A stretch of DNA of 64,000 nt, taken from NCBI GenBank assembly GCA_036346225.1, contig JARFIW010001082.1, positions 3,100,001-3,164,000 on the forward strand, in the 5' to 3' direction. A model generated the notes under the pieces. It saw only the letters and a program-made list of their open reading frames with translations, was not told the DNA's origin and did no database searches. Position numbers and translations under genes: made by a program. Positions 1 to 64,000 of the stretch are shown here, one piece after another (positions within the stretch are counted from its first letter, which is position 1; every line of letters begins with the position of its first letter). Source of the DNA: Platerodrilus igneus (lineage: Eukaryota; Arthropoda; Insecta; Coleoptera; Lycidae).

Positions 1-640
1 TTATTAAGGCTGAATGATGTACAACTTCACCTACAAACGGTAAATTATCCCTCATCACGACGCACTCAATATTAGAGAAAATAAGATCCAGTATTTTATC
101 TTGTTGATTCCTTATATTATTGAATTGTCTTAAATTAAGAAGATTAGCGAAATTGTTCAAAATTTGACTCAGGTTATCATTTTCTGTTGAGTTAACATAA
201 CTTGGTATATTAAAGTCTCCAAAAATTATTACCTTCTACATGCCATTTGAAAAAATTCGCGTGAAATAATCTAGCAAAGTTTCAAGTGTACGAAGAAAGT
301 AGATTACAAAAATATAAAAACAAAAGCTATTAATAGTACATTTGCAACCCACTAAATCTACATGTGTCACCTGTTGCACTAGATCCGTCAAATTAAGCTG
401 TTCAACAGAAAATTTATTTTTAAAACCGAGGACTCCTCCTCCATGAGACATTCCCACTTGTTCAAATTGACGTTTGTGTCTAAAAACACTATATGTATAT
501 ATTAAAGTTATTCTGCACTTGAAAAATCATTGGATAGCCAAGTTTCGGTGATTGCTATGATATCGAATTCACCATCCGATACAGAAGAATAAAATTGATT
601 GCTTTTGTTTCTTATACTACAAATGTTTTAATAATAACAG
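1..640 (-). pseudogene. LINE endonuclease domain fragment, cut by window edge
   Basis: The N-terminal half of an apurinic-like endonuclease from the second reading frame of the same LINE. Reading the minus strand down from 600, the motif IAITETWLSNDFSSAE (catalytic E in ETW) appears near 560-515, then a stop and frame change, then MSHGGGVLGFKNKF at about 457-415. After an in-frame TAG near 236 comes VIIFGDFNIPS (catalytic D and N) at about 230-195. At least one stop and one frameshift interrupt it, so the copy is dead. The reverse transcriptase would lie beyond position 1. The element lies on the same strand as GGNBP2, downstream of its exon 4, so it probably sits in the next intron. Confidence 0.7.
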
Positions 641-831
641 CACTGAGGATTCAGTTTTTTGTAGAACCTATTTTAGGGACACCACATATGTAACGAATGG
701 TGATATTGTTTTCGTCGTTATCTATCCGATTTTGAAGATGTGATCGCAATTTTTTTGTGTTCACGTTGCATAGGTGTTTGATCCGATGCAACTCAGACTT
801 GATTACCATTTAGCTTTACTTGGTTTCTGGT

Positions 832-1389
832 TCAAAGAACTTTAAGTCCATCAGTGTTGGAATTCAAAATCACCTTGAGCGGTCGTGGTTTATTCAGTCG
901 AGTTATTATCCCCAGGCGAAATGTTTGAATATTCTCTATACCAATAAGCGGATTCAATATATTTCTAACTTTACTTATATCTTCCAATGCTCTTGTAGTC
1001 GCGGAATCACTAGTGCTTTCCTCAACGGCAAATATAATGGTGTTGTTTGAACGTTGCTGACGATCAGCAATTTCAGATATGATATCTTCATTAGCGTTCC
1101 AATTCGATTTGTCGCAAACTTCAGTATTGGCAACTTTTAATTTTAGATCAGCTAATTCAGATGTTAGTGTAAGTATCAAATCTTTGAGTTCCCGAATTAT
1201 GTTTTTCTGGGTCTCACATTTATCGCATTGATATGTAATACATCGTTTTTTTATTAACAAACATTGAATCTCACCACGTGCAAGACCAAAACCAGTTGTA
1301 TATATTGATAATTTGCAATAATCACACTTTAATTCTTTATTTGGGTTTAGGTTGATATTGCAAATCAAACATTTACTGATTAATGGCAT
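832..1389 (-). CDS. LINE ORF1 protein, N-terminal part (CR1/Jockey-like)
   Basis: This is the first open reading frame of a non-LTR retrotransposon, whose product normally binds the element RNA in a ribonucleoprotein. The 185-residue frame starts at MPLISKCLIC and has three CxxC pairs (CLIC, CDYC, CDKC) in the first 60 residues, a PHD- or zinc-ribbon-like arrangement. A short heptad-like stretch follows (about residues 63-95), then the block RSNNTIIFAVEES, which resembles the start of the RNA-binding domain in insect LINE ORF1 proteins. The stop at 832 is premature: the frame continues to about 650 with recognisable ORF1-like residues (DQTPMQREHKK, then a stretch ending near GVPKIG) broken by stops and a frame change. 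The endonuclease follows on the same strand at 1-620. The clade is inferred from motif style only. Confidence 0.7.
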   Translation of the reverse strand: MPLISKCLICNINLNPNKELKCDYCKLSIYTTGFGLARGEIQCLLIKKRCITYQCDKCETQKNIIRELKDLILTLTSELADLKLKVANTEVCDKSNWNANEDIISEIADRQQRSNNTIIFAVEESTSDSATTRALEDISKVRNILNPLIGIENIQTFRLGIITRLNKPRPLKVILNSNTDGLKVL

Positions 1390-1920
1390 AATTAACTTTT
1401 ATTCACTCAAACTAAGAGAACTATAAACATGGAGCACCGATACTATGCGTTCTTACTCGACCACGTACCACTACAAACTTTCAGTTGCTGATGTCGGCAG
1501 CGTTCAACAGGCGAAAAGAACAAAAACGAAATACAAAAAGTACAGAATTTCAGAAAACTCGAATCTAAAAAACTTTTACAACTTATGTATTTTACAAATA
1601 TTCTACAGAACTCAGATTTTGTTAAATACTAAAGAATCAACCAAATATCATAAACTGCAAAACAACCATAGCTTGTTTTGTTTAAGAAATATGAGAAATG
1701 ATTTAAGTAACTTTGAAACCATTCACCTTGGCATATAAGAATTTGTAGCAATAGTTGGGAGATACGATTAATCAGTGATACATACTTCACCTATTTCTAA
1801 ATTTACTTAATAGGAAACAGAATCACTTTATATTGCAAATATTTAAAAATATATCAAATAATGTAAAAAATTGCACAAAAAACTTTTACTATATATCATA
1901 ATAAATAATATTTGACATAC
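1390..1920. other. LINE 5' leader and intron sequence
   Basis: No coding signal was recognised on either strand. The part next to 1390 is probably the LINE 5' untranslated leader. The rest is AT-rich sequence taken to be the intron that follows GGNBP2 exon 4. The next GGNBP2 exon was looked for here and not found. Confidence 0.4.
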
Positions 1921-2171
1921 CTTTCAAAACCTTTGTGCGACATTCCACACAGAAACGATGTTTACGTAAGTATGTTTCAAGTGTAGCATGAAGAGTACTT
2001 CCTTCAATAATACAAGCGTCTCGTTTACATTCTGGCCGCATGCAGTCCCAAACTTCACGCCAAGCAGGTGTAATAGGATGGCTCCTTTGTGTATCTAATG
2101 AATGAAGAACACATCGATGACTTTTCTTGTTACGTCGTATTTGAGTATCTACCAGATTACTTAAGCGAGCA
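1921..2171 (-). CDS. GGNBP2: GGNBP2, coding exon 4
   Basis: Internal coding exon of gametogenetin-binding protein 2, a conserved metazoan protein. In transcript direction it runs from 2171 (acceptor TTTTTCAG just upstream) to 1921 (donor AAAG/GTATGT). The 251 nt encode a segment with VLHSLDTQ, a tryptophan-rich AWREVWDCM block, and TLETYLRKHRFC followed by ECRTKVLK. This is the most conserved cysteine-containing core of the family. Exon 3 ends in phase 2 (AG) and the first base here is T, so the junction codon is AGT (Ser) and the frame continues. The exon ends in phase 1, so the protein must continue in an exon outside the window or not seen. The identification rests on a remembered family alignment; continuity with exons 1-3 makes it strong. 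Confidence 0.9.
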
Positions 2172-2273
2172 CTGAAAAATAATTGAATCTTAAACAATTA
2201 TGCTAAATGTATATTTACAACAAATAAGCATCATTTTAAATATCATGTGCATAGTTTATTCTGTCTTAGTTAT

Positions 2274-4385
2274 CCAGAGGCTGACATAGATAGCGATCAT
2301 AACTTAGTTAAAATGAAGTGTAATCTAAAATTTAAAAAATTGAGAAAGGCTAAAAGAGAGGCATGGAATCTAGGTAAGCTCAATGATAGTGAGGTAAAAG
2401 AGGAATATAAATAAGTATTAGATAATAAGAACAGAAAGATAGCAATAGGAGGGAACGTAGAAAATAGATGGAAGAAATAAAAATGGCTGTACATGATACA
2501 GCAACACAGACTATAGATAAGAAAAAAAAGTAGAAGCGAGAAAACCTTGGGTAACAAAGGAGACATTAGATTTAATAGTGAATAGAAGAAAGCTTAAACC
2601 TTTCAGAGAATTGGATAGTGAAAGTAAGCAAAAAATATAATAGAGTTAGAAATAAGATTAGTACATGGATGGAGGAGAATTGTAAGGGAAAACAAGATGT
2701 TTTGAGAGTAGGTAAGACAGACAGGGCTTACAGGGCAGTTAAAAAGTTTTTCGGGGTAGATAGGAAAAATATAAAGGTATAAAAGATGAGAGTAATGAGC
2801 TTCTAATAAATAAAGTTGAGACAGCAGATAGATGGAAAAGAGATTTAAAAGATTCATATAAGGGAGACGATATGGATGAGTTCGAGAACCACCAAGAAGA
2901 GGATGTAGAAATAGGGTTCTCAATATTAAGAGAGGAATTTGATAGAGCTGTTAGGAATCTTAAACTAAATAAAGCGCCGGGGATAGACGATATAACCGCA
3001 GAATTAATAAAATATGCAAGTAAGAAAACTTTAGACAGACTTTATAAACTAGTAAGAGTAATATATGACACAGGTAGGGTCCCACTAAATTTCAAAAAAA
3101 AAAATATTATCCCAATCCAAAAAAAAAGCAGGAGCTGATAGGTGTGAGAATTTTAGAACGATTAGTTTAACTTCTCATGCTTCCAAAATACTAACAATAA
3201 TAATTAAAAATAGAGTAGAAGCGTTGACTGAGAATTATTTAGGCAAAGATCAATATGGTTTTCGTAAAGACAGAGGGACTAGAGAACCAATACTAATAAT
3301 TAGGGTAATTATCGAAAAAAGGTTACAAAAAAAACTCATTTTGCGTTTGTAGATTTAGAAAAAGCATTTGATAGGGTAAATTGAATTGTATGTTCAGCGT
3401 TTTACGAAAAATAGGAATCTCTCATAGGGATACAAAAATTATTTACAGTCTATATAAAAACCAAAGCGTAGTAATTAGATTTGATGAAATAGAAAAGGAA
3501 GCTAAGATTAGAAATGGTGTTAGACAGGGCTGTACACCATCTCCCTTGACTTTTAATGTTTATATTGAGGAAGCTTTAAACTTAGCTAGAGAGAGAACAG
3601 AGATACGCATTAGTGTACAGGTACAGAAAATAGACATGTTACATTTTGCAGATGATATAGCCATTATAGCAGAGTAACTATAGTATGAGAATTTACTCGG
3701 GAAAAACAAAGATAATGACAAGTGAGTTACAGCCTAGTTCTAAACCAAAATTAAAAATAGGTAATACCGAGTTAGAGGAGGTAGATGAATGTTGCTATTT
3801 AGGTAGTATAATTACAAAGGACGAACGTAGCAGAAGGGATATAGTAGCTAGAATAGTTCAAGCTAGAAAAATGTTTTTAAAAAAGAAAGACACTAATAGT
3901 TAATAGTATTAGTTTAGATAATAGAAAAAGTTTCTTAAAGTCGTACGTATGGAGCGTTCTACTATACGGTAGTGAGGCTTGGACAATTAAAGAAGTAGAT
4001 AAGAAAAAGATAGAAGCTTTTGAAACTTGGTGTTATAAGAGAATGTTAAAGATTAGTTGGACAGATAGAGTAACAAATGAGAAAGTTTATAAAAGGATAG
4101 ATGAGGAACCCTGTATGTGGAAACAATTAAAGGTCAGAAGAGATAGAATGGTAGGGTACTATTTAAGATATGAGGGACTATTTAGTAAAGTCTTAGATTA
4201 TAGACTACCAAATAAAAGTAGAGTAGAAAAACCTACACAAATCTATGTTAGTCAAATTATTAGAGATTTAGATTGTGAAAGGGTATGGTAGCCCTTGTTA
4301 AACTAGCTCAAAATAGAAAAGAATTTAGAGCTGCGTCAAACCGACCTTAAGTAAGTTCGAAAGAAAACAAAAAAAAAATGAATAA
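2274..4385 (+). pseudogene. RTE-like LINE, 5'-truncated copy 1 (reverse transcriptase)
   Basis: A non-LTR retrotransposon copy of the type whose endonuclease is often annotated as craniofacial development protein 2-like. It starts inside the endonuclease, at the ADIDSDHNLV motif (catalytic SDH) near 2283, and runs through a broken reverse transcriptase. Recognisable pieces are KAPGIDDITAELIKYA, a FRTISLTSHASKI block near 3150, DLEKAFDRVN near 3355, GVRQGC near 3520, the catalytic FADDIAIIAE near 3645, and the C-terminal EAFETWCYKRMLKISWTDR with RVTNEKV. Several frameshifts and stops separate these blocks. It ends with an A-rich tract near 4360-4380. It matches the second copy at 54795-58010 along its length, and it lies antisense to GGNBP2 inside intron 3, about 100 bp from exon 4. 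The exact clade is inferred. Confidence 0.85.
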
Positions 4386-4389
4386 ATAA

Positions 4390-4605
4390 AAATCGGTTAA
4401 CTAAATGTCACCATGACATAACTCGCAATTAGGTAGCGGTCTGGTATGTTGGCAGCGATTTGTTGCTTAAGCCTTACCATAACATATAATTTAACACTTT
4501 TCCTTTTTTTCAAGGGGATAACCAGGTAATATTTCATTTCCTTATAAATGGGAATCATGTAAACATGTTGAAGTTCTTTAACAACCATCAGGTTGCTAAT
4601 ATCGA
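4390..4605 (+). repeat. Dispersed repeat following the RTE 3' end
   Basis: About 215 bp beginning GGTTAACTAAATGTCACC, directly after the A-rich end of the RTE copy. The same sequence, in the same relative position, follows the second RTE copy on the minus strand at 54790-54480, where part of it is tandemly duplicated. It ends at the same point in both places (GCTAATATC-ATGTAGAG), after which the flanks differ. It is either part of the RTE 3' region or an older repeat into which both copies inserted. Confidence 0.6.
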
Positions 4606-5470
4606 TGTAGAGCCAGGGACTCGGCTAGTGTACAAGACATTTTGCTCAAATTTAAAAAACAGTTTACTGTCAATATCCGTTCTAAATAGATTCTTAGATC
4701 ATAACTTAACTAATGTTCAAGGTGGCGAAATTAATTTAAGAAGACATATGGGACATTTGGAAAAACGAAATCTATCTAATTTTGTGTGAATTTCAGAGGA
4801 TGCTACTAGAGTAACTGGCAAAATTCAGTATGATATTAAAACTAACAAAATAGTGGGCTCTGTGCTTCCTCTTGAAAAGGCTTACAACAGGCAGAAATGT
4901 ATATTGCAACATCGACAATTGTTATTCGAAACTACTTTAAAACTGCTTCAATGGCTACATACGAATGTTGTAGTGGCTCAGTCACTGTCATTTGGTTCAG
5001 TCTTTTTGCCTAATAATATTTGCAAGCGACAATAAATTTTATAGTGACGTTATGGAACACTGGATACACTTTACAGCGAAAACATATGGAATTACTGCGT
5101 TGGGCTACTCTGCAAATGCAGATTCCTGATACTTAAAAGCAATGAGAATTAATTCAGGTTTGTTTAGCAGCGAAATCAAAAACAAAATAAATATCTACAA
5201 AGAAAATGAAAGTATGATTTCATGTCGCATTGAACAACAATGAATGTTATGTGCAAGACACTGTTCATATTTCGACTAAATTACGAATGAAAATTTAAAC
5301 CCAAAATTAAACAATAAATAAATGCTAAAATTGCAACTGCAGAACATCTTCATGAATTGGTCAAGTCTGTCAGTAATGATAAACATTTACTTAATGTGAT
5401 TTAAAACCTGATGATAAAATGGATTATTCATTGGCAGAGAAACTGTGTTTATTTATTTTATTTTAATAAT
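4565..5470 (+). pseudogene. Degenerate RNase H-like DDE transposase remnant
   Basis: A decayed coding stretch on the plus strand. Pieces in successive frames read NHQVANIDVEPGTRLVYKT, then ATRVTGKIQYDIKTNKIVGS with VLPLEK (about 4805-4880), then KTYGITALGYSANAD (near 5085-5130), LKAMRINSGLFSSEI (near 5140), NNNECYVQDTVHISTKLRMK (near 5230-5290) and TAEHLHELVKSVSNDKHLL (near 5340). The style and order fit transposase-derived proteins with an RNase H fold of the THAP/P-element kind, known from many insect genomes. Many stops and frame changes show it is dead. The family assignment comes from memory of similar proteins and is tentative. It lies in GGNBP2 intron 3, antisense to the gene. Confidence 0.45.
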
Positions 5471-5479
5471 TTATAATTG

Positions 5480-6167
5480 AAAACACTACAGAAATAATTT
5501 AAATGGTACTAACAGATTAAGCTTATGTGAATAAAGAAATTCAGGTAAATTAACATAACTGATTTAGAGCATGTCTAAAGAAAATAGAGTTCAGAACAAA
5601 GATATCACAATTAATAAAGTGACAATGATAAACTTTGACAAGATTGTCTAAAAATGTGTTCAGGCCATGATTTGTATGATGACAAATTGGGTACTACATA
5701 TAAACCTACAGTTGACCTGAAACTCGATTTTCAAGTTTGAGAATAAGGTTTGAATAGCGCTATTGTATCCAAGAATGTTACGAACCAAACTATAATATAA
5801 AGTAGAAGTTGTTCTACTATCAGAACTATATAATGTGTCGTTTTAGAAGTCCTAGCATTCTAAAGGATTTTAGCCAAACAAAAACAATATGCTCAACAAA
5901 GAAAAGTTTATAGTAAAATAAAATACCAAGATCGCTAATAAAGGAAACTGAAAACATTAATATTTTATCTAAAAGATAATTAATGATAATTAAGGAATGA
6001 CATCTTACATTTATTTATATTTATAAAAATTATTTAGAATATCGTAAACAATTTAAAAACGATAAAATTTGAAATAAAGTTCGCTACATTGTCTGAGAAA
6101 TGGAAGATCTGACAACAATGGAAATACCACCGTAAGATTGGCCATATTACACAACCCCACAAACAAA

Positions 6168-6220
<53 letters not shown>

Positions 6221-6456
6221 CATAAGCCGTTTCTGAAATAATTAAAGTGTTCTATACATTAGCCTCACTCTGTATAAACATTGTCGATTAAATTCTTATT
6301 GAAAAAATTTCAAGAGTAATCTAATGCATTCAAACTAAGACATTAAGTCAATATTCCACAACTTGCTCCTATATTACAAACATATACACTTAGTTCATAT
6401 GTTTCATAGTAATTTATACAAGCCTACGTGTTTTTTATGTAGTAAATGCAACTTAC
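5480..6456. other. AT-rich intron sequence with (AT)n microsatellite
   Basis: The remainder of GGNBP2 intron 3 before exon 3. No open frame or recognisable element was seen. An uninterrupted (AT)n tract of about 23 units lies at 6173-6218. Confidence 0.6.
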
Positions 6457-7041
6457 CTATGACCATGAAACAAGTTGCACAAAACCTGAGGTGTTTGCTT
6501 ATCCTCACGAATAGTAATAATACCATCAGCCTTAACTACAATTGGATCAAGCGTACAATGACCATATTTAAACAACTGATAGTATAAACGTTCCACACTA
6601 AAAATACATTATTTAAAATAACATACGTTCGGGGAAATATATTACCTTCGTCGACAACCAACGCAAGGAACAGCTTGATTTAATACATGTAACATATCTG
6701 AATGTGTGACCTGTAATGCTAGTTCTAGTTCACTATCAGTCAAAATGCTCATTTTACGAGCAAATTCTTCCACTTCTTTGCTTTTAACATGTTGATTGTC
6801 ACAAACCAACCCCATTGATTTCAGATCCATTACCATCTGAAAATATTGCAAAAGAATAAATTAGTACTTACCTTACTATATTTATATTAAAAAAATAACA
6901 CATTTACAAGACTTGTATTATATATTGAACCCAAAGTGTTCCGATAAATAGAATTACCGTTAATGTTTCATCCACAACTAGAGGTAACTGCCTTCTGGTC
7001 AGAGACTTCGAGGAACGATATACATCTACCAACTTCGCCAT
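6457..7041 (-). CDS. GGNBP2: GGNBP2, coding exons 1-3 (start of gene)
   Basis: The 5' coding part of gametogenetin-binding protein 2. Exon 1 is 7041-6958, from the ATG of MAKLVDVYRSSKSLTRRQL to donor ACG/GTAATT (28 codons, phase 0). Exon 2 is 6836-6646, after acceptor CAATATTTTCAG. It begins MVMDLKSMG, ends VPCVGCRR, and its donor is AAG/GTAATA. Exon 3 is 6597-6457, after acceptor TTTTTAG. It begins SVERLYYQLFKYGH, ends LCNLFHGH, and its donor is ATAG/GTAAGT. The phases join correctly through all three exons and into exon 4 at 2171. The start matches the family: the human protein also begins with MA-L and has a DDTLTMVM-like junction and PCVGCRRSVERL. The 4.3 kb intron 3 holds TE remnants in antisense orientation. 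The promoter should lie at 7042-7400; I see no clear TATA box. Confidence 0.9.
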
Positions 7042-7463
7042 TGCTGAACCACTAAGAAACTATTTTCGAAAAGAAAATATTAAATATCAGTACTTAATCA
7101 GCTCTTACAATAAAAACAAATTTAACAACACATTAACTTGCTGCCATTTGTAATTTGACTTCCGTCAATTAATTATACCAATGACTCGTAGATGACACTA
7201 GTTACTATTTTGGGTGTGTTCGGTAATGAAGATTTGGCAGGAAATTATTTCATGACGTTAAAACCACGAGAAAACCATGAGAACAAATCTGACCAATATA
7301 ATTATGAGAAACATCAGTTTTTAAAAACCCAGAAAACTATTTATATCTTGTAAAATACCACAGCCAATAAAAGGCAGTGGATAAGAAAAGCCATGAACGC
7401 GCCTTTTTAATTACAGGTGAAAATAAATATAAGAATAATAATGTCACTTATTGTTGTAGAAAT

Positions 7464-8583
7464 CACTAGCACAAATGGTGAAGAAAATATCGTCAAAAGT
7501 GTTCAAAGCAACAATGGTAAATTGTATGTTGGAAAGGTCCACTTCAGCCTGCGTACTAATGACAAAATTCTCAGAAATATTCTGGAACAACATTTTTTAC
7601 ATTTTTACTAATTTATTAAATTTTTCTACTGATGATGACTACATATTGGTACGCATTTAGTTTTTAAATATTTTTTGTGATAAAGAATTTTAATTATTAT
7701 TTATTTGAAACGTGCCACAGAATTATTATTAATATTATATTTATTAAAACAATTAAAAATCACGGTATAACATCAATGATGAACAAAAGCGATATCTACT
7801 GAAGATTTTTTAAAAATGGTAAAAACCACAATGACACATTTACATTGTACTAAATTAATTCGAAGACCTTTTGAGGAATTTTTAAGCCCAGCAAATCTAT
7901 TTGATTACTTTAAACAATTCGTTCTCCGTTTTGTAGGCTTATTTATGAAAACTGCTTGTGTTAGTAATCGAAAAGGCAAGAGTAAGTCACGTTTTAGAAG
8001 TGAAGTGATTAATGTTGAAGTAAGACAAGTAATCAAAGAACGCTCACGTACCTCTATGAATCATTTACAGCACAAATTAGATCTTCTGTACGGTACTCTT
8101 TAACCTGTCGTCAGTACTGCGGACTTTAGTCACATTATTGATACAAGTGCAAATGCACTAAAAATTAAATTAATTCCTACTAATTAAATGAAAATGATTA
8201 TTATTATTATTGGAAACGAATATACAAATCGTACATTACCTAGTCTTTTGTGCAAAATATTTATCACAAATATTAACAGAATGTTGTAAGCATATACGAG
8301 TATATTGATAGCATTTCACACATATATAAAAGGATGTGCGGTCTTTATTTCGTTCACAAATTGAGAATCGTCTGGATTTAGTTTGCTTTTTTCCTGGACG
8401 TTCAGAATTTCTTTCAGGTATAGAGTAAGAAGATATGCAAGTTATCTCAGAAATTTTTCTTTTATTCCTACAGAAAGTTTAGGATTTACTTGCCGATTTT
8501 TTAAATGTAGAAATATTAAGCTCAAAGCTAGTTTCTTTATAAATTCACGACGCTTTAACTGTGCTATTCGAATTGTTATTTGA
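7464..8583 (+). CDS. Possible host gene exons, unrecognised, divergent from GGNBP2
   Basis: Several open segments on the plus strand, with splice-like borders, begin about 0.4 kb upstream of the GGNBP2 start. Segment A (about 7464-7648) follows an acceptor-like TTGTTGTAG, includes KVFKATMVNCMLERS, and ends at a GTACGC donor. Segment B (about 7790-8103) includes TEDFLKMVKTTMTHLHC and KSKSRFRSEVINVEVRQVI and ends in a stop. Segments C (about 8331-8412) and D (8473-8583) are joined in frame by a 60-bp GT/AG intron, giving FFPGRSEF then ESLGFTCRFFKCRNIKLKAS before a stop. The frame across C-D supports real exons, but A to B is not in phase at the obvious sites. I do not recognise the family. It could be a host gene in a head-to-head pair with GGNBP2, or a decayed element. 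Confidence 0.3.
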
Positions 8584-8994
8584 ATTGAAAACCACAAAAG
8601 AATTTACTGTTGTTGTATTCAGTGAGAAAAATAGAGTGAGCGGCCATAGACGACTGTTTCATAATACGTCACAATTGCCGGAAAGTTCATCAACTACATC
8701 GACACCGCCTTTCGTAAAGTTATAAAACGTAACAGTCTCTGGTTTACGTTTAGTTCTTGTAAAATCATCAATTGTATCAGAGTGATGCATTGACAAGAAT
8801 ATAAGTCAAAACCAAACAAGGTTGCTTATGACTCATGGTTCGTAATCGTATGCCGTAATACCGTAAAAACAAATGTTCAATACGCTCTAGAATGCAATGC
8901 GACCTTGGAATATAACGTTTTATCAACATTGACAGATGTAAATTAGGTTAGCTTTATGTCGCATTTTGACTTATAAATAAACATAGGTTAGTAA
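8584..8994. other. No recognised feature
   Basis: AT-rich sequence between the possible exons and the Harbinger element. I see nothing supportable in it apart from the TAA target duplication at 8992-8994. Confidence 0.5.
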
Positions 8995-10159
8995 GGGCCA
9001 TATGCACCGTACATAAATAAGCCTAGCTTAAGATTTAAGCTCGCTTAAGATACACATTTCATATGTACCGTGAATAAAGCAACGCTTAAGCGTGTTTTAT
9101 GTTAAGCCCTAAATTTTGGCAGCTTATTAATATTAAGCCGAGCTTAAGTAAACATATCCAAACTTTTTTGACATTTTAATTATAAATTTTTATTCATTAA
9201 AACTCTTGATCGCTCTTGACTTACTTAGTTCGGCTTCAGGGTATTTATTTTATAAAAATGGAAATTGAAGACGAGATATTCCTCGAAGATGACATTGAAA
9301 TATTGGACATTATAGAGTTTGGTTTTCCTAAACAAATTTATCAAAGACCCAACTATATACAGGACATGGACGAAATGGCATTTTTTCGGAGATTTTGGCT
9401 GACGAAAGAAGCTGCAGTTGCCGTTTTGGAGCTAATCGAAGATAGATTGGAATTTGAAAATGATCTGTAAAATATATATTTTTGTAGATAATAAGTATTC
9501 ATTGGACCTGTTCAAATTTTTAGGAATAACAGTGCATCACCGATTAATCAGCTATTAACAGCTCTTTTATATTATGCGAGTAATGGACACCAGGTAAATG
9601 TTGCAGATTTTATGCAAATGAATCAAGGGACAGCATCTCGTATAATAAAGAAAGTGTCTGAAGCAGTTGCTAGTTTGCACAATACTTTTATTAAAATTCC
9701 TGAGACTCGGGGATGAAGAATATCATTGCAAAATAATTTTTACAGCCTAGCACGTTTTCCTCGTGTCATTGGCAGTATCGACTGAACCCACATTAGAATC
9801 CGTTCTCCAGGTAATAAGAAAATATAACTATACAATAGTAGGTTACTATTGTTTCAATATTAGGTGGAGAAGATGGTGAAGTCTATAGAAATAGAAAGTC
9901 TTATTTTTCTCTAAATGTTCAAGTGGTATGCAATTAATAATTATAAAATACGATTTGATATTTGACCGATAATAGAATGGTGGATTGTCAAAACAAATTG
10001 AAATATACAACGTTGCCAAACTACTAATTATCTGCTTCAAGGCTTAGCTAAGCTGCCCACTAATTTCTACGGAACATACCAAACATTTTTAAGCCAAGCT
10101 TTATTAAATAAACTCGATTAACAAAGGCGAGTTTAAAATGCAAACGGTGCATATGGCCT
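8995..10159 (+). mobile_element. PIF/Harbinger DNA transposon, internally deleted
   Basis: The left end reads GGGCCATATGCACCGT and the right end is its inverse, ACGGTGCATATGGCCT, with one mismatch in 16. A 3-bp TAA is duplicated on both sides (8992-8994 and 10160-10162), the typical Harbinger target. Subterminal regions carry repeated GCTTAAG-like motifs (for example 9033, 9045, 9089, 9141). The body contains a broken HARBI1-like transposase. At 1165 bp it is much shorter than a full element, so the C-terminal half of the transposase and the accompanying Myb-like gene are missing. Confidence 0.9.
9258..9927 (+). pseudogene. HARBI1-like transposase, truncated
   Basis: DDE nuclease of the PIF/Harbinger family, which cuts and joins the element ends. 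The start at 9258 gives MEIEDEIFLEDDIEILDI. A conserved RFWLTKEAAVAVLELIEDRL block follows, then a short intron (donor near 9467, acceptor ending 9523). The next exon begins NNSASPINQLLTALLYYASN, the typical family block, followed by the helix-turn-helix-like TASRIIKKVSEAVASLH. Two in-frame TGA codons interrupt it: one after IPETRG, and one replacing a residue directly after the first catalytic aspartate in RVIGSID. A second intron with acceptor near 9863 leads to GEDGEVYRNRKSYFSLNVQ, after which coding similarity stops. The other catalytic residues are absent, so the protein is non-functional. Confidence 0.85.
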
Positions 10160-10488
10160 TAAGTTTTATAAACAAATGTTTATTCAAGAATTTACTTAAT
10201 CAAAAAAATTCGAAAAATATTATAAATAATTTGATCGGTTAGAATATAAACGAAAACAAAACCAAACTATCTTAATTCTCAAAACAAACTGTGTTTGGTA
10301 CTTATCCTTTCACAAATTAATTTAACAACTACATGAATCAAAATTAGACACGTTTGCTATATCTTCATTACAACATTGGGAAGACGCACCTTTCTATAGC
10401 TATCCTATTTTATAACCAGGAAATTAGTAGACACAAGTAAGATATATTATATTATAGTTGTGTTTTCTTTCTATGTATTGCGATGTGT
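10160..10488. other. No recognised feature
   Basis: AT-rich sequence between the Harbinger element and the piggyBac remnant. No coding signal was seen. Confidence 0.5.
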
Positions 10489-11629
10489 CACGCGCAAGTT
10501 TATTTGGTCTCGACTATAATAACACATCTTTGCCTTTCCTCGGTACGTATGATACCGGAGCCACATCTTTTTGAAATGCAACATAGAACTGTTTTCAGCT
10601 CGATTTGTTGCTTGTAGAAGTTGAGGAGGGATTTCTTTTTGTTTTTCCGCAAAGTACCCACATATGTCAGTTTATATTCTTTGAGCAAATTGATTACAAG
10701 TGGGTAACTTCCAAACCAGTTATCGAATGCTAGAGTAGAAATTATTTAAGAAGAGCTTGCACTTCATCATGAGCACACGGCTAAAACGGTGTCAGATTAG
10801 TTCATTGTTTATAAATAGGCGTGTTCGTTCAGCATTTCAGTAGCGTACATAATTTGCTGTTAAATGTCAATTAACATGTGTGACTTTGACATTCTATATT
10901 TATTTCTCGCGCTTTCATAGGTTTCTTTGGGTTTTATGCCTTGCCTATTCGTGTATTTACCATGTGAATTTCAACTACCAACAAAATAAAACTTGATTTT
11001 AGAATATTTACTCTCTGGGAGTGTTTTCAAAACCCTAAAAATCATTAAATCCTCTGCGCCATTGACTTGCGCATATGTCAAATGATGTATAGGCTCTTCG
11101 TAAATAAAATCTACTCTACTTATGACTACTATTTTTTATTGGCCCCAGAGCCTCATAAATATATCCTACTGTCTATTACTTAAGTCGAAGGGACCTTCTG
11201 GTTGCTTACTAAAGTAAACTTCTTGATTCAGAACATAAACGTTCTTGCATCAACTAAAGCAAGTATTTTTATCCCATAATTTGCAGGGTTGTTTGGTATG
11301 AATTGGCGAAAACTACATCGACCTTTGAATGCCTCTAGTTTATCATCAATTGTAATATATTCTCTAGGAGTGTAAACCTCTAAACAATTTTCAATGAAAA
11401 TATCAAAAATTGATCGATGGCAGCAAGTTTGTCCAACTGGCGTCTCGCTTCCCCGAGACTCTCCATTATCAAAATGGAAAGTTTGTAAGAATAGACTAAA
11501 TCTTTTCTGGCACATTGTTGTTTTAAAAATATCTATTAAACCATCGTTTAAAAGTGATACAATGATCAAATTTACATTTACAATATAAATAAAAGCAATG
11601 TACTCACTTAAATAGCACCTTACCGCCAA
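10489..11629 (-). pseudogene. piggyBac-type transposase remnant
   Basis: On the minus strand, from 11629 downward, the frame contains MCQKRFSLFLQTFHFDNGES, then IFIENCLEVYTPREYITIDD and KLEAFKGRCSFRQFIPNNPA with NYGIKILALVDARTFMF, the central catalytic block of piggyBac transposases. The aspartates in TIDDKLEAF and ALVDART correspond to two of the family's catalytic residues. After a stop near 11228, pieces continue in other frames: VYFSKQPEGPFDLSNRQ, then DNWFGSYPLVINLLKEYKLT with YVGTLRKNKK (about 10720-10630), where the aspartate of DNWF is the third expected catalytic residue. Many stops and a rearranged middle (11020-11160) show it is dead. No terminal repeats or TTAA borders were confirmed. 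Confidence 0.8.
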
Positions 11630-12400
11630 ATCCCAGGGCCATCTCGTTCGTAGGTGGGACGAGAAGGATAACCAGGTAGAAGGAACACGAAGATAAGGTA
11701 GAAGAGAACCTACACCCTAAAAAGAGAAAAGACAGACACGCAACACCGGTAGATGTTCTTGGCTTGAGGTCTCGTAGATTAATGACGTCTAATCACACCG
11801 CGCGCATTTGCGCTATTCACTCTGCGCAGGCGCGACTCGGGGACGACGGAAATTGACAAGTTCATTAAAAATATTCGCGGAAATTTATTTAAATATTTAA
11901 TAATGTACATTGTCAAATTTTGGCATGTAACAACGTTCAGTAAGAACGATCGTCTTTTTGACGTCAACTATTGTTTTTATATGTTTTACTGTCTAAATGA
12001 AAGTAGAGAAAGGCAAAACAATTGTTATATTAAGAATTTACCCTAATTGACTTAAGATTAGGTTAATAGTAATTTAATAACAACACAATATGGAAAGGTA
12101 CAATCTAAAATGGTTATATCCTGTTTTTGTTTACCTAACGCGGATTCGATAACATTAATCGCGCAATACTAACATAAACATTACTTTTATTGTGAAATAT
12201 TTTGAAGGTTGAGTTTCAAGTTTAAATAAGGACATAATTTTCCTCACTCAGTTTTGTAATTTAGTACCTCGTGATTTTCTTTTAAGAACACATTTGCAGA
12301 ACTCTGTTTATAAGACTCTTGGTTTTTGCTATTGACGATTTCAAAATTAGAATCATCAATAAAGTTGATGAAATAATTGATTCACAAGACGTTCTTCAAA
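11630..12400. other. Unassigned region with CpG-rich patch
   Basis: No coding signal was supported. The stretch 11780-11850 is unusually CpG-rich for the window, with CGCGCGCATTTGCGC and TGCGCAGGCGCG. The latter resembles an NRF-1-type site. Cyclic-AMP-response-like TGACGT motifs lie at 11781 and 11957. It could be a promoter, but no gene is attached to it here. Confidence 0.3.
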
Positions 12401-12403
12401 ATA

Positions 12404-13775
12404 CAGGGAGTTTATAAAAGTACTACTTGATTTCAAAAAAATCATAATTAAAAAACGAAACCAGTAATAAACTTTCGGGTTTTGAACTTGAGTTCAGTAT
12501 ATTGTCAAGATCGTTTTGCTAATATTCGATCGCCGTGCGTGGCCTTGGAGCAAGCGTGGTGGGGGAAGAGTGCAACTGCTTTCGCCGACCGGCAGTCGGC
12601 ACTCATCAGTCATGGCTGCGCCACACAGAAAGCTCAGTATGTGTTTTGGTTTATTCAGTCGAGTTCAGTGATCACAGTTCAGCGTAATTATCGACGTGAA
12701 TATGGCGGTGATGCACCTACTAACAAAACTATTCTGCAGTGGTATAATCACTTTCGAGAAACAGGTAGTGTCTTAAAAATTAAGCCACCGGGTAGACCTT
12801 GAGTCTCTGAACAGAATGTGGAACGGATACATACATCTTGTATTCGTAGCCCTAAAAAGTCATTGGCAAGGTAAAGTTTGGAGTGCGGGATACCTAAGTC
12901 TACCGTGTACAAAGTAATGCGAAAGAGGCTTAAATTACGTGGGTACAAGATTCAACTCTGCATGAAATCAAGTCCAATGGTAAAGTAAAAAGATTCGATT
13001 TAGCAGTCTACATTTTGAACAGGATTGAAGAAAATGAGAACTTCATAGAAAATGTTATGTTTTCAGATGAGGCGACTTTTCACGTAAGTGGGTCTGTCAA
13101 CCGACACAACTGTAGAATTTGGTAGACCGCATGAATTCATAGATAATCAGCGATACTCTCCCAAAGTCAATGTTTGTTGTGGATTGATGCTTGATCGTAT
13201 CGTAGGACCTTTTATCTTCGCGGAAGAAACAATTAATGAGGATTTTTATTGTGCAATGCTTAAAGTATACATTTTCCCACAGATAGATGATATCAAACTA
13301 GAAAAGGGACCGATTGTCTTCCAACAAGACGGCGCGCCACCTCACCATAGCATCCGTGTCCGTGATGCGTTGAACTTGCGTTTCCCTGACAGGTGGATTG
13401 GTAGGCGTGGACCGATTGCATGGCCACCAAGGAGCCCAGATCTGACTCCACTAAATTTCTTTTTTTGGAGACATGTAAAAAAACATTGTTTATTCTGAGA
13501 AGATCCGTGACATTGCTTATTTGAGAGAGAGAGGATTGTTACAGCTGTATAGCATCCGTCACGCCTGATATGCTGCTGAATACCTGGGAAGAAACTAATT
13601 ATCGTTTAGACGTGGCCAGGGCAACAAATGGTGCACATATAGAATTTTACTTTAGGTATCAAAAAAAAACTTGAGAAAATTCTCTTTAATACTATATAGG
13701 TTTAATAACTATTATTTTAACTTTACTGTGTACAAATAAAACTTTAAATCAAGGAGTTCTTTTATAAACTCCCTG
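12404..13775 (+). mobile_element. mariner/Tc1-superfamily transposon with intact ends
   Basis: The left end is CAGGGAGTTTATAAAAGTAC and the right end is its inverse copy CAGGGAGTTTATAAAAGAAC, with TA on both sides (12402-12403 and 13776-13777), the target used by this superfamily. The 1372-bp length is normal for a complete element. It contains a broken transposase on the plus strand. Confidence 0.92.
12614..13650 (+). pseudogene. mariner-like transposase, frameshifted
   Basis: The N-terminal helix-turn-helix part reads AQYVFWFIQSSSVITVQRNY and TILQWYNHFRETGSVLKIK, ending PPGRP, followed by a stop and several frameshifts through 12800-13090. The catalytic core is open from 13088: a first aspartate lies just before it in a DEATFHVSG-like context, the second is in FQQDGAPPHH, and the third in RSPDLTPLNFFFW. 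Thirty-six residues separate the second and third aspartates. The C-terminal tail after 13495 has further stops, then a decayed WEE-Y-LDV-RATNGAHIEF motif near 13590-13650. The transposase is dead though the element ends are clean. The subfamily was not determined. Confidence 0.85.
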
Positions 13776-13985
13776 TATAAAAGAAGAATTATAATTTGTT
13801 TAGAATGAAAGGCAAGTAGCTACTTAACACATCTTACAATAAATTGCTTTTTTACGTTTCAGTCTTTATTGCTAGTGCAACTATAAAAACTTATTGGCCA
13901 AATACAGTTAAAGTGAAAGCCAGATTAAAGTAGAAAAGTAGATTTAATACACTAAGTTGCAACAAAAAATATTAACTAATAGCTA

Positions 13986-14396
13986 TTTTACACACAACAA
14001 ATTATTGATCAACTTCTAGAACTTGTTGACCTTGAGCAGCAACTCGGTCCAAAAGTGTGTATTACATACAACAATTTATAAAACAATATCAAGAACTTGG
14101 TGCTCAACAATTTAAACCGACTTGGAGTAAGTTGTAATTTTTCATCAATCCTCTAACTATTTTCTATTACCAACCTATAGAATATCCACTGATTATTTCT
14201 GTAATAGTTAATACGTTACGTTTTACTTTTTGGTATTTCTGTGAATTACTTAAAGTACTGTAATTTTTGCTAACTTAAATTAATACAAATCATGTCAACA
14301 ATCTGTAGTAGGTATGTAAATAGAAAGTAAACGTTGAAAAACGGTTGTTGCTTATGAAATAACTAGAAAAAAGTTGATAACTCGATGTGTGTAAAA
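13986..14396. mobile_element. MITE with TTTTACACACA terminal repeats
   Basis: A 411-bp non-coding unit with inverted ends: TTTTACACACA plus an internal ATCAACTT-TCTAG block at the left, and CTAG-AAGTTGAT with TGTGTGTAAAA at the right. A 3-bp CTA is duplicated outside (13983-13985 and 14397-14399). Internal sequence is rich in inverted AACTTG/CAAGTT motifs. A 3-bp target duplication would fit a Harbinger-like origin, but CTA is not the usual TWA, so the superfamily is uncertain. Confidence 0.7.
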
Positions 14397-14623
14397 CTAT
14401 TCGAGATCATCAAAATTCTAGATAATTTTTTACTTATCTTTTAAGTTTTAAAAATTGTTATGTGTAAAACAGGTATAAGAAGAAGAAGCGACACTCTCGG
14501 AAGATTGTTAGTATTTGATAGTGTAAAGAATATCTGACCTTGAAATGCTCCGCCATTTTGCTGGGGAACCAAGAAGGGGGTAAAATTTACAATTACAATT
14601 CAGAAACAATTTGCCTTTCATTT
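14397..14623. other. No recognised feature
   Basis: Short unassigned stretch ending in ATTT (14620-14623), the target duplication of the following LTR element. Confidence 0.5.
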
Positions 14624-16504
14624 TGTTACGTTAATCGTGGCAGCACGTTGGGCGCCAAATTTATGATACGTTGGCTCGTAGCCGTGCGTAACACAAAGAA
14701 GATCAAAGAAATGACCGGGCTCAATCGGAGAGTGGGGGGGGGGGGTCGTAGAAAGCAGACTGACAGATAATGTATGCGGCGGTAAGGGGCTAGTGACAGT
14801 ACCTGCAAGCAAAATAGTTAAGCAAACCTGAAAAAAAAGAATAAGTATAGCAGCAATGAAAAGTCTAAATTATTCAGTACTTTGTAGAATGTAAAAAAAA
14901 GAAACTGTTTGGATAATCTATATAATATAACAACGGTAAAAGCAATACAAAAAAATGTTTAGTACAAAGTGAGGTAATATTGGGGAGTAGCAGAAACGTT
15001 TCCTCACACACCAATTAAACAAAAATCAGACAAAATGTTGACAAAAGATAAATAGATAAGACACAATTGGTATGAGTAATTCAGTAGTATTGATTTTTCT
15101 TTCTTTCTTTTTTTTCTATGTTTTAAAATAGCATGCAAGTCTATTGTAAAAGGTATCAGAACGACAAAGATATGGTAAAGCAACGAATAGATATTTAAAG
15201 TAATAACCAGTAGGAAATAGTTCAACTTACAAAAGTCCTTTAGCAACGCTTCCTTGCAACTGAAGTGTGGGATTCAACGATGTCCTGCACTAACGAAGCA
15301 TTTCACCCTTGACTGTGAGGGTGTTGATGGAACTTATCACACGTTACACTAATCACACCTACGTATTTCACTGGGGTTAGCAGCAGACAATATCACGCGT
15401 CGGAACTATGTAGCCTTGATAAATTTCTTGGTAATTCTATTTCCTAAGACAATAATTTCGAAATATTCTGTAGCACTAGTTTAATTTCAACTGGGACCAA
15501 ATGTATATTGTTTTCATAAACATCCCAAAAAGCAGTGAGAAACTTCAACCAATACCTTTGTAAGCCGGTAATCTGTTATATTTCGCAAATAACGAAATTT
15601 GCGCAAGTAATGATCTATTTTAGATTTTTTGTTGTTAGAAAATTCAGAAACTACAGTATCACTGTATTTAAATAATTCAAAGTATGCGCTACTCTGAGAA
15701 GGAAAGGACCGCGAAACTAGATTGCACACACCGTTTAAATATCAAAAGACAAAACAACTAAAAAGAACCATAACGGGTAAAGCACGTGTATCACTAAAGC
15801 AAGTCCGTCAAATGTTCCTTAAAACATTTATCTCCCAAGAAAAACAACTAAAAACAATTAGTACGACACGCGTAAGCAATAAAACCGTCCGTCAAATGTT
15901 CCGTAAACAAGCACGTGCGGTCGAGTAAAAACAAGTTCTACCACTTTTTATTTTCCCACAGAAGATCAACAAAAACAATTAGTAAAGCAACGCGTATCAC
16001 TCAGTCAATGTTCCGTAAAACGCACGACAAGTTCTACAACTTTTATTTCAAAAGAAACTCAACTAAAAACACAATTAGTAAAGCAACACGGAAACAATAT
16101 TTTTAACGTAATTAATATCTAGGAACGAAGAGCAAACTACAGCTCTTCACTCTAATCTGTTTATATCAACTCGTTGTTACCATAACCTCTTATCGACTAT
16201 TATCTCCAGTTCGATAATAACATAAGGAACACAATTTATACGACGGCCAGACAAGAACGATGCAATCTATAATTAATTACAAGCTGTTTAACCTTCACTC
16301 CTTGGGAATTTATTTATTAATGAGAATCAATCTTTAATTTATCTATCTTTAATTAATACACACGAGTTAAATTGCATACAAATCTGAAAACGATTCGAAA
16401 GTATTTACTTTATACAAACAGCGATCCCAAAGAAACGATGTATTTTTAAGTAGGCTAACAGAAAGGGAGCGTAAAATGTTACGCTATAAAAAATGCCCGT
16501 TACA
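14624..16504 (-). repeat. 3' LTR of the non-autonomous element
   Basis: 1881 bp. Relative to its partner it carries an extra block of about 40 bp at 14641-14680 that includes CACGTTGGGCGCCA, a copy of the primer-binding site. It also has about 300 bp (14765-15058) that the partner lacks, bounded in this copy by AGAC on both sides. Within the LTR, at 15740-16100, a run of degenerate 80-115 bp repeats shares motifs such as CAACTAAAAACAATTAGTA and GTCAAATGTTCC. Confidence 0.85.
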
Positions 16505-16515
16505 AATTCCCCCCT
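16505..16515 (-). promoter_or_regulatory. Polypurine tract before 3' LTR
   Basis: Minus-strand AGGGGGGAATT ends directly at the TG of the 3' LTR, where plus-strand DNA priming is expected. Confidence 0.65.
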
Positions 16516-18440
16516 AGCAAAATAAAGACGTCGGGGTGAAAGAAAAAAAAAGAAAAAGAAAAACGACAGACAAGGAACCAAACAAAAAAAATTATTTTTA
16601 TCCGGTTCAAAAGACCAACACCAGTATAAGAAAAAAAACATTTTTTTTTAAAAGAAGACAAAGTCATCTATCGTAGCCAACAACGACAGAATAGGTAAAG
16701 AAAGCATTAAGTAAACACCTAATGAGGATTAAAGGTCTTAGCTACTTTCAAAATCGTCAAAAGACGGATGTCCCCAAAAGGGACATTTCTGTTCTCCACC
16801 TCAAAGAAAAGTTTTGGCTTCCCGCGGAGAAACCAAGAGGAAAGAAAAAAAACGAGGAAGAAAACTCGTAGCAAACCAGTCAACCTCAAGTGTGCAGCAA
16901 AGAAAGAACCAAGACAAAGCAAAGGACAAAGGCAAGCTAGTACACCATCTAGAATACTTCCAACTGAGGTAACACAGATTCGTATGAAACGATTACTCAA
17001 GCAGAGTATGGCTAACAGACCTACAGAAGCGACCAAGTCGAAATCCCTAAAGGAAAAGAAAATAGATCCGAAGCCTACCTCAAGGAATGGATGTAGAAAG
17101 CGACTATAATAGTCAAATAGTGAACGAATGGTAGAACTAGCCAGAAGAAAAAGTCACGGGATGGGCTAGCTACAAAAATATTAATAGGAACACGAAATGG
17201 GCGCTAGTGTTTTCGGACACAAGCTTATCAGAGAAAACACAAGACCAATAAACCAAAAAAAAATTACAAGTCGTTAAGGATAGCGACACGTAGGGGTCAA
17301 AATAGAATCGGCCGTAGGGAGCCCTTTAGGATCCGGAGGTTCAGGATCAAAATGTCGGACAAAACTAAGAGTAAAGAAATCCACAGGGAAAGATAGGTAA
17401 GCAGTAGCAATCGGAGAGGACCAAGGTGTAAAGGCATAAACGCTGCCAAAGTCGTCAAAGGACGGATGTCTCTTTAGAAAAGAAACAGCACAGTTTCCAA
17501 CCTCAAGAAATTGATTTCGCGCGCGCAGAAACCAAAAGAAAAGAAAAGTAGCGAAGAAGGAAACCAACAGCAATAGCCAACATGAGACACCAGTGTCAAG
17601 CCTCAAGTAAGCTAGGGAACGACAAACGGAAAACTGGGAAAAGTAACGAAAGGCTTCAACTGTGGTACCAAGAAGAAAAAAAGTCGTATAATACAACCAG
17701 ATAAGAAAAGTAATCTGCTAATAGACCCAAAAGTCGACTAAGTCGTGATTCCTAAAGGACAGAAAGTAGGCATAAAGAGCAACTACCACAGGAGCAGATA
17801 CAACGAGTGATCGAAGTCAGTACATCAACTAACCGCAAGGAAAACCAATCAGGAAATAAAATAGACAGGAATGTGGAATGGAAGAAAACCTGGAAAGAGT
17901 AGAAGAAAAAAAATAAAAGTCATCACACAATACTACGAAATATGTCAAATATCACAGATAAAGCTAATGAGTTGAAGGAATCGTATAACGTAGAGAGACG
18001 AGTGGATTACGGACGAAATTTGTGGCGTTTGCGTCGCCAAAAGGACAACAGATCTAGATCGGGGACATTAGGATTATATTTAAGTGAGGTAGCGAAAGTG
18101 ACGTCAAGAAAAGAAAAAAAAAGGTGGTGTACAGAAAACTTGGGCGCCAGTGTTTTCCAGAACCAAATTACCAGCGAAAACACAACTCTGATAATTCACA
18201 CAAAAAAAAAATTACAATCAAGGAATTTCTATATAGCGAAGGAAAAAGATTCAAGACTACACCACAAAAAAAATTAGAGTCGGCCAATATAAGCAGAAAA
18301 GAAAATCGAACCGATACACCAAAAAAAAAGTCAAGGCCAAAAAATCAAGGTTATGAAAAAAAATTTAGAAAATCAAGAGCCCCTCAAAAAAAATCGACAG
18401 CAAATCAAAAAAATCGGGCCCCTCAAAAAAAAAATCGAGT
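16516..18440 (-). other. Interior of the non-autonomous LTR element
   Basis: Purine-rich on the plus strand with no recognisable retroviral domain on either strand. It is built partly from internal repeats. GTCAAA-GACGGATGTC occurs at 16757 and 17453 with related sequence around it. A block with GGGCGC-AGTGTTTTC and CAAAAAAAA-TTACAA occurs at 17199-17270 and again at 18141-18210. The open frames present (for example a basic one at 16768-17109 and hydrophobic antisense ones) look like consequences of base composition rather than genes. Confidence 0.6.
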
Positions 18441-18455
18441 CCACGTTGGGCGCCA
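18441..18455 (-). promoter_or_regulatory. Primer-binding site (tRNA-Lys type)
   Basis: TGGCGCCCAACGTGG on the minus strand, seven bases inside the 5' LTR end. This is the sequence known from retroviruses and some Ty3/gypsy elements as complementary to the 3' end of tRNA-Lys (isoacceptors 1 and 2). It fixes the orientation of the element. Confidence 0.75.
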
Positions 18456-18462
18456 AAAATTC

Positions 18463-20275
18463 TGTTACGTTAATTCGTGGCCGTGCGTGACACAAAGAAG
18501 ATCAAAGAAATGACCGGGCTCAATCGGAGAGTAGGGGGGGGGGTCGTAGAAAGCAGACACAATTGGTATGAGTAATTCAGTAGTATTGATTTTTCTTTCT
18601 TTCTTTTTTTTCCTATGTTTTAAAATAGCATGCAAGTCTATTGTAAAAGGTATCAGAACGACAAAGATATGGTAAAGCAACGAATAGATATTTAAAGTAA
18701 TAACCAGTAGGAAATAGTTTAACTTTCAAAAGTCCTTCAGCAACGCTTCCTTGCAACTGAAGTGTGGGATTCAACGATGTCCTGCACTAACGAAGCACTT
18801 CACCCTTGACTGTGAGGGTGTTGATGGAACTTACTACGCTCAAGGTCCCGGGTTCGAATCCCGACACGGTCCGCTTGAAAAATGTTAGGCGAGCATTTTT
18901 CACAAAAATACACCCTCGTTCGGATGAGAGGTAAAATGGAGGTCCCGTGTGTGTGTTGTCACGCACGTTAAAGATCCCTACCTTGCTTGGAACAGCAAGG
19001 GTTCGGCAAAATTCCAAATTTTTCAGGCAAAAAAAACTCGCCTCCTGGCCAATGTAGTACCTTCGGGTGGAGCATTGGAAAATCACATGTAATGTTGATG
19101 GAACTTATCACACGTTACACTAATCACACCTACGTATTTCACTGGGGTTAGCAGCAGACAATATCACGCGTCGGAACTATGTAGCCTTAATAAATTTCTT
19201 GGTAATTCTATTTCCTAAGACAATAATTTCGAAATATTCTGTAGCACTAGTTTAATTTCAACTGGGACCAAATGTATATTGTTTTCATAAACATCCCAAA
19301 AAGCAGTGAGAAACTTCAACCAATACCTTTGTAAGCCGGTAATCTGTTATATTTCGCAAATAACGAAATTTGCGCAAGTAATGATCTATTTTAGATTCTT
19401 TGTTGTTAGAAAATTCAGAAACTACAGTATCACTGTATTTAAATAATCCAAAGTATGCGCTACTTTGAGAAGGAAAGGACCGCGAAACTAGATTGCACAC
19501 ACCGTTTTAATATCAAAAGACAAAACAACTAAAAAGAACCATAACGGGTAAAGCACGTGTATCACTAAAGCAAGTTCGTCAAATGTTCCTTAAAACATTT
19601 ATCTCTCAAGAAAAACAACTAAAAACAATTAGTACGACACGCGTAAGCAATAAAACCGTCCGTCAAATGTTCCGTAAACAAGCACGTGCGGTCGAGTAAA
19701 AACAAGTTCTACCACTTTTTATTTTCCCACAGAAGATCAACAAAAACAATTAGTAAAGCAACGCGTATCACTCAGTCAATGTTCCGTAAAACGCACGACA
19801 AGTTCTACAACTTTTATTTCAAAAGAAACTCAACTAAAAACACAATTAGTAAAGCAACACGGAAACAATATTTTTAACGTAATTAATATCTAGGAACGAA
19901 GAGCAAACTACAGCTCTTCACTGTAATCTGTTTATATCAACTCGTTGTTACCATAACCTCTTATCGACTATTATCTCCAGTTCGATAATAACATAAAGAA
20001 CACAATTTATACGACGGCCAGACAAGAACGATGCAATCTATAATTAATTACAAGCTGTTTAACCTTCACTCCTTGGGAATTTATTTATTAATGAGAATCA
20101 ATCTTTAATTTATATATCTTTAATTAATACACACGAGTTAAATTGCATACAAATCTGAAAACGATTCGAAAGTATTTACTTTATACAAACAGCGATCCCA
20201 AAGAAAAGATGTATTTTTAAGTACGCTAACAGAAAGGGAGCGTAAAATGTTACGCTATAAAAAATGCCCGTTACA
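18463..20275 (-). repeat. 5' LTR of the non-autonomous element
   Basis: 1813 bp, containing a 259-bp SINE insertion at 18834-19092 with its own 15-bp target duplication. It lacks the 300-bp block present in the other LTR. The same degenerate tandem repeats are found at about 19515-19870. On the minus strand it begins TGTAACGGGC and ends CGTAACA. Confidence 0.85.
18834..19092 (+). mobile_element. tRNA-derived SINE, 5'-truncated, inserted in LTR
   Basis: The 259-bp unit begins CTACGCTCAAGGTCCCGGG, carries a polymerase III B box (GGTTCGAATCC), and has a tRNA-unrelated body with GCACGTTAAAGATCCC and GGTTCGGCAAAATTCC, ending ATCACATGTAA. The 15-bp target TGTTGATGGAACTTA is duplicated at 18819-18833 and 19093-19107. 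The A-box half of the head present in the full-length copy at 35002-35297 is missing. Confidence 0.88.
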
Positions 20276-20467
20276 ATTTTTATATTTTTAAGTATGAAAA
20301 TTTTACACTAGTGTTCTATTTATCAGAAAATTACGAATTAATATTAATAAGTGACTACAGTAGGCTTTGTATTACGTATTTCAATTAATAGGTTTAAAAG
20401 CATATTGCGAAATTCTCTCTAAACTAACTACAAAAATGCTCATGTACAATACAGTCCCTACATTTGA

Positions 20468-20716
20468 TTCTCAATGCTCCACCCATGGAAGTTTTGTATT
20501 TTGCCAAACCTTTGCTATTCCAAACAAGGTATGGATCCCTAAAGTGGGTGACAATACTCACACACCTGATCTACATTTTACCTCTCATTTGAACGATGGC
20601 GTATTTTTGTTAAAAATGCTCGTCTAACATTTTTCCAGCGGCCCATGTCGGGCAGCGAACCCAGGACATTGGGATCAGCAATCATACGTAAACCTGTCTG
20701 ATCCACGGAGCCGGCG
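20468..20716 (-). mobile_element. tRNA-derived SINE, diverged copy
   Basis: A minus-strand copy of the same SINE body (GGAGCATTG at its 3' end, GTCACCCAC-TTAGGGATCC, GAGGTAAAAT). Its tRNA-like head is different: it begins GCCGGCTCCGTGGATCAG and has a changed B-box region (GGGTTCGCTGCCC). CATTTGA flanks it on both sides (20461-20467 and 20717-20723). It is older and from another subfamily than the copies at 18.8 and 35.0 kb. Confidence 0.75.
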
Positions 20717-20723
20717 CATTTGA

Positions 20724-20940
20724 CTTTCCAATGTTCCACCAACATGTTCTACATTGACCAGGAAGGAGTTTTTTTTTACCTGGAAATTTTTGAATTTTGC
20801 CGAATTCTTGCTATTCTAAGCAAGGTAGTAAATTTAAATGTGCGTGACAACACACCCGGGATATACGATTTACCTCTCATCTAAACGAGGGCGTATTTCT
20901 GTAAAAATGCTAGCCTAACGTTTTTGAAGCAGTCTGCGAG
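20724..20940 (-). mobile_element. tRNA-derived SINE body, truncated
   Basis: A further minus-strand copy of the SINE body directly beside the previous one. It contains the inverse of GGTAAAAAAAAACTCCTTCC, a GCACATTTAAATTTACTACC version of the central block, and the GAGCATTTTTAC-like block, but loses the tRNA-related head at about 20940. Confidence 0.7.
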
Positions 20941-23347
20941 TTACATATCCCCCAAGTTACGATATATATGTAATCAAATGGAATTATTAAATCTTAAGTT
21001 AGATTGTTACAGTGTATAATTGAAGTACATATTACAAAAGGTTAGTGGAAGTTTATAAACCAAACATGAGAACGACTGTGAATACTTTGTATTCCAGACT
21101 TAACATGACACTGCATGTGCAGGTCACAATAGATTATAAGAAACTTATTGTTAGAATTAAGATTACTAAGAAGTAATACTTTGTATTGAATAAGGAAATA
21201 GCAGACATGAGATCTGCAGTTCCCACAAGCAATGTGAGGGGCAGGTCTATATAAACCACCGGGAAACGATGAGTCGCTCTCTGAAAAATTTCTTTCAAAC
21301 TTCGAACAACTTTAGTACATGAGTCAAGCGACTAGTGAGTTTTTGATATTTTTTTGAAATGATTTCAACGTACACAAGTTGGCGTGCTGTAGAAATTAAA
21401 GTTTTAAATATATTTAAAAAAATCGAAGCATGATGTTCTCCAAGTAGAAATTACTTTCCTAATTTGGTGGCTGGTGCTTGTTGAGCATTAAAATGGAATA
21501 GTGGATGTAAATGGAACTTAGCTTATGTGTGGAGGATTGGAGTTATTGTAGATTGGAGAAATAAAAATTTGGATAGATAATTGCTGTCCCTAATGGTGTG
21601 AGACAAGTTGGGGTGATTCCACTACGTGCAGCCGTAGAGGTCAGCGAGGGTTTAATGGCAGATACCTGTTTGTACTACATTCCAGGTAACTGAATTTTTG
21701 TAAAAACATTTATTTTTGTGATTATTTGGTGTTATGACATTCTGTGCTTTTGGGAGTGTATTTTGGTGAATTCTATCGACAAAGAAATTGAGTATTTAAT
21801 ACGTATAATGAATTATTTAAAAATATGTTGAGGTCGTAATTTGCATTATAAAATATTTGTTATTAACGGCTTATGTAAAAGGTAAATGGGTTTTAGCTGT
21901 TTTTCTGTGCAATAAAGTTTAGCACAAGTTCAAAAAGGTATACTATGAGCTCTTATTAGACCAGTTACTTTCAATAATTATTAAATCTAGAAAATGTGTT
22001 TTAAAAGGAATTATTCTAAAGTGAGGATGGTTGTTATGTAATCTATGGGAGAAACAATAATAATAGGAGGAATTTTCTTTTATACTAAATTTTCTATCGG
22101 AATAAATTGTAATAATTTTGTGTGGTCGAATTTTTTTTCTTCAAATATTAGCCGCTGAGTAGCCGTGGTGTATATCCCTGAGGAAGCAGCATTTTAAGCA
22201 GTGTAAAAATCTAGAAGGATAAAATAAGTATTGAAGTTGAAAGTAAGTTAAGAGGAGTTTTTGTTTTCAGGTACATTTCAGAGCAAAATGACGCTCAAAT
22301 TGAGAGATACGAGTTTGTACCGAGAGAAATTCAGCTCGTGTACTTTGATATAGGTAACAAACGTTCTCGTATTAACAAAATTAGTGACGTCAGGGGACGC
22401 AATTGGTTCAAATATATTCACGAATACAGTTCAAAACAATTTAACGTAAGAAAAGACCTCAGTTCACTGTAAATTAAAATCGGTACAATGTTCAATATTG
22501 CCAGTACTGATGTTTGCGGAACGTTTTTTTTTATCTCCAGTGGACATAATTAAAACAAAATAAACAAATGGTTTCTGTAAGGTTGTGAGGTTATGTTTTT
22601 ATTCTTTTCACTTTCAAAGAAGCTACAGCACTTATGTTTGTCAACAGCGCATTGCAATAGCAAAAATCAAAATACTGTAAAATGCAATACAACATGCTAT
22701 ATCTTTTTTACACGCATTACCATTAAGAAGCTGCTTGAATTACTATTTATGTCTTCTTGGCTTTGATTCGACGAATCGAGTATATTTACATTAAGTGAAT
22801 CCAGTAACAATTAATGATATTTTCATGCTGTCATAAGTTGAATTTTTCAGCAGTTCAGGTTCAGGTCACGATAAATCGAATTCAGTACGATATAATTTGC
22901 TGCCAATACTGTCAGTTAAAAACGGAATATAGCCAATATATCATGGGTGACCAAAGTTTTTTGTGCATCGCACGTTATAAACTTACACTAACAACGAAGT
23001 TTTGTTTATGTTAAAAAAAGAATTTTTAAATTGGTGACATATTTCAAATACTTTGAAGTGTGATAGCTAATGATTTGAATGATAAAAACAAAGTTATGCG
23101 TTAATAGTGAACGCATTGTAAAACAAAGTATTTTGCAAATTATCATGAAATACCTTAATTAATTTTATAACTAGAATTGAATTAGGGAGACTCTCTGCCG
23201 TAACGGGACTTTATGCTATAGTGAAAATCCACTATCGAAAGTCGAATAAAACATATTTTGGTGAATAAGATGAAATAATAACTTAGACATTTATGCAAAG
23301 TCCAAATGATCATTTTAAATTGAGCTATTAATTGAAAGATGGAAAAT
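20941..23347 (+). other. Possible transcription unit of unknown nature
   Basis: A TATA box (TCTATATAAAC, 21247-21257) lies about 25 bp upstream of a potential start. Splice-like signals follow: donor CTA/GTGAGT near 21336, a segment ending CATTCCAG/GTAACTG near 21686, and a segment 22271-22356 between TTTTGTTTTCAG and ATAG/GTAACA. The middle segment has one long open frame (GVRQVGVIPLRAAVEVSEGL). No family was recognised, and the joined frame stops at the end of the third segment. It could be a host gene leader, a non-coding RNA, or a decayed LTR promoter. The rest of the interval, 22.4-23.3 kb, shows nothing. Confidence 0.25.
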
Positions 23348-23419
23348 GTCCCAGACAGAATTCGAACCTTTATTTTCAGCTTTCGCGGCTGATGCGTCTT
23401 CCAAGTATGCCACCAGGAC
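23348..23419 (-). pseudogene. tRNA-like pseudogene or short SINE head
   Basis: On the minus strand, GTCCTGG at the 5' end can pair with CTGGGAC at the 3' end. Between them lie an A-box-like TGGCATACTTGG, an arm TCAGC/GCTGA enclosing a 7-nt loop (CGCGAAA), and a B box GGTTCGAATTC. The T stem is mismatched and loop position 33 is not U, so it is unlikely to be a working tRNA. It may be the head of a short tRNA-derived SINE. Confidence 0.5.
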
Positions 23420-23710
23420 TGGTGATAGATGACAATTGGAAAATCTTACAAATCTAAATTTTAATTCGGGTTTCGTCACACAAAGAATTAGTAGTAATCT
23501 AGTAACGAAACGAGGTACAAGATTGGTTTCATATGTAAATGTGGATATTGTTACCCAGCTTCGTAGAATAACTTAAGCAGAAAGTTTTAAGCGACAGATG
23601 TTCAATGACTCATTTTTTTCCTTTTCACCCTCATTTACATGTTTTTATGCAAAAAGATCTTAATACTTTTGATACTACTCACCCAATTTTTATTAAAACT
23701 GATTATATAC

Positions 23711-24242
23711 TGTAGCGGGCTACTATTAACGCGTTCACCAATTTAGAACAAGTAATAACAAAAGTTTTTATTATTCACTATTCACAAGTTTAATTAACAG
23801 TATATGCCTTATTTATAGACGTTTTCAGTCCAATTAACAATGAAGTACTATCACACTAATGCTATTTGCAAGCATTAATATCTTCTTAAACTAAATCCTT
23901 AACCATAAGTCTTCTTAACAACAATAACACTATTATTTATTTACTACCTTTTTGTCTATTTATGTGCAAGCTGGCGGTATAATATTCACGTTCACATAAT
24001 ACAAATTTATATTTACTATAGGACTTTCAAAACGTAATGACCAACTAACTATACACGATATGATTTATATACGACATTTGGATATAGAGTAACTGATGTA
24101 CACTCATCACCGATCTTATAAATACCTTAAATTAAATAGGTGATTCATATTGTGGTGTTTGCTCGAATGTTCTAGACTTCTGTAGAATACACTTCGGTTA
24201 TGCAACCTGCGTGTTTGACGGGTTGCCTAATAGTTCGTAACA
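23711..24242 (-). mobile_element. Solo LTR of a gypsy relative
   Basis: A 532-bp unit beginning TGTAGCGGGCTACTA and ending GTTCGTAACA, flanked by ATAC on both sides (23707-23710 and 24243-24246). It is the inverse of the LTRs at 27370-27999 and 33540-34120 but clearly diverged: AACAAGTAATAACAAA, AACAGTATATGCCTTATTTA and GTTTTCAGTCCA are shared, with many substitutions between. It is an older insertion of the same family that lost its interior by LTR-LTR recombination. Confidence 0.88.
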
Positions 24243-24872
24243 ATACTATTGCTAAAACTTTTATGTTTATGTATATAATCCAAATACCCATACGCTGAAT
24301 AATACATTTTTACATCGTTACATAAAATTATTCAAAATAATGTACTTTATTTTTAGCAAGATTCATATCTTATAAAAATAAACAAGTACCAACTACTAAG
24401 AAGTTTTACGTACACTGATATATAACAAAGTACCTTCAATATATGATAGACTTTAAGGCGATTCGTTTCAAAAACATTAGACGAATTATCCTGTAGGGTA
24501 TTATTTAAATTTCCCGCCAAGCACCAACTGTAAGCTATTATTTAGTTTCCGCCAGGCTCCTACCTTATGATTGGATCTTTTGACAAGTGAGAGCAGAAGA
24601 GGGACTGCGCACGCAACCAGCATCATTATGACCAGGGGGTAGGCACCCTATAGGCAATTTTAAACTAAAGTTTTTGGCGCCACCAGCGGCATTGAAACTG
24701 AGTAAAAATTGAAAATTTTACACATATATGTAACTGTCAAACAAAATGAGCTGCGCGCGCTGCGCGTCTCACAAAATGACAATGACCACGCCGACCAACG
24801 TTTGTTTCAATTCCGTATCTATTTTTGGTACAGTAGCAGTAATTTCAGACGAAAATTATTATAATATTACAG

Positions 24873-25077
24873 TTTAGAAAGTGTGCAGTTTTCTATTGCG
24901 AAAACAGGGATGCAATTCGCCATAGATTTCCCAATCCAAAGAAATTTTTGTATGTTTATTGCCAGTGGATGGATTTAATTGGAACTTCTCCGAAAAAAAT
25001 GGATCCTGCATGGGTCTACAAAAATTTACGAGTTTGCCATGCTCATTTTGTTCTAGAGGATATTTGTCGAAATACGT
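24873..25077 (+). CDS. THAP zinc-finger domain exon, partial
   Basis: After an acceptor-like ATATTACAG the frame reads FRKCAVFYCENRDAIRHRF, then KKFLYVYCQWMDLIGTSP and VYKNLRVCHAHFVLEDIC. This matches a THAP domain: CxxxxC at the start, a conserved P in RFPNP, a conserved W, then CxxH near the end. A GT follows at NTY/GTAGTT. THAP domains bind DNA in host transcription regulators and in P-element-type transposases. No other part of such a protein was found nearby, so this may be a lone exon of a host gene or a transposon relic. The domain itself has no stop or frameshift. Confidence 0.6.
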
Positions 25078-25235
25078 ATGTAGTTTGTAATAAGCATCTT
25101 TATATTTTTATTTTACCAATATTTAAATTTAAATATATACTTGTGAAACTTAAATTTGTATTGATTTGATTACATTTTAACATAAAAGCATAAATCTTTC
25201 TTAAGGAAGCCACAGGATTATCTACCCCTTTTAAT

Positions 25236-25271
25236 ACGAGCGTCTCGCGCCACATCTGATCTTGGCTGCCG
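25236..25271 (+). repeat. Inverted repeat, left arm
   Basis: 36 nt starting ACGAGCGTCTCGCGC and ending CGGCTGCCG-like. Its inverse, with two mismatches, is at 25649-25684, leaving a 377-bp spacer. The arms are far more GC-rich than the surroundings. Confidence 0.7.
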
Positions 25272-25648
25272 CTAAGGTCATCATAGTTTTCAGTTGACAA
25301 TTGTGAAACTTGTTTACATGGTGAAGATTAAACATCAAAACTTTGATGGCACTCTCAGCAAATAAAATTACACTTGTGAGGACTTTACCAAATATATTAT
25401 GTATAAATGACTTATTAGCCTTCAGTTACTAATAAATCCTTGTTTATATGCCCCAAGAATTATTTTCCTTTCTGTGAGATCCAATCTTATACAATAAGTG
25501 GTTTAATTTTTTCTATAATGTAATGAAAATATGGTTTCCACTTGTTCATTTACAGAATTAGAATTATTAAATTAAAACCACCAACAAACATAACATAACT
25601 ATCCAGGCACATGACAACGTAATGAAAACAAGGAAGCTATGGCCTTGA

Positions 25649-25684
25649 CGGCAGCCGAGATCAGATGTAGCGCGAGACGCTCGT
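25649..25684 (-). repeat. Inverted repeat, right arm
   Basis: Partner of 25236-25271, differing at two positions. Neither the spacer nor the flanks show a recognisable gene or clear target duplication. Confidence 0.7.
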
Positions 25685-25875
25685 CCTTTAATGAATGGAA
25701 TGATAGGTGATTTGATAGATCTTTCTTATAACAATTTTGAATATACAGTTAGCAAAATATAAAATGTAGTACAGATATGTAATACATTGAACAAAGTGAG
25801 TATTTAACCTAAACAAGTCTAGTACTTATCAGCAGTGTTCAATGAATTACAATATGATATTACATTTTATATTTA

Positions 25876-26912
25876 TAGGCAAATCGCTTTAAGAAGAACC
25901 CAACGTCATATGCCAGATTGCGCAGAAATGTAATAACAGTGGCGTAGTTGAGTTATTACAGTATAAACGGAAGATATGGCGTTAAATAGTAACAAGTTGA
26001 AAATGCAAGGCATTGTCGCAACGAACTTCCAAATGTAGACTTACTTTAAAACAATTTAAAGAAATTAAAATTATTATGTTGTAATAATTATAAGTATTCA
26101 GATAAAATAAAAATTAATTTCCCGGGGGGGTCGGGTATCCGTGGTCAGATTTTGTGGGGGGTACCATATTTCGACTCAGCTATGTTAGGGGAGTCCAAAT
26201 ATGTATCGCACATTAATTTTGGACCTATTTGAAATTTTAATTTTCCCGACGGAATATCGCGGGGGCACGGCGTCCCCGTGGCCCGATTTCAACTGACATC
26301 AAAACTTAAGCTCAGGACACCGAGCTGAATCGATTGATGTATCACAGATTGATGTCCGACCATTAGAAAGGCCTCGGACGGACAGACGGACAGACAGACG
26401 GACGACAAATCGATTTCATAAACGAACGAAGTTCGTTGAAAAAATAAACAACCAATTAAATTATAATTTAAAATTTTTAATATAATATCGCCATATGAGT
26501 TGTGTGCATCAATATCCCTAAAAAATACTGCTATAGCAAGATTATTTTGTAAAATCCGATAAAGCAAATGATTGAATACCATGGCCTACTTAAGTGGTTT
26601 CTATCTCATTCTAGTGTTCTGCAAACACATCTGTTGAGTAACTTATTGTTTTATTAATGTTAATTGTTATATACAAGATATTTTATATTAGTTAGATGGC
26701 GGTTTAAAACTGTCCGTCTGTTAATCAAGTAAAAATAAATAGTAATGAAATCTAAAACTTTTACAAGGTAATTTCCGATTGGTTGATCATAAAACTCTAC
26801 GCCACTAAAACCTGAATACTGCCATCCCTAATTACACATAATGAACTGTTCCTAACCAATTTTTGCTTTGTGCGCATGATGACGTTGGGTTCTTCTTAAA
26901 GTGATTTGCCTA
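25876..26912. mobile_element. MITE with 34-bp TAGGCAAATC terminal repeats
   Basis: The left end TAGGCAAATCGCTTTAAGAA and the inverse of the right end agree over 34 bp with one mismatch, and TA flanks both sides (25874-25875, 26913-26914). The 1037-bp interior has no transposase. It contains a GC-rich block (26121-26440) with runs of G, a GACGGACA-type microsatellite at about 26378-26405 and a small hairpin AACGAAC-GAA-GTTCGTT. The TA target suggests a Tc1/mariner-related MITE. Confidence 0.75.
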
Positions 26913-26984
26913 TACCTAATTTGTATACATTTCCAAGCAATACATTTGAAATTCCTGCTAAATACGCATTTAGTGGCATATTTT

Positions 26985-26998
26985 CCACCAGATGGCGC
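26985..26998 (+). promoter_or_regulatory. CTCF-like motif
   Basis: CCACCAGATGGCGC is close to the CTCF core consensus of animals. A weaker relative, GCGCCACCAGCGGCAT, is at 24677-24692. Short motifs occur by chance, so this is only a pointer. Confidence 0.25.
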
Positions 26999-27369
26999 TC
27001 ATTACTAGTTAAGCTTCAATCTGCATGGTGGCGCTAAACTTAATTGTAATTGTTTACTTACAGTGACGCTAGTGATGGGACTCGAGTCGATTTTTTGTAC
27101 TCAAGTAACTCGATTGTAATTTCTATTTGACTCGAGTAGAAATTCGAGTCGAGTTAAAACTCGGTTCGATATTGAACTCGAGTTAAAAAGCCTAGAAATG
27201 GGACTCGAGCCAATATTTTTTACTCGAGTCAATTTATTTACTCGAGTGACGCAAATATAAATTCTCTCTTATTTGAGTTGATACTAAAACCGTTGATTGA
27301 AGTATTCAATCAACGCTAAAACTCGGTCACAGCGTGGCAGCGCCGTGTCTTTTATTGCTTTATACGTAT

Positions 27370-27999
27370 TGTTGCGAGCTACTACTAGGCAACCCATCAA
27401 ACACACAAGCGCTGTAGACTCTGCATACCTTTCAGGATACGAGAATTCTTTCAGCAATCAATTACATACAAACGCTCGAGGCACGGCGTATTCTCAAGGA
27501 TTCCAGAATTGTTCTAGAAATTACGGGAGCATGAGTCATCCTTGTAATCCAGAGTATATACAAAGAATATTAACTATAGAATTCTATAGTTAATATTCTT
27601 TGGTATATATAAGACCGCTAATGAATGCAAGAGTTAGTCTATTCTTGAATGTCTAATATAAATTATATCGTGTAAAGTAATAGTAGTTTGGAGCTTTAGA
27701 AGTATATATAAACGTGATATGCTGTGTCTAATGTACATGCAGCTTGTTGTAGTATACATAAATAAATAGAAGTGCATAAACAAATAGTTGTATTAGTGGA
27801 CCTATGGTAGAGAAGTTAGTTTAAGAAGATATTAGTGCTTGTCAATTCATTAGTGTAGTAGTGCTTCATTGTTAAGTGGACTGAAAACATCTATAAATAA
27901 GGCATATACTGTTAATTAGACTTGTGAACAGTAAGTAATAAAGACGTTTGTTATTACTTGTTTTAAATTAAAGAAACGCGGTAGTAGTAGCCCGCTACA
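27370..27999 (+). repeat. Gypsy 5' LTR
   Basis: 630 bp from TGTTGCGAGC to CCCGCTACA. It is identical to the 3' LTR except for one substitution in TAGTTGTATTAG and an extra 49 bp at 27561-27609, consisting of a 42-bp palindrome and a 7-bp target copy. Confidence 0.95.
27561..27602. repeat. Perfect 42-bp palindrome inserted in LTR
   Basis: CAAAGAATATTAACTATAG followed by AATT and the exact inverse of the first half, centred on an EcoRI site GAATTC. GTATATA lies on each side (27554-27560 and 27603-27609), while the other LTR has a single GTATATA at this position. Confidence 0.95.
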
Positions 28000-28075
28000 C
28001 TGGTGTCAGGCATTTGTGGGGTATATAGTGATTAATTTAAAACACAAGTCTAAAGACATTTAAGTAGTTTGTATA

Positions 28076-29290
28076 TGCCAGTTACAAGAAATCGAAGTAA
28101 AATGGAGGCAGAAAGTTTAATGAATTTCCTTAAGGATTTTAAATCCGGTATAGAAGAAAAGTTAAACGAAAATGCTGAGAAAATGGAGGAGAGGTCGGCT
28201 AAACTGGAAGTGACACTCGGTGAAAATTTAGTGAGGTCAGTTGAACTGGAATCAAACCTTACCGAAAGGTTAACTGAAAATGCTAAGAAAATAGAAGAAC
28301 GGTTTAGTGAAAACGCGATGAAAATGGAAGAGTTGAATGAAAAGACGGCCACGTTAGAACAAAGATTAATAGCAAGCTCCATTGCATTGAAAGAAGATGT
28401 CACTGTACAGGTAAAACAGTTGAGCAAAAGTTGGACTGTAAATTGGTAAAAATGGAAGAAGATATGATGAGGCTGCAAGAACAGGTGATTTCACTAACAA
28501 CGCGGCCACTTGAATTACCAAGCCAAGTTGTTAATCAGAACATTCCAGAAATAAGAACCATGGAAAGAAGCGAGTCCATACCGTCTAAATTTAAAGTGAA
28601 ACCACCCACATTCGATGGCAAAACACCCTGGCCCACATATTTGAAACAATTTGAAGCTGCTGCAATAGCCAACGGTTGGTGCAACACAGAGAAGGCTATC
28701 TCCTTAATAGTGGCCCTACGGGGGGAGGCTCTTAACATCTTACAAACAATTCCCGATCACCAGCAGAATGATTACGGCCTCTTAACATCAAAGCTTGAGA
28801 TGAGATATGGAGATGCCCACCTTCAACAGGTTTACCACGCACAAGTTAAGAACCGCTTGCAAAAGACAAGTGAAAGCCTGCAAGAATTCGAAGCTGACAT
28901 CGCCAGATTAGTTAGATTGGCATATCCAACGGCACCAGATAGTTTCCTCGAACAACTGGCTGTACAAACATTTGTGGATGGCGTTAAAGATGGCGAAATA
29001 CAGCAAGCGCTAAGATTAGCACGGCCAAAATGTTAGATGACGCGCTGGCTCATGCGCTTGAATTTGAAGCAGCTAAGCAGACATCACACAGGATGGGTCA
29101 CCGGTCTGCTTTAGAGGAACCTGATCAAGCTCAGAACAGCATAGATGAAATAATCAACCGTGTGTTTGAAAAGCGAAAGGCAGAAAGGCTGAAAAGACTA
29201 CGACCGCGGAGATGGCGTCTACGATGCTGGAGCTGCGGTGAAGTTGGCCATATGCAGAGACGCTGTACTCAACCAAAGAAACAACCGGTT
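28076..29290 (+). pseudogene. Gypsy gag, frameshifted
   Basis: Structural protein that packages the element RNA. The N-terminal 120 residues (MPVTRNRSKMEAESL onward) are a charged heptad-rich coiled coil. A frame change at about 28431-28449 leads to the retrotransposon gag domain with KFKVKPPTFDGKTPWPTYLK, ALRGEALNILQTI and TFVDGVKDGEIQQALRLA. A second frame change at about 29030 leads to the basic region and a CCHC zinc knuckle CWSCGEVGHMQRRC (about 29225-29267). The breaks are single-base indels with no loss of flanking similarity, so they may be sequencing errors or recent mutations. Confidence 0.88.
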
Positions 29291-32200
29291 GTGCCAAAGC
29301 TGGTCCATGTAAGGGGCGAACTTTCGACAGCACAGCGTAGTGCCCCGGAGATTATCATCCGTGCTGCATCGTCGGTGGAAAGTCTGGACAGCATTTATAT
29401 CGATGGTAGAATTAATGGTAGGGTTGTCCGATTACTTGTGGATACAGGAGCGACAAGAACTATTGTGAGACCAGATTTGGTTGGTCGTGGAAAAGTGCTA
29501 CCTGTATCGGTGTGTCTCCGAACGGCAAATGGTGAGAAGATTGGTACTCATGGAGAGACTGCCGTTATGTTGACAATTGGGGACAAATTAATTAATCATC
29601 GAGTGTTGGTGGCTGAAATTACAGAAGAAGTGATCTTGGGAATGGATCTCATGAGAGAATATGGGTTTCATGTAAACATGAAAGAAAATGTGCTTCGGAT
29701 AGATGATGATGAGATTCCATTTCAAGGTAGGAGTAACCAGACGATGCAAGTACGAATGATTTGCGATATGAAAATACCCGAGAAGGCGGAAATGATAGTA
29801 ATGGGACGCCCGGATGGTACGCTCCGGGAAGGACAAGTATGCATGATGGAAGCAACTGAATCGGGAATGGGTCAGGAGGGACTTCTGATTGGAAGAACGC
29901 TGGTAAAGTCTCGAAATATGGTACCAGTAAGGGTGCTGAACATTAACCCTCATACAGTGACCCTGAAGAAAGGCATGATTGTGGGAAGTTGCATTCCAGT
30001 ATGTCATATTAAACGTTGTATGGACGACACGAAAAATAAACCAACCAACGGTTGCTCACAGAAATTGCTGGATATGTTGATACCCTCGTGTCAAGGATTA
30101 AATGGCGACCAACTGGGCAAGGTAAAAGAACTGGTCGGACGATATCGAGGTGTGTTTGCACTGGATGATAGTGAGAAGGAAGGACGAATGTTGTGCAACA
30201 CAAGATCAATACTGGAGATGCGCAACCGATAAGACAACACCCAGGCGGCTTCCTTTGGCAAAACGTAAGGAAGCTGAGCAAATTATCACCGATATGGAAG
30301 AACAGGGAGTGATTGAACCCTCGAATAGTCCATGGGCATCCCCGGTAGTGCTTGTCAAGAAAAAGGACGGGTCGACAAGGTTTTGTGTAGACTACCGGCG
30401 GCTTAACAATGTAACAAAGAAAGACAGCTATCCTTTGCCCAGAATTGATGACACCTTAGATACTCTTTCCGGATCTAAATGGTTTTCGACCTTGGACTTG
30501 AAAAGCGGATACTGGCAGGTAGGCTTGGAGCCAAACGATAAAGAAAAGACTGCCTTTACAATTGGAACTGGATTATGGCAGTTCAAGGTCATGCCATTTG
30601 GATTATGCAATGCCCTGCTACTTTTGAACGATTGATGGAGTCGATACTGCGTGGACTGTCTTGGAAGACTTGTCTGGTGTACCTGGACGACGTGATAGTG
30701 TTAGGCCGGTCTTTTGAAGAACACCTTAAGAACCTAGAGGAGATATTCCAAAGATTACGCGGGCAAACCTTACATTGAGCCCCAAGAAATGTCACCTATT
30801 TGGAAAAGAGGTGAAATACCTAGGACATGTCGTTTCAGAGACCGGAATAAAAGCTGACCCTGACAAAATAAAAACGGTACAAGAGTGGCCTACACCAGCA
30901 GATATACACCAACTACGCAGTTTTCTAGGATTGTGCACATATTACCGACGTTTTATACTTGGGTTTGCAAACATTGCCAAACCGTTAACGAAATTAACCG
31001 AAGATGGACAAGAATATGATTGGAATGACGACTGTCACAGTGCATTTGAACAACTGAAACGGCTACTGGTTACAGCACCAATTTTGAGTTATCCACGGAT
31101 GGAGGAAATTTGTGTTGGATACCGATGCCAGTAACACAGCTATAGGAGGCGTTCTTTCTCAAGTGCAGGACGGACAAGAAAAAGTTATTGGGTATTTCAG
31201 CAAGGTCTTGTCGCGGCCAGAAAGGAACTATTGTGTGACAAGAAGGAGCTGTTGGCCGTCGTCAAATCCGTAGAGCACTTTTATAAGTACTTATACGGCC
31301 GTAAATTCCTGTTGAGAACAGACCATGCTGCACTGAAATGGTTATTGCAGTTTCGAAATCCTGAAGGGCAAGTGGCAAGGTGGATAGAGCGGCTGCAGGA
31401 ATATGACTTTGATACAGAACATCGTGTAGGAACTAGCCATCGGAATGCTGACGCTCTATCAAGGAGACCTTGTCCGGTGGACTGCAATCATTGCTCCAAG
31501 ATGGAAGAGAAAATAAGTGTCATCCATAGAATGACGGTAACCGATGATACTTGGCAACCCGAAAGAATGCGAGAAGACCAGGAGAATGACGCCGAATTGG
31601 GACGAATTATTGAGTGGAAAAATAGAGGACAACGACCAGCTTGGGAAGAAATTAGTATTTTAAGTAGGAGCTTGAAGGCATACTGGGCACAGTGGGACTC
31701 CTTGATGATGGATAATAGAATCTTGAAACGACGCCTGGAATTTGAAGATGGCACTGAGAGACTTCAAGTGATAGTGCCGAGAAGCAGAGTGCCGGAAGTG
31801 TTGCAGCACTTGCACGACGGTATTTCCGGAGGGCACTTTGGCGTGAAAAGAACTCTCGAAAGAGTGAGAGAAAGATTCTATTGGGTGAACTGCAAAGAAG
31901 ATGTGAAGGAGTGGTGCCGGAAATGTGAATTGTGTGCCTCTGCAAATGGCCCGGTCTCAAAACGGAAAGCCCCAATGAGACAGTATAACGTGGGGAATCC
32001 TTTTGAGAGGGTAGCCATTGATATAGCTGGTCCGTTTCCGGAATCAGAGAAGGGAAATAAATACATCTTGGTTGCAATGGATTATTTTACCAAATGGCCG
32101 GAGGCATATGCTATACCTAACCAAGAAGCCGAGACGGTTGCAGATGTACTAGTGAAGGAGTTGTTTTGTCGCTTTGGAGTTCCGTTGGAATTACACTCCG

Positions 32201-33066
32201 ATCAAGGTCGGAACTTCGAATCAGCATTGTTTCAAAATGTCTGCAAGCATCTTGGAATCAGGAAGACTAGAACCACGCCACTTCATCCCCAATCGGATGG
32301 AATGGTTGAAAGAATGAACAGGACGTTAGGGAAGTACCTGGCCAAAGTTGTCTCTGAACATCAACGAGACTGGGACCAATATCTACATTTGTTCCTACTG
32401 GCGTACCGATCTTCGGTACATGACAGCACAGGGTACTCGCCCGCTTGCGTAATGCTAGGACGTGAATTGCGGCTACCATGTGATCTTCGGTTTGGATTTA
32501 AACCTGGAGAAGAGATCGCAGGTGAAGATTACGTTAGTAAGCTTCGTGAAAGATCAAATAGTATTCACGAAAACGTCCGAAAGAATATACAGGCAGCAAG
32601 CGATCGAATGAAATCACAATATGACACGAGAGCACAAGAAGGTGGTTATCAACCTGGAGATTTGGTGTGGTTGTATAATCCACAAAGAAAACGTGGATTG
32701 TCGCCAAAACTACAAAGACAATGGGAAGGGCCGTACGAAGTGTTAAAAAGGATTAATGATGTAGTGTACCGGATCAGAAGATCCCCTCGTGGTAAACCGA
32801 AAGTGGTACACTTTGACCGTTTAACATCCTACGCTGGCAACAACCAGGAAGACTCGAATAATGATAATGGTGTTCGGCAAGTTATTAATCATGAGCCAAA
32901 TGTAGATTTTGAGAGCTTTATGGCGGCGTATGGTGGTTCCGCTAAAGCGAGATTTGGCGTTGTTGTTGAAAACAGCAAGATCTGTTTAGAGCACCAGAAG
33001 AGTATTCCTTGCACATTGCGTAGCTCAAGATTTGGCAATGTCAAGGGGAATAGCTGTTGTTTTTAA
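29291..33066 (+). pseudogene. Gypsy pol: protease, RT, RNase H, integrase
   Basis: Domains in order: aspartic protease with LLVDTGATRTIV (about 29430-29465); reverse transcriptase with RFCVDYRRLNNVTKKDSYPL, FSTLDLKSGYWQV and catalytic YLDDVIV (about 30680); RNase H with LDTDASNTAIGG (about 31120) and LRTDHAALKWLL (about 31318); integrase with an HHCC finger (HLHD...GGHFG...CRKCELC, about 31810-31945); a DDE core with AIDIAGPFP, HSDQGRNFESA and GMVERMNRTLG; and a GPY/F-like module WEGPYEVLKRINDVVYRI. Frame changes occur near 30200, 30610, 30770, 31115 and 31230. From 31231 to 32960 the integrase frame is intact. The order RT-RNase H-IN and the GPY/F-like module place it in Ty3/gypsy. Confidence 0.93.
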
Positions 33067-33545
33067 GAAAAAGTTTGGATGTGTGGATGAATTAGTACAA
33101 CAGCAGCCAACTGTAGGAAAAGCTTTGGTTCTTCAAGATAAAAATCGTTATGTTTACTATCTGGTCACCAAAAATTCTTCATGGCAAAGACCTAGTTATG
33201 GACATCTATGGGAGGCTTTGCTAAATCTTAAGGCGCAGATGATGGAGAATGGAGTAACAAGACTAGCGATGCCCAAGTTGGGCTGTGGACTGGATCACTT
33301 AGATTGGAGGATAGTCCGAAATATGCTAGAAGTAGTTTTCCAGGGAACCAACGTCCAGGTCCTTGTTTGTTGTTTTCAACCGGTTGCCTACCAAGACCAA
33401 GAAAAGAGTGTTGACTGTTATTTCCAACGACGTGGTGGATGCACCAGAGGAGATAGCTGCCGATACCGTAATCAGTCATCGAATTGGCGCCAAAATGTAT
33501 CTACAGTTACGAGACGTAACGGTTTTAAAGAGGGGGCAGTGTTGC
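32960..33545 (+). pseudogene. Macro domain (OARD1/TARG1-like) plus CCCH-like finger
   Basis: Downstream of integrase a separate frame (open from 33032) reads MSRGIAVVFKKKFGCVDELV, then RYVYYLVTKNSSWQRPSY, NGVTRLAMPKLGCGLDHLDW and NVQVLVCCF. This matches the macro domain of OARD1/TARG1, enzymes that remove ADP-ribose from acidic protein residues. From memory, the human catalytic pair is Lys84 and Asp125. A lysine in VTKN and an aspartate in GCGLD occupy the equivalent places. Sequence typical of the domain's N-terminus lies just upstream of 33032 in shifted frames, so this copy has one or two frame changes there. After the domain, CYFQRRGGCTRGDSCRYRN (33416-33475) has CX7CX5CX3 spacing like a CCCH finger with N in place of H. 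The frame then runs into the 3' LTR. It could be a C-terminal extension of pol or an expressed accessory product. Confidence 0.85.
33527..33539 (+). promoter_or_regulatory. Gypsy polypurine tract
   Basis: AAAGAGGGGGCAG lies immediately before the TG of the 3' LTR, the expected plus-strand primer. Confidence 0.8.
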
Positions 33546-34120
33546 GAGCTACTACTAGGCAACCCATCAAACACACAAGCGCTGTAGACTCTGCATACCT
33601 TTCAGGATACGAGAATTCTTTCAGCAATCAATTACATACAAACGCTCGAGGCACGGCGTATTCTCAAGGATTCCAGAATTGTTCTAGAAATTACGGGAGC
33701 ATGAGTCATCCTTGTAATCCAGAGTATATATAAGACCGCTAATGAATGCAAGAGTTAGTCTATTCTTGAATGTCTAATATAAATTATATCGTGTAAAGTA
33801 ATAGTAGTTTGGAGCTTTAGAAGTATATATAAACGTGATATGCTGTGTCTAATGTACATGCAGCTTGTTGTAGTATACATAAATAAATAGAAGTGCATAA
33901 ACAAATAGTTGTGTTAGTGGACCTATGGTAGAGAAGTTAGTTTAAGAAGATATTAGTGCTTGTCAATTCATTAGTGTAGTAGTGCTTCATTGTTAAGTGG
34001 ACTGAAAACATCTATAAATAAGGCATATACTGTTAATTAGACTTGTGAACAGTAAGTAATAAAGACGTTTGTTATTACTTGTTTTAAATTAAAGAAACGC
34101 GGTAGTAGTAGCCCGCTACA
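33540..34120 (+). repeat. Gypsy 3' LTR
   Basis: 581 bp, the version without the palindrome insertion. It contains a TATA-like GTATATATAAGACC (about 33724-33737) and several AATAAA signals (for example near 33881 and 34059). Confidence 0.93.
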
Positions 34121-35001
34121 GTATATAATATTTAATATAGAATATCTTTTTTATTATGAAAAACGCAGTAATGTGTAATAAATAAATACACATTCTGTTT
34201 GTATAGGTGCAGCCGCAGTTAGTGAATGAAGTACTATCAATTCCATCACTTTTGAGTTCGGGACACCCTTTAAGTTCTATACACTTTCTCACAGACTAAA
34301 ATAATAATAATAACAATAACGTTCTGTATATAAAATATCGGTAAAAGAAAAGGGAAAATTGTATCTTTCCGAGATATGATTCACTTTCATTCGGACCAAA
34401 CCACAGAAAGAAGATCAATTGGGACAACACGCTAAATTCACGAACTTTGAGTGTTAAAAATTCAAGTTGAGTGGAAAACCCACCCAACTTAACTTAAGAA
34501 TTGAAAAAATCATAACTCGATAGTCGATTATAAACTCGAGTTGCAAATCGGTTCGAGTTACAAGGGGACTCGAGTTGCGAGTTGACTCCAGTTGCACGAG
34601 TTGATTCGAGTTTCAAGTCGACTCGAGTTGCACAGTCACTTGACTCGATTCACACGAGTAGTGTTGTCACTCGAGTCACTCTATTAATTTGCGACTCGAG
34701 TCCCATCACTAAGTGACGCATCTCTTGTATTATTGGTCTGTGATTATGACTGCGAATGTCCGGTGATGGAAAGCAACCGTTTTATGCTCGTCACCAATAC
34801 TTATTTTTATTTTGTTTATTATTCGGTTATTAAATCTGACAATTAGTACTTTAGTTTTATTTATTCTGCCGCTCGATCCACCCTACAATCCTAAACTTTA
34901 AAATTATCACAATAAGCTTGCTAACTTCTGTATATTGGCATATGAGTCAAATCAAATAATTCTGAATCGCAAATTAAGCATGGAACATGAGGATATATAC
35001 A

Positions 35002-35297
35002 TTACATGTGATTTTCCAATGCTCCACCCGAAGGTACTACATTGGCCAGGAAGCAAGTTTTTTTTTACCTGGAAAATTTGGAATTTTGCCGAACCCTTGC
35101 TGTTCCAAGCAAGGTAGGGATCTTTAACGTGCGTGACAACACTCACACACGGGACCTCCATTTTACCTCTCATCCGAACGAGGGTGTATTTTTGTGAAAA
35201 ATGCTCGCCAAACTTTTTTAAGCGGACCGTGTCAGGATTCGAACCCGGGACCTTGAGCGTAGTGGTCACACACATACCACTACGCCATGGAGCCACC
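35002..35297 (-). mobile_element. Full-length tRNA-derived SINE
   Basis: Minus-strand SINE of 296 bp. The head GGTGGCTCCATGGCGTAGTG includes an A box (TGGCGTAGTGG) and a B box (GGTTCGAATCC). The body is shared with the other copies, and the 3' end is ATCACATGTAA with no poly-A. Its 13-bp target TGTATATATCCTC is duplicated at 34989-35001 and 35298-35310. The body motif GCACGTTAAAGATCCC recalls conserved central domains of some SINE superfamilies, but I could not assign it. Confidence 0.9.
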
Positions 35298-35308
35298 GAG
35301 GATATATA

Positions 35309-36783
35309 CAGTGTGTTCATGCTAAGAAGTACCACTAAATATTTCAGCTTGATGACCTCGGATTGAAATGTGGTTTCCTGGAGGTGAAGGGGGCGCAACG
35401 CAATACACATTTTGAGGAAATTTCAACATTTTAACTCTTTCAGTGCATGCATGTGCAATATGACTTACTTTTTTTTAAATAGTAACCTCAATTTTTTATT
35501 TTTTTAAAACCAATTTTTGTAAAAAAGTTTTTTTTAATTACAAAATTGACAAAATTAGAGTAATTAGTTTGAATTTCTCAATAATCTGTTTTTAATGAAT
35601 TTGTTTAGCTTAAATTCAAAATATCTTTGATATTATTAAATTACAATTTGTTTTACAGATAAGGCATACACAAATTCCTATTTTTGTTCATAATTTACTT
35701 TAAATTGTATTCATGCGAGCCACTTGTCGATACTATTACTAATCGACTATCTGATACGATAAACTAATGTTATTGGTTGTTTCAAATCGCAACTACAAAT
35801 GTGATTTGCTCAACATTCATGTTTGATTATGTCTTTTGCCTCTGTGTCACATTTGTTCTTAAATTGTTTTTACGTTATTTGTACATTTTTACTAATAATA
35901 ATTTATTGAAATGGATAACAGTGAAAAAATTGAACATATCTTGATTTATGGTGAATGTCACTGTGGTTCTCGACAGGCTGCTCGAGTATACGCCGATTGG
36001 TATCCAGATAGGTTTCACCAAAGAATATACCTTGGTTTCACCCACCTCACAACTATGTTCATAGATTTTCAGGTGGGTTAATTAAATGAACGTGGAGCAT
36101 TTCCTGGTAATCAAAATGAACCATCGCGACCTAGACCAAATAATCGAAGACACTGAATTACAGGTAATGGCTTACATACGCGAAAGCCTATGTTCATCAA
36201 TTAGACATGCATTTCGAGAATTGGTTTATCAGTTTGTGCAGTACACAAAATATTGAAAAATACAAAATTCAACCGTATAAAACTGATTATGTTCAACATT
36301 TACACATTGGAGATTCTGAAAGTAGATTGGAATTTTTGGTATGGTGTAATGTTCAACTCAAAATCGATAATTTTTTATTTAATAATCGTATTCTTTGGAC
36401 TGATGAGTCAAAATTTACAAATAATGGTGTAATGAATAAACAAAACCACAGATTAGGGATAATGCAAATCGGCATTGGTCCCTAGAAACTAATTTTCAAA
36501 CAGTTTGGGGAATTAGTGTGTGATTGGATTAGTTAGTGGGAAAAACTTCCTATACAAAAATTGTTTTAAAAAGATAATCTATTGAAATCTGTAGGAAAAA
36601 GTTAGGGTTGACATTAAAAAAAAGTAAGTTAAATTGCACATGCACGTACCAAAAGAATTAAAATGTTGAAATTTCCTCAAAGATGTGTATTTCAATATTT
36701 CCTTTTGTCTGCTGAAAACCCCATTTCAATTCGAGGTCTTTAAGTTGAAATATTTAGTGGTACTTTTTAATATGAATATACTG
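35309..36783 (+). mobile_element. mariner-like element with long inverted ends
   Basis: The ends are inverted over about 140 bp: CAGTGTGTTCATGC-AAG-AAGTACCACTAAATATTTCA at the left, and the inverse of the right end starting CAGTATATTCATATT and containing AAGTACCACTAAATATTTCA. Both share GAGGAAATTTCAACATTTTA near their inner borders. TA lies outside (35307-35308 and 36784-36785). The interior carries a decayed Tc1/mariner-type transposase. The SINE at 35002-35297 used a target overlapping the left border. Confidence 0.82.
35911..36620 (+). pseudogene. mariner-type transposase, decayed
   Basis: Starts MDNSEKIEHILIYGECHCGS followed by RQAARVYADWYPDRFHQR, the N-terminal helix-turn-helix of insect mariner-type (DUF4817-like) transposases. 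Then LNERGAFPGNQNEPSRPRPN appears in another frame, then SVCAVHKILK and a plus-strand frame at 36207-36485 with QHLHIGDSESRLEFLVWCN and the catalytic-aspartate block NRILWTDESKFTNNGV. Everything after QTVWGISV near 36520 is lost. Many stops; not functional. Confidence 0.8.
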
Positions 36784-36889
36784 TATAGTATCCATAGTAA
36801 AGGCATCTTCAAAACCCAAATTTTTAAGGATTTCCTCCACATGGTACAAAGTGGTCTAATTTAGAATAATCAAAGTTGTGCATGTACAC

Positions 36890-36950
36890 ATGCATTTACA
36901 CACACACGAACTCGTGCACGCACACACACACACAAACGCGCGCGCGTAAG
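36890..36950. repeat. CA-rich microsatellite
   Basis: Irregular (CA)n and (CG)n tract, including CACACACACACACAAACGCG, ending in CGCGCGCGTAAG. Confidence 0.8.
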
Positions 36951-37291
36951 TATTCGAAGTGAACGGACGTGGTTTCCTCACTCGTAATCAAGTGTTTAAA
37001 TTCAATAGTTTAAAGCATATTTTAATTAGTTATATAAGTGCTAATTAATTATGTGAACTTGACAATATGCAAAACGTAAGTGGTTCGTAGTTAAAAACTT
37101 TTATTTAATTTCTATATACTGAAAAATAACGCATAATTTCCTATTAATTTTACGCTATTGTATTAGAAATTGCTACAAAGATAGCAAAGCCGCACCAGCT
37201 GTGTGCTAGTTCATACACCTGTTGTTATTCAAACTCCGGTTTTATCATATATCCAATGTCTATTTTTCTATACTGTTAATGTTCCTTTCAT

Positions 37292-39380
37292 ATGGAGCAT
37301 AATTCCTTACCTATCAAAGCCTCTGCACGCAGACGCTCTGATTGCGATAACAGTACGCCAAGCAGTGAAGTACAAAGAACGCATAACGCTTCTGCTGTTA
37401 AAAGTACAAGCCATATCGATCACAGTAAATCCTTTTCAGATGCTATTAAAACGAGCATTTTTCCGAAGAAAGATCAAGCAGTCGTATTTCCAGCAATTGA
37501 TGGAAGTAAAATGAGAGATTATGTAATCGCTGTTGGAAAGTTAATTATCGCTAAAAACATATTGTTCGCTTCAAGAATGTCGAATAACAGAGTATGTATT
37601 TACTTATCTAATAAAGAACGAGCCTCGAATTTCGTAATTACTCACGGTGGGATCGACATAGGTAGTATTTATGTGCCTGTTAGAAAACTAATAACCCCTT
37701 TACGATGTACCCCCTTTTATACCACATACAGTAATTGAGTGTGCCTTAAAGCACCAAAGTATAAAACTGCTATCTCCTATATCCTTTATTGGAGCTGGAA
37801 TAGGTTTAAATGAATTTAAACATGTTATGAGTTTTCGCCGCCAAGTATACGTGATAGACGCCGAACACGAAAATGTACCATATTCTTCAATCGTTTCACA
37901 TGAAGACGAGGAGTATCATATTTTTATTTCGGACGATCAAGTTAGATGCTTCACGTGTAAATCATTGGGGCACATATCCTCATCCAGTCCTAACCCCAAT
38001 ATCGATAACCAAGTTGATACCGAACTTGACGGAAGCCGAAGTCAAAAAAGGCCACTTGCGCCTTCCGTAGAATCTTCAAAAAAATTTAATACAAAACAAC
38101 CACAACGAGGAGGGCCAGGAACCTAACGTTCCCATCCACCTACCACTTAGCGACCTAGTCGATGCAGTTAATAATGTTGATCCATTAATTATTACATAAT
38201 AGCAAACCTACAGATCAGCCATTTAAAACTGTCACTAGGGACTCAAAGCAGGCCCAAAAAAAGGTTAAAATTGAGTACTCAACTGAACAATAGACTCCTA
38301 TGACGAACTGTTACGTATATGGTCTAACTCATAGTGTTACGTGCCAAAATTTGGCACTAGACATTTTTTAGTTTAGTTTTGATGTGCGGGAGCTTCGCGC
38401 CATAAATTTTAAAGACTTGTGGCGCGTGTATTTCCGTCACGTCAGAAGTGCGTTGCGCGGAGATTCGCGTTAACGCGTATGGGGGGAAAAAGGTGGAGAG
38501 TTTCCCAAAGACGCTGAAACGTGGCCTTTTGCCTTGGAACATCCAGAAGAGTGGTTTGGTTGAGGTATCGTATCGTATCTTTATCTTTATTATGTAGATT
38601 TCCTTTCCTTATTTGATTATCGTCCCTGTAAACCCGTTCCTTATCGTTCCCGCTACATACAGGAAGAAGATATAAATTTGAAGCAACCTGGCCGAACCGC
38701 AGTCCACGCATGAGATCCATCTTTAAATAATCCGTAAGGGAGCCCCCGCCGTCGCTAGCCGGAGCAATCCTGATGGAAGTCGCAGCCGCCATCTTGAAAT
38801 TATCCTGAAGGAAGTCACGAGCAACCCTGAAGGGAGTGATTCTGTAGGAAGCGGTACCTATTCATGTGAGTACGCTGTTTTTTATAATACCTTTTATGAA
38901 TTTTGAATATTTAGTCATTACGTGTAATAATTTGCATATTGTGTGACGTCATTGACAGATGGGCGCACTAATTTCCATATTATAGATTAGCGTTACCAAC
39001 TGCCGTTGTGTCGCGTATACCGCGTCGACGGTAATATAAGAACGACACGTAAATGTAAGAATAGTACACCCTAGATTTCACCCTATTTACCGATTTCTTA
39101 AAAGAAGTAAAAGGAAGCGACAAACCATTAGCAATCGCACCACAACGTTATTCAGATGACATAGAGCAATTATTATTCTTATTAAAGCAAGTTGCAACAT
39201 ATTCAAAAGGCAGAGTACTAATGGACCGTTGCAAAAGGTTAGAAGTAGCGATTAAAAAGAACCTAATGATAGATGGACACAATCTAACATCGTCGGTACT
39301 ATCCATTAGCGCGTCCCAACAATCTATCTCACCCACAAATTCAGTGGAGAGCTTAAATAACACTCACAGCACATACTAAC
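37292..39380 (+). pseudogene. LINE ORF1 (gag-like), split by an insertion
   Basis: First reading frame of a non-LTR retrotransposon. It starts MEHNSLPIKASARRRSDCDN and continues through AVVFPAIDGSKMRDYVIAVG, KNILFASRMSNNRVCIYLSN and FIGAGIGLNEFKHVMSFRRQ to a zinc knuckle region RCFTCKSLGHISSSSP in which the expected later Cys is lost. A frame change near 37700 breaks it. At 38335 a 726-bp segment interrupts the frame, which resumes after 39064 with LDFTLFTDFLKEVKGSDKPL and ends near 39378. An endonuclease follows. The style resembles I/Nimb-group elements, which is an inference. Confidence 0.65.
38335..39060. mobile_element. Insertion with 4-bp target duplication, possible solo LTR
   Basis: The segment starts TGTTACGTGCC and ends CGTAAATGTAAGA, with ATAG on both sides (38331-38334 and 39061-39064). 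Removing it restores the LINE reading frame. The start looks like an LTR, but the end is not a clean CA, so the right border may be mutated or the class different. It is GC-richer than its surroundings and has TATA-like and TGACGTCA motifs (near 38665 and 38945). Confidence 0.55.
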
Positions 39381-39419
39381 ACATTTTAAGTTTATCTTAT
39401 TTACTAATACACTAAGGAC

Positions 39420-40430
39420 ACTTTAAAACTATTAACATTAAATTGTAAAAGCATAAGGGGCGAACTCAAAGCTTTCCAACTTAAAGAATATAGTACTGCT
39501 ACAAGAAACCAACATAAATGGCCAATCTCCTTTTAAAATACTCCCACAATACAACGCCATTATCAATCCATTCTCAAAAAACTACTCTGGTACAACGATA
39601 CTATTAAGAAACAATACTATTGCAGATCTAATAAGTCACGAAATTCTAATAGAGTCCTATCTTCAACATGTAACGTTATCAATTAATAACATTCTTTGGA
39701 ATATAATAACCATATACTGTCCCTATGACACACAAATGGCAATTAAAATTTATGAAACTCTAGAAGCACATCTAGTTAAATTAAAAGTAAACAGTGATTT
39801 GCGATTAATTATAGAAGGCAATTTTAATTGCACAACAGAATGGCAACTAGATAGATTAAACTCCGTTGAAAATCGTCCCAAAGTAGCAAATAGGTTACGT
39901 TATTTGATAGATAACATCCAAATATACAACTGGAGATACTTCAACCCAGCAAAAGATGGATATACATATATCACGCCGAATTCTTCTTCCAGGATCGATT
40001 GCTTTTACTATAGCGAAAATACCATAAATTTTATATCTGCATAGCAACCAAGAACATTTGGAATCTTGTAAGAAATATAGTATGTAATCTATAAAAACAA
40101 AAGAAAATATACATAAAGGACCTGTACTGCGGATTTCATAAAAGTATGGCAGTGGCACCGTTAGCAAATTACACAATTACACTACCCAAAAGCACTATTT
40201 ATTGGGCTATTATAGATTACTACAAGCAACAAAAACAGGTGATGTTTCTGGAAATATACAAAAGTCGGATAAAGTCACGAATAACACGAGAGTTTTTATG
40301 GTACCAAGCAAAGAATGACTCTGATTCCTTTCAGTAAAAATGGTGTACAAACGGAGCACTCTGCATAACCAATGGAGATACTTTGGTTTTCTCATCGATA
40401 CTTAACTAACGTACACCAAAACCAAATTAC
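39420..40430 (+). pseudogene. LINE endonuclease, decayed and 3'-truncated
   Basis: Second reading frame of the same LINE, with the N-terminal endonuclease only. Blocks: LNCKSIRGELKAFQ at about 39440; WNIITIYCPYDTQMAIKIYE; LIIEGNFNC (family GDFN, here with N replacing the catalytic D) at about 39805-39835; YNWRYFNPAKDGYTYI; and SSRIDCFYYSE near 39990. Later pieces to about 40330 (KSTIYWAIIDYYKQQKQVMF and similar) have stops. The reverse transcriptase is missing. Confidence 0.65.
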
Positions 40431-40557
40431 CAGAGGCAGTTAATATTACAGTTAACTATATAATTCTTTAAATATATTTAATATAATTATTATTTTCTAG
40501 GCGTACTCTGTATATAATGTAGAATGTTATAATGATAAGATATTGCAAATGTACAGT

Positions 40558-40694
40558 TTTAAATAAAATAATAATAATAACACATATACACACACATGCA
40601 CGCACACACAGACAGACACCTGCACGCATGCATGCACACACACATGCGTGCACGCATGCACACGCTTGCGCGCACACACACACACGCACACGTC
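40558..40694. repeat. (CA)n-rich microsatellite
   Basis: A 137-bp tract of CA, GCATGC and CGCACA units. An open frame passes through it and on into the piggyBac fragment, but that is a consequence of the repeat. Confidence 0.85.
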
Positions 40695-40861
40695 ATGGTG
40701 CACATTGCCAGTTTCTCATTAATACAAGTTTATACGTGTATATCCTATTGTATACATTGCCATTAGACTTCCCTAAATTATCAGAGGCTTGTTCAAATCA
40801 TAAAAATATTTCCTTTTTTTCAGTTTCGTTGAGATCATTGGCTACATTTTTCATTCAGAAA

Positions 40862-41537
40862 AATTGCATCAATGTGGCATTTACACGCATAGATAAGCTT
40901 ATGGCTCTTCTACCACCTCCATGTTCCGATATAAGCGATGAAGGTGAAAATGAGAAAGAAGTTCCTATAAAGCAATTCCAATCGATGATGGAGTTGGATA
41001 GTGATACTTCTGAAGCACCATCCATTTCAGATATTATATCTTTTGAAATGGAAGAAATAATGCAGCAATTATCATATACTGATGATGGATCAAAAGAAGG
41101 AGAATCCATTTTAATTATTCCTAAACACCAACAAAAGAAAGTAATTTTTCCATATCAAAATCTTGACTGTCTTTCACACCTTTGAAAACTAGGTCTCATT
41201 CAAAAAAGAATGTGATAGAAGTAAATGTATGTAGTCCTGTAGAAAGAATACATCAGTTGAAGAAAATCGATAACATCAAGAAAGACTAAGGTAAAGAGGC
41301 TTGATTGTAAGTGGTCAAAAACACATTTGCTTTTCCTGTAGAGATATATGATAATACTTTCACCACTTCTGATAAAGTAAAAACGCCACTGGAGTATTTT
41401 CTAATGTTTTTTTCCCTGAAGATTTGATTCAGATGAGTGTAGGTAATACCATAGAATAATTGATATACTCTATGGTAATACTAACATATACTCAGTTAAA
41501 CAGACAGGAAAATAAATCTGTGTTACATCAGATGAAA
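40862..41537 (+). pseudogene. piggyBac (PGBD-like) transposase, N-terminal part
   Basis: The N-terminal acidic region reads MALLPPPCSDISDEGENEKE, then SEAPSISDIISFEMEEIMQQ, followed in shifting frames by KTPLEYFLMFFPEDLIQM, which is the start of the piggyBac DDE domain (consensus like TPLDFFLLFF). It stops at the AGATGAAA target of the Merlin insertion. The remaining part is at 46597-46990. Before the Merlin insertion the two parts would have been continuous, with a SDEM-like codon series across the target. Confidence 0.75.
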
Positions 41538-41617
41538 GGTAAAAATGCAGTATAATGGAACTTCACCAATTTTGATGAATTTTTTTGGCAAATAGCCTAT
41601 ACCATAGGAGTAATGAT

Positions 41618-43373
41618 TGTTACAGGCAGAAAAGCTACTAAGTATATATTTTGTTATTAAAATTATAAAATGGGGATGGCCTGTAAAACAAAAATTAAAG
41701 AAGGTCACCGGCATTAGCTAGCGGAAGGTCGTGGATCGTTTAGAGGGTTAAAATTTTGCAGAAAGGGCTAAATTAATATATATTATACAACAAAAATTTG
41801 GCACTTACCTTTCATAAATATCGTGGCTGAATGACAATTACCAAGGGCGCCAGACAAGTCGAGAATGTCCAAATGTTCATGCAAAACCTTGAGAGACTTG
41901 TCATCCCAAAGAGGACAATTGTTTCTTTTAATCAATTCTTGCCTTTTTGACTACTTATGCAACTTTCATGATCAAAATAAATAAAAAAACTATTCACTTA
42001 ATCAACGGCAAACAAAAACTATTTAATCAACAGAGCAATAAACGTGAACCTCTTACATTAGGAAATTCATTGCTTTTAATTTAGAAATTTGATTGAATGG
42101 TTGATATTGAATTCTGATAATTTTATGTACATAAGTAATTCCCAAATACTTTATAAAGAAAAAAACTTATAAATTTTACACTAAATTAATCCTACGGTTT
42201 ATGGCCAAAACGTCCTAACAAATAAATTAACTAAAAATTGGTCATGCTAACTTAAATATAAAAACTTACTTACTAAAAATCGTCAATTGTTTGATGGCTT
42301 GCCTTCCAACCCAGAACAGCTCTTAAATTGGAGGACAGCATCTCGTTTGTTGCTCTTGTTCTTCGCAACTATTCAAATAATTCAGTGGCACACGTACCCG
42401 GCAGATCTTGTTGAGCTTAACTTGTGCACCACACGCACACAAGATTTTTATTATATACTTTAATATCACTTATAAATCGGCGAACACACAGGCATAAACC
42501 CTCGCAAACTGGATGAGTTAATTACTTCTTTCCACTTTTACTATCGTAATACTAAGTGCGATATCATATCTGCTACGCCGAAGAACGCTACCAGCGAACT
42601 TCTCTGGCTACGTTTCTTTCTACGTTTTTAAAACTGAAAACCCCATGGGAATCTCTCTCTTTTGACTAAAGCCTTAAGTTATATATTAATCCTACCCTAA
42701 ACCATTATTTTACGTCATATTTCTGTTATCCAATGACTATTAACAGAACCTCCCAAAAACAAGATTTCAGAAACCAAATCCAGCCCCGGATAGCAATTAT
42801 TTTTCTAACGGTATAAATATGTTGCACATTCTTGGAATTTTAAGTACTGAAATTGTTGACCATATCTATTGGCGACAGTTGTTTGCTATTGACAAAAGAC
42901 CGGGTAGCCGAAATGGATTTTAATACAATGGTTGTCTCCAGACTACTTAAAATTACTTGCAATCTTTGAACAAATCAAATTGGAAAATAGTTTGGCTATT
43001 TGTTTTCTATAACCCTTGTCAATCACTGAAATATTAAGAAAATTAAGTTTTAGAACTGAAAATTGCTTCTCTTTGTTTACGTTAAAAGATAATATTCTAT
43101 TTAAATTTATCAGATTCATCAATCTATAACCGACATAAGTTGGTATTGTATTGTGTTTGCAAGGTAGGACCATTAAATTATAATGACAGCCGCTGGAATT
43201 TATAATATTTAAGGGTAAAGCTATTTCTAAACCTGAGATCTTTATTATAAGGGATGCTTACTAAAATATAAGGGTAACTTATCATGGAATTCTGCCTATA
43301 AGTTATACAAGTTAACAAGATTTAATTAATTAATTAATCTGTTTATATGTTGATATTTCAAAATAATGTTACA
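41618..43373. mobile_element. LTR-like insertion (probable solo LTR) in the Merlin arm
   Basis: A 1756-bp segment beginning TGTTACAGGCAG and ending AATGTTACA, flanked by TGAT on both sides (41614-41617 and 43374-43377). It contains no gene. The TG...CA ends and 4-bp target fit a solo LTR. Its length recalls the 1.8 kb LTRs at 14.6-20.3 kb, but the sequence is different. Confidence 0.65.
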
Positions 43374-44286
43374 TGATTCCGCAAAAAAAAGGTTTGTGGG
43401 AAATCATAAATAAATTTCTGGTGAATTTTTCCAAAAAAATGTACCCCATGCTTATTTACATGGGGAGAACCAAATATTTTTGCTAAGTTTTTCCAACTCA
43501 AAATTCGTTGTGAACCGAAGTGTATCATGATCGCCCCCACAAATTTCTTATTACTCCACAAATTTCATATTACCACAAAAATTTCATATTATCTCAAAAT
43601 ATATTATTCTACAAATTTCATACTACCCAAAAATATTAGCTCCAAAGATATCCCAAAAATCTTAAGGCACCCAAAAAATCTAACATTCCCTCTCCCCTAA
43701 AAAATTAAGCTAGGTTTAGCCACGGAACCTCAATCTGACCAAAATCTCGCTTTTTTAAATCTCATCCCCCCACAAGAACCTAACCTAGGTTTATAAAAGA
43801 ATTCCTATTTAGCCTAAAATTTCACCTTAAAAATTTTATGCACATTTTATTTTCATAATTTTTACAAGAAACACAATATTAACCATAACGGTAATAATAG
43901 TTGTGGCACAACTAATTATATTGCCTCTTCAATAATAAATTTGAGGAAGTGTAGCTTCCCCCTATTAATTATAGCTTATTAATCTGGTGAAAAAATGTAC
44001 ACCTAATATTAACATTGCCTGACAATGTGAGACGGAGAGCGGGAGCGGGAAGAGAGAATGTTCTGTCTACCATGGTAAACATTGTACAGTAGAGTCATGA
44101 CCAAAGTGTTCTTCTCTAATTTTTATATTATAATAGGTTTGTATTTGTAGTATAATTAATAATTATATATGGACTGAACAAGTGTGTGTGTGTGTGGTGT
44201 GTTTGTGTGTCAATAAACTTTTACTAAAAGTTAACTCGACTTTTTTAAAGCGACTCAAAGCTAGTCGTGACTTTTATTAAATCGAA

Positions 44287-45590
44287 ATGGATCAAATTAA
44301 TTGGACGTGGTGTTTGATTGGAGAAATAGGGAGAGATGGTGGCACAACTCAAGCATTTTGGGGTCATCCTGAAAGACAGAGAAATTAAATATACAGTCCC
44401 TAACTGCAGCAGGGTCTTGAAGTTGTTTTCCGATGCAAGAGTAACTGATGGAGTCCGATAGATGTGCAGCGGTAAAATAACTGAATGGAAGCAAAAGCCA
44501 GTCAAGGATGGCAAGAGGTAAGTAATTAGTTTTAATCTACCCACGGTTAAAACTGCACCCGACTTGTGTTTGTCCTGTGATAGCTTCCACAAAATTAAAA
44601 CATCAATCAGACTAGAAATTCGACTTATTTAATCCATAATAAATTTGAAATTAAATGAACTAAAATTAAAATTTGTGTTTTGTGATTCCAGGTTATCAGT
44701 CAGACACAAGACTTTTTTCGATAAATCAAACCTTCCAATTTGGAAAATAGTTGGCTTCTGTCATCTTTGGGTTGAACAGTGTTGCCTGAAATTTATTATG
44801 AAGGACTTGAGGATCGCAAGCCACACCGCTGTTGACTGGCCCAGCTTTTGTCGGGAAGTAGTATTCGATGAATTTATAATGAAGGCCAGTAAAATTGGAG
44901 GTCCCGGCAAAATGTAAGCTAATAATGTTCGATACATCCTTTCATTAAAGGCATCTAGATTAGTAGATTAAAACCTTTCTTGTCTCATTTGCAGCATTGA
45001 TATAGATTAATCAAAATTTGGGAAACGGAAATACCATCGAGGTCACATAGTCGAAGGAGTATGGGTTTTCGGGGCATTGAAAGAGGATCGGGCAAAACTT
45101 TTATGGCTGTTGTCGAAGATCGCACTTCAGAGACACTTCTGAATTGTATTGAACAGTTCATTGCTGAAGGAACAACAATCTACTCTGATTGCTGGTAAGG
45201 ATACTCGGGACTAGTTGATCATCCCAAATATACCCATTTCCAGGTTAATCACTCGTTGCATTTCAAAGATCCGGTAACAGGAGTTCCCACAAATGCTATA
45301 GAATCAAGCTGGTAACGATTAAATGAAATAATTCATTGTTGTTTAATTAATCTGCGATTCTAAATGTCTGGGTGTCATGCAAAAGCACGTGCTCCATATG
45401 CAAATCGAAAGAAAGGTTTTCTCGGGGGTATTTGGCTAGATAATTATTTCTGAAAATGGTTAAAGATCTTCAACAGGACCCTGTTGGCCATGTTCTTTAT
45501 GCTGGCTCGAAATCTCTATGACCCTACAGTTGAGAATGAAGAAAAAATCAACGCCGAAACTTCTGAAATTGAAGATTTGGACTTCAATTA
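44287..45590 (+). pseudogene. Merlin transposase (ISXO2/IS1016-like)
   Basis: Multi-exon DDE transposase. The N-terminal zinc-ribbon-like part (about 44350-44520) is frameshifted and has a stop in ARVTDGVR. The second segment (about 44690-44914) reads RLSVRHKTFFDKSNLPIWKI, VGFCHLWVEQ, FIMKDLRIASHTAVDWPSFC and IGGPGKM, and ends in a GTAAGC donor. The third (about 44998-45194) has the first catalytic aspartate in IDID, where the next codon (family E) is TAA, then SKFGKRKYHRGHIVEG, and the second aspartate in IYSDCW with donor GTAAGG. The fourth (about 45241-45311) has NHSLHFKDPVTGVPTNAIES with the catalytic E. The last (about 45366-45590) has HAKARAPYANRKKGFLGG and an acidic tail ending DLDFN. 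Catalytic positions are readable but the copy is dead. Confidence 0.85.
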
Positions 45591-46596
45591 ATTTCGTTTT
45601 CTTTTTAATACGTACTTAATAATCATTCATATTTTGTTATCTTTATTGATCACGATGCAAATAGCTTCTAACCTCTACTCCCGTTTTAATGCCAATGATG
45701 ATACAATTACCAATTAATTCTTACATGATTATTTCACTATTCTTTATATATTTAACTACAGATTTCTAATAATAGTTATATTTTTTACTGTCTTTGATTG
45801 CAAACCAGTTTCTGGAAACTGATATGTATTTACACATGAATAAAAGTTGACATACTTGAATTAAAACTTGTTGAATTCCTTATTTTTGGGGTAATGTGAG
45901 TTTTTTTCTGATCTCATTTTCTATTGCATTCGTACATGTTCCAGGCCATTCTAAGACTTTCTCAACTTGCCCACAAAATATCTCAGCTTACCCCATGCCG
46001 GAAAATCTAGAATTTTACCAAAATCTCATCTTCCCACACCTAGAAGAAACCTAACATACAGTCTTAATTTTCGCATATCTAGAAGGAATCTAGGGTACAC
46101 ATTCTCACTTTCCGCATACTTAGAAAAAAACCTAATCTAAATTTAAGAACTGTATTCCCATATGCCTGCGTCCAAGTTATTGTCTATAAATCCCGTTACG
46201 GGGTAAAATGAGATTTTTTGGGGCAGGTTGAGAAAGTTTTACAATGACCTGAAACATGAAAAAAAGATGTTTTTGGAGTAATGCGATATTTTCGATTTAC
46301 TGCAATATTTTTTGGTTCATGCGATATTTTTGGGGTAATGTGATATTTCTGCAGTAATATATTTTTGGGGTAATATGTTCGGTTCACATTTTTTGGTTGG
46401 AAAAACTTGGCAATAAATATTTGGTTCTCCATATGTAAATAAGCATGAGAAATTTTTTTTTGGAAAATTCACAAAAAATTTATTTTTGATTTCCGCAAAC
46501 TTTTTTTTGCGGAATCATCACTCCTAGGGTCTAGGCTATCTGCAAAATAAAAATTTTTCAAAATCGGTGAAGTTCCACTATACTGCATTTCTTCCC

Positions 46597-46990
46597 AGTT
46601 GAAATGAAAGATTTTTTTGGCTATTCATATCTTGATGGGAATAGTGGAAATGCCAGCATATGTTGACTATGGGAGTCAAAAATATAGGTATAATGACATT
46701 GCGGAAATAATGCCTTTAAAAAGGTTACAACAGATACGAAGATACATTCATTTTGTTAACAATGTAAATCAAAACGACGATCCATACTTCGAAATTAGAC
46801 CGGTTGTGGAAACTAAGAAAAAATTGTACGACTCTGGAAGAAGAAAAGAAACAAGGCATCGACGAAATGATGGTGCCGTATAAAGGAAAAAAAAGTTGGA
46901 TCCAAGCAACAGTATATCAAATCTAAACAAAAAAGTGGGGGTTTAAAACAATAATTACATCAGACCGATTTGAAGTAAGTTAATTGGGAA
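46597..46990 (+). pseudogene. piggyBac (PGBD-like) transposase, second part
   Basis: Continues the fragment at 40862-41537 on the far side of the Merlin element. The frame at 46617-46883 reads AIHILMGIVEMPAYVDYGSQ, then YRYNDIAEIMPLKRLQQIRR and YIHFVNNVNQNDDPYFEIRP, typical of the first half of the PGBD DDE domain. After a frame change, GIDEMMVPYKGKK-like residues with the catalytic D are still readable near 46860, then coding similarity ends at about 46990. The C-terminal half is missing. Confidence 0.8.
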
Positions 46991-49900
46991 CCAGTAATAA
47001 GTTTCAATTAAAATGTAGAGATACGTGTGAATAGAATAATCTTTGTTTACAAGTAAAGTTGAAATACATGAAATTAAAATTATACCGAGTGCTTCGATAA
47101 CAAGTTTGTTCATTCAAGATTAAATTTTCTTTCTTTCACCTCTAATTTATCGTTAGCGTAACGCAATGCGTTACACATTAGCTTTTTTTTAAGCATTTCA
47201 ATAAAACTCGCTATTCATTTTAAAATCTTATAAAAATCATAATTGTGTATAACAGACATGTCATTTTTATAAAGAAAGAATTGGTTTACATCATCCCCAA
47301 AAATATGCTTTCATTTACAGTTAGACAGAAGCGAGCATAAAAATACAGATACTAAAAAAATGGGATCAAAATTAGAAGAAGATGCAAAAACACATTTTAT
47401 TTGCTCAAATGTTATATAGGTTTAAGAGTCACAATCTAATAAGGTACCCAATATTTAATATTTTTTTTATAAATCTGGGATAAACTTTACATTAATATAG
47501 GAATGAAGTTTGTATATTATACAACCATCATTATGCAACCTATTTGCCCTTCCAAAAAATTTTAAATACGCTATTACTTAGGCGTTTTCAAATATTCGAG
47601 ATCGATTATAATGAGGCTCAATATGAATAAAAATTGAATGTCATTTTAATAACTCAACATTTTTATTCTAGTAATATAACAATACTAATAAACAAAAAAT
47701 ACAAACTTCTTAAAAAAACATTATATAATACACATGCATTTTTATACACTATGAAAGAGGTTGGCTACCTAAACTAAGTACAAAGAAATTTTTTGGAATT
47801 ATTAATTCGGCACGTATTTTAACTTTACCACTATTTACAACAAATATGATCTGATTCTTTTATTTTGGAGCGATATGAAGTTCAGCTAATAGGTTTGAAG
47901 ATCATAGTTGTTTTAACTATACAAACATGGTTTACTTTTCTAATTACCTTTAAATATAGATAAAGCAATTCCTTTGGAGATGAACCACAATAGATTAAAG
48001 TTCTTATATTCAAGTATAACAACATCCTTAATGTAAGAAATATACAAATTATTTACTGTGACTACCATTTGCAGTGAGAACTTTTGGAGATAATTCATTG
48101 CCCAGTAAGCTTTTTGAAGATATGAACTTTACTATCAGTTGGTGGGAGCTCAGTCACCATCAAATGATAAAGATAAATTATTAAAAACCTATAACAGACG
48201 TCATATTATCTCTATAGACATATATACATTTAGTACCAATAATATAACAAACTTTAGGAACATAAAAAAATGAAGGCATCAGAAGAAACTATTAAAAAGA
48301 AATCGTTCTAGATAATAGTAAATGTAGAAATTTTAGATTTTTCAACAATATTAAAAATTAACAATGAAAATGTCGTTTCAAAAACTGCAAACTTAAAATG
48401 AAACAATTACAATAACATAACAAAATGCATGTGTTTTAAAATAATAAAAGATAGGAAATGGGTATAAAAAACAAGAAAAACTATATTCTTAGCTATAATT
48501 TAAACAATGTTTAATGTATAACGGAAAATGTTTTGCTAACTATTCAGCTCATGGTTTATCTATTTACATAAAGTGTAATTAATATGTACAAAAATCTTTT
48601 AGAAAAGTAACGGGACTCTAGTACAACTTATTCAAGAAATTTTGTGATGGGAACAACAAAGGTTAGATGGAGCTCAAAGGAAATATATAAACAAATAATG
48701 ATACACAAACATTCATGTCAGACATTGCATTTGGCAACAATGAAATGCTATTAATTCATATACTAAACTTAGAAACTGCACTTCGCTAATTCAGGAAAAT
48801 TTTTCCAGTTTTTATAAAATATCCGGGAGAATGAAAAGTTCAAATATTAGGGCTGGGTTCAAATAACTACTCACGAGATGACCCGACAGATAATATACCA
48901 ACTTTATCGATAACAGACTAAAAGTTATTTTTGCCAGTGGGTCTACCAACAATGCATGATTTAGGCATGCATAAGGTAAAATGGAAATAGGCCTACATAA
49001 TTTCATAACTTATAAAGAACATTGTTGAGAGCCGTTAGTCTAAACGAAAATGGAGACAAAAAAGAAGGAAAAATTAGAGGTCAATAACAGCTTTTACTAA
49101 TGTAAATGTTATGAAGTACTTAGGAGTTTAAAAAAATTGGAGGAAACAATGTAGTTTAAGCTCTAGTTGATCTAAAGATACATCGGCCAGTTCTTAATTT
49201 ATGACTAATAATGATATATGCAATTTTTATAGACCTAGTACATCAAATGAGCAAACGCAACTTATAGCAGGAAAAATTAGATGAAAACTGCACTGGCATT
49301 TGCTAGAATCATAAATGCACTTGAATAATCTGTTCGAAATCACTGGTGAATATTTCTTTTCAAGAATACTTTAATTTATCATACACTTCTTGCAAACTTT
49401 ATTGAATAAAATTAAGATGCAATCCAACTAAAGCGCTACTAAAATTCCAAGATGTGGCAATACATAGTCATCAGATGTTTAACATAAACAGTTCATAAAC
49501 TTTGACATTTTTGTTGTCAAAATATTGAACAGTTGGTTACTGATTAATTATAAGGTGAATAAAATTTGAAGAAATATGGATTTAGGTTATGAGCATTTTT
49601 GAACAATGATTTGGTTTTATTTTCAACAAAACAAAATAGAAAGCAGTGCATCAGTGGCACCAAGAATTAAAAATTATTTATAGTAGCTTAATTGACGAAT
49701 TTCGTGAAGGTTAACTAACAACATTGGAAATAACAAAAATTATTAATGGTGTTGTCGAATGATAGTGCAAATCGGCATGCAACATATCGAGTTACACTTG
49801 GGCATCGACCTGAAACAAATTAACCAAATTTCATGTGATAGCTAAGTGTTCAAAAATTATGCTCCTGTTGAATTCCCTACAATTTAACTAATAGTCAAAA

Positions 49901-50642
49901 AGATGTGTTTATGATTTAACTCAAGACCATAAAATTTAGTATGCAACGTTAGTAACTATAAAAGTTGAATATATGCATATGAACCTGATATAAAACAACA
50001 AACATCTACTTGGCTGCACGTTCTATGGCACAACAAAAAACGAATTATTTAACCCTTCAAATGGTAGAATTATTGTTTTAACCTCCATAGAGTCCGGACT
50101 TAAGTGGTAGTGACCTCAACATTTCTAAAAATCAACTTTGCGAACAACAATTTTCAATACCAAAAGATGCTATAGAAAACCATTTAAAAATGAAATTTTT
50201 CGTGCAGTTTTTCAAATCGAAAAAAATGTTTTGACGATCGCATTTGGAAGAAATATTTATAGGATTGTAAAGAATATATTCTAAAAAGTAATGGAGTCAT
50301 TTTTTTAATTCTAAACATTTTTGTCTTATATTCTGAAATTTTAGCAGCAGTCCTTCAACTTATTGAATTTCAAAAATTTACACAAAAAGAACCTACTTGT
50401 CATATTGCACTTGATAACTATTCTTATATTAACATACTGATCATAACTTACAAATCAGTAGCCAACCTCCTTAAACAAAATAATAAATAATTACTTAAAG
50501 TTTCTACAATAATATGGCCAAAATTTGTATACTTTATACATATACCTAAAGCCTAGAGACTCGTAAAGAAAATAAATTCAAAGTTTATCAATAACAAATA
50601 ATACTAAACTCTAGTTTGCTCTTTAATTATTACATATTCCAG
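46991..50642 (-). other. AT-rich region, possibly long 3' UTR of the E2F-like gene
   Basis: About 3.6 kb with no recognisable TE or open frame on either strand, which is unusual here. It lies directly downstream of the E2F-like stop codon on the minus strand. Minus-strand AATAAA signals occur, for example near 47663 (TAGAATAAAAATG) and 49610. A 3' UTR of up to 3 kb is possible but not shown. Confidence 0.3.
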
Positions 50643-50966
50643 CTACTGGTATTCACTAGTGTCTGAATCAAATAAATCGCTAACACCTTCTGCATTTGAT
50701 AAACTGTATTTAAAATCACTGTTTATGGAATAAGGATTCAGTTGCAGGAACGGCTTATCTGAAAATAAAGTAATAAATTAGATACACAAAGCATTTTGAA
50801 GTAATTTGTTAATTCCAATGATGCGATTAAATAAGGTACTGATATATCATATATAATATTTACCTGGCAGATCTCTTGAAAATGTATTAACACGAGAAAA
50901 TTCTTCAGATTCTTGTTTTGAAACTATTAAATGTTGATGCGAACCATAGAGTAATTGGGTAGCAAT
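50643..50966 (-). CDS. E2F-family transcription factor, last two coding exons
   Basis: Penultimate exon 50966-50864 has acceptor TTTTAACAG and donor CCAG/GTAAAT. Its frame reads IATQLLYGSHQHLIVSKQES and then FSRVNTFSRDLP. The last coding exon, 50758-50643, has acceptor TTATTTTCAG. It joins in phase to give DKPFLQLNPYSINSDFKYSL, then SNAEGVSDLFDSD, and ends EYQ-stop. The C-terminal pattern (PFL-LNP-P, then Y-L--EGVSDLFD) corresponds to the transactivation and retinoblastoma-pocket-binding tail of E2F4/5-type factors, where EGVCDLFD is the key motif. The DNA-binding and dimerisation exons were not found; they should lie upstream, at higher coordinates or outside the window. Splice sites and frame are good. 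The family call rests on the short tail motif. Confidence 0.6.
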
Positions 50967-51339
50967 CTGTTAAAATAAAACAGTTAAAGTAAAATGCCTA
51001 TATAAATTAAAAATATTTAGTTCAGCAAACAAATTTAAATAATACATGATTATATAAATTTTCCAACGAATAGTTATTACTTCACAGAGTAAACAATGCT
51101 TTAATAATATAGCACACAACAGTAGCTGAAGAAACATTTTAACAAAAATGAAATAAATCTATTCGTTTATGGGCGTTTTTCTAAATATTTTTTACCAACT
51201 AATAAAATTATAGACAACCAGATATCATACCCAATTTTACCCAATATAAATTGTATTTATTCTTGTTTGAATAAATTGTATTTATATGACAATTTAGCTT
51301 TGCTTAAGAATTTTTCTATTCATCACCACAAAATGTTAA

Positions 51340-51810
51340 AATGTAAAGATATGCAGACAAAAAATGCATTCTTAAAGAAGCTAACATCCACCGACATCTG
51401 CTTCGTCGAGTACAAGGGTGTCCAGAAAGTTTGGGAATACAGCAACGTTTATTTAAGAACTAACTTTCTGTGGTCGGCTGACATATTCGAAACTTTCATA
51501 ACGTGTACATGAACAACTATGATCTTGACCAGTACCAGTAGGCCCCTGGGCTGAGCTGGGACACAGTGCTCAAGTTCACTATTAACGGAGATCAACATGC
51601 AGTTTTGTTAAGGCTGGCATAAGGGGAGTTCTCACACAATGCAGCGGGAGATACGTTGGGGCTAATAACAGATACATGGAGGAATGTGATGCCAACAGAC
51701 CATCCACATACTTGATGTACCTCAATGCCAACAATTTATATGGGTGGGCTACGAGTCTGTATCTTCCCATAGGCAGGTTTAGGCGATTGACTGACAAATG
51801 CATTTTATTG
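51340..51810 (+). pseudogene. Protein-primed DNA polymerase B fragment (Polinton/virus-like)
   Basis: Three shifted frames on the plus strand resemble part of the family B, protein-primed DNA polymerase of Polinton/Maverick elements and related viruses. An upstream block ends at FLWSADIFETF. A middle block contains NNYDLDQYQ and APGLSWDTVLKFT. A third block has residues of the GIRGG--Q--GRYVGANNRYM type followed by NANNLYGWAT, the conserved polymerase motif. Stops and frame changes separate them, and nothing of the exonuclease or C-terminal motifs is present. No integrase, capsid or terminal repeat was seen nearby, so this is an isolated relic. It could derive from a Polinton, an adintovirus-like agent or a related mobile element. 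Confidence 0.7.
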
Positions 51811-52536
51811 ATAAATCACTTCTAAAGGGACGGAATTACATGTATATGGAAATTTAATTAACAATTTGGACAAGGAAAAATTTATCAGCTCAACAATAAT
51901 TTACTGGTGAATGCAATTATAACATTGTTTAAATCTGTTGAAAGACATTTGCTCACTATTAATTTTAAGTAGGTTAAATTGCATAAGAGTTTGGCATGTA
52001 GATGTTTTCTTGTAAGTGGATAATTTCAAATTTTTTTGTGGAGTCGAACTCTAATTTAATTTGACCATTACAAACCAGTTACACTTTTTAACGAATTTTG
52101 AACAAGAATATTAAACATATCTAAACCTAAGAGAAATTTTTTTTTGTTTGTACATAGTGTGACTTACATAAGAAAAGTTTTGGGAATACTAATTACAAAC
52201 AGAGACTGTATGAACTCTATATAAATAGTTAGTAGTTATGAAATATTGTCTGTAGACTTTAGATGTGAATTGCATTTGTAGATTTTAATGCTTGTAAGTA
52301 ATCTTTTTTGGGTAATGTGTGTTGAAGAAAGATGTTTATGGATGTAGCAACTATCATTATTTGAAGGTTTGTTATTAATGTTTTATGTTATTATAAATTT
52401 GATGTTGGATCTTCGTTGCTTCATTTAACCTGAACCAGCAGGACAATAGAGGCATCTTTAGGAAGTAGTTCACACCAGTTTTATTGACACCCAACATAAA
52501 AGATTCAATTCAATTCATAAATGCTACATTTTATAG

Positions 52537-52537
<1 letters not shown>
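51811..52537. other. No recognised feature
   Basis: AT-rich, no coding signal seen on either strand. Confidence 0.5.

Positions 52538-52582
<45 letters not shown>
52538..52582. repeat. (AT)n microsatellite
   Basis: Uninterrupted TA repeat of about 22 units. Confidence 0.95.
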
Positions 52583-52584
<2 letters not shown>

Positions 52585-54139
52585 CTGTTATTTCACCAGC
52601 CCCTACGATGAGCGTCATATAATGCTGTGACATAACCCTTATATTACTCAAGCACTTGTAAAAATGTTAATTTATAAATCTCCTTGCCTCGACTAGCTGA
52701 TTCAATTAAATAAATCAATTCTGCAATACACAGTATAATGATTAAATATTTACAACCTGTTTAAATATCTTCTCCCTTTTTACATCTATTTACATCTGTC
52801 AGATTTTTAGAAAAAGAAGCCAGCAAAACGAGCTTTTTATTACATTTACAGACCTTTTGAAACGTTTCAAGATGCCTATTGCGTTTCATAAATTTATCCA
52901 AGAAACCCCAATTTGTCGGCTCTTACATTTTTGAATTATTATTGAAATAAAACAGTTTATAGAAATAAATCATATCAAAATATCTAACCTGAAGTGATCA
53001 GTACGTTCTCTGCATCCCCAAGAATTTTCGTGTCTAGTCCGAATGTTGTGAGTCTAATTTGAAGTCGACATCCAACCAAATTAGTATCCAAATCGTTATT
53101 GGTGAGTTTATTCCAATGAAAGGTTTTTCATTTCCGTAATAGAATATTTACCATTTTCAGAGATTATCAAATTGCTTTACCAGGCAGCATTCTCCAGAGT
53201 CTCGTATCCAAAATTGTATTTAATATCGTAATTGATCGTTATTAAAAGTTTTAACAGGAGTTGTAACAAGATCTTTATTAAGATCGTTATTTAGAGCCTT
53301 CTTTAGAAGTACGGCTCGCTTGTATAATTATACACTCTTTTAAAATAATTTTTCACTTTAATTTTATTAACTGTTCACGTAAATATTTAGCACTTTCAAG
53401 TATAGTGACTGCCCAGTTTCAAAAGTATACTAACTCGTTGTTCAATTGTCATCATATTTATAGGACCGGCCCCTTCTGTATGCGATTCGTTGACTCCACG
53501 TGCTGGGCAACACCAAGTGTTTTATCTTTAGTTATTTTGGGAAGCTTTACCAATTGTGTAGTTCAATTGCATGAAGCGTTGCTCAATTTCTCACGTAATT
53601 CATTATTATACCTCACATTTAATTCAGAAATCCCAGGAATCTGAATGGAATAAATTTGGTGCTTGTTTATTTCCTAGTTAAATTAGATTTTTGAACAATT
53701 GTGATACTTTTATATCACGTACGTTTTTCAAATAATGCATAATTTCTGCCTGTGTTTATGATGATATATTAGCGAACTTTTTGAACATTTATCTAGCCAA
53801 TTCATACAGGTTTTCCATTGATTTAATTTCACTGCATTTCGTTACATTTTTAAATTCTTTTCTTTGCTCGTAGCTACTCTTGGATGTGCATTTTAATCGC
53901 TTGTACTGCTATATACAGTGTGCTCTCAACTAATAATATTTATAATGACATATGTACTCTTCTAATATCTGTAATTATGTGCTTTTGTTACTTGGGAGTT
54001 TGTTTTGTTTATTCTACGACTCCTATGACTTAACCTACCCCTAAATTAACCCTATAATTACAGCAATATATATGTTCGTAAATTAAATTAGTGTATAACA
54101 AATTGACATAAGATATATCTGTAAATACTCTTATGAATA

Positions 54140-54142
<3 letters not shown>
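52583..54142. other. Unassigned AT-rich region
   Basis: No gene or element was recognised. Around 53040-53300 short phrases such as TATCCAAAATTGTATT, ATCCAAATCGTTATT and AAGATCGTTATT recur, suggesting an old, highly diverged tandem repeat. Confidence 0.35.
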
Positions 54143-54190
<48 letters not shown>

Positions 54191-54246
54191 GTAAATACTC
54201 TCTTATGAATATTCATATATATATATATCATCATCATCATCATCAT

Positions 54247-54297
<51 letters not shown>
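54143..54297. repeat. (AT)n and (ATC)n microsatellites
   Basis: (AT)n at 54143-54188. The phrase CTGTAAATACTC-TTATGAATATTC occurs on both sides of it (54119 and 54189). (ATC)n follows at 54227-54297 and forms the 3' tail, (ATG)n on the minus strand, of the RTE fragment next to it. The poly-His and poly-Met open frames here are repeat artefacts. Confidence 0.9.
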
Positions 54298-54478
54298 TTT
54301 GTTTTCGACCTTACTTAAGGTCGGTTTGGCGCAGCTCTAACTTCTTTTCTATTCTGTGCTAATCTAAAAAGCTCTACATACCCTTCACAACCTAAATTTC
54401 TAATAATTTGACTAATATAGTTTGGTCTAGGTCTTCCTATATCCTTCAGTCTTTTTCCTATCCAGCTGACTCTACATA
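54298..54478 (-). pseudogene. RTE-like LINE, 3'-terminal fragment
   Basis: The last 180 bp of an RTE-like element on the minus strand: NYISQIIRNLGCEGYVELF, LAQNRKEVRAAPNRP and stop, then a short tail and (ATG)n. It duplicates the end of the larger copy starting at 54795 but differs by about one residue in eight, so it is an independent insertion. Its short ATG-repeat tail contrasts with the A-rich ends of the other copies. Confidence 0.8.
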
Positions 54479-54479
54479 G

Positions 54480-54790
54480 ATATTAGCAACCTGATGGTTG
54501 TTAAAGAACTCTAACATGTTTACATGATTACCATTTATAAAGAAATAAAATATAACCTGGTTATCCGCTTCAAAAAGGAAAAGTGTTAAATTATATGTTA
54601 TGGTAAGGCTTAAGCAACGAATCACTACAAACATGCCAGACCGCTACCTAATTGTGAGTTATTCCATGGTGACGTTTATTAAATTATATGTTATGGTAAG
54701 GCTTAAGCAACGAAACGCTACCAACATGCCAGAGCGCTAACTAATTGTGAGTTTGTCATGGTGACGTTTAGTTAACTGATTTTTATTTTT
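54480..54790 (-). repeat. RTE-flanking repeat with tandem duplication
   Basis: The same sequence as at 4390-4605, inverted. Here a block of about 96 bp starting at CACCATG and ending AAATTATATGTTATGG-like is present twice in tandem (about 54580-54675 and 54680-54780), with about 10 differences between copies. Confidence 0.7.
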
Positions 54791-54794
54791 TTTG

Positions 54795-57700
54795 CTTTGT
54801 TTTCGAACTTACTTAAAGTCGGTTTGACGCAGCTCTAAATTCTTTTCTATTCTGAGCTAGTCTAAAAAGGTCTACATACCCTTCACAACCTAAATCCCTA
54901 ATAATTTGACTAATATAGCTTTGTCTAGGCCTTCCTACTCTATTTTTATTTGGTAGTCTATAATCTAAAACTTTACTAAATAGTCCCTCATGTCTTAATT
55001 GGCGCCCTATCATTCTATCTCTCCTGACCTTCAATTGTTTCCACATACAGGGATCCTCACCTATCCTTCTATAAACTTCCTCGTTTGTTACTCTATCTGT
55101 CCAACTAATCTTTAACATTCTCCTATAACACCAAGTTTCAAAAGCTTCTTTTCTTTCTTTTCTTTTTCTTATCTACTTCTTTAATTGTCCAAGTCTCACT
55201 ACCGTATAGTAGAACGCTCCATACGTACGACTTTAAGAAACTTTTCTATTATCTAAACTAATACTATTAGCTATTAGTAAGTTTTCTTTTTAAAACATTT
55301 TTCTAGCTTGAGCTATTCTAGCTACTATATCCCTTCTGCTACGTCCATCCTTTGTAATTATACTACCTAAATAGCAAAATTCATCTACCTGCTCTAACTC
55401 GGTATTACATATTTTTAATTTTGGTTTAGAACTAGGCTGTAACTCACTTGCCATTATCTTTGTCTTTACTGAATTAATTCTCATACTATAGTTACTCCGT
55501 AGTATCTCATCTAAAATATTTAAAACTCTCCAACTCTTTTCTAGACTCTGCTATAATGGCTATATCATCTGCAAAACGTAACATGTCTATTTTCTGTCCC
55601 TGTACACTAATACCTATCTCTTTTCTCTCTCTAGCTAAGTTTAAAGCTTCCTCAATATAAACATTAAAATCAAGGAGACAGTATACAACCCTGTCTAACA
55701 CCATTTCTAATCTTAGCTTCCTTTTCTATTTCATCAAATCTAATTACTACGCTTTGGTTTTATATAGACTGTAAATAATTTTTCTATCCCTATGAGAGAT
55801 TCCTATTTTCGCAAAACCCTGAACATAACAATCCAATTAACCCTATCAAATGCTTTTCTAAATCTACAAACGCGAAATGAGTCTTTTATTTTTGTAACCT
55901 TTTTCGATAATTACCTAATCATTTGTATCGGTTCTCTAGTCCCTCTGTCTTCTGAAAACCATATTGGTCTTCGCCTAAATAATTCTCAGTCAAAGCTTCT
56001 ACTCTATTTTTAATTATTATTGTTAGTATTTTGGAAGCATGAGAAGTTAAACTAACCGTTCTAAAATTCTCACACCTATCAGCTCCTGACTTTTTGGGAT
56101 TGGAATAATATTTTTTCGAAATCTATTGGAACCTCACCTGTGTCATATATTACATTTACTAGTTCATATAATCTGTCTAAAGTTTTCTGACTTGCATATT
56201 TTATTAATTCTGCGGAATATCGTCTATCCTGGCGCTTTATTTAATTTAAGATTCGAACAGCTCTATCAAATTCCTCTCTTAATATTGAGAACTCTATTTC
56301 TACATCCTCTTCTTGGTCGTACTCTAACTCATCCATATCGTCTCCCTTATATAAATCTTCTAAATATCTTTTCCATCTATCTGCTACCTCAACTTTATTT
56401 ATTAGAAGCTCATTATTCTCGTCTCTAATACCATTACATTTTTCCTATCTTCCCAAAAACTTTTAACTGCCCTGTAAGCCCTGTCTGTCTTACCTACTCT
56501 CAAATCATCTTGTATTCCTTACAATTCTCCTCCATCCATTTATTTCTAGCTTTTCTACACTCATGTACTATCTTATTTCTAACTTTATTATATTTTTGCT
56601 TACTTTCACTATCCAATTCTCTGAAAGGTTTAAGCTTTCTTCTATCCTCTATTAAATCTAATATCTCCTTTGTTACCCACGGTTTTCTCGCTTCTATTTT
56701 TCTTACCTATAGTCTGTGTTGCTGTATCATGTACAGTCAGTTTTATTTCTTTCCATCTATTTTCTACATTCCTCCTACAGCTATCTCTTTGCTCTTATTA
56801 TCTAATACTTGTTTATATTCCTCTTTTACCCTACTATCATTAAGCTTACCTAGATCCCATCCTCTCTTTAGCCTTTCTCAATTTTTGAATTTTAGTTTAC
56901 ACTTCATTTTAACTAAGTTATGATCGCTATCTATGTCAGCCCCTGGATAACTACGACAGTTTTAACTTGGTTTCTAAATCTTTGTTTAACTAGAATATAA
57001 TCTATTTGTTATCTAGCCCTATCACCTGGGGCTTTCCAGGTATATCTTCTCCTAACATGTTGTTCGAATAGGGTGTTTACAGTTACTAATCTATGTTCCT
57101 GGCAAAACTCAACTAATCTTTCTCCTCTATCATTTCGTCTGCCATACCCGAATTTTCCTACCATTTTTCCCTCACTACCTTCTCCCACTGACGCATTAAA
57201 ATCGCCCATAACTATTAAATTCTCATCTCATTTTACTTTTCTCACTATACTATTTATATCCTCGTATACCTTTTCTACTTCCTCATCCTCGTACTGAGTT
57301 GTTGGCATGTAAACCTGTACTAAAACAGTGTCTGTGGGTTTTGTACTCAATCTAACCATAATTATTCTATCACTAAATTGTAAGTACTCTTTAACTTTAT
57401 GCCCTAATCTTTTACCTAACACTATTCCTACCCCTGCCTGTCCATTAGTTGAAGAAGTTGTAATTATTCTATAATTATCTTTCCAAAAGTCATTACTATC
57501 TGGCCATCTCACCTCACTAATACCTAAAATGTCCAGTTTTTCCTTTCTCATTTCGACTAATAAATTCGTTAACTTATCTACTCTAAGTAATGACCTTACA
57601 TTCCAAGTCCCTATCACTAAATCGAACTGTTGTTTTATATTCTTACAATGACGAGCCCTAAGTACCCCCTCCCGGAGATCCGAATGAGGGAGTATTTTAC

Positions 57701-58010
57701 CTCCGGACAATAATTTTACTTGTGAGCTCTCCATCATAAGTATTTCGTGTTTTAGGCCACGCACACCTGGGAAATATTGTGGTAGGCTCCCATATCTTTC
57801 CACAATGCAGTTTTTAAAGATTTTAGCAAAAAGCCGTATCCATCACGGCCAACCCCCAACAAGCTTGTAAATTATTGAGGATCGCCCGAGACCAACCAAC
57901 CCTCCTCCAATATCTGTTAGCCAGCAAGGCTGCTGCCCCTTGCTGCGCCTTTTAATCGCCTTTTACGATAAGCAGGCTTACTATAGTAGTATTCTTTATC
58001 CCCTACTATA
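54795..58010 (-). mobile_element. RTE-like LINE, nearly full-length copy 2
   Basis: Runs on the minus strand from a 5' leader near 58010 to the A-rich 3' end near 54795. It contains the whole endonuclease (57803 to about 56935) and the reverse transcriptase, in which the FADDIAIIAES motif (near 55570) and C-terminal ISWTDRVTNEEVYRRIGEDP are clear. The reverse transcriptase is broken by several frame changes, so the copy is inactive. Its 5' leader contains GCGCAGCAAGGGGCAGCAGCC and a stretch found at the start of many elements of this type. An (AT)n tract lies just outside at 58018-58046. Confidence 0.85.
57009..57803 (-). pseudogene. RTE endonuclease domain
   Basis: Metal-dependent endonuclease that nicks target DNA to prime reverse transcription. 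From 57803 the frame reads MERYGSLPQYFPGVRGLKHE, then LVIGTWNVRSLLRVDKLTNL and LDILGISEVRW with the catalytic E, then GQAGVGIVLGKRLGHKVKEY, and runs open to 57228. After a frame break it continues 57209-57009 with MGDFNASVGEGSEGK (catalytic D, N), FCQEHRLVTVNTLFEQH and RRRYTWKAPGDRAR before a stop. The SDHNLV motif follows at about 56935. All expected active-site blocks are present, but one frame change and a stop split them. Proteins of this kind are often annotated as craniofacial development protein 2-like. Confidence 0.88.
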
Positions 58011-58013
58011 GGG

Positions 58014-58049
<36 letters not shown>

Positions 58050-58050
<1 letters not shown>

Positions 58051-59250
58051 ATTCTACCCCCCCTTTTTTTATTTACTTTTTACTTTACTTAAAAAAAATG
58101 TGCACACCTAATGCACGCCCGTACTTGCACTGTTTGGTTGGTTCTTTTATTACTTATTTATTTGCAATGCCTCGACTCTATAAAACTCTTAATCTCAGGG
58201 TATTCAAACTACTTATAGTGGATTCCGTTATAAGTAGATGTGCTACGTCCAACCAAAGTGCACTCTTTTGTTTTGCTACTAAAATTGCTACTCTACTTTT
58301 GTATATGCCAAAATTTCTAATTAGATCAAAGTTACTGTATGCCAAATTAAATTACAACCAAAATTTGTATGACTAATTTTTGGCGTATTAAAAAATGATT
58401 TTAAACACTCACCTGGTCTACACTCCGTTGATGCCTCGATGAATGCTGGCACAAAATCCTAATCACCGTATACTTCCTCACAATGATGTTCTCAAAGTTT
58501 CGTGCTGTTTCCAGGTGTCCTTAAATTTTAAACTGCTCCCCAATATCTGAAATGATTAACCCAAATTTAGAATTTTGGAAAAACTAGTGCTATAACTTCC
58601 CTCTGTACTAATCTCCACTTCAAATCCTTGTTTCCGCTCAATGCTTCTGCTGCCTTTAACCCGCTCCAATATCCAACTCGTATCTTTGTTTCCGCTCAAT
58701 GCTCCTGCTGCCTTTAACCCGCTCCAATATCCAACTCGTATCTTTGTTTCCGCTCAATACTCCTGCTGCCTTTAACCCGCTCCAATATCCAACTCGTATC
58801 TTTGTTTCCGCTCAATACTCCTGCTGCCTTTAACCCGCTCCAATATCCAACTCCTAATCTGTATAACCACTCGCTGACCCGCTACCTTTAAGACCACTCT
58901 CCAAATCCAATTTCTAATCGTCGCACAATCACTAATATTCCCTTTATACTTCCGCTTGTTTCTTTACCACTTTTCAATTAAACTCATTTTTAAAACCAAT
59001 TACTTTTATTTTCTTTTTCAAAATATTTGAATACAAATTAGCACCGTTCTGAAAACACGTCTATTACAAAATTTGTTCGAAATAAATCTCTTTGTTTACT
59101 CTCTAAGGCGACCATGTTAACTCTCTACTAGCCTACTACATCTTAAAGTTCATAACAAATAACTAAGTTCGTGTCGCACATACCATAGTCCATGTCTTTT
59201 GTACAATTTCATAATCATATTAAATTCTAATATATGTCCTAAATCTTTAC
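58050..59250. other. Unassigned region with 58-bp minisatellite, possibly LTR
   Basis: No gene was seen. The minisatellite at 58628-58859 lies within it. On the minus strand there are AATAAA signals (near 59010) and a GTGAGT donor near 58413, which would fit the LTR and leader of a retrotransposon, but matching ends were not found. Confidence 0.3.
58628..58859. repeat. 58-bp tandem repeat, four copies
   Basis: Unit starts TTGTTTCCGCTCAATGCTCC and contains CTGCTGCCTTTAACCCGCTC and CAATATCCAACTCGTATC. Copies start at 58628, 58686, 58744 and 58802, with only one or two differences between neighbours. Half-decayed unit fragments (CCACTCGCTGACCCGCTACC) follow to about 58890. Confidence 0.95.
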
Positions 59251-59674
59251 ATTCCACCAATCACATTTTACGTTGTTATAACTAATAATTTTGAGTTTAC
59301 AAATATTGTCCAAAAGTTGATTTTATAGAAAATGAAACCAAAATAAATTATACTTGACCCTGGATGCATGTTGGTAGTGAACATTCATAGACGCATCCGG
59401 CTTTTGGACGGCAAATGTACTTTCAAAGGCTTTTTAAAATTCAACTCGGTATAAACCCTTGAGCATTTCACATCTTACTACGCCACTTAGTCATTTTAAA
59501 ATTTCCTTTTGGCACTGAATTTCAACTACTATATTTGAATGGTATTTTAGTGTACATAAAATACGGCAAACATACATTTTAAAGTATATGTGATCGATTA
59601 TGTGGATTATTTTTGTTTGGCATATACTATCTTGTACTAAACAACCCTTATAACTCTTAGTAGCTCCCTTAGAC

Positions 59675-59722
<48 letters not shown>

Positions 59723-62323
59723 GTGATTAAAGGTCATAGAAAGATCATATACCAGCATCTAAAGATCAGGCTTCATAAATGCGAGAAAATTCAAAAAATT
59801 TGAAAAAAGTCAAATAATTAGATATTTATTTTATAGAAAACATTTGTGAAATGTCCGGTATAAAGAGTGTCAATTACATTTGATGCAGAAAAACCATGAT
59901 TATTAGATAGGTTAATCGTGTTTTAGATAAAAGTAAGGCATTTATTAAGTTCAATGGAAACAAGCGTTTATCAAGAGTTTCATCCACATTTTATAATAAA
60001 AGCATCGTGTTTAAGAAAACTTACATTCAAATACATTTAACTACTCAATTATATATAAAGCGGCGTGCTTAGATATTTTAATTTTCATGTAATAGCAAAA
60101 AGAATTTTCATTTAATATCAAAGGAACTTCATTTGAAAAACGCATTGATTTAAGTTTAAACCATTCATTTAATAATCAAAGAAGTATAAGCACGTTTATT
60201 GACCCCGTGTTCTAGAAAGATGTAATAGATAAATGTTCATCCAATTATTTAATAGCCCGGAGCGGTAATAAACTGCAGAGAATAAATGACATAAATTTAT
60301 AATATTGATAAGCATACAAAGACAATGCGACCAAATAATAGATAACTCGAGGCGGCAGCAAAACAAATTCTTGAAAATGTATAGCATGCGTAGGTGACAC
60401 ACTTTCCTTTTAAAACCAACTCAAATGTAGAACCAATACATAAAAGAGCGAAGCGCGAAAATTCTCGAAGCCGATGTATGAAAAGACTCATGTTGAATGG
60501 AGAGCAGTTTTGATTGAAGCTTTTACGTTGACATACTATTGATGATATTAGATAATACGTTATGCAGAATGTACAGTATTTAATAGTGAAAATTATTTAA
60601 GTTCATTATGGAAACCAAATATAAACTATTGTAAAAAGGGAGTGTTACTTGAAACGTCAACGTTAACGTATTGATAGAAACATGAGTAGACTATTTGACG
60701 TACTTACATTGGTCTCAAAATGAAAAATAGACAACTAAAAGTAATTAAAACTACCGTAAGATAAAGTTTTCTTAATTCGAATAGGCGTTTGTTGTGCATT
60801 TTGAAGGTGCAATTATTTAAAAGTAGTACAGTTTGAAAGGAGATATTTTAAGTCATTTCCCAAAAATTTGTCTGGAGTCACAACTGATCAAAAAACTTTT
60901 AGTTCACTTGTATATCGCTGGCGCTAGTGTCATGTTTGATATAGTAGTATTATTATCTCATGGCGGGGTGACCTTGAAAAAACCTGCACGAGGAGCTATA
61001 TTAATAATCAAAAAAAAAAAGTGAGACTAGAAAACATCGACTGCTTGCACGTCCAGTGTTGCCAGAGCAAAAATTGTCGAGCAACCAAGGAATGTGTTTT
61101 AAATAGTTTTATGTTGATTTTTGCTCTTCTATAAAAATGATCTGAGCTTATTGTTAGATGTGATACCCCAGATTATTGATTGATTGGATCAGTGTACACA
61201 AGATATTTTATCACTTATAGTCACTAGTAGAACAAAAACAATTTGGTAGTACTACATATTCGTTTTTTTCAAATCAATAGACGTTTTTGTTTTAAACACA
61301 AACTATAAACTATAAACCCTATAAAAATGTCAAATGCCCACCTCGAAAATATTACTAAGATTTATTACAAAAACGTTTTAAGAATATGTTTACACAATGA
61401 CACTCATGGTGTTGTAACTAACAAAAACAAAACAAAAACAATTTTTAATTAATACCAAAAGGTTTTTATATCATTTGTTGTATTAATATTATTATAAATT
61501 GCATATATCTCGTGCTTTATTTGAATGAATCATAGAATCAACAATTCAGTGCTGTAGAATTAAAGGAAGAGGAACAGTTATAGTATAAAAAGAAAGGTAA
61601 TTAAGGTTTGCATCTTGTCAGGTTATATATTTTTTACATAACCTCATTTATAGTTTAGAAATATTTGCTAAATTAATATATTTTTACGCACTTCATCGAT
61701 AATCTAGCTATAAAATAATTCCTTGAATAATTAATAATCTTAACCTTGCTGACTAAACAAAAGCAATATTGCTTATACGACTGAAGTTAGATATACTACA
61801 CCGCCTGATCAGGTGCTGTTGATATTGTAATCATAGATTATTTAAATCGTCAAGCCTGCATAATGTCGTCGAATGCGGAATTCAGATCCGATCGAGTAGT
61901 ATAATCCACTTGTTTTAATGGATTGACTGGAGATGCTGCATCAGACCGAAAACTGGTTTATGTTGCCAAACTGAAGCGGATTAACACGGTCGGATAGAAG
62001 CGCCGAGATAAATACAGTCAATAAGAATCCCTTTTGGAGACAAAGAATGGACATGCTTAACAGATTTGATTATGATTGGATTAAAATGTAAAATGATTCA
62101 ATCACTTTGAAAGCCAATCATTGATTGTTTCAGCTTTAAAAGTGATCGATTGTCACAGCACTATTGAACATAATTTGATATAAAGACTGCTTCCCTCTTT
62201 AAGCAAGTTATATTTCAACACCTCAGTAATAAACAATCATGTACAAACAAATGTATTTATGACACATATTTTCTACAACGCTAAATAAAGACCATCATTC
62301 AACTATTTTACATAAATTATATT
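59251..62323. other. Unassigned AT-rich region
   Basis: No supported gene or element in 3 kb. An (AT)n tract lies at 59678-59718. Short open frames (for example 60833-61024 +) have no recognisable content. TIRs for the transposase at 62.3-63.7 kb may lie in the right part but were not found. Confidence 0.4.
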
Positions 62324-63672
62324 TTAAATGGGTTCACATCCTAAACTTTCATCCCCATCATCAGACTCATCGCCTGAGGATAAGTATCCATCTGAATTAT
62401 CACTATTATTATCAACCCGTATAATTAGGTCTTGAACCTCGTCTATTACATTTTCTCGTTCCATATAATCCTTTTCAATTTTCTCTACGTGCAGACATAC
62501 TTTAGTCTACTCGTTGATTCCAATATTTTATATGTTCTTCTGCCAACTTCCATACATCATCTATTTTGAAGGTTACATTACATGCAGCGACACGGTTTTT
62601 AAGTAACGCCCAAATCATCTCGATAGGATTTAGTTCTGGGTGATATGGAGGTAAACGCAATACTACATGACCATGTTCTGCCAGTAGCTGGTCAATTACA
62701 AACAGCTGATGAACAGGTTTATGTGCCTTAATTTTGGAATATAATTCAGGCTTGGTTTCCTTACATTCAAAGAGGATATTTCGTTCCTTCAACCATTTCT
62801 GCATATCTGTTTTCTTCCAACTTGAAGTAGGATTAGGATGCACAAGAACATTATGATATGACGCATTGTCTATCACAAACACTGAATTTGGTTCCAAATT
62901 TGGTATTAACTTTTCTTGCAGCCACTTTTTATAATTGCGATGATTCATGTCATCGTGATAATCCCCAGTTTGCAAACCAGACTTAAATATCAATTCTGCA
63001 TTTGGAACAAACGCATTTTTTCCACCTGCATGAACAATTATCAAATGCTTCCCTTTTGAAACTGGCGATTTCAAACCCTTGGTGGTGCCGTCATCCCAAC
63101 ACTTTGTTTCACCTGTGCAGATATGTTTCATCGTTATACACAATGCTTCTGCCCTCTTCTTTATACTTACTAAGATTTTTCAAAAATATGGTGCGCTTTG
63201 CCCTTATATTGCTTTGTTCAACAAGAATTTTCCTGTTATCTACAGTTCTCTTCCAACGAAACCCTGCTCTTACAACAATTTTTCTGAACGAACCTAATTT
63301 TCCCGTGTAATGAGGGCAATCATTTTTAAATTCGTCAAACACTAACTTCAAAGTCGGTCTACGTTCATGTATTGCTGCAAACCGATACATAACGGTTCTT
63401 AGAATCTCTTCGTCAAATCCATTCACTGTTGACTTAGGGCTTGGTTTATTTACGGTTTTCCTTGGTGAACTGAACTTGCTGCAGGGTGGTTTGTTTGTAC
63501 CTTCCTTTACAATTCTTTGCACCGTCCGCAATGACACACCTGTTGCTTCAGCCACGCACTCTTGCAAATTGTTCAGGTTGGAGGCGCCCGAATCTTTTAT
63601 GCGTTTCAAATATTGAAACACATTAAAAACAATCTGTCGTCCTTGACTATGAATCACCTCCTTCTTATTCAT
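62324..63672 (-). pseudogene. Tc1/mariner-type transposase, DD82E spacing, nearly intact
   Basis: The start ATG at 63672 opens MNKKEVIHSQGRQIVFNVFQ. A helix-turn-helix part follows with VAEATGVSLRTVQRIVKEG. The catalytic core has the first aspartate in IVYNDETYLH, the second in VFVIDNASYHN and the glutamate in YHPELNPIEMIWALLKNRV. I count exactly 82 residues between the second aspartate and the glutamate, which matches the DD82E (Sailor) group of the IS630-Tc1-mariner assemblage as I remember it. One frame change near 63120 (just after YLH) and another near 62505 break an otherwise open 450-codon gene. The natural acidic tail (DNNSDNSDGYLSSGDESDDG) ends at a stop at 62324. It is low in other damage, so it is young or the breaks are sequence errors. 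Confidence 0.85.
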
Positions 63673-64000
63673 AATATTACTCTAAAAAATATCATAATTA
63701 ATCATTGAACGGACATTCTTTTTAAATACACTGCTGATGAAATTAACTATCAGTTAGTTTTGAAAAAAACTGTTTTGATGACTATTACTTGATACAAATA
63801 TTAAAACGGAAAACTAGAAACAATAAGACCTTGATAAGAGCGAGAATGACAATGACAGTTACGGTTCACATTCGGTATATACAGTATTGGGATCCGTTGA
63901 GTATGTGCACTGTTGCCACAGCAAATAATTACGGATAAAGAAACTACGAACCTAGAATTGTTTATAAGTAAAAACAAGTAAAAGCTCCGATATTATATGG
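63673..64000. other. 5' flank of the DD82E transposase
   Basis: No gene. On the minus strand CAATACTGTATATACCGAAT (63869-63888) could belong to a terminal repeat, but no inverse copy was found at the other side. Confidence 0.3.

Follow-up and report, generated by a model that had tools for sequence, protein, structure and literature searches.

Behind the integrase of a Ty3/gypsy retrotransposon in the genome of the lycid beetle Platerodrilus igneus lies a macro domain of the TARG1/OARD1 type, followed by a CCCH zinc finger that resembles those of CPSF4, the two together filling the coding space up to the 3' LTR. Our preferred explanation is that the element carries a captured hydrolase behind its integrase, that this hydrolase is active, and that it would clear ADP-ribose in favour of integration; as a whole, and with a substrate that we infer, we give it a probability of about 0.5.

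The window, by which we mean the whole 64,000-nucleotide stretch analysed (assembly GCA_036346225.1, contig JARFIW010001082.1, positions 3,100,001 to 3,164,000 of the forward strand), contains one copy of this element, whose features are collected in the table. Its protease, reverse transcriptase, RNase H and integrase follow one another in the Ty3/gypsy (Metaviridae) order with a GPY/F-type C-terminal domain on the integrase, its LTRs have the TG...CA ends and target-site duplication expected of Ty3/gypsy elements, and a relative (P0014) matches the Gag-Pol of Ty3, the closest solved relative, at 4e-45. Searched with Pfam at E values up to 0.01, none of seven element proteins showed the chromodomain that marks chromoviruses. 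In a BLASTN comparison the two LTRs agree at 580 of 581 aligned bases, an insertion in the 5' LTR aside, and this near-identity, with the GTAT duplication on both sides, indicates that the copy inserted recently. The insertion itself is a nearly perfect palindrome of 49 nt (window 27557-27605), perhaps a very short MITE, and as it is confined to the 5' LTR it must have arrived after the element had inserted or during reverse transcription. The coding parts are scattered over several frames, so that this copy is defective at several places, including immediately before the macro domain, which starts at about 32945 in the Pol frame; here that frame is lost between about 32945 and 33005. Elsewhere in the window, two pairs of direct repeats (15094-15621 and 18591-19392; 100% and 95%) point to a further young element, of LTR or repeat type, and the frames 13088-13498(+), 62502-63681(-), 11228-11716(-), 57228-57842(-) and 3881-4291(+) are, judged by eye, what we take to be mariner/Tc, other DDE and piggyBac transposases and pieces of LINE endonuclease/RT.

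Table. Features of the Ty3/gypsy element in the window (positions counted from the first letter of the window).
Feature	Position	Strand	Evidence
5' LTR (TG...CA)	27370..27999	+	BLASTN of both ends
Near-palindromic 49-nt insertion inside 5' LTR	about 27557-27605
GTAT, 4-bp target duplication	27366-27369 and 34121-34124
gag region, frame-broken (frames 28054-28449, 28341-29036)	28054..29036	+	weak Retrotrans_gag, E=0.0065
CCHC zinc knuckle and aspartic protease	28988..30232	+	Pfam zf-CCHC 1.1e-4, gag-asp_proteas 7.2e-12
Reverse transcriptase and start of RNase H, frame-broken here	30126..31134	+	Pfam RVT_1 6.7e-17
End of RNase H, integrase, linker, first macro-domain strand	31135..33066	+	Pfam matches
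Integrase_H2C2	about 31774-31947	+	Pfam 7.5e-21
rve integrase core	about 31999-32289	+	Pfam 8.8e-19
GPY/F-type SH3	about 32656-32826	+	Pfam Integrase_p58_C 5.2e-14, SH3_Tf2-1 8e-07
TARG1/OARD1-type macro domain	32990..33370	+	Pfam, phmmer, Foldseek
CCCH zinc finger, CPSF4/CPSF30-like	33416..33472	+	sequence match
Purine-rich tract ahead of LTR, overlapping the frame end	33527..33539	+	read from sequence
3' LTR	33540..34120	+	BLASTN; macro-CCCH frame open into the LTR as far as 33733

Inside these LTRs, window 32990-33538(+) codes for the TARG1/OARD1-type macro domain. The Pfam Macro profile matches the frame 32990-33733(+) with 27 bits, where the cut-off is 22, and a phmmer search against PDB chains aligns frame residues 6-126 (33005-33367) with human TARG1/C6orf130 at E=5.8e-35, the next macro class, DarG, following at 1.3e-4, which places the domain in the TARG1 class. 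With the predicted model of the window domain, Foldseek likewise ranks TARG1 first (E 3.2e-14), among fold matches that include viral macro domains and the one from the remodeller ALC1/CHD1L. Human TARG1 (OARD1, C6orf130; PDB 4J5Q/R/S) is thus the same macro domain and the best match in both sequence and fold; the element differs from it in setting the domain behind an integrase, with a linker at the N-terminus and a CCCH finger at the C-terminus, and in a GCG loop that varies in some relatives. In the TARG1 alignment, frame K61 (33170-33172) falls opposite human K84 and frame D102 (33293-33295) opposite D125 (author numbering, converted from chain positions), the aspartate being what we take to be the partner of the catalytic K84. 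The part of PMC8501950 consulted names K84 as the catalytic lysine of TARG1. Judged by its sequence, the domain is probably a catalytically active hydrolase. A first-pass annotation, made from the letters alone, had described an OARD1/TARG1-type macro-domain core with conserved catalytic Lys and Asp in a frame before the 3' LTR, and suggested a search with macro profiles; all three motifs that it quoted lie within 32990-33733(+), the profile, phmmer and Foldseek results bear out the type, and the two residues are kept in most of the copies examined and across beetle genera. It missed the continuity with the Pol frame and the CPSF4-like finger. Six of the seven element proteins scanned fall short of the cut-off for the Pfam Macro model or lack a match to it, which may explain why the domain has been overlooked.

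The finger was recognised through a 33-residue query containing it, which matches CPSF4 chains (best E 8.5e-8), and through a ligand spacing of C-x7-C-x5-C-x3-H that fits the CCCH pattern C-x7/8-C-x5-C-x3-H. In the window copy the final ligand has changed from His to Asn, and the Pfam zf-CCCH score of 18.1 is below the cut-off of 20.5; P0012, P0039 and P0178 score at or above it. Among 47 copies selected by their macro domain, the three Cys are present in all 47 and the His in 45, and across 121 element-type proteins the first two Cys are found in every one, the third in 120 and the His in 119, the misses being positions not covered. The likeness to CPSF4/CPSF30 (Yth1) is confined to the finger, of which the element has a single one and no other CPSF parts. 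Both structure models give the CCCH part a pLDDT under 50, so its fold is argued from sequence, and we treat the finger as a putative nucleic-acid binder.

With the macro protein as query, the whole 2.7-Gb genome yielded 12,685 first-look candidates, and all 150 of those scored (150/150) match, at 92-100% identity; the longest open frame among the matches listed in that search has 1653 aa. Two samples were drawn from the best-scoring part of the family, one of 48 loci out of the 150 scored, the window copy among them (macro-selected), and one chosen by integrase, in which 99 were scored and 70 examined; at least three copies, including the window copy, are common to both. The macro domain is present in 69 of the 70 integrase-selected loci, and the remaining one (L094) ends at the end of its contig, so that within what was examined the domain is family-wide and the one-off read-through that the first-pass annotation had named as a possible refutation is contradicted. 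That a host OARD1 gene merely adjoins or is read through from the element, or that the assembly is chimeric, is hardly credible: apart from the frame break of the window copy nothing speaks for it, the domain sits inside the LTRs and recurs throughout those loci and in other beetles, and the genome has a separate host-type TARG1 locus.

In 33 of the 48 macro-selected loci the reading frame of the macro domain continues upstream unbroken into integrase, which upholds the earlier placing of the domain after integrase and corrects the separate frame assigned to it, a feature of the broken window copy. In the other 15 the frame is lost between integrase and macro domain, and because 13 of these share just two spacings (8 and 5 loci) the lesions look inherited. 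Among the 69 integrase-selected copies the macro frame is whole in 25 and split or gapped in 30, with splits that recur at fixed places. The mirror test, on integrase in the 48 macro-selected copies, found it whole in 26 and not whole in 22, again with recurrent splits, so the macro domain is not alone in being broken; the preservation of integrase is somewhat better (p 0.061). Across L001-L118, frame lesions at the same place are common to several copies, in integrase and macro domain alike, and such shared lesions are perhaps the mark of defective subfamilies spread in trans, or of systematic assembly errors. Tallied copy by copy, without a consensus, the pocket residues do not show the loss that would have told against the first annotation: the Lys is present in 45 of 47 macro-selected copies (two have Arg) and 46 of 51 integrase-selected copies (five have Gln), and the Asp in 47 of 47 and 51 of 52, respectively.

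Selection was gauged within the genome and between elements. In the macro-selected copies, with one copy dropped for an indel, omega is 0.16 for variants found in at least two copies vs 0.55 for singletons (Fisher p 0.0003), a sample that was picked by macro similarity and is therefore biased low. Repeated on the integrase-selected copies, 34 of 69 being usable, the macro domain gives a shared omega of 0.25 vs 0.45 for singletons, a contrast that is not significant at p 0.062 or, with other trimming, at p 0.23; its pairwise omega there is 0.27-0.34, and integrase, as the mirror control in macro-selected copies, has a shared omega of 0.13. The figures are suggestive of purifying selection on the macro domain, similar to that on integrase and perhaps weaker, which the one genome by itself does not prove; of the two questions that the first-pass annotation put to other copies, a frame shared with pol is borne out in the 33 loci and purifying selection at this suggestive strength. 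Between elements the picture is clearer. Averaged over all pairs of ten element proteins, of which two are near copies, identity reaches 0.59 for the macro domain and 0.52 for the CCCH finger, vs 0.33, 0.34 and 0.30 for the surrounding stretches and 0.81 for the integrase core, and the excess of macro identity over the linkers is the strongest sign, on sequence comparison, that the domain has been under long-term selection. The reading as a passenger, a captured piece drifting in the genome without present function, can point to the split or gapped macro frames of 30 integrase-selected copies, to whole subfamilies that are broken and to the loss of frame just before the domain in 15 of 48 loci. 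Drift would hardly have kept the zinc ligands and the residues of the active site in elements whose domains are about 50-60% identical, a level well above that of the linkers, and integrase too is not whole in 22 of the 48 macro-selected copies, which together leave that account very improbable. That the domain is a captured and selected TARG1-type domain is close to certain.

Relatives of the element occur in other beetles. The unbroken integrase-macro frame of copy L013, used as query, returned 228 proteins, and the best 120 of these were tallied by source: among these matches listed, 90 are from Aromia moschata, 19 from Molorchus minor and one each from Harmonia axyridis and Gonioctena quinquepunctata, five come from other sources, one from a record labelled Erysiphe pulchra, and three are sawfly proteins without integrase. 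The 121 element-type proteins comprise these listed matches less the sawfly ones, three from the first search and L013 itself; the Lys is kept in 121 of 121 and the Asp in 120. The GCGLD loop before the Asp is more variable, Ala-Ser replacing Gly-Cys in all 90 Aromia proteins, Ser replacing the first Gly in 19 Molorchus and two Gonioctena proteins, and Ser replacing the second Gly in Harmonia. The protein in the powdery mildew record (P0013) belongs to a beetle-type element and groups with Harmonia in a first, smaller tree, and is likely to be contamination from a mildew-feeding ladybird. Two scans of viral contigs for the macro domain, one with a single sequence and one with an alignment, yielded no confirmed relative.

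Insects, beetles included, own TARG1-type genes, as a protein search shows. The host proteins of Tribolium (P0147), Gonioctena (P0170) and Diprion (P0035) have the same type of macro domain as the element; insect host TARG1 proteins differ in their length of about 550-1300 aa, in carrying one or two macro domains and in lying outside the element clade, and a Pfam scan of the beetle hosts P0147 and P0170 found no further domain. Several host-type proteins from sawflies and tenebrionids (P0034, P0035, P0131-P0133 and P0147) have two TARG1-like stretches per chain. In a tree of 39 rows, 12 fewer than an earlier one, 13 element macro domains group together (100/100), separate from insect host TARG1, and ten beetle host domains form a clade of their own (97/90). 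A TARG1 gene of present-day beetles is not favoured as the source, since the element clade lies outside that of the beetle hosts. The earlier 51-row tree has long branches, one of them about 10 long, and needs two changes for the element rows, with one change in 85% of bootstraps; the element clade attaches with beetle hosts in the 39-row tree (86/90) and with other insects in another tree. The 39-row tree fits a single ancient capture of a gene of TARG1 type, so that the first-pass claim of a captured hydrolase stands as to the type of the gene, not as to its donor.

The host-type TARG1 locus of the genome itself, L119 (G000:C861:4987565-4988518), shows similarity extending past the macro domain, and its best matches among the proteins fetched are mostly beetle proteins. 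By eye it keeps the Lys and Asp, its GIA and GCG loops are strongly changed and its branch in the tree is long; perhaps it is a pseudo-enzyme, or one domain among several. A further arrangement is seen in P0179, a Logan contig protein of 1406 aa that shares with the element a gypsy-type pol and a TARG1-type macro domain; the domain stands at residues 728-855, between RNase H and integrase, and a Pfam scan detected no CCCH finger. A common origin of the P0179 macro domain with those of the elements is neither shown nor rejected in the 39-row tree (p-AU 0.18), and its different position in pol suggests a second capture. Short ENA contigs also encode TARG1-type proteins (P0006-P0010), most with a similar tail, which were nearest the element clade in the first, smaller tree and not in the 39-row one.

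The simplest reading of the element would be that a Ty3/gypsy lineage of beetles acquired a TARG1-type ADP-ribose hydrolase once, long ago, and kept it as the C-terminal part of Pol, in the order integrase, macro domain, CPSF4-like finger. The macro domain would then travel with integrase in the particle into the nucleus, held on element RNA or cDNA by the finger, and would remove the ADP-ribose that host PARPs attach to the ends of element nucleic acid, to integrase itself or to proteins found where integration has left gaps, leaving integration and gap repair unblocked. TARG1 takes ADP-ribose off DNA, according to the parts of PMC8501950 and PMC11102865 consulted. That the target is the nucleic acid or the integration complex of the element itself, and not something else, is a plausible proposal to which we would give slightly less than even odds, and a place fused to integrase would be as fitting for work in integration or on that nucleic acid as for use against host ADP-ribosylation. 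The broken macro frames, the non-significant contrast between shared and singleton variants, the copies with Gln or Arg for Lys and the variation of the GCGLD loop all count against our main explanation.

The first-pass annotation had proposed counter-defence, or else regulation of the element's own proteins. We would place counter-defence in the cytoplasm, where the domain would strip Gag, RNA or host factors of the ADP-ribose that antiviral PARPs attach, as in alphaviruses and coronaviruses. The retained hydrolase residues and a fold common to viral macro domains would agree with counter-defence, as would the fish epsilon-like endogenous retroviruses, which have gained macro domains as additional open reading frames (a sentence in PMC4977317, citing Basta et al. 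2009), and P0179, whose macro domain elsewhere in pol suggests that such domains were repeatedly useful. It is nonetheless an improbable account of a domain that is part of Pol, beside integrase, and fills the space up to the 3' LTR; no room is left there for an envelope gene, which favours nuclear work. Alternatively, the domain might serve as a reader, binding ADP-ribose on chromatin or at DNA breaks and steering integration as a chromodomain does, with catalysis secondary. Its position C-terminal to integrase matches that of the chromodomain (in the part of PMC3605345 consulted) and the ALC1/CHD1L macro domain is among the fold matches, but a mere reader would have no need of a catalytic Lys and Asp that are almost invariant, and we consider this role unlikely.

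Known systems offer partial likenesses to the proposed hydrolase behind integrase. Chromoviruses, also Ty3/gypsy elements, are described in the consulted part of PMC3605345 as having an extra domain behind integrase, a chromodomain there vs a macro domain and CCCH finger here. The fish elements are, like this one, LTR retroelements with a captured macro domain; they are retroviruses of fish, known here by description, and the sentence in PMC4977317 is the only precedent for a macro-domain retroelement in our literature search. That search, conducted mostly without subscription papers and preprints, listed among its matches no paper that, by title or abstract, describes a Ty3/gypsy macro-CCCH integrase, which does not show that none has been published; macro-domain reading frames in fish endogenous retroviruses and extra domains behind integrase in chromoviruses are thus known, and for a macro-CCCH integrase in a Ty3/gypsy element we found no description among the papers listed.

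For annotators of beetle genomes the finding carries a warning, since fragments of this element make up some of the gene models labelled C3H1-type or CPSF-like. As a natural fusion of a TARG1-type hydrolase with a putative nucleic-acid-binding finger, it also bears on the substrates of TARG1, proteins vs DNA or RNA. In its boldest form, which we regard as less likely than not, a gypsy lineage spread through beetles would depend on an integrase-tethered eraser and its finger, which would clear ADP-ribose from the element's nucleic acid or integration complex, and ADP-ribosylation would stand permanently in the way of retrotransposition in insects, an obstacle that gypsy elements had surmounted at least twice by TARG1-type capture at two places in pol. 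An enzyme that is kept by an element would, in a very abundant family, link retrotransposition to ADP-ribosylation.
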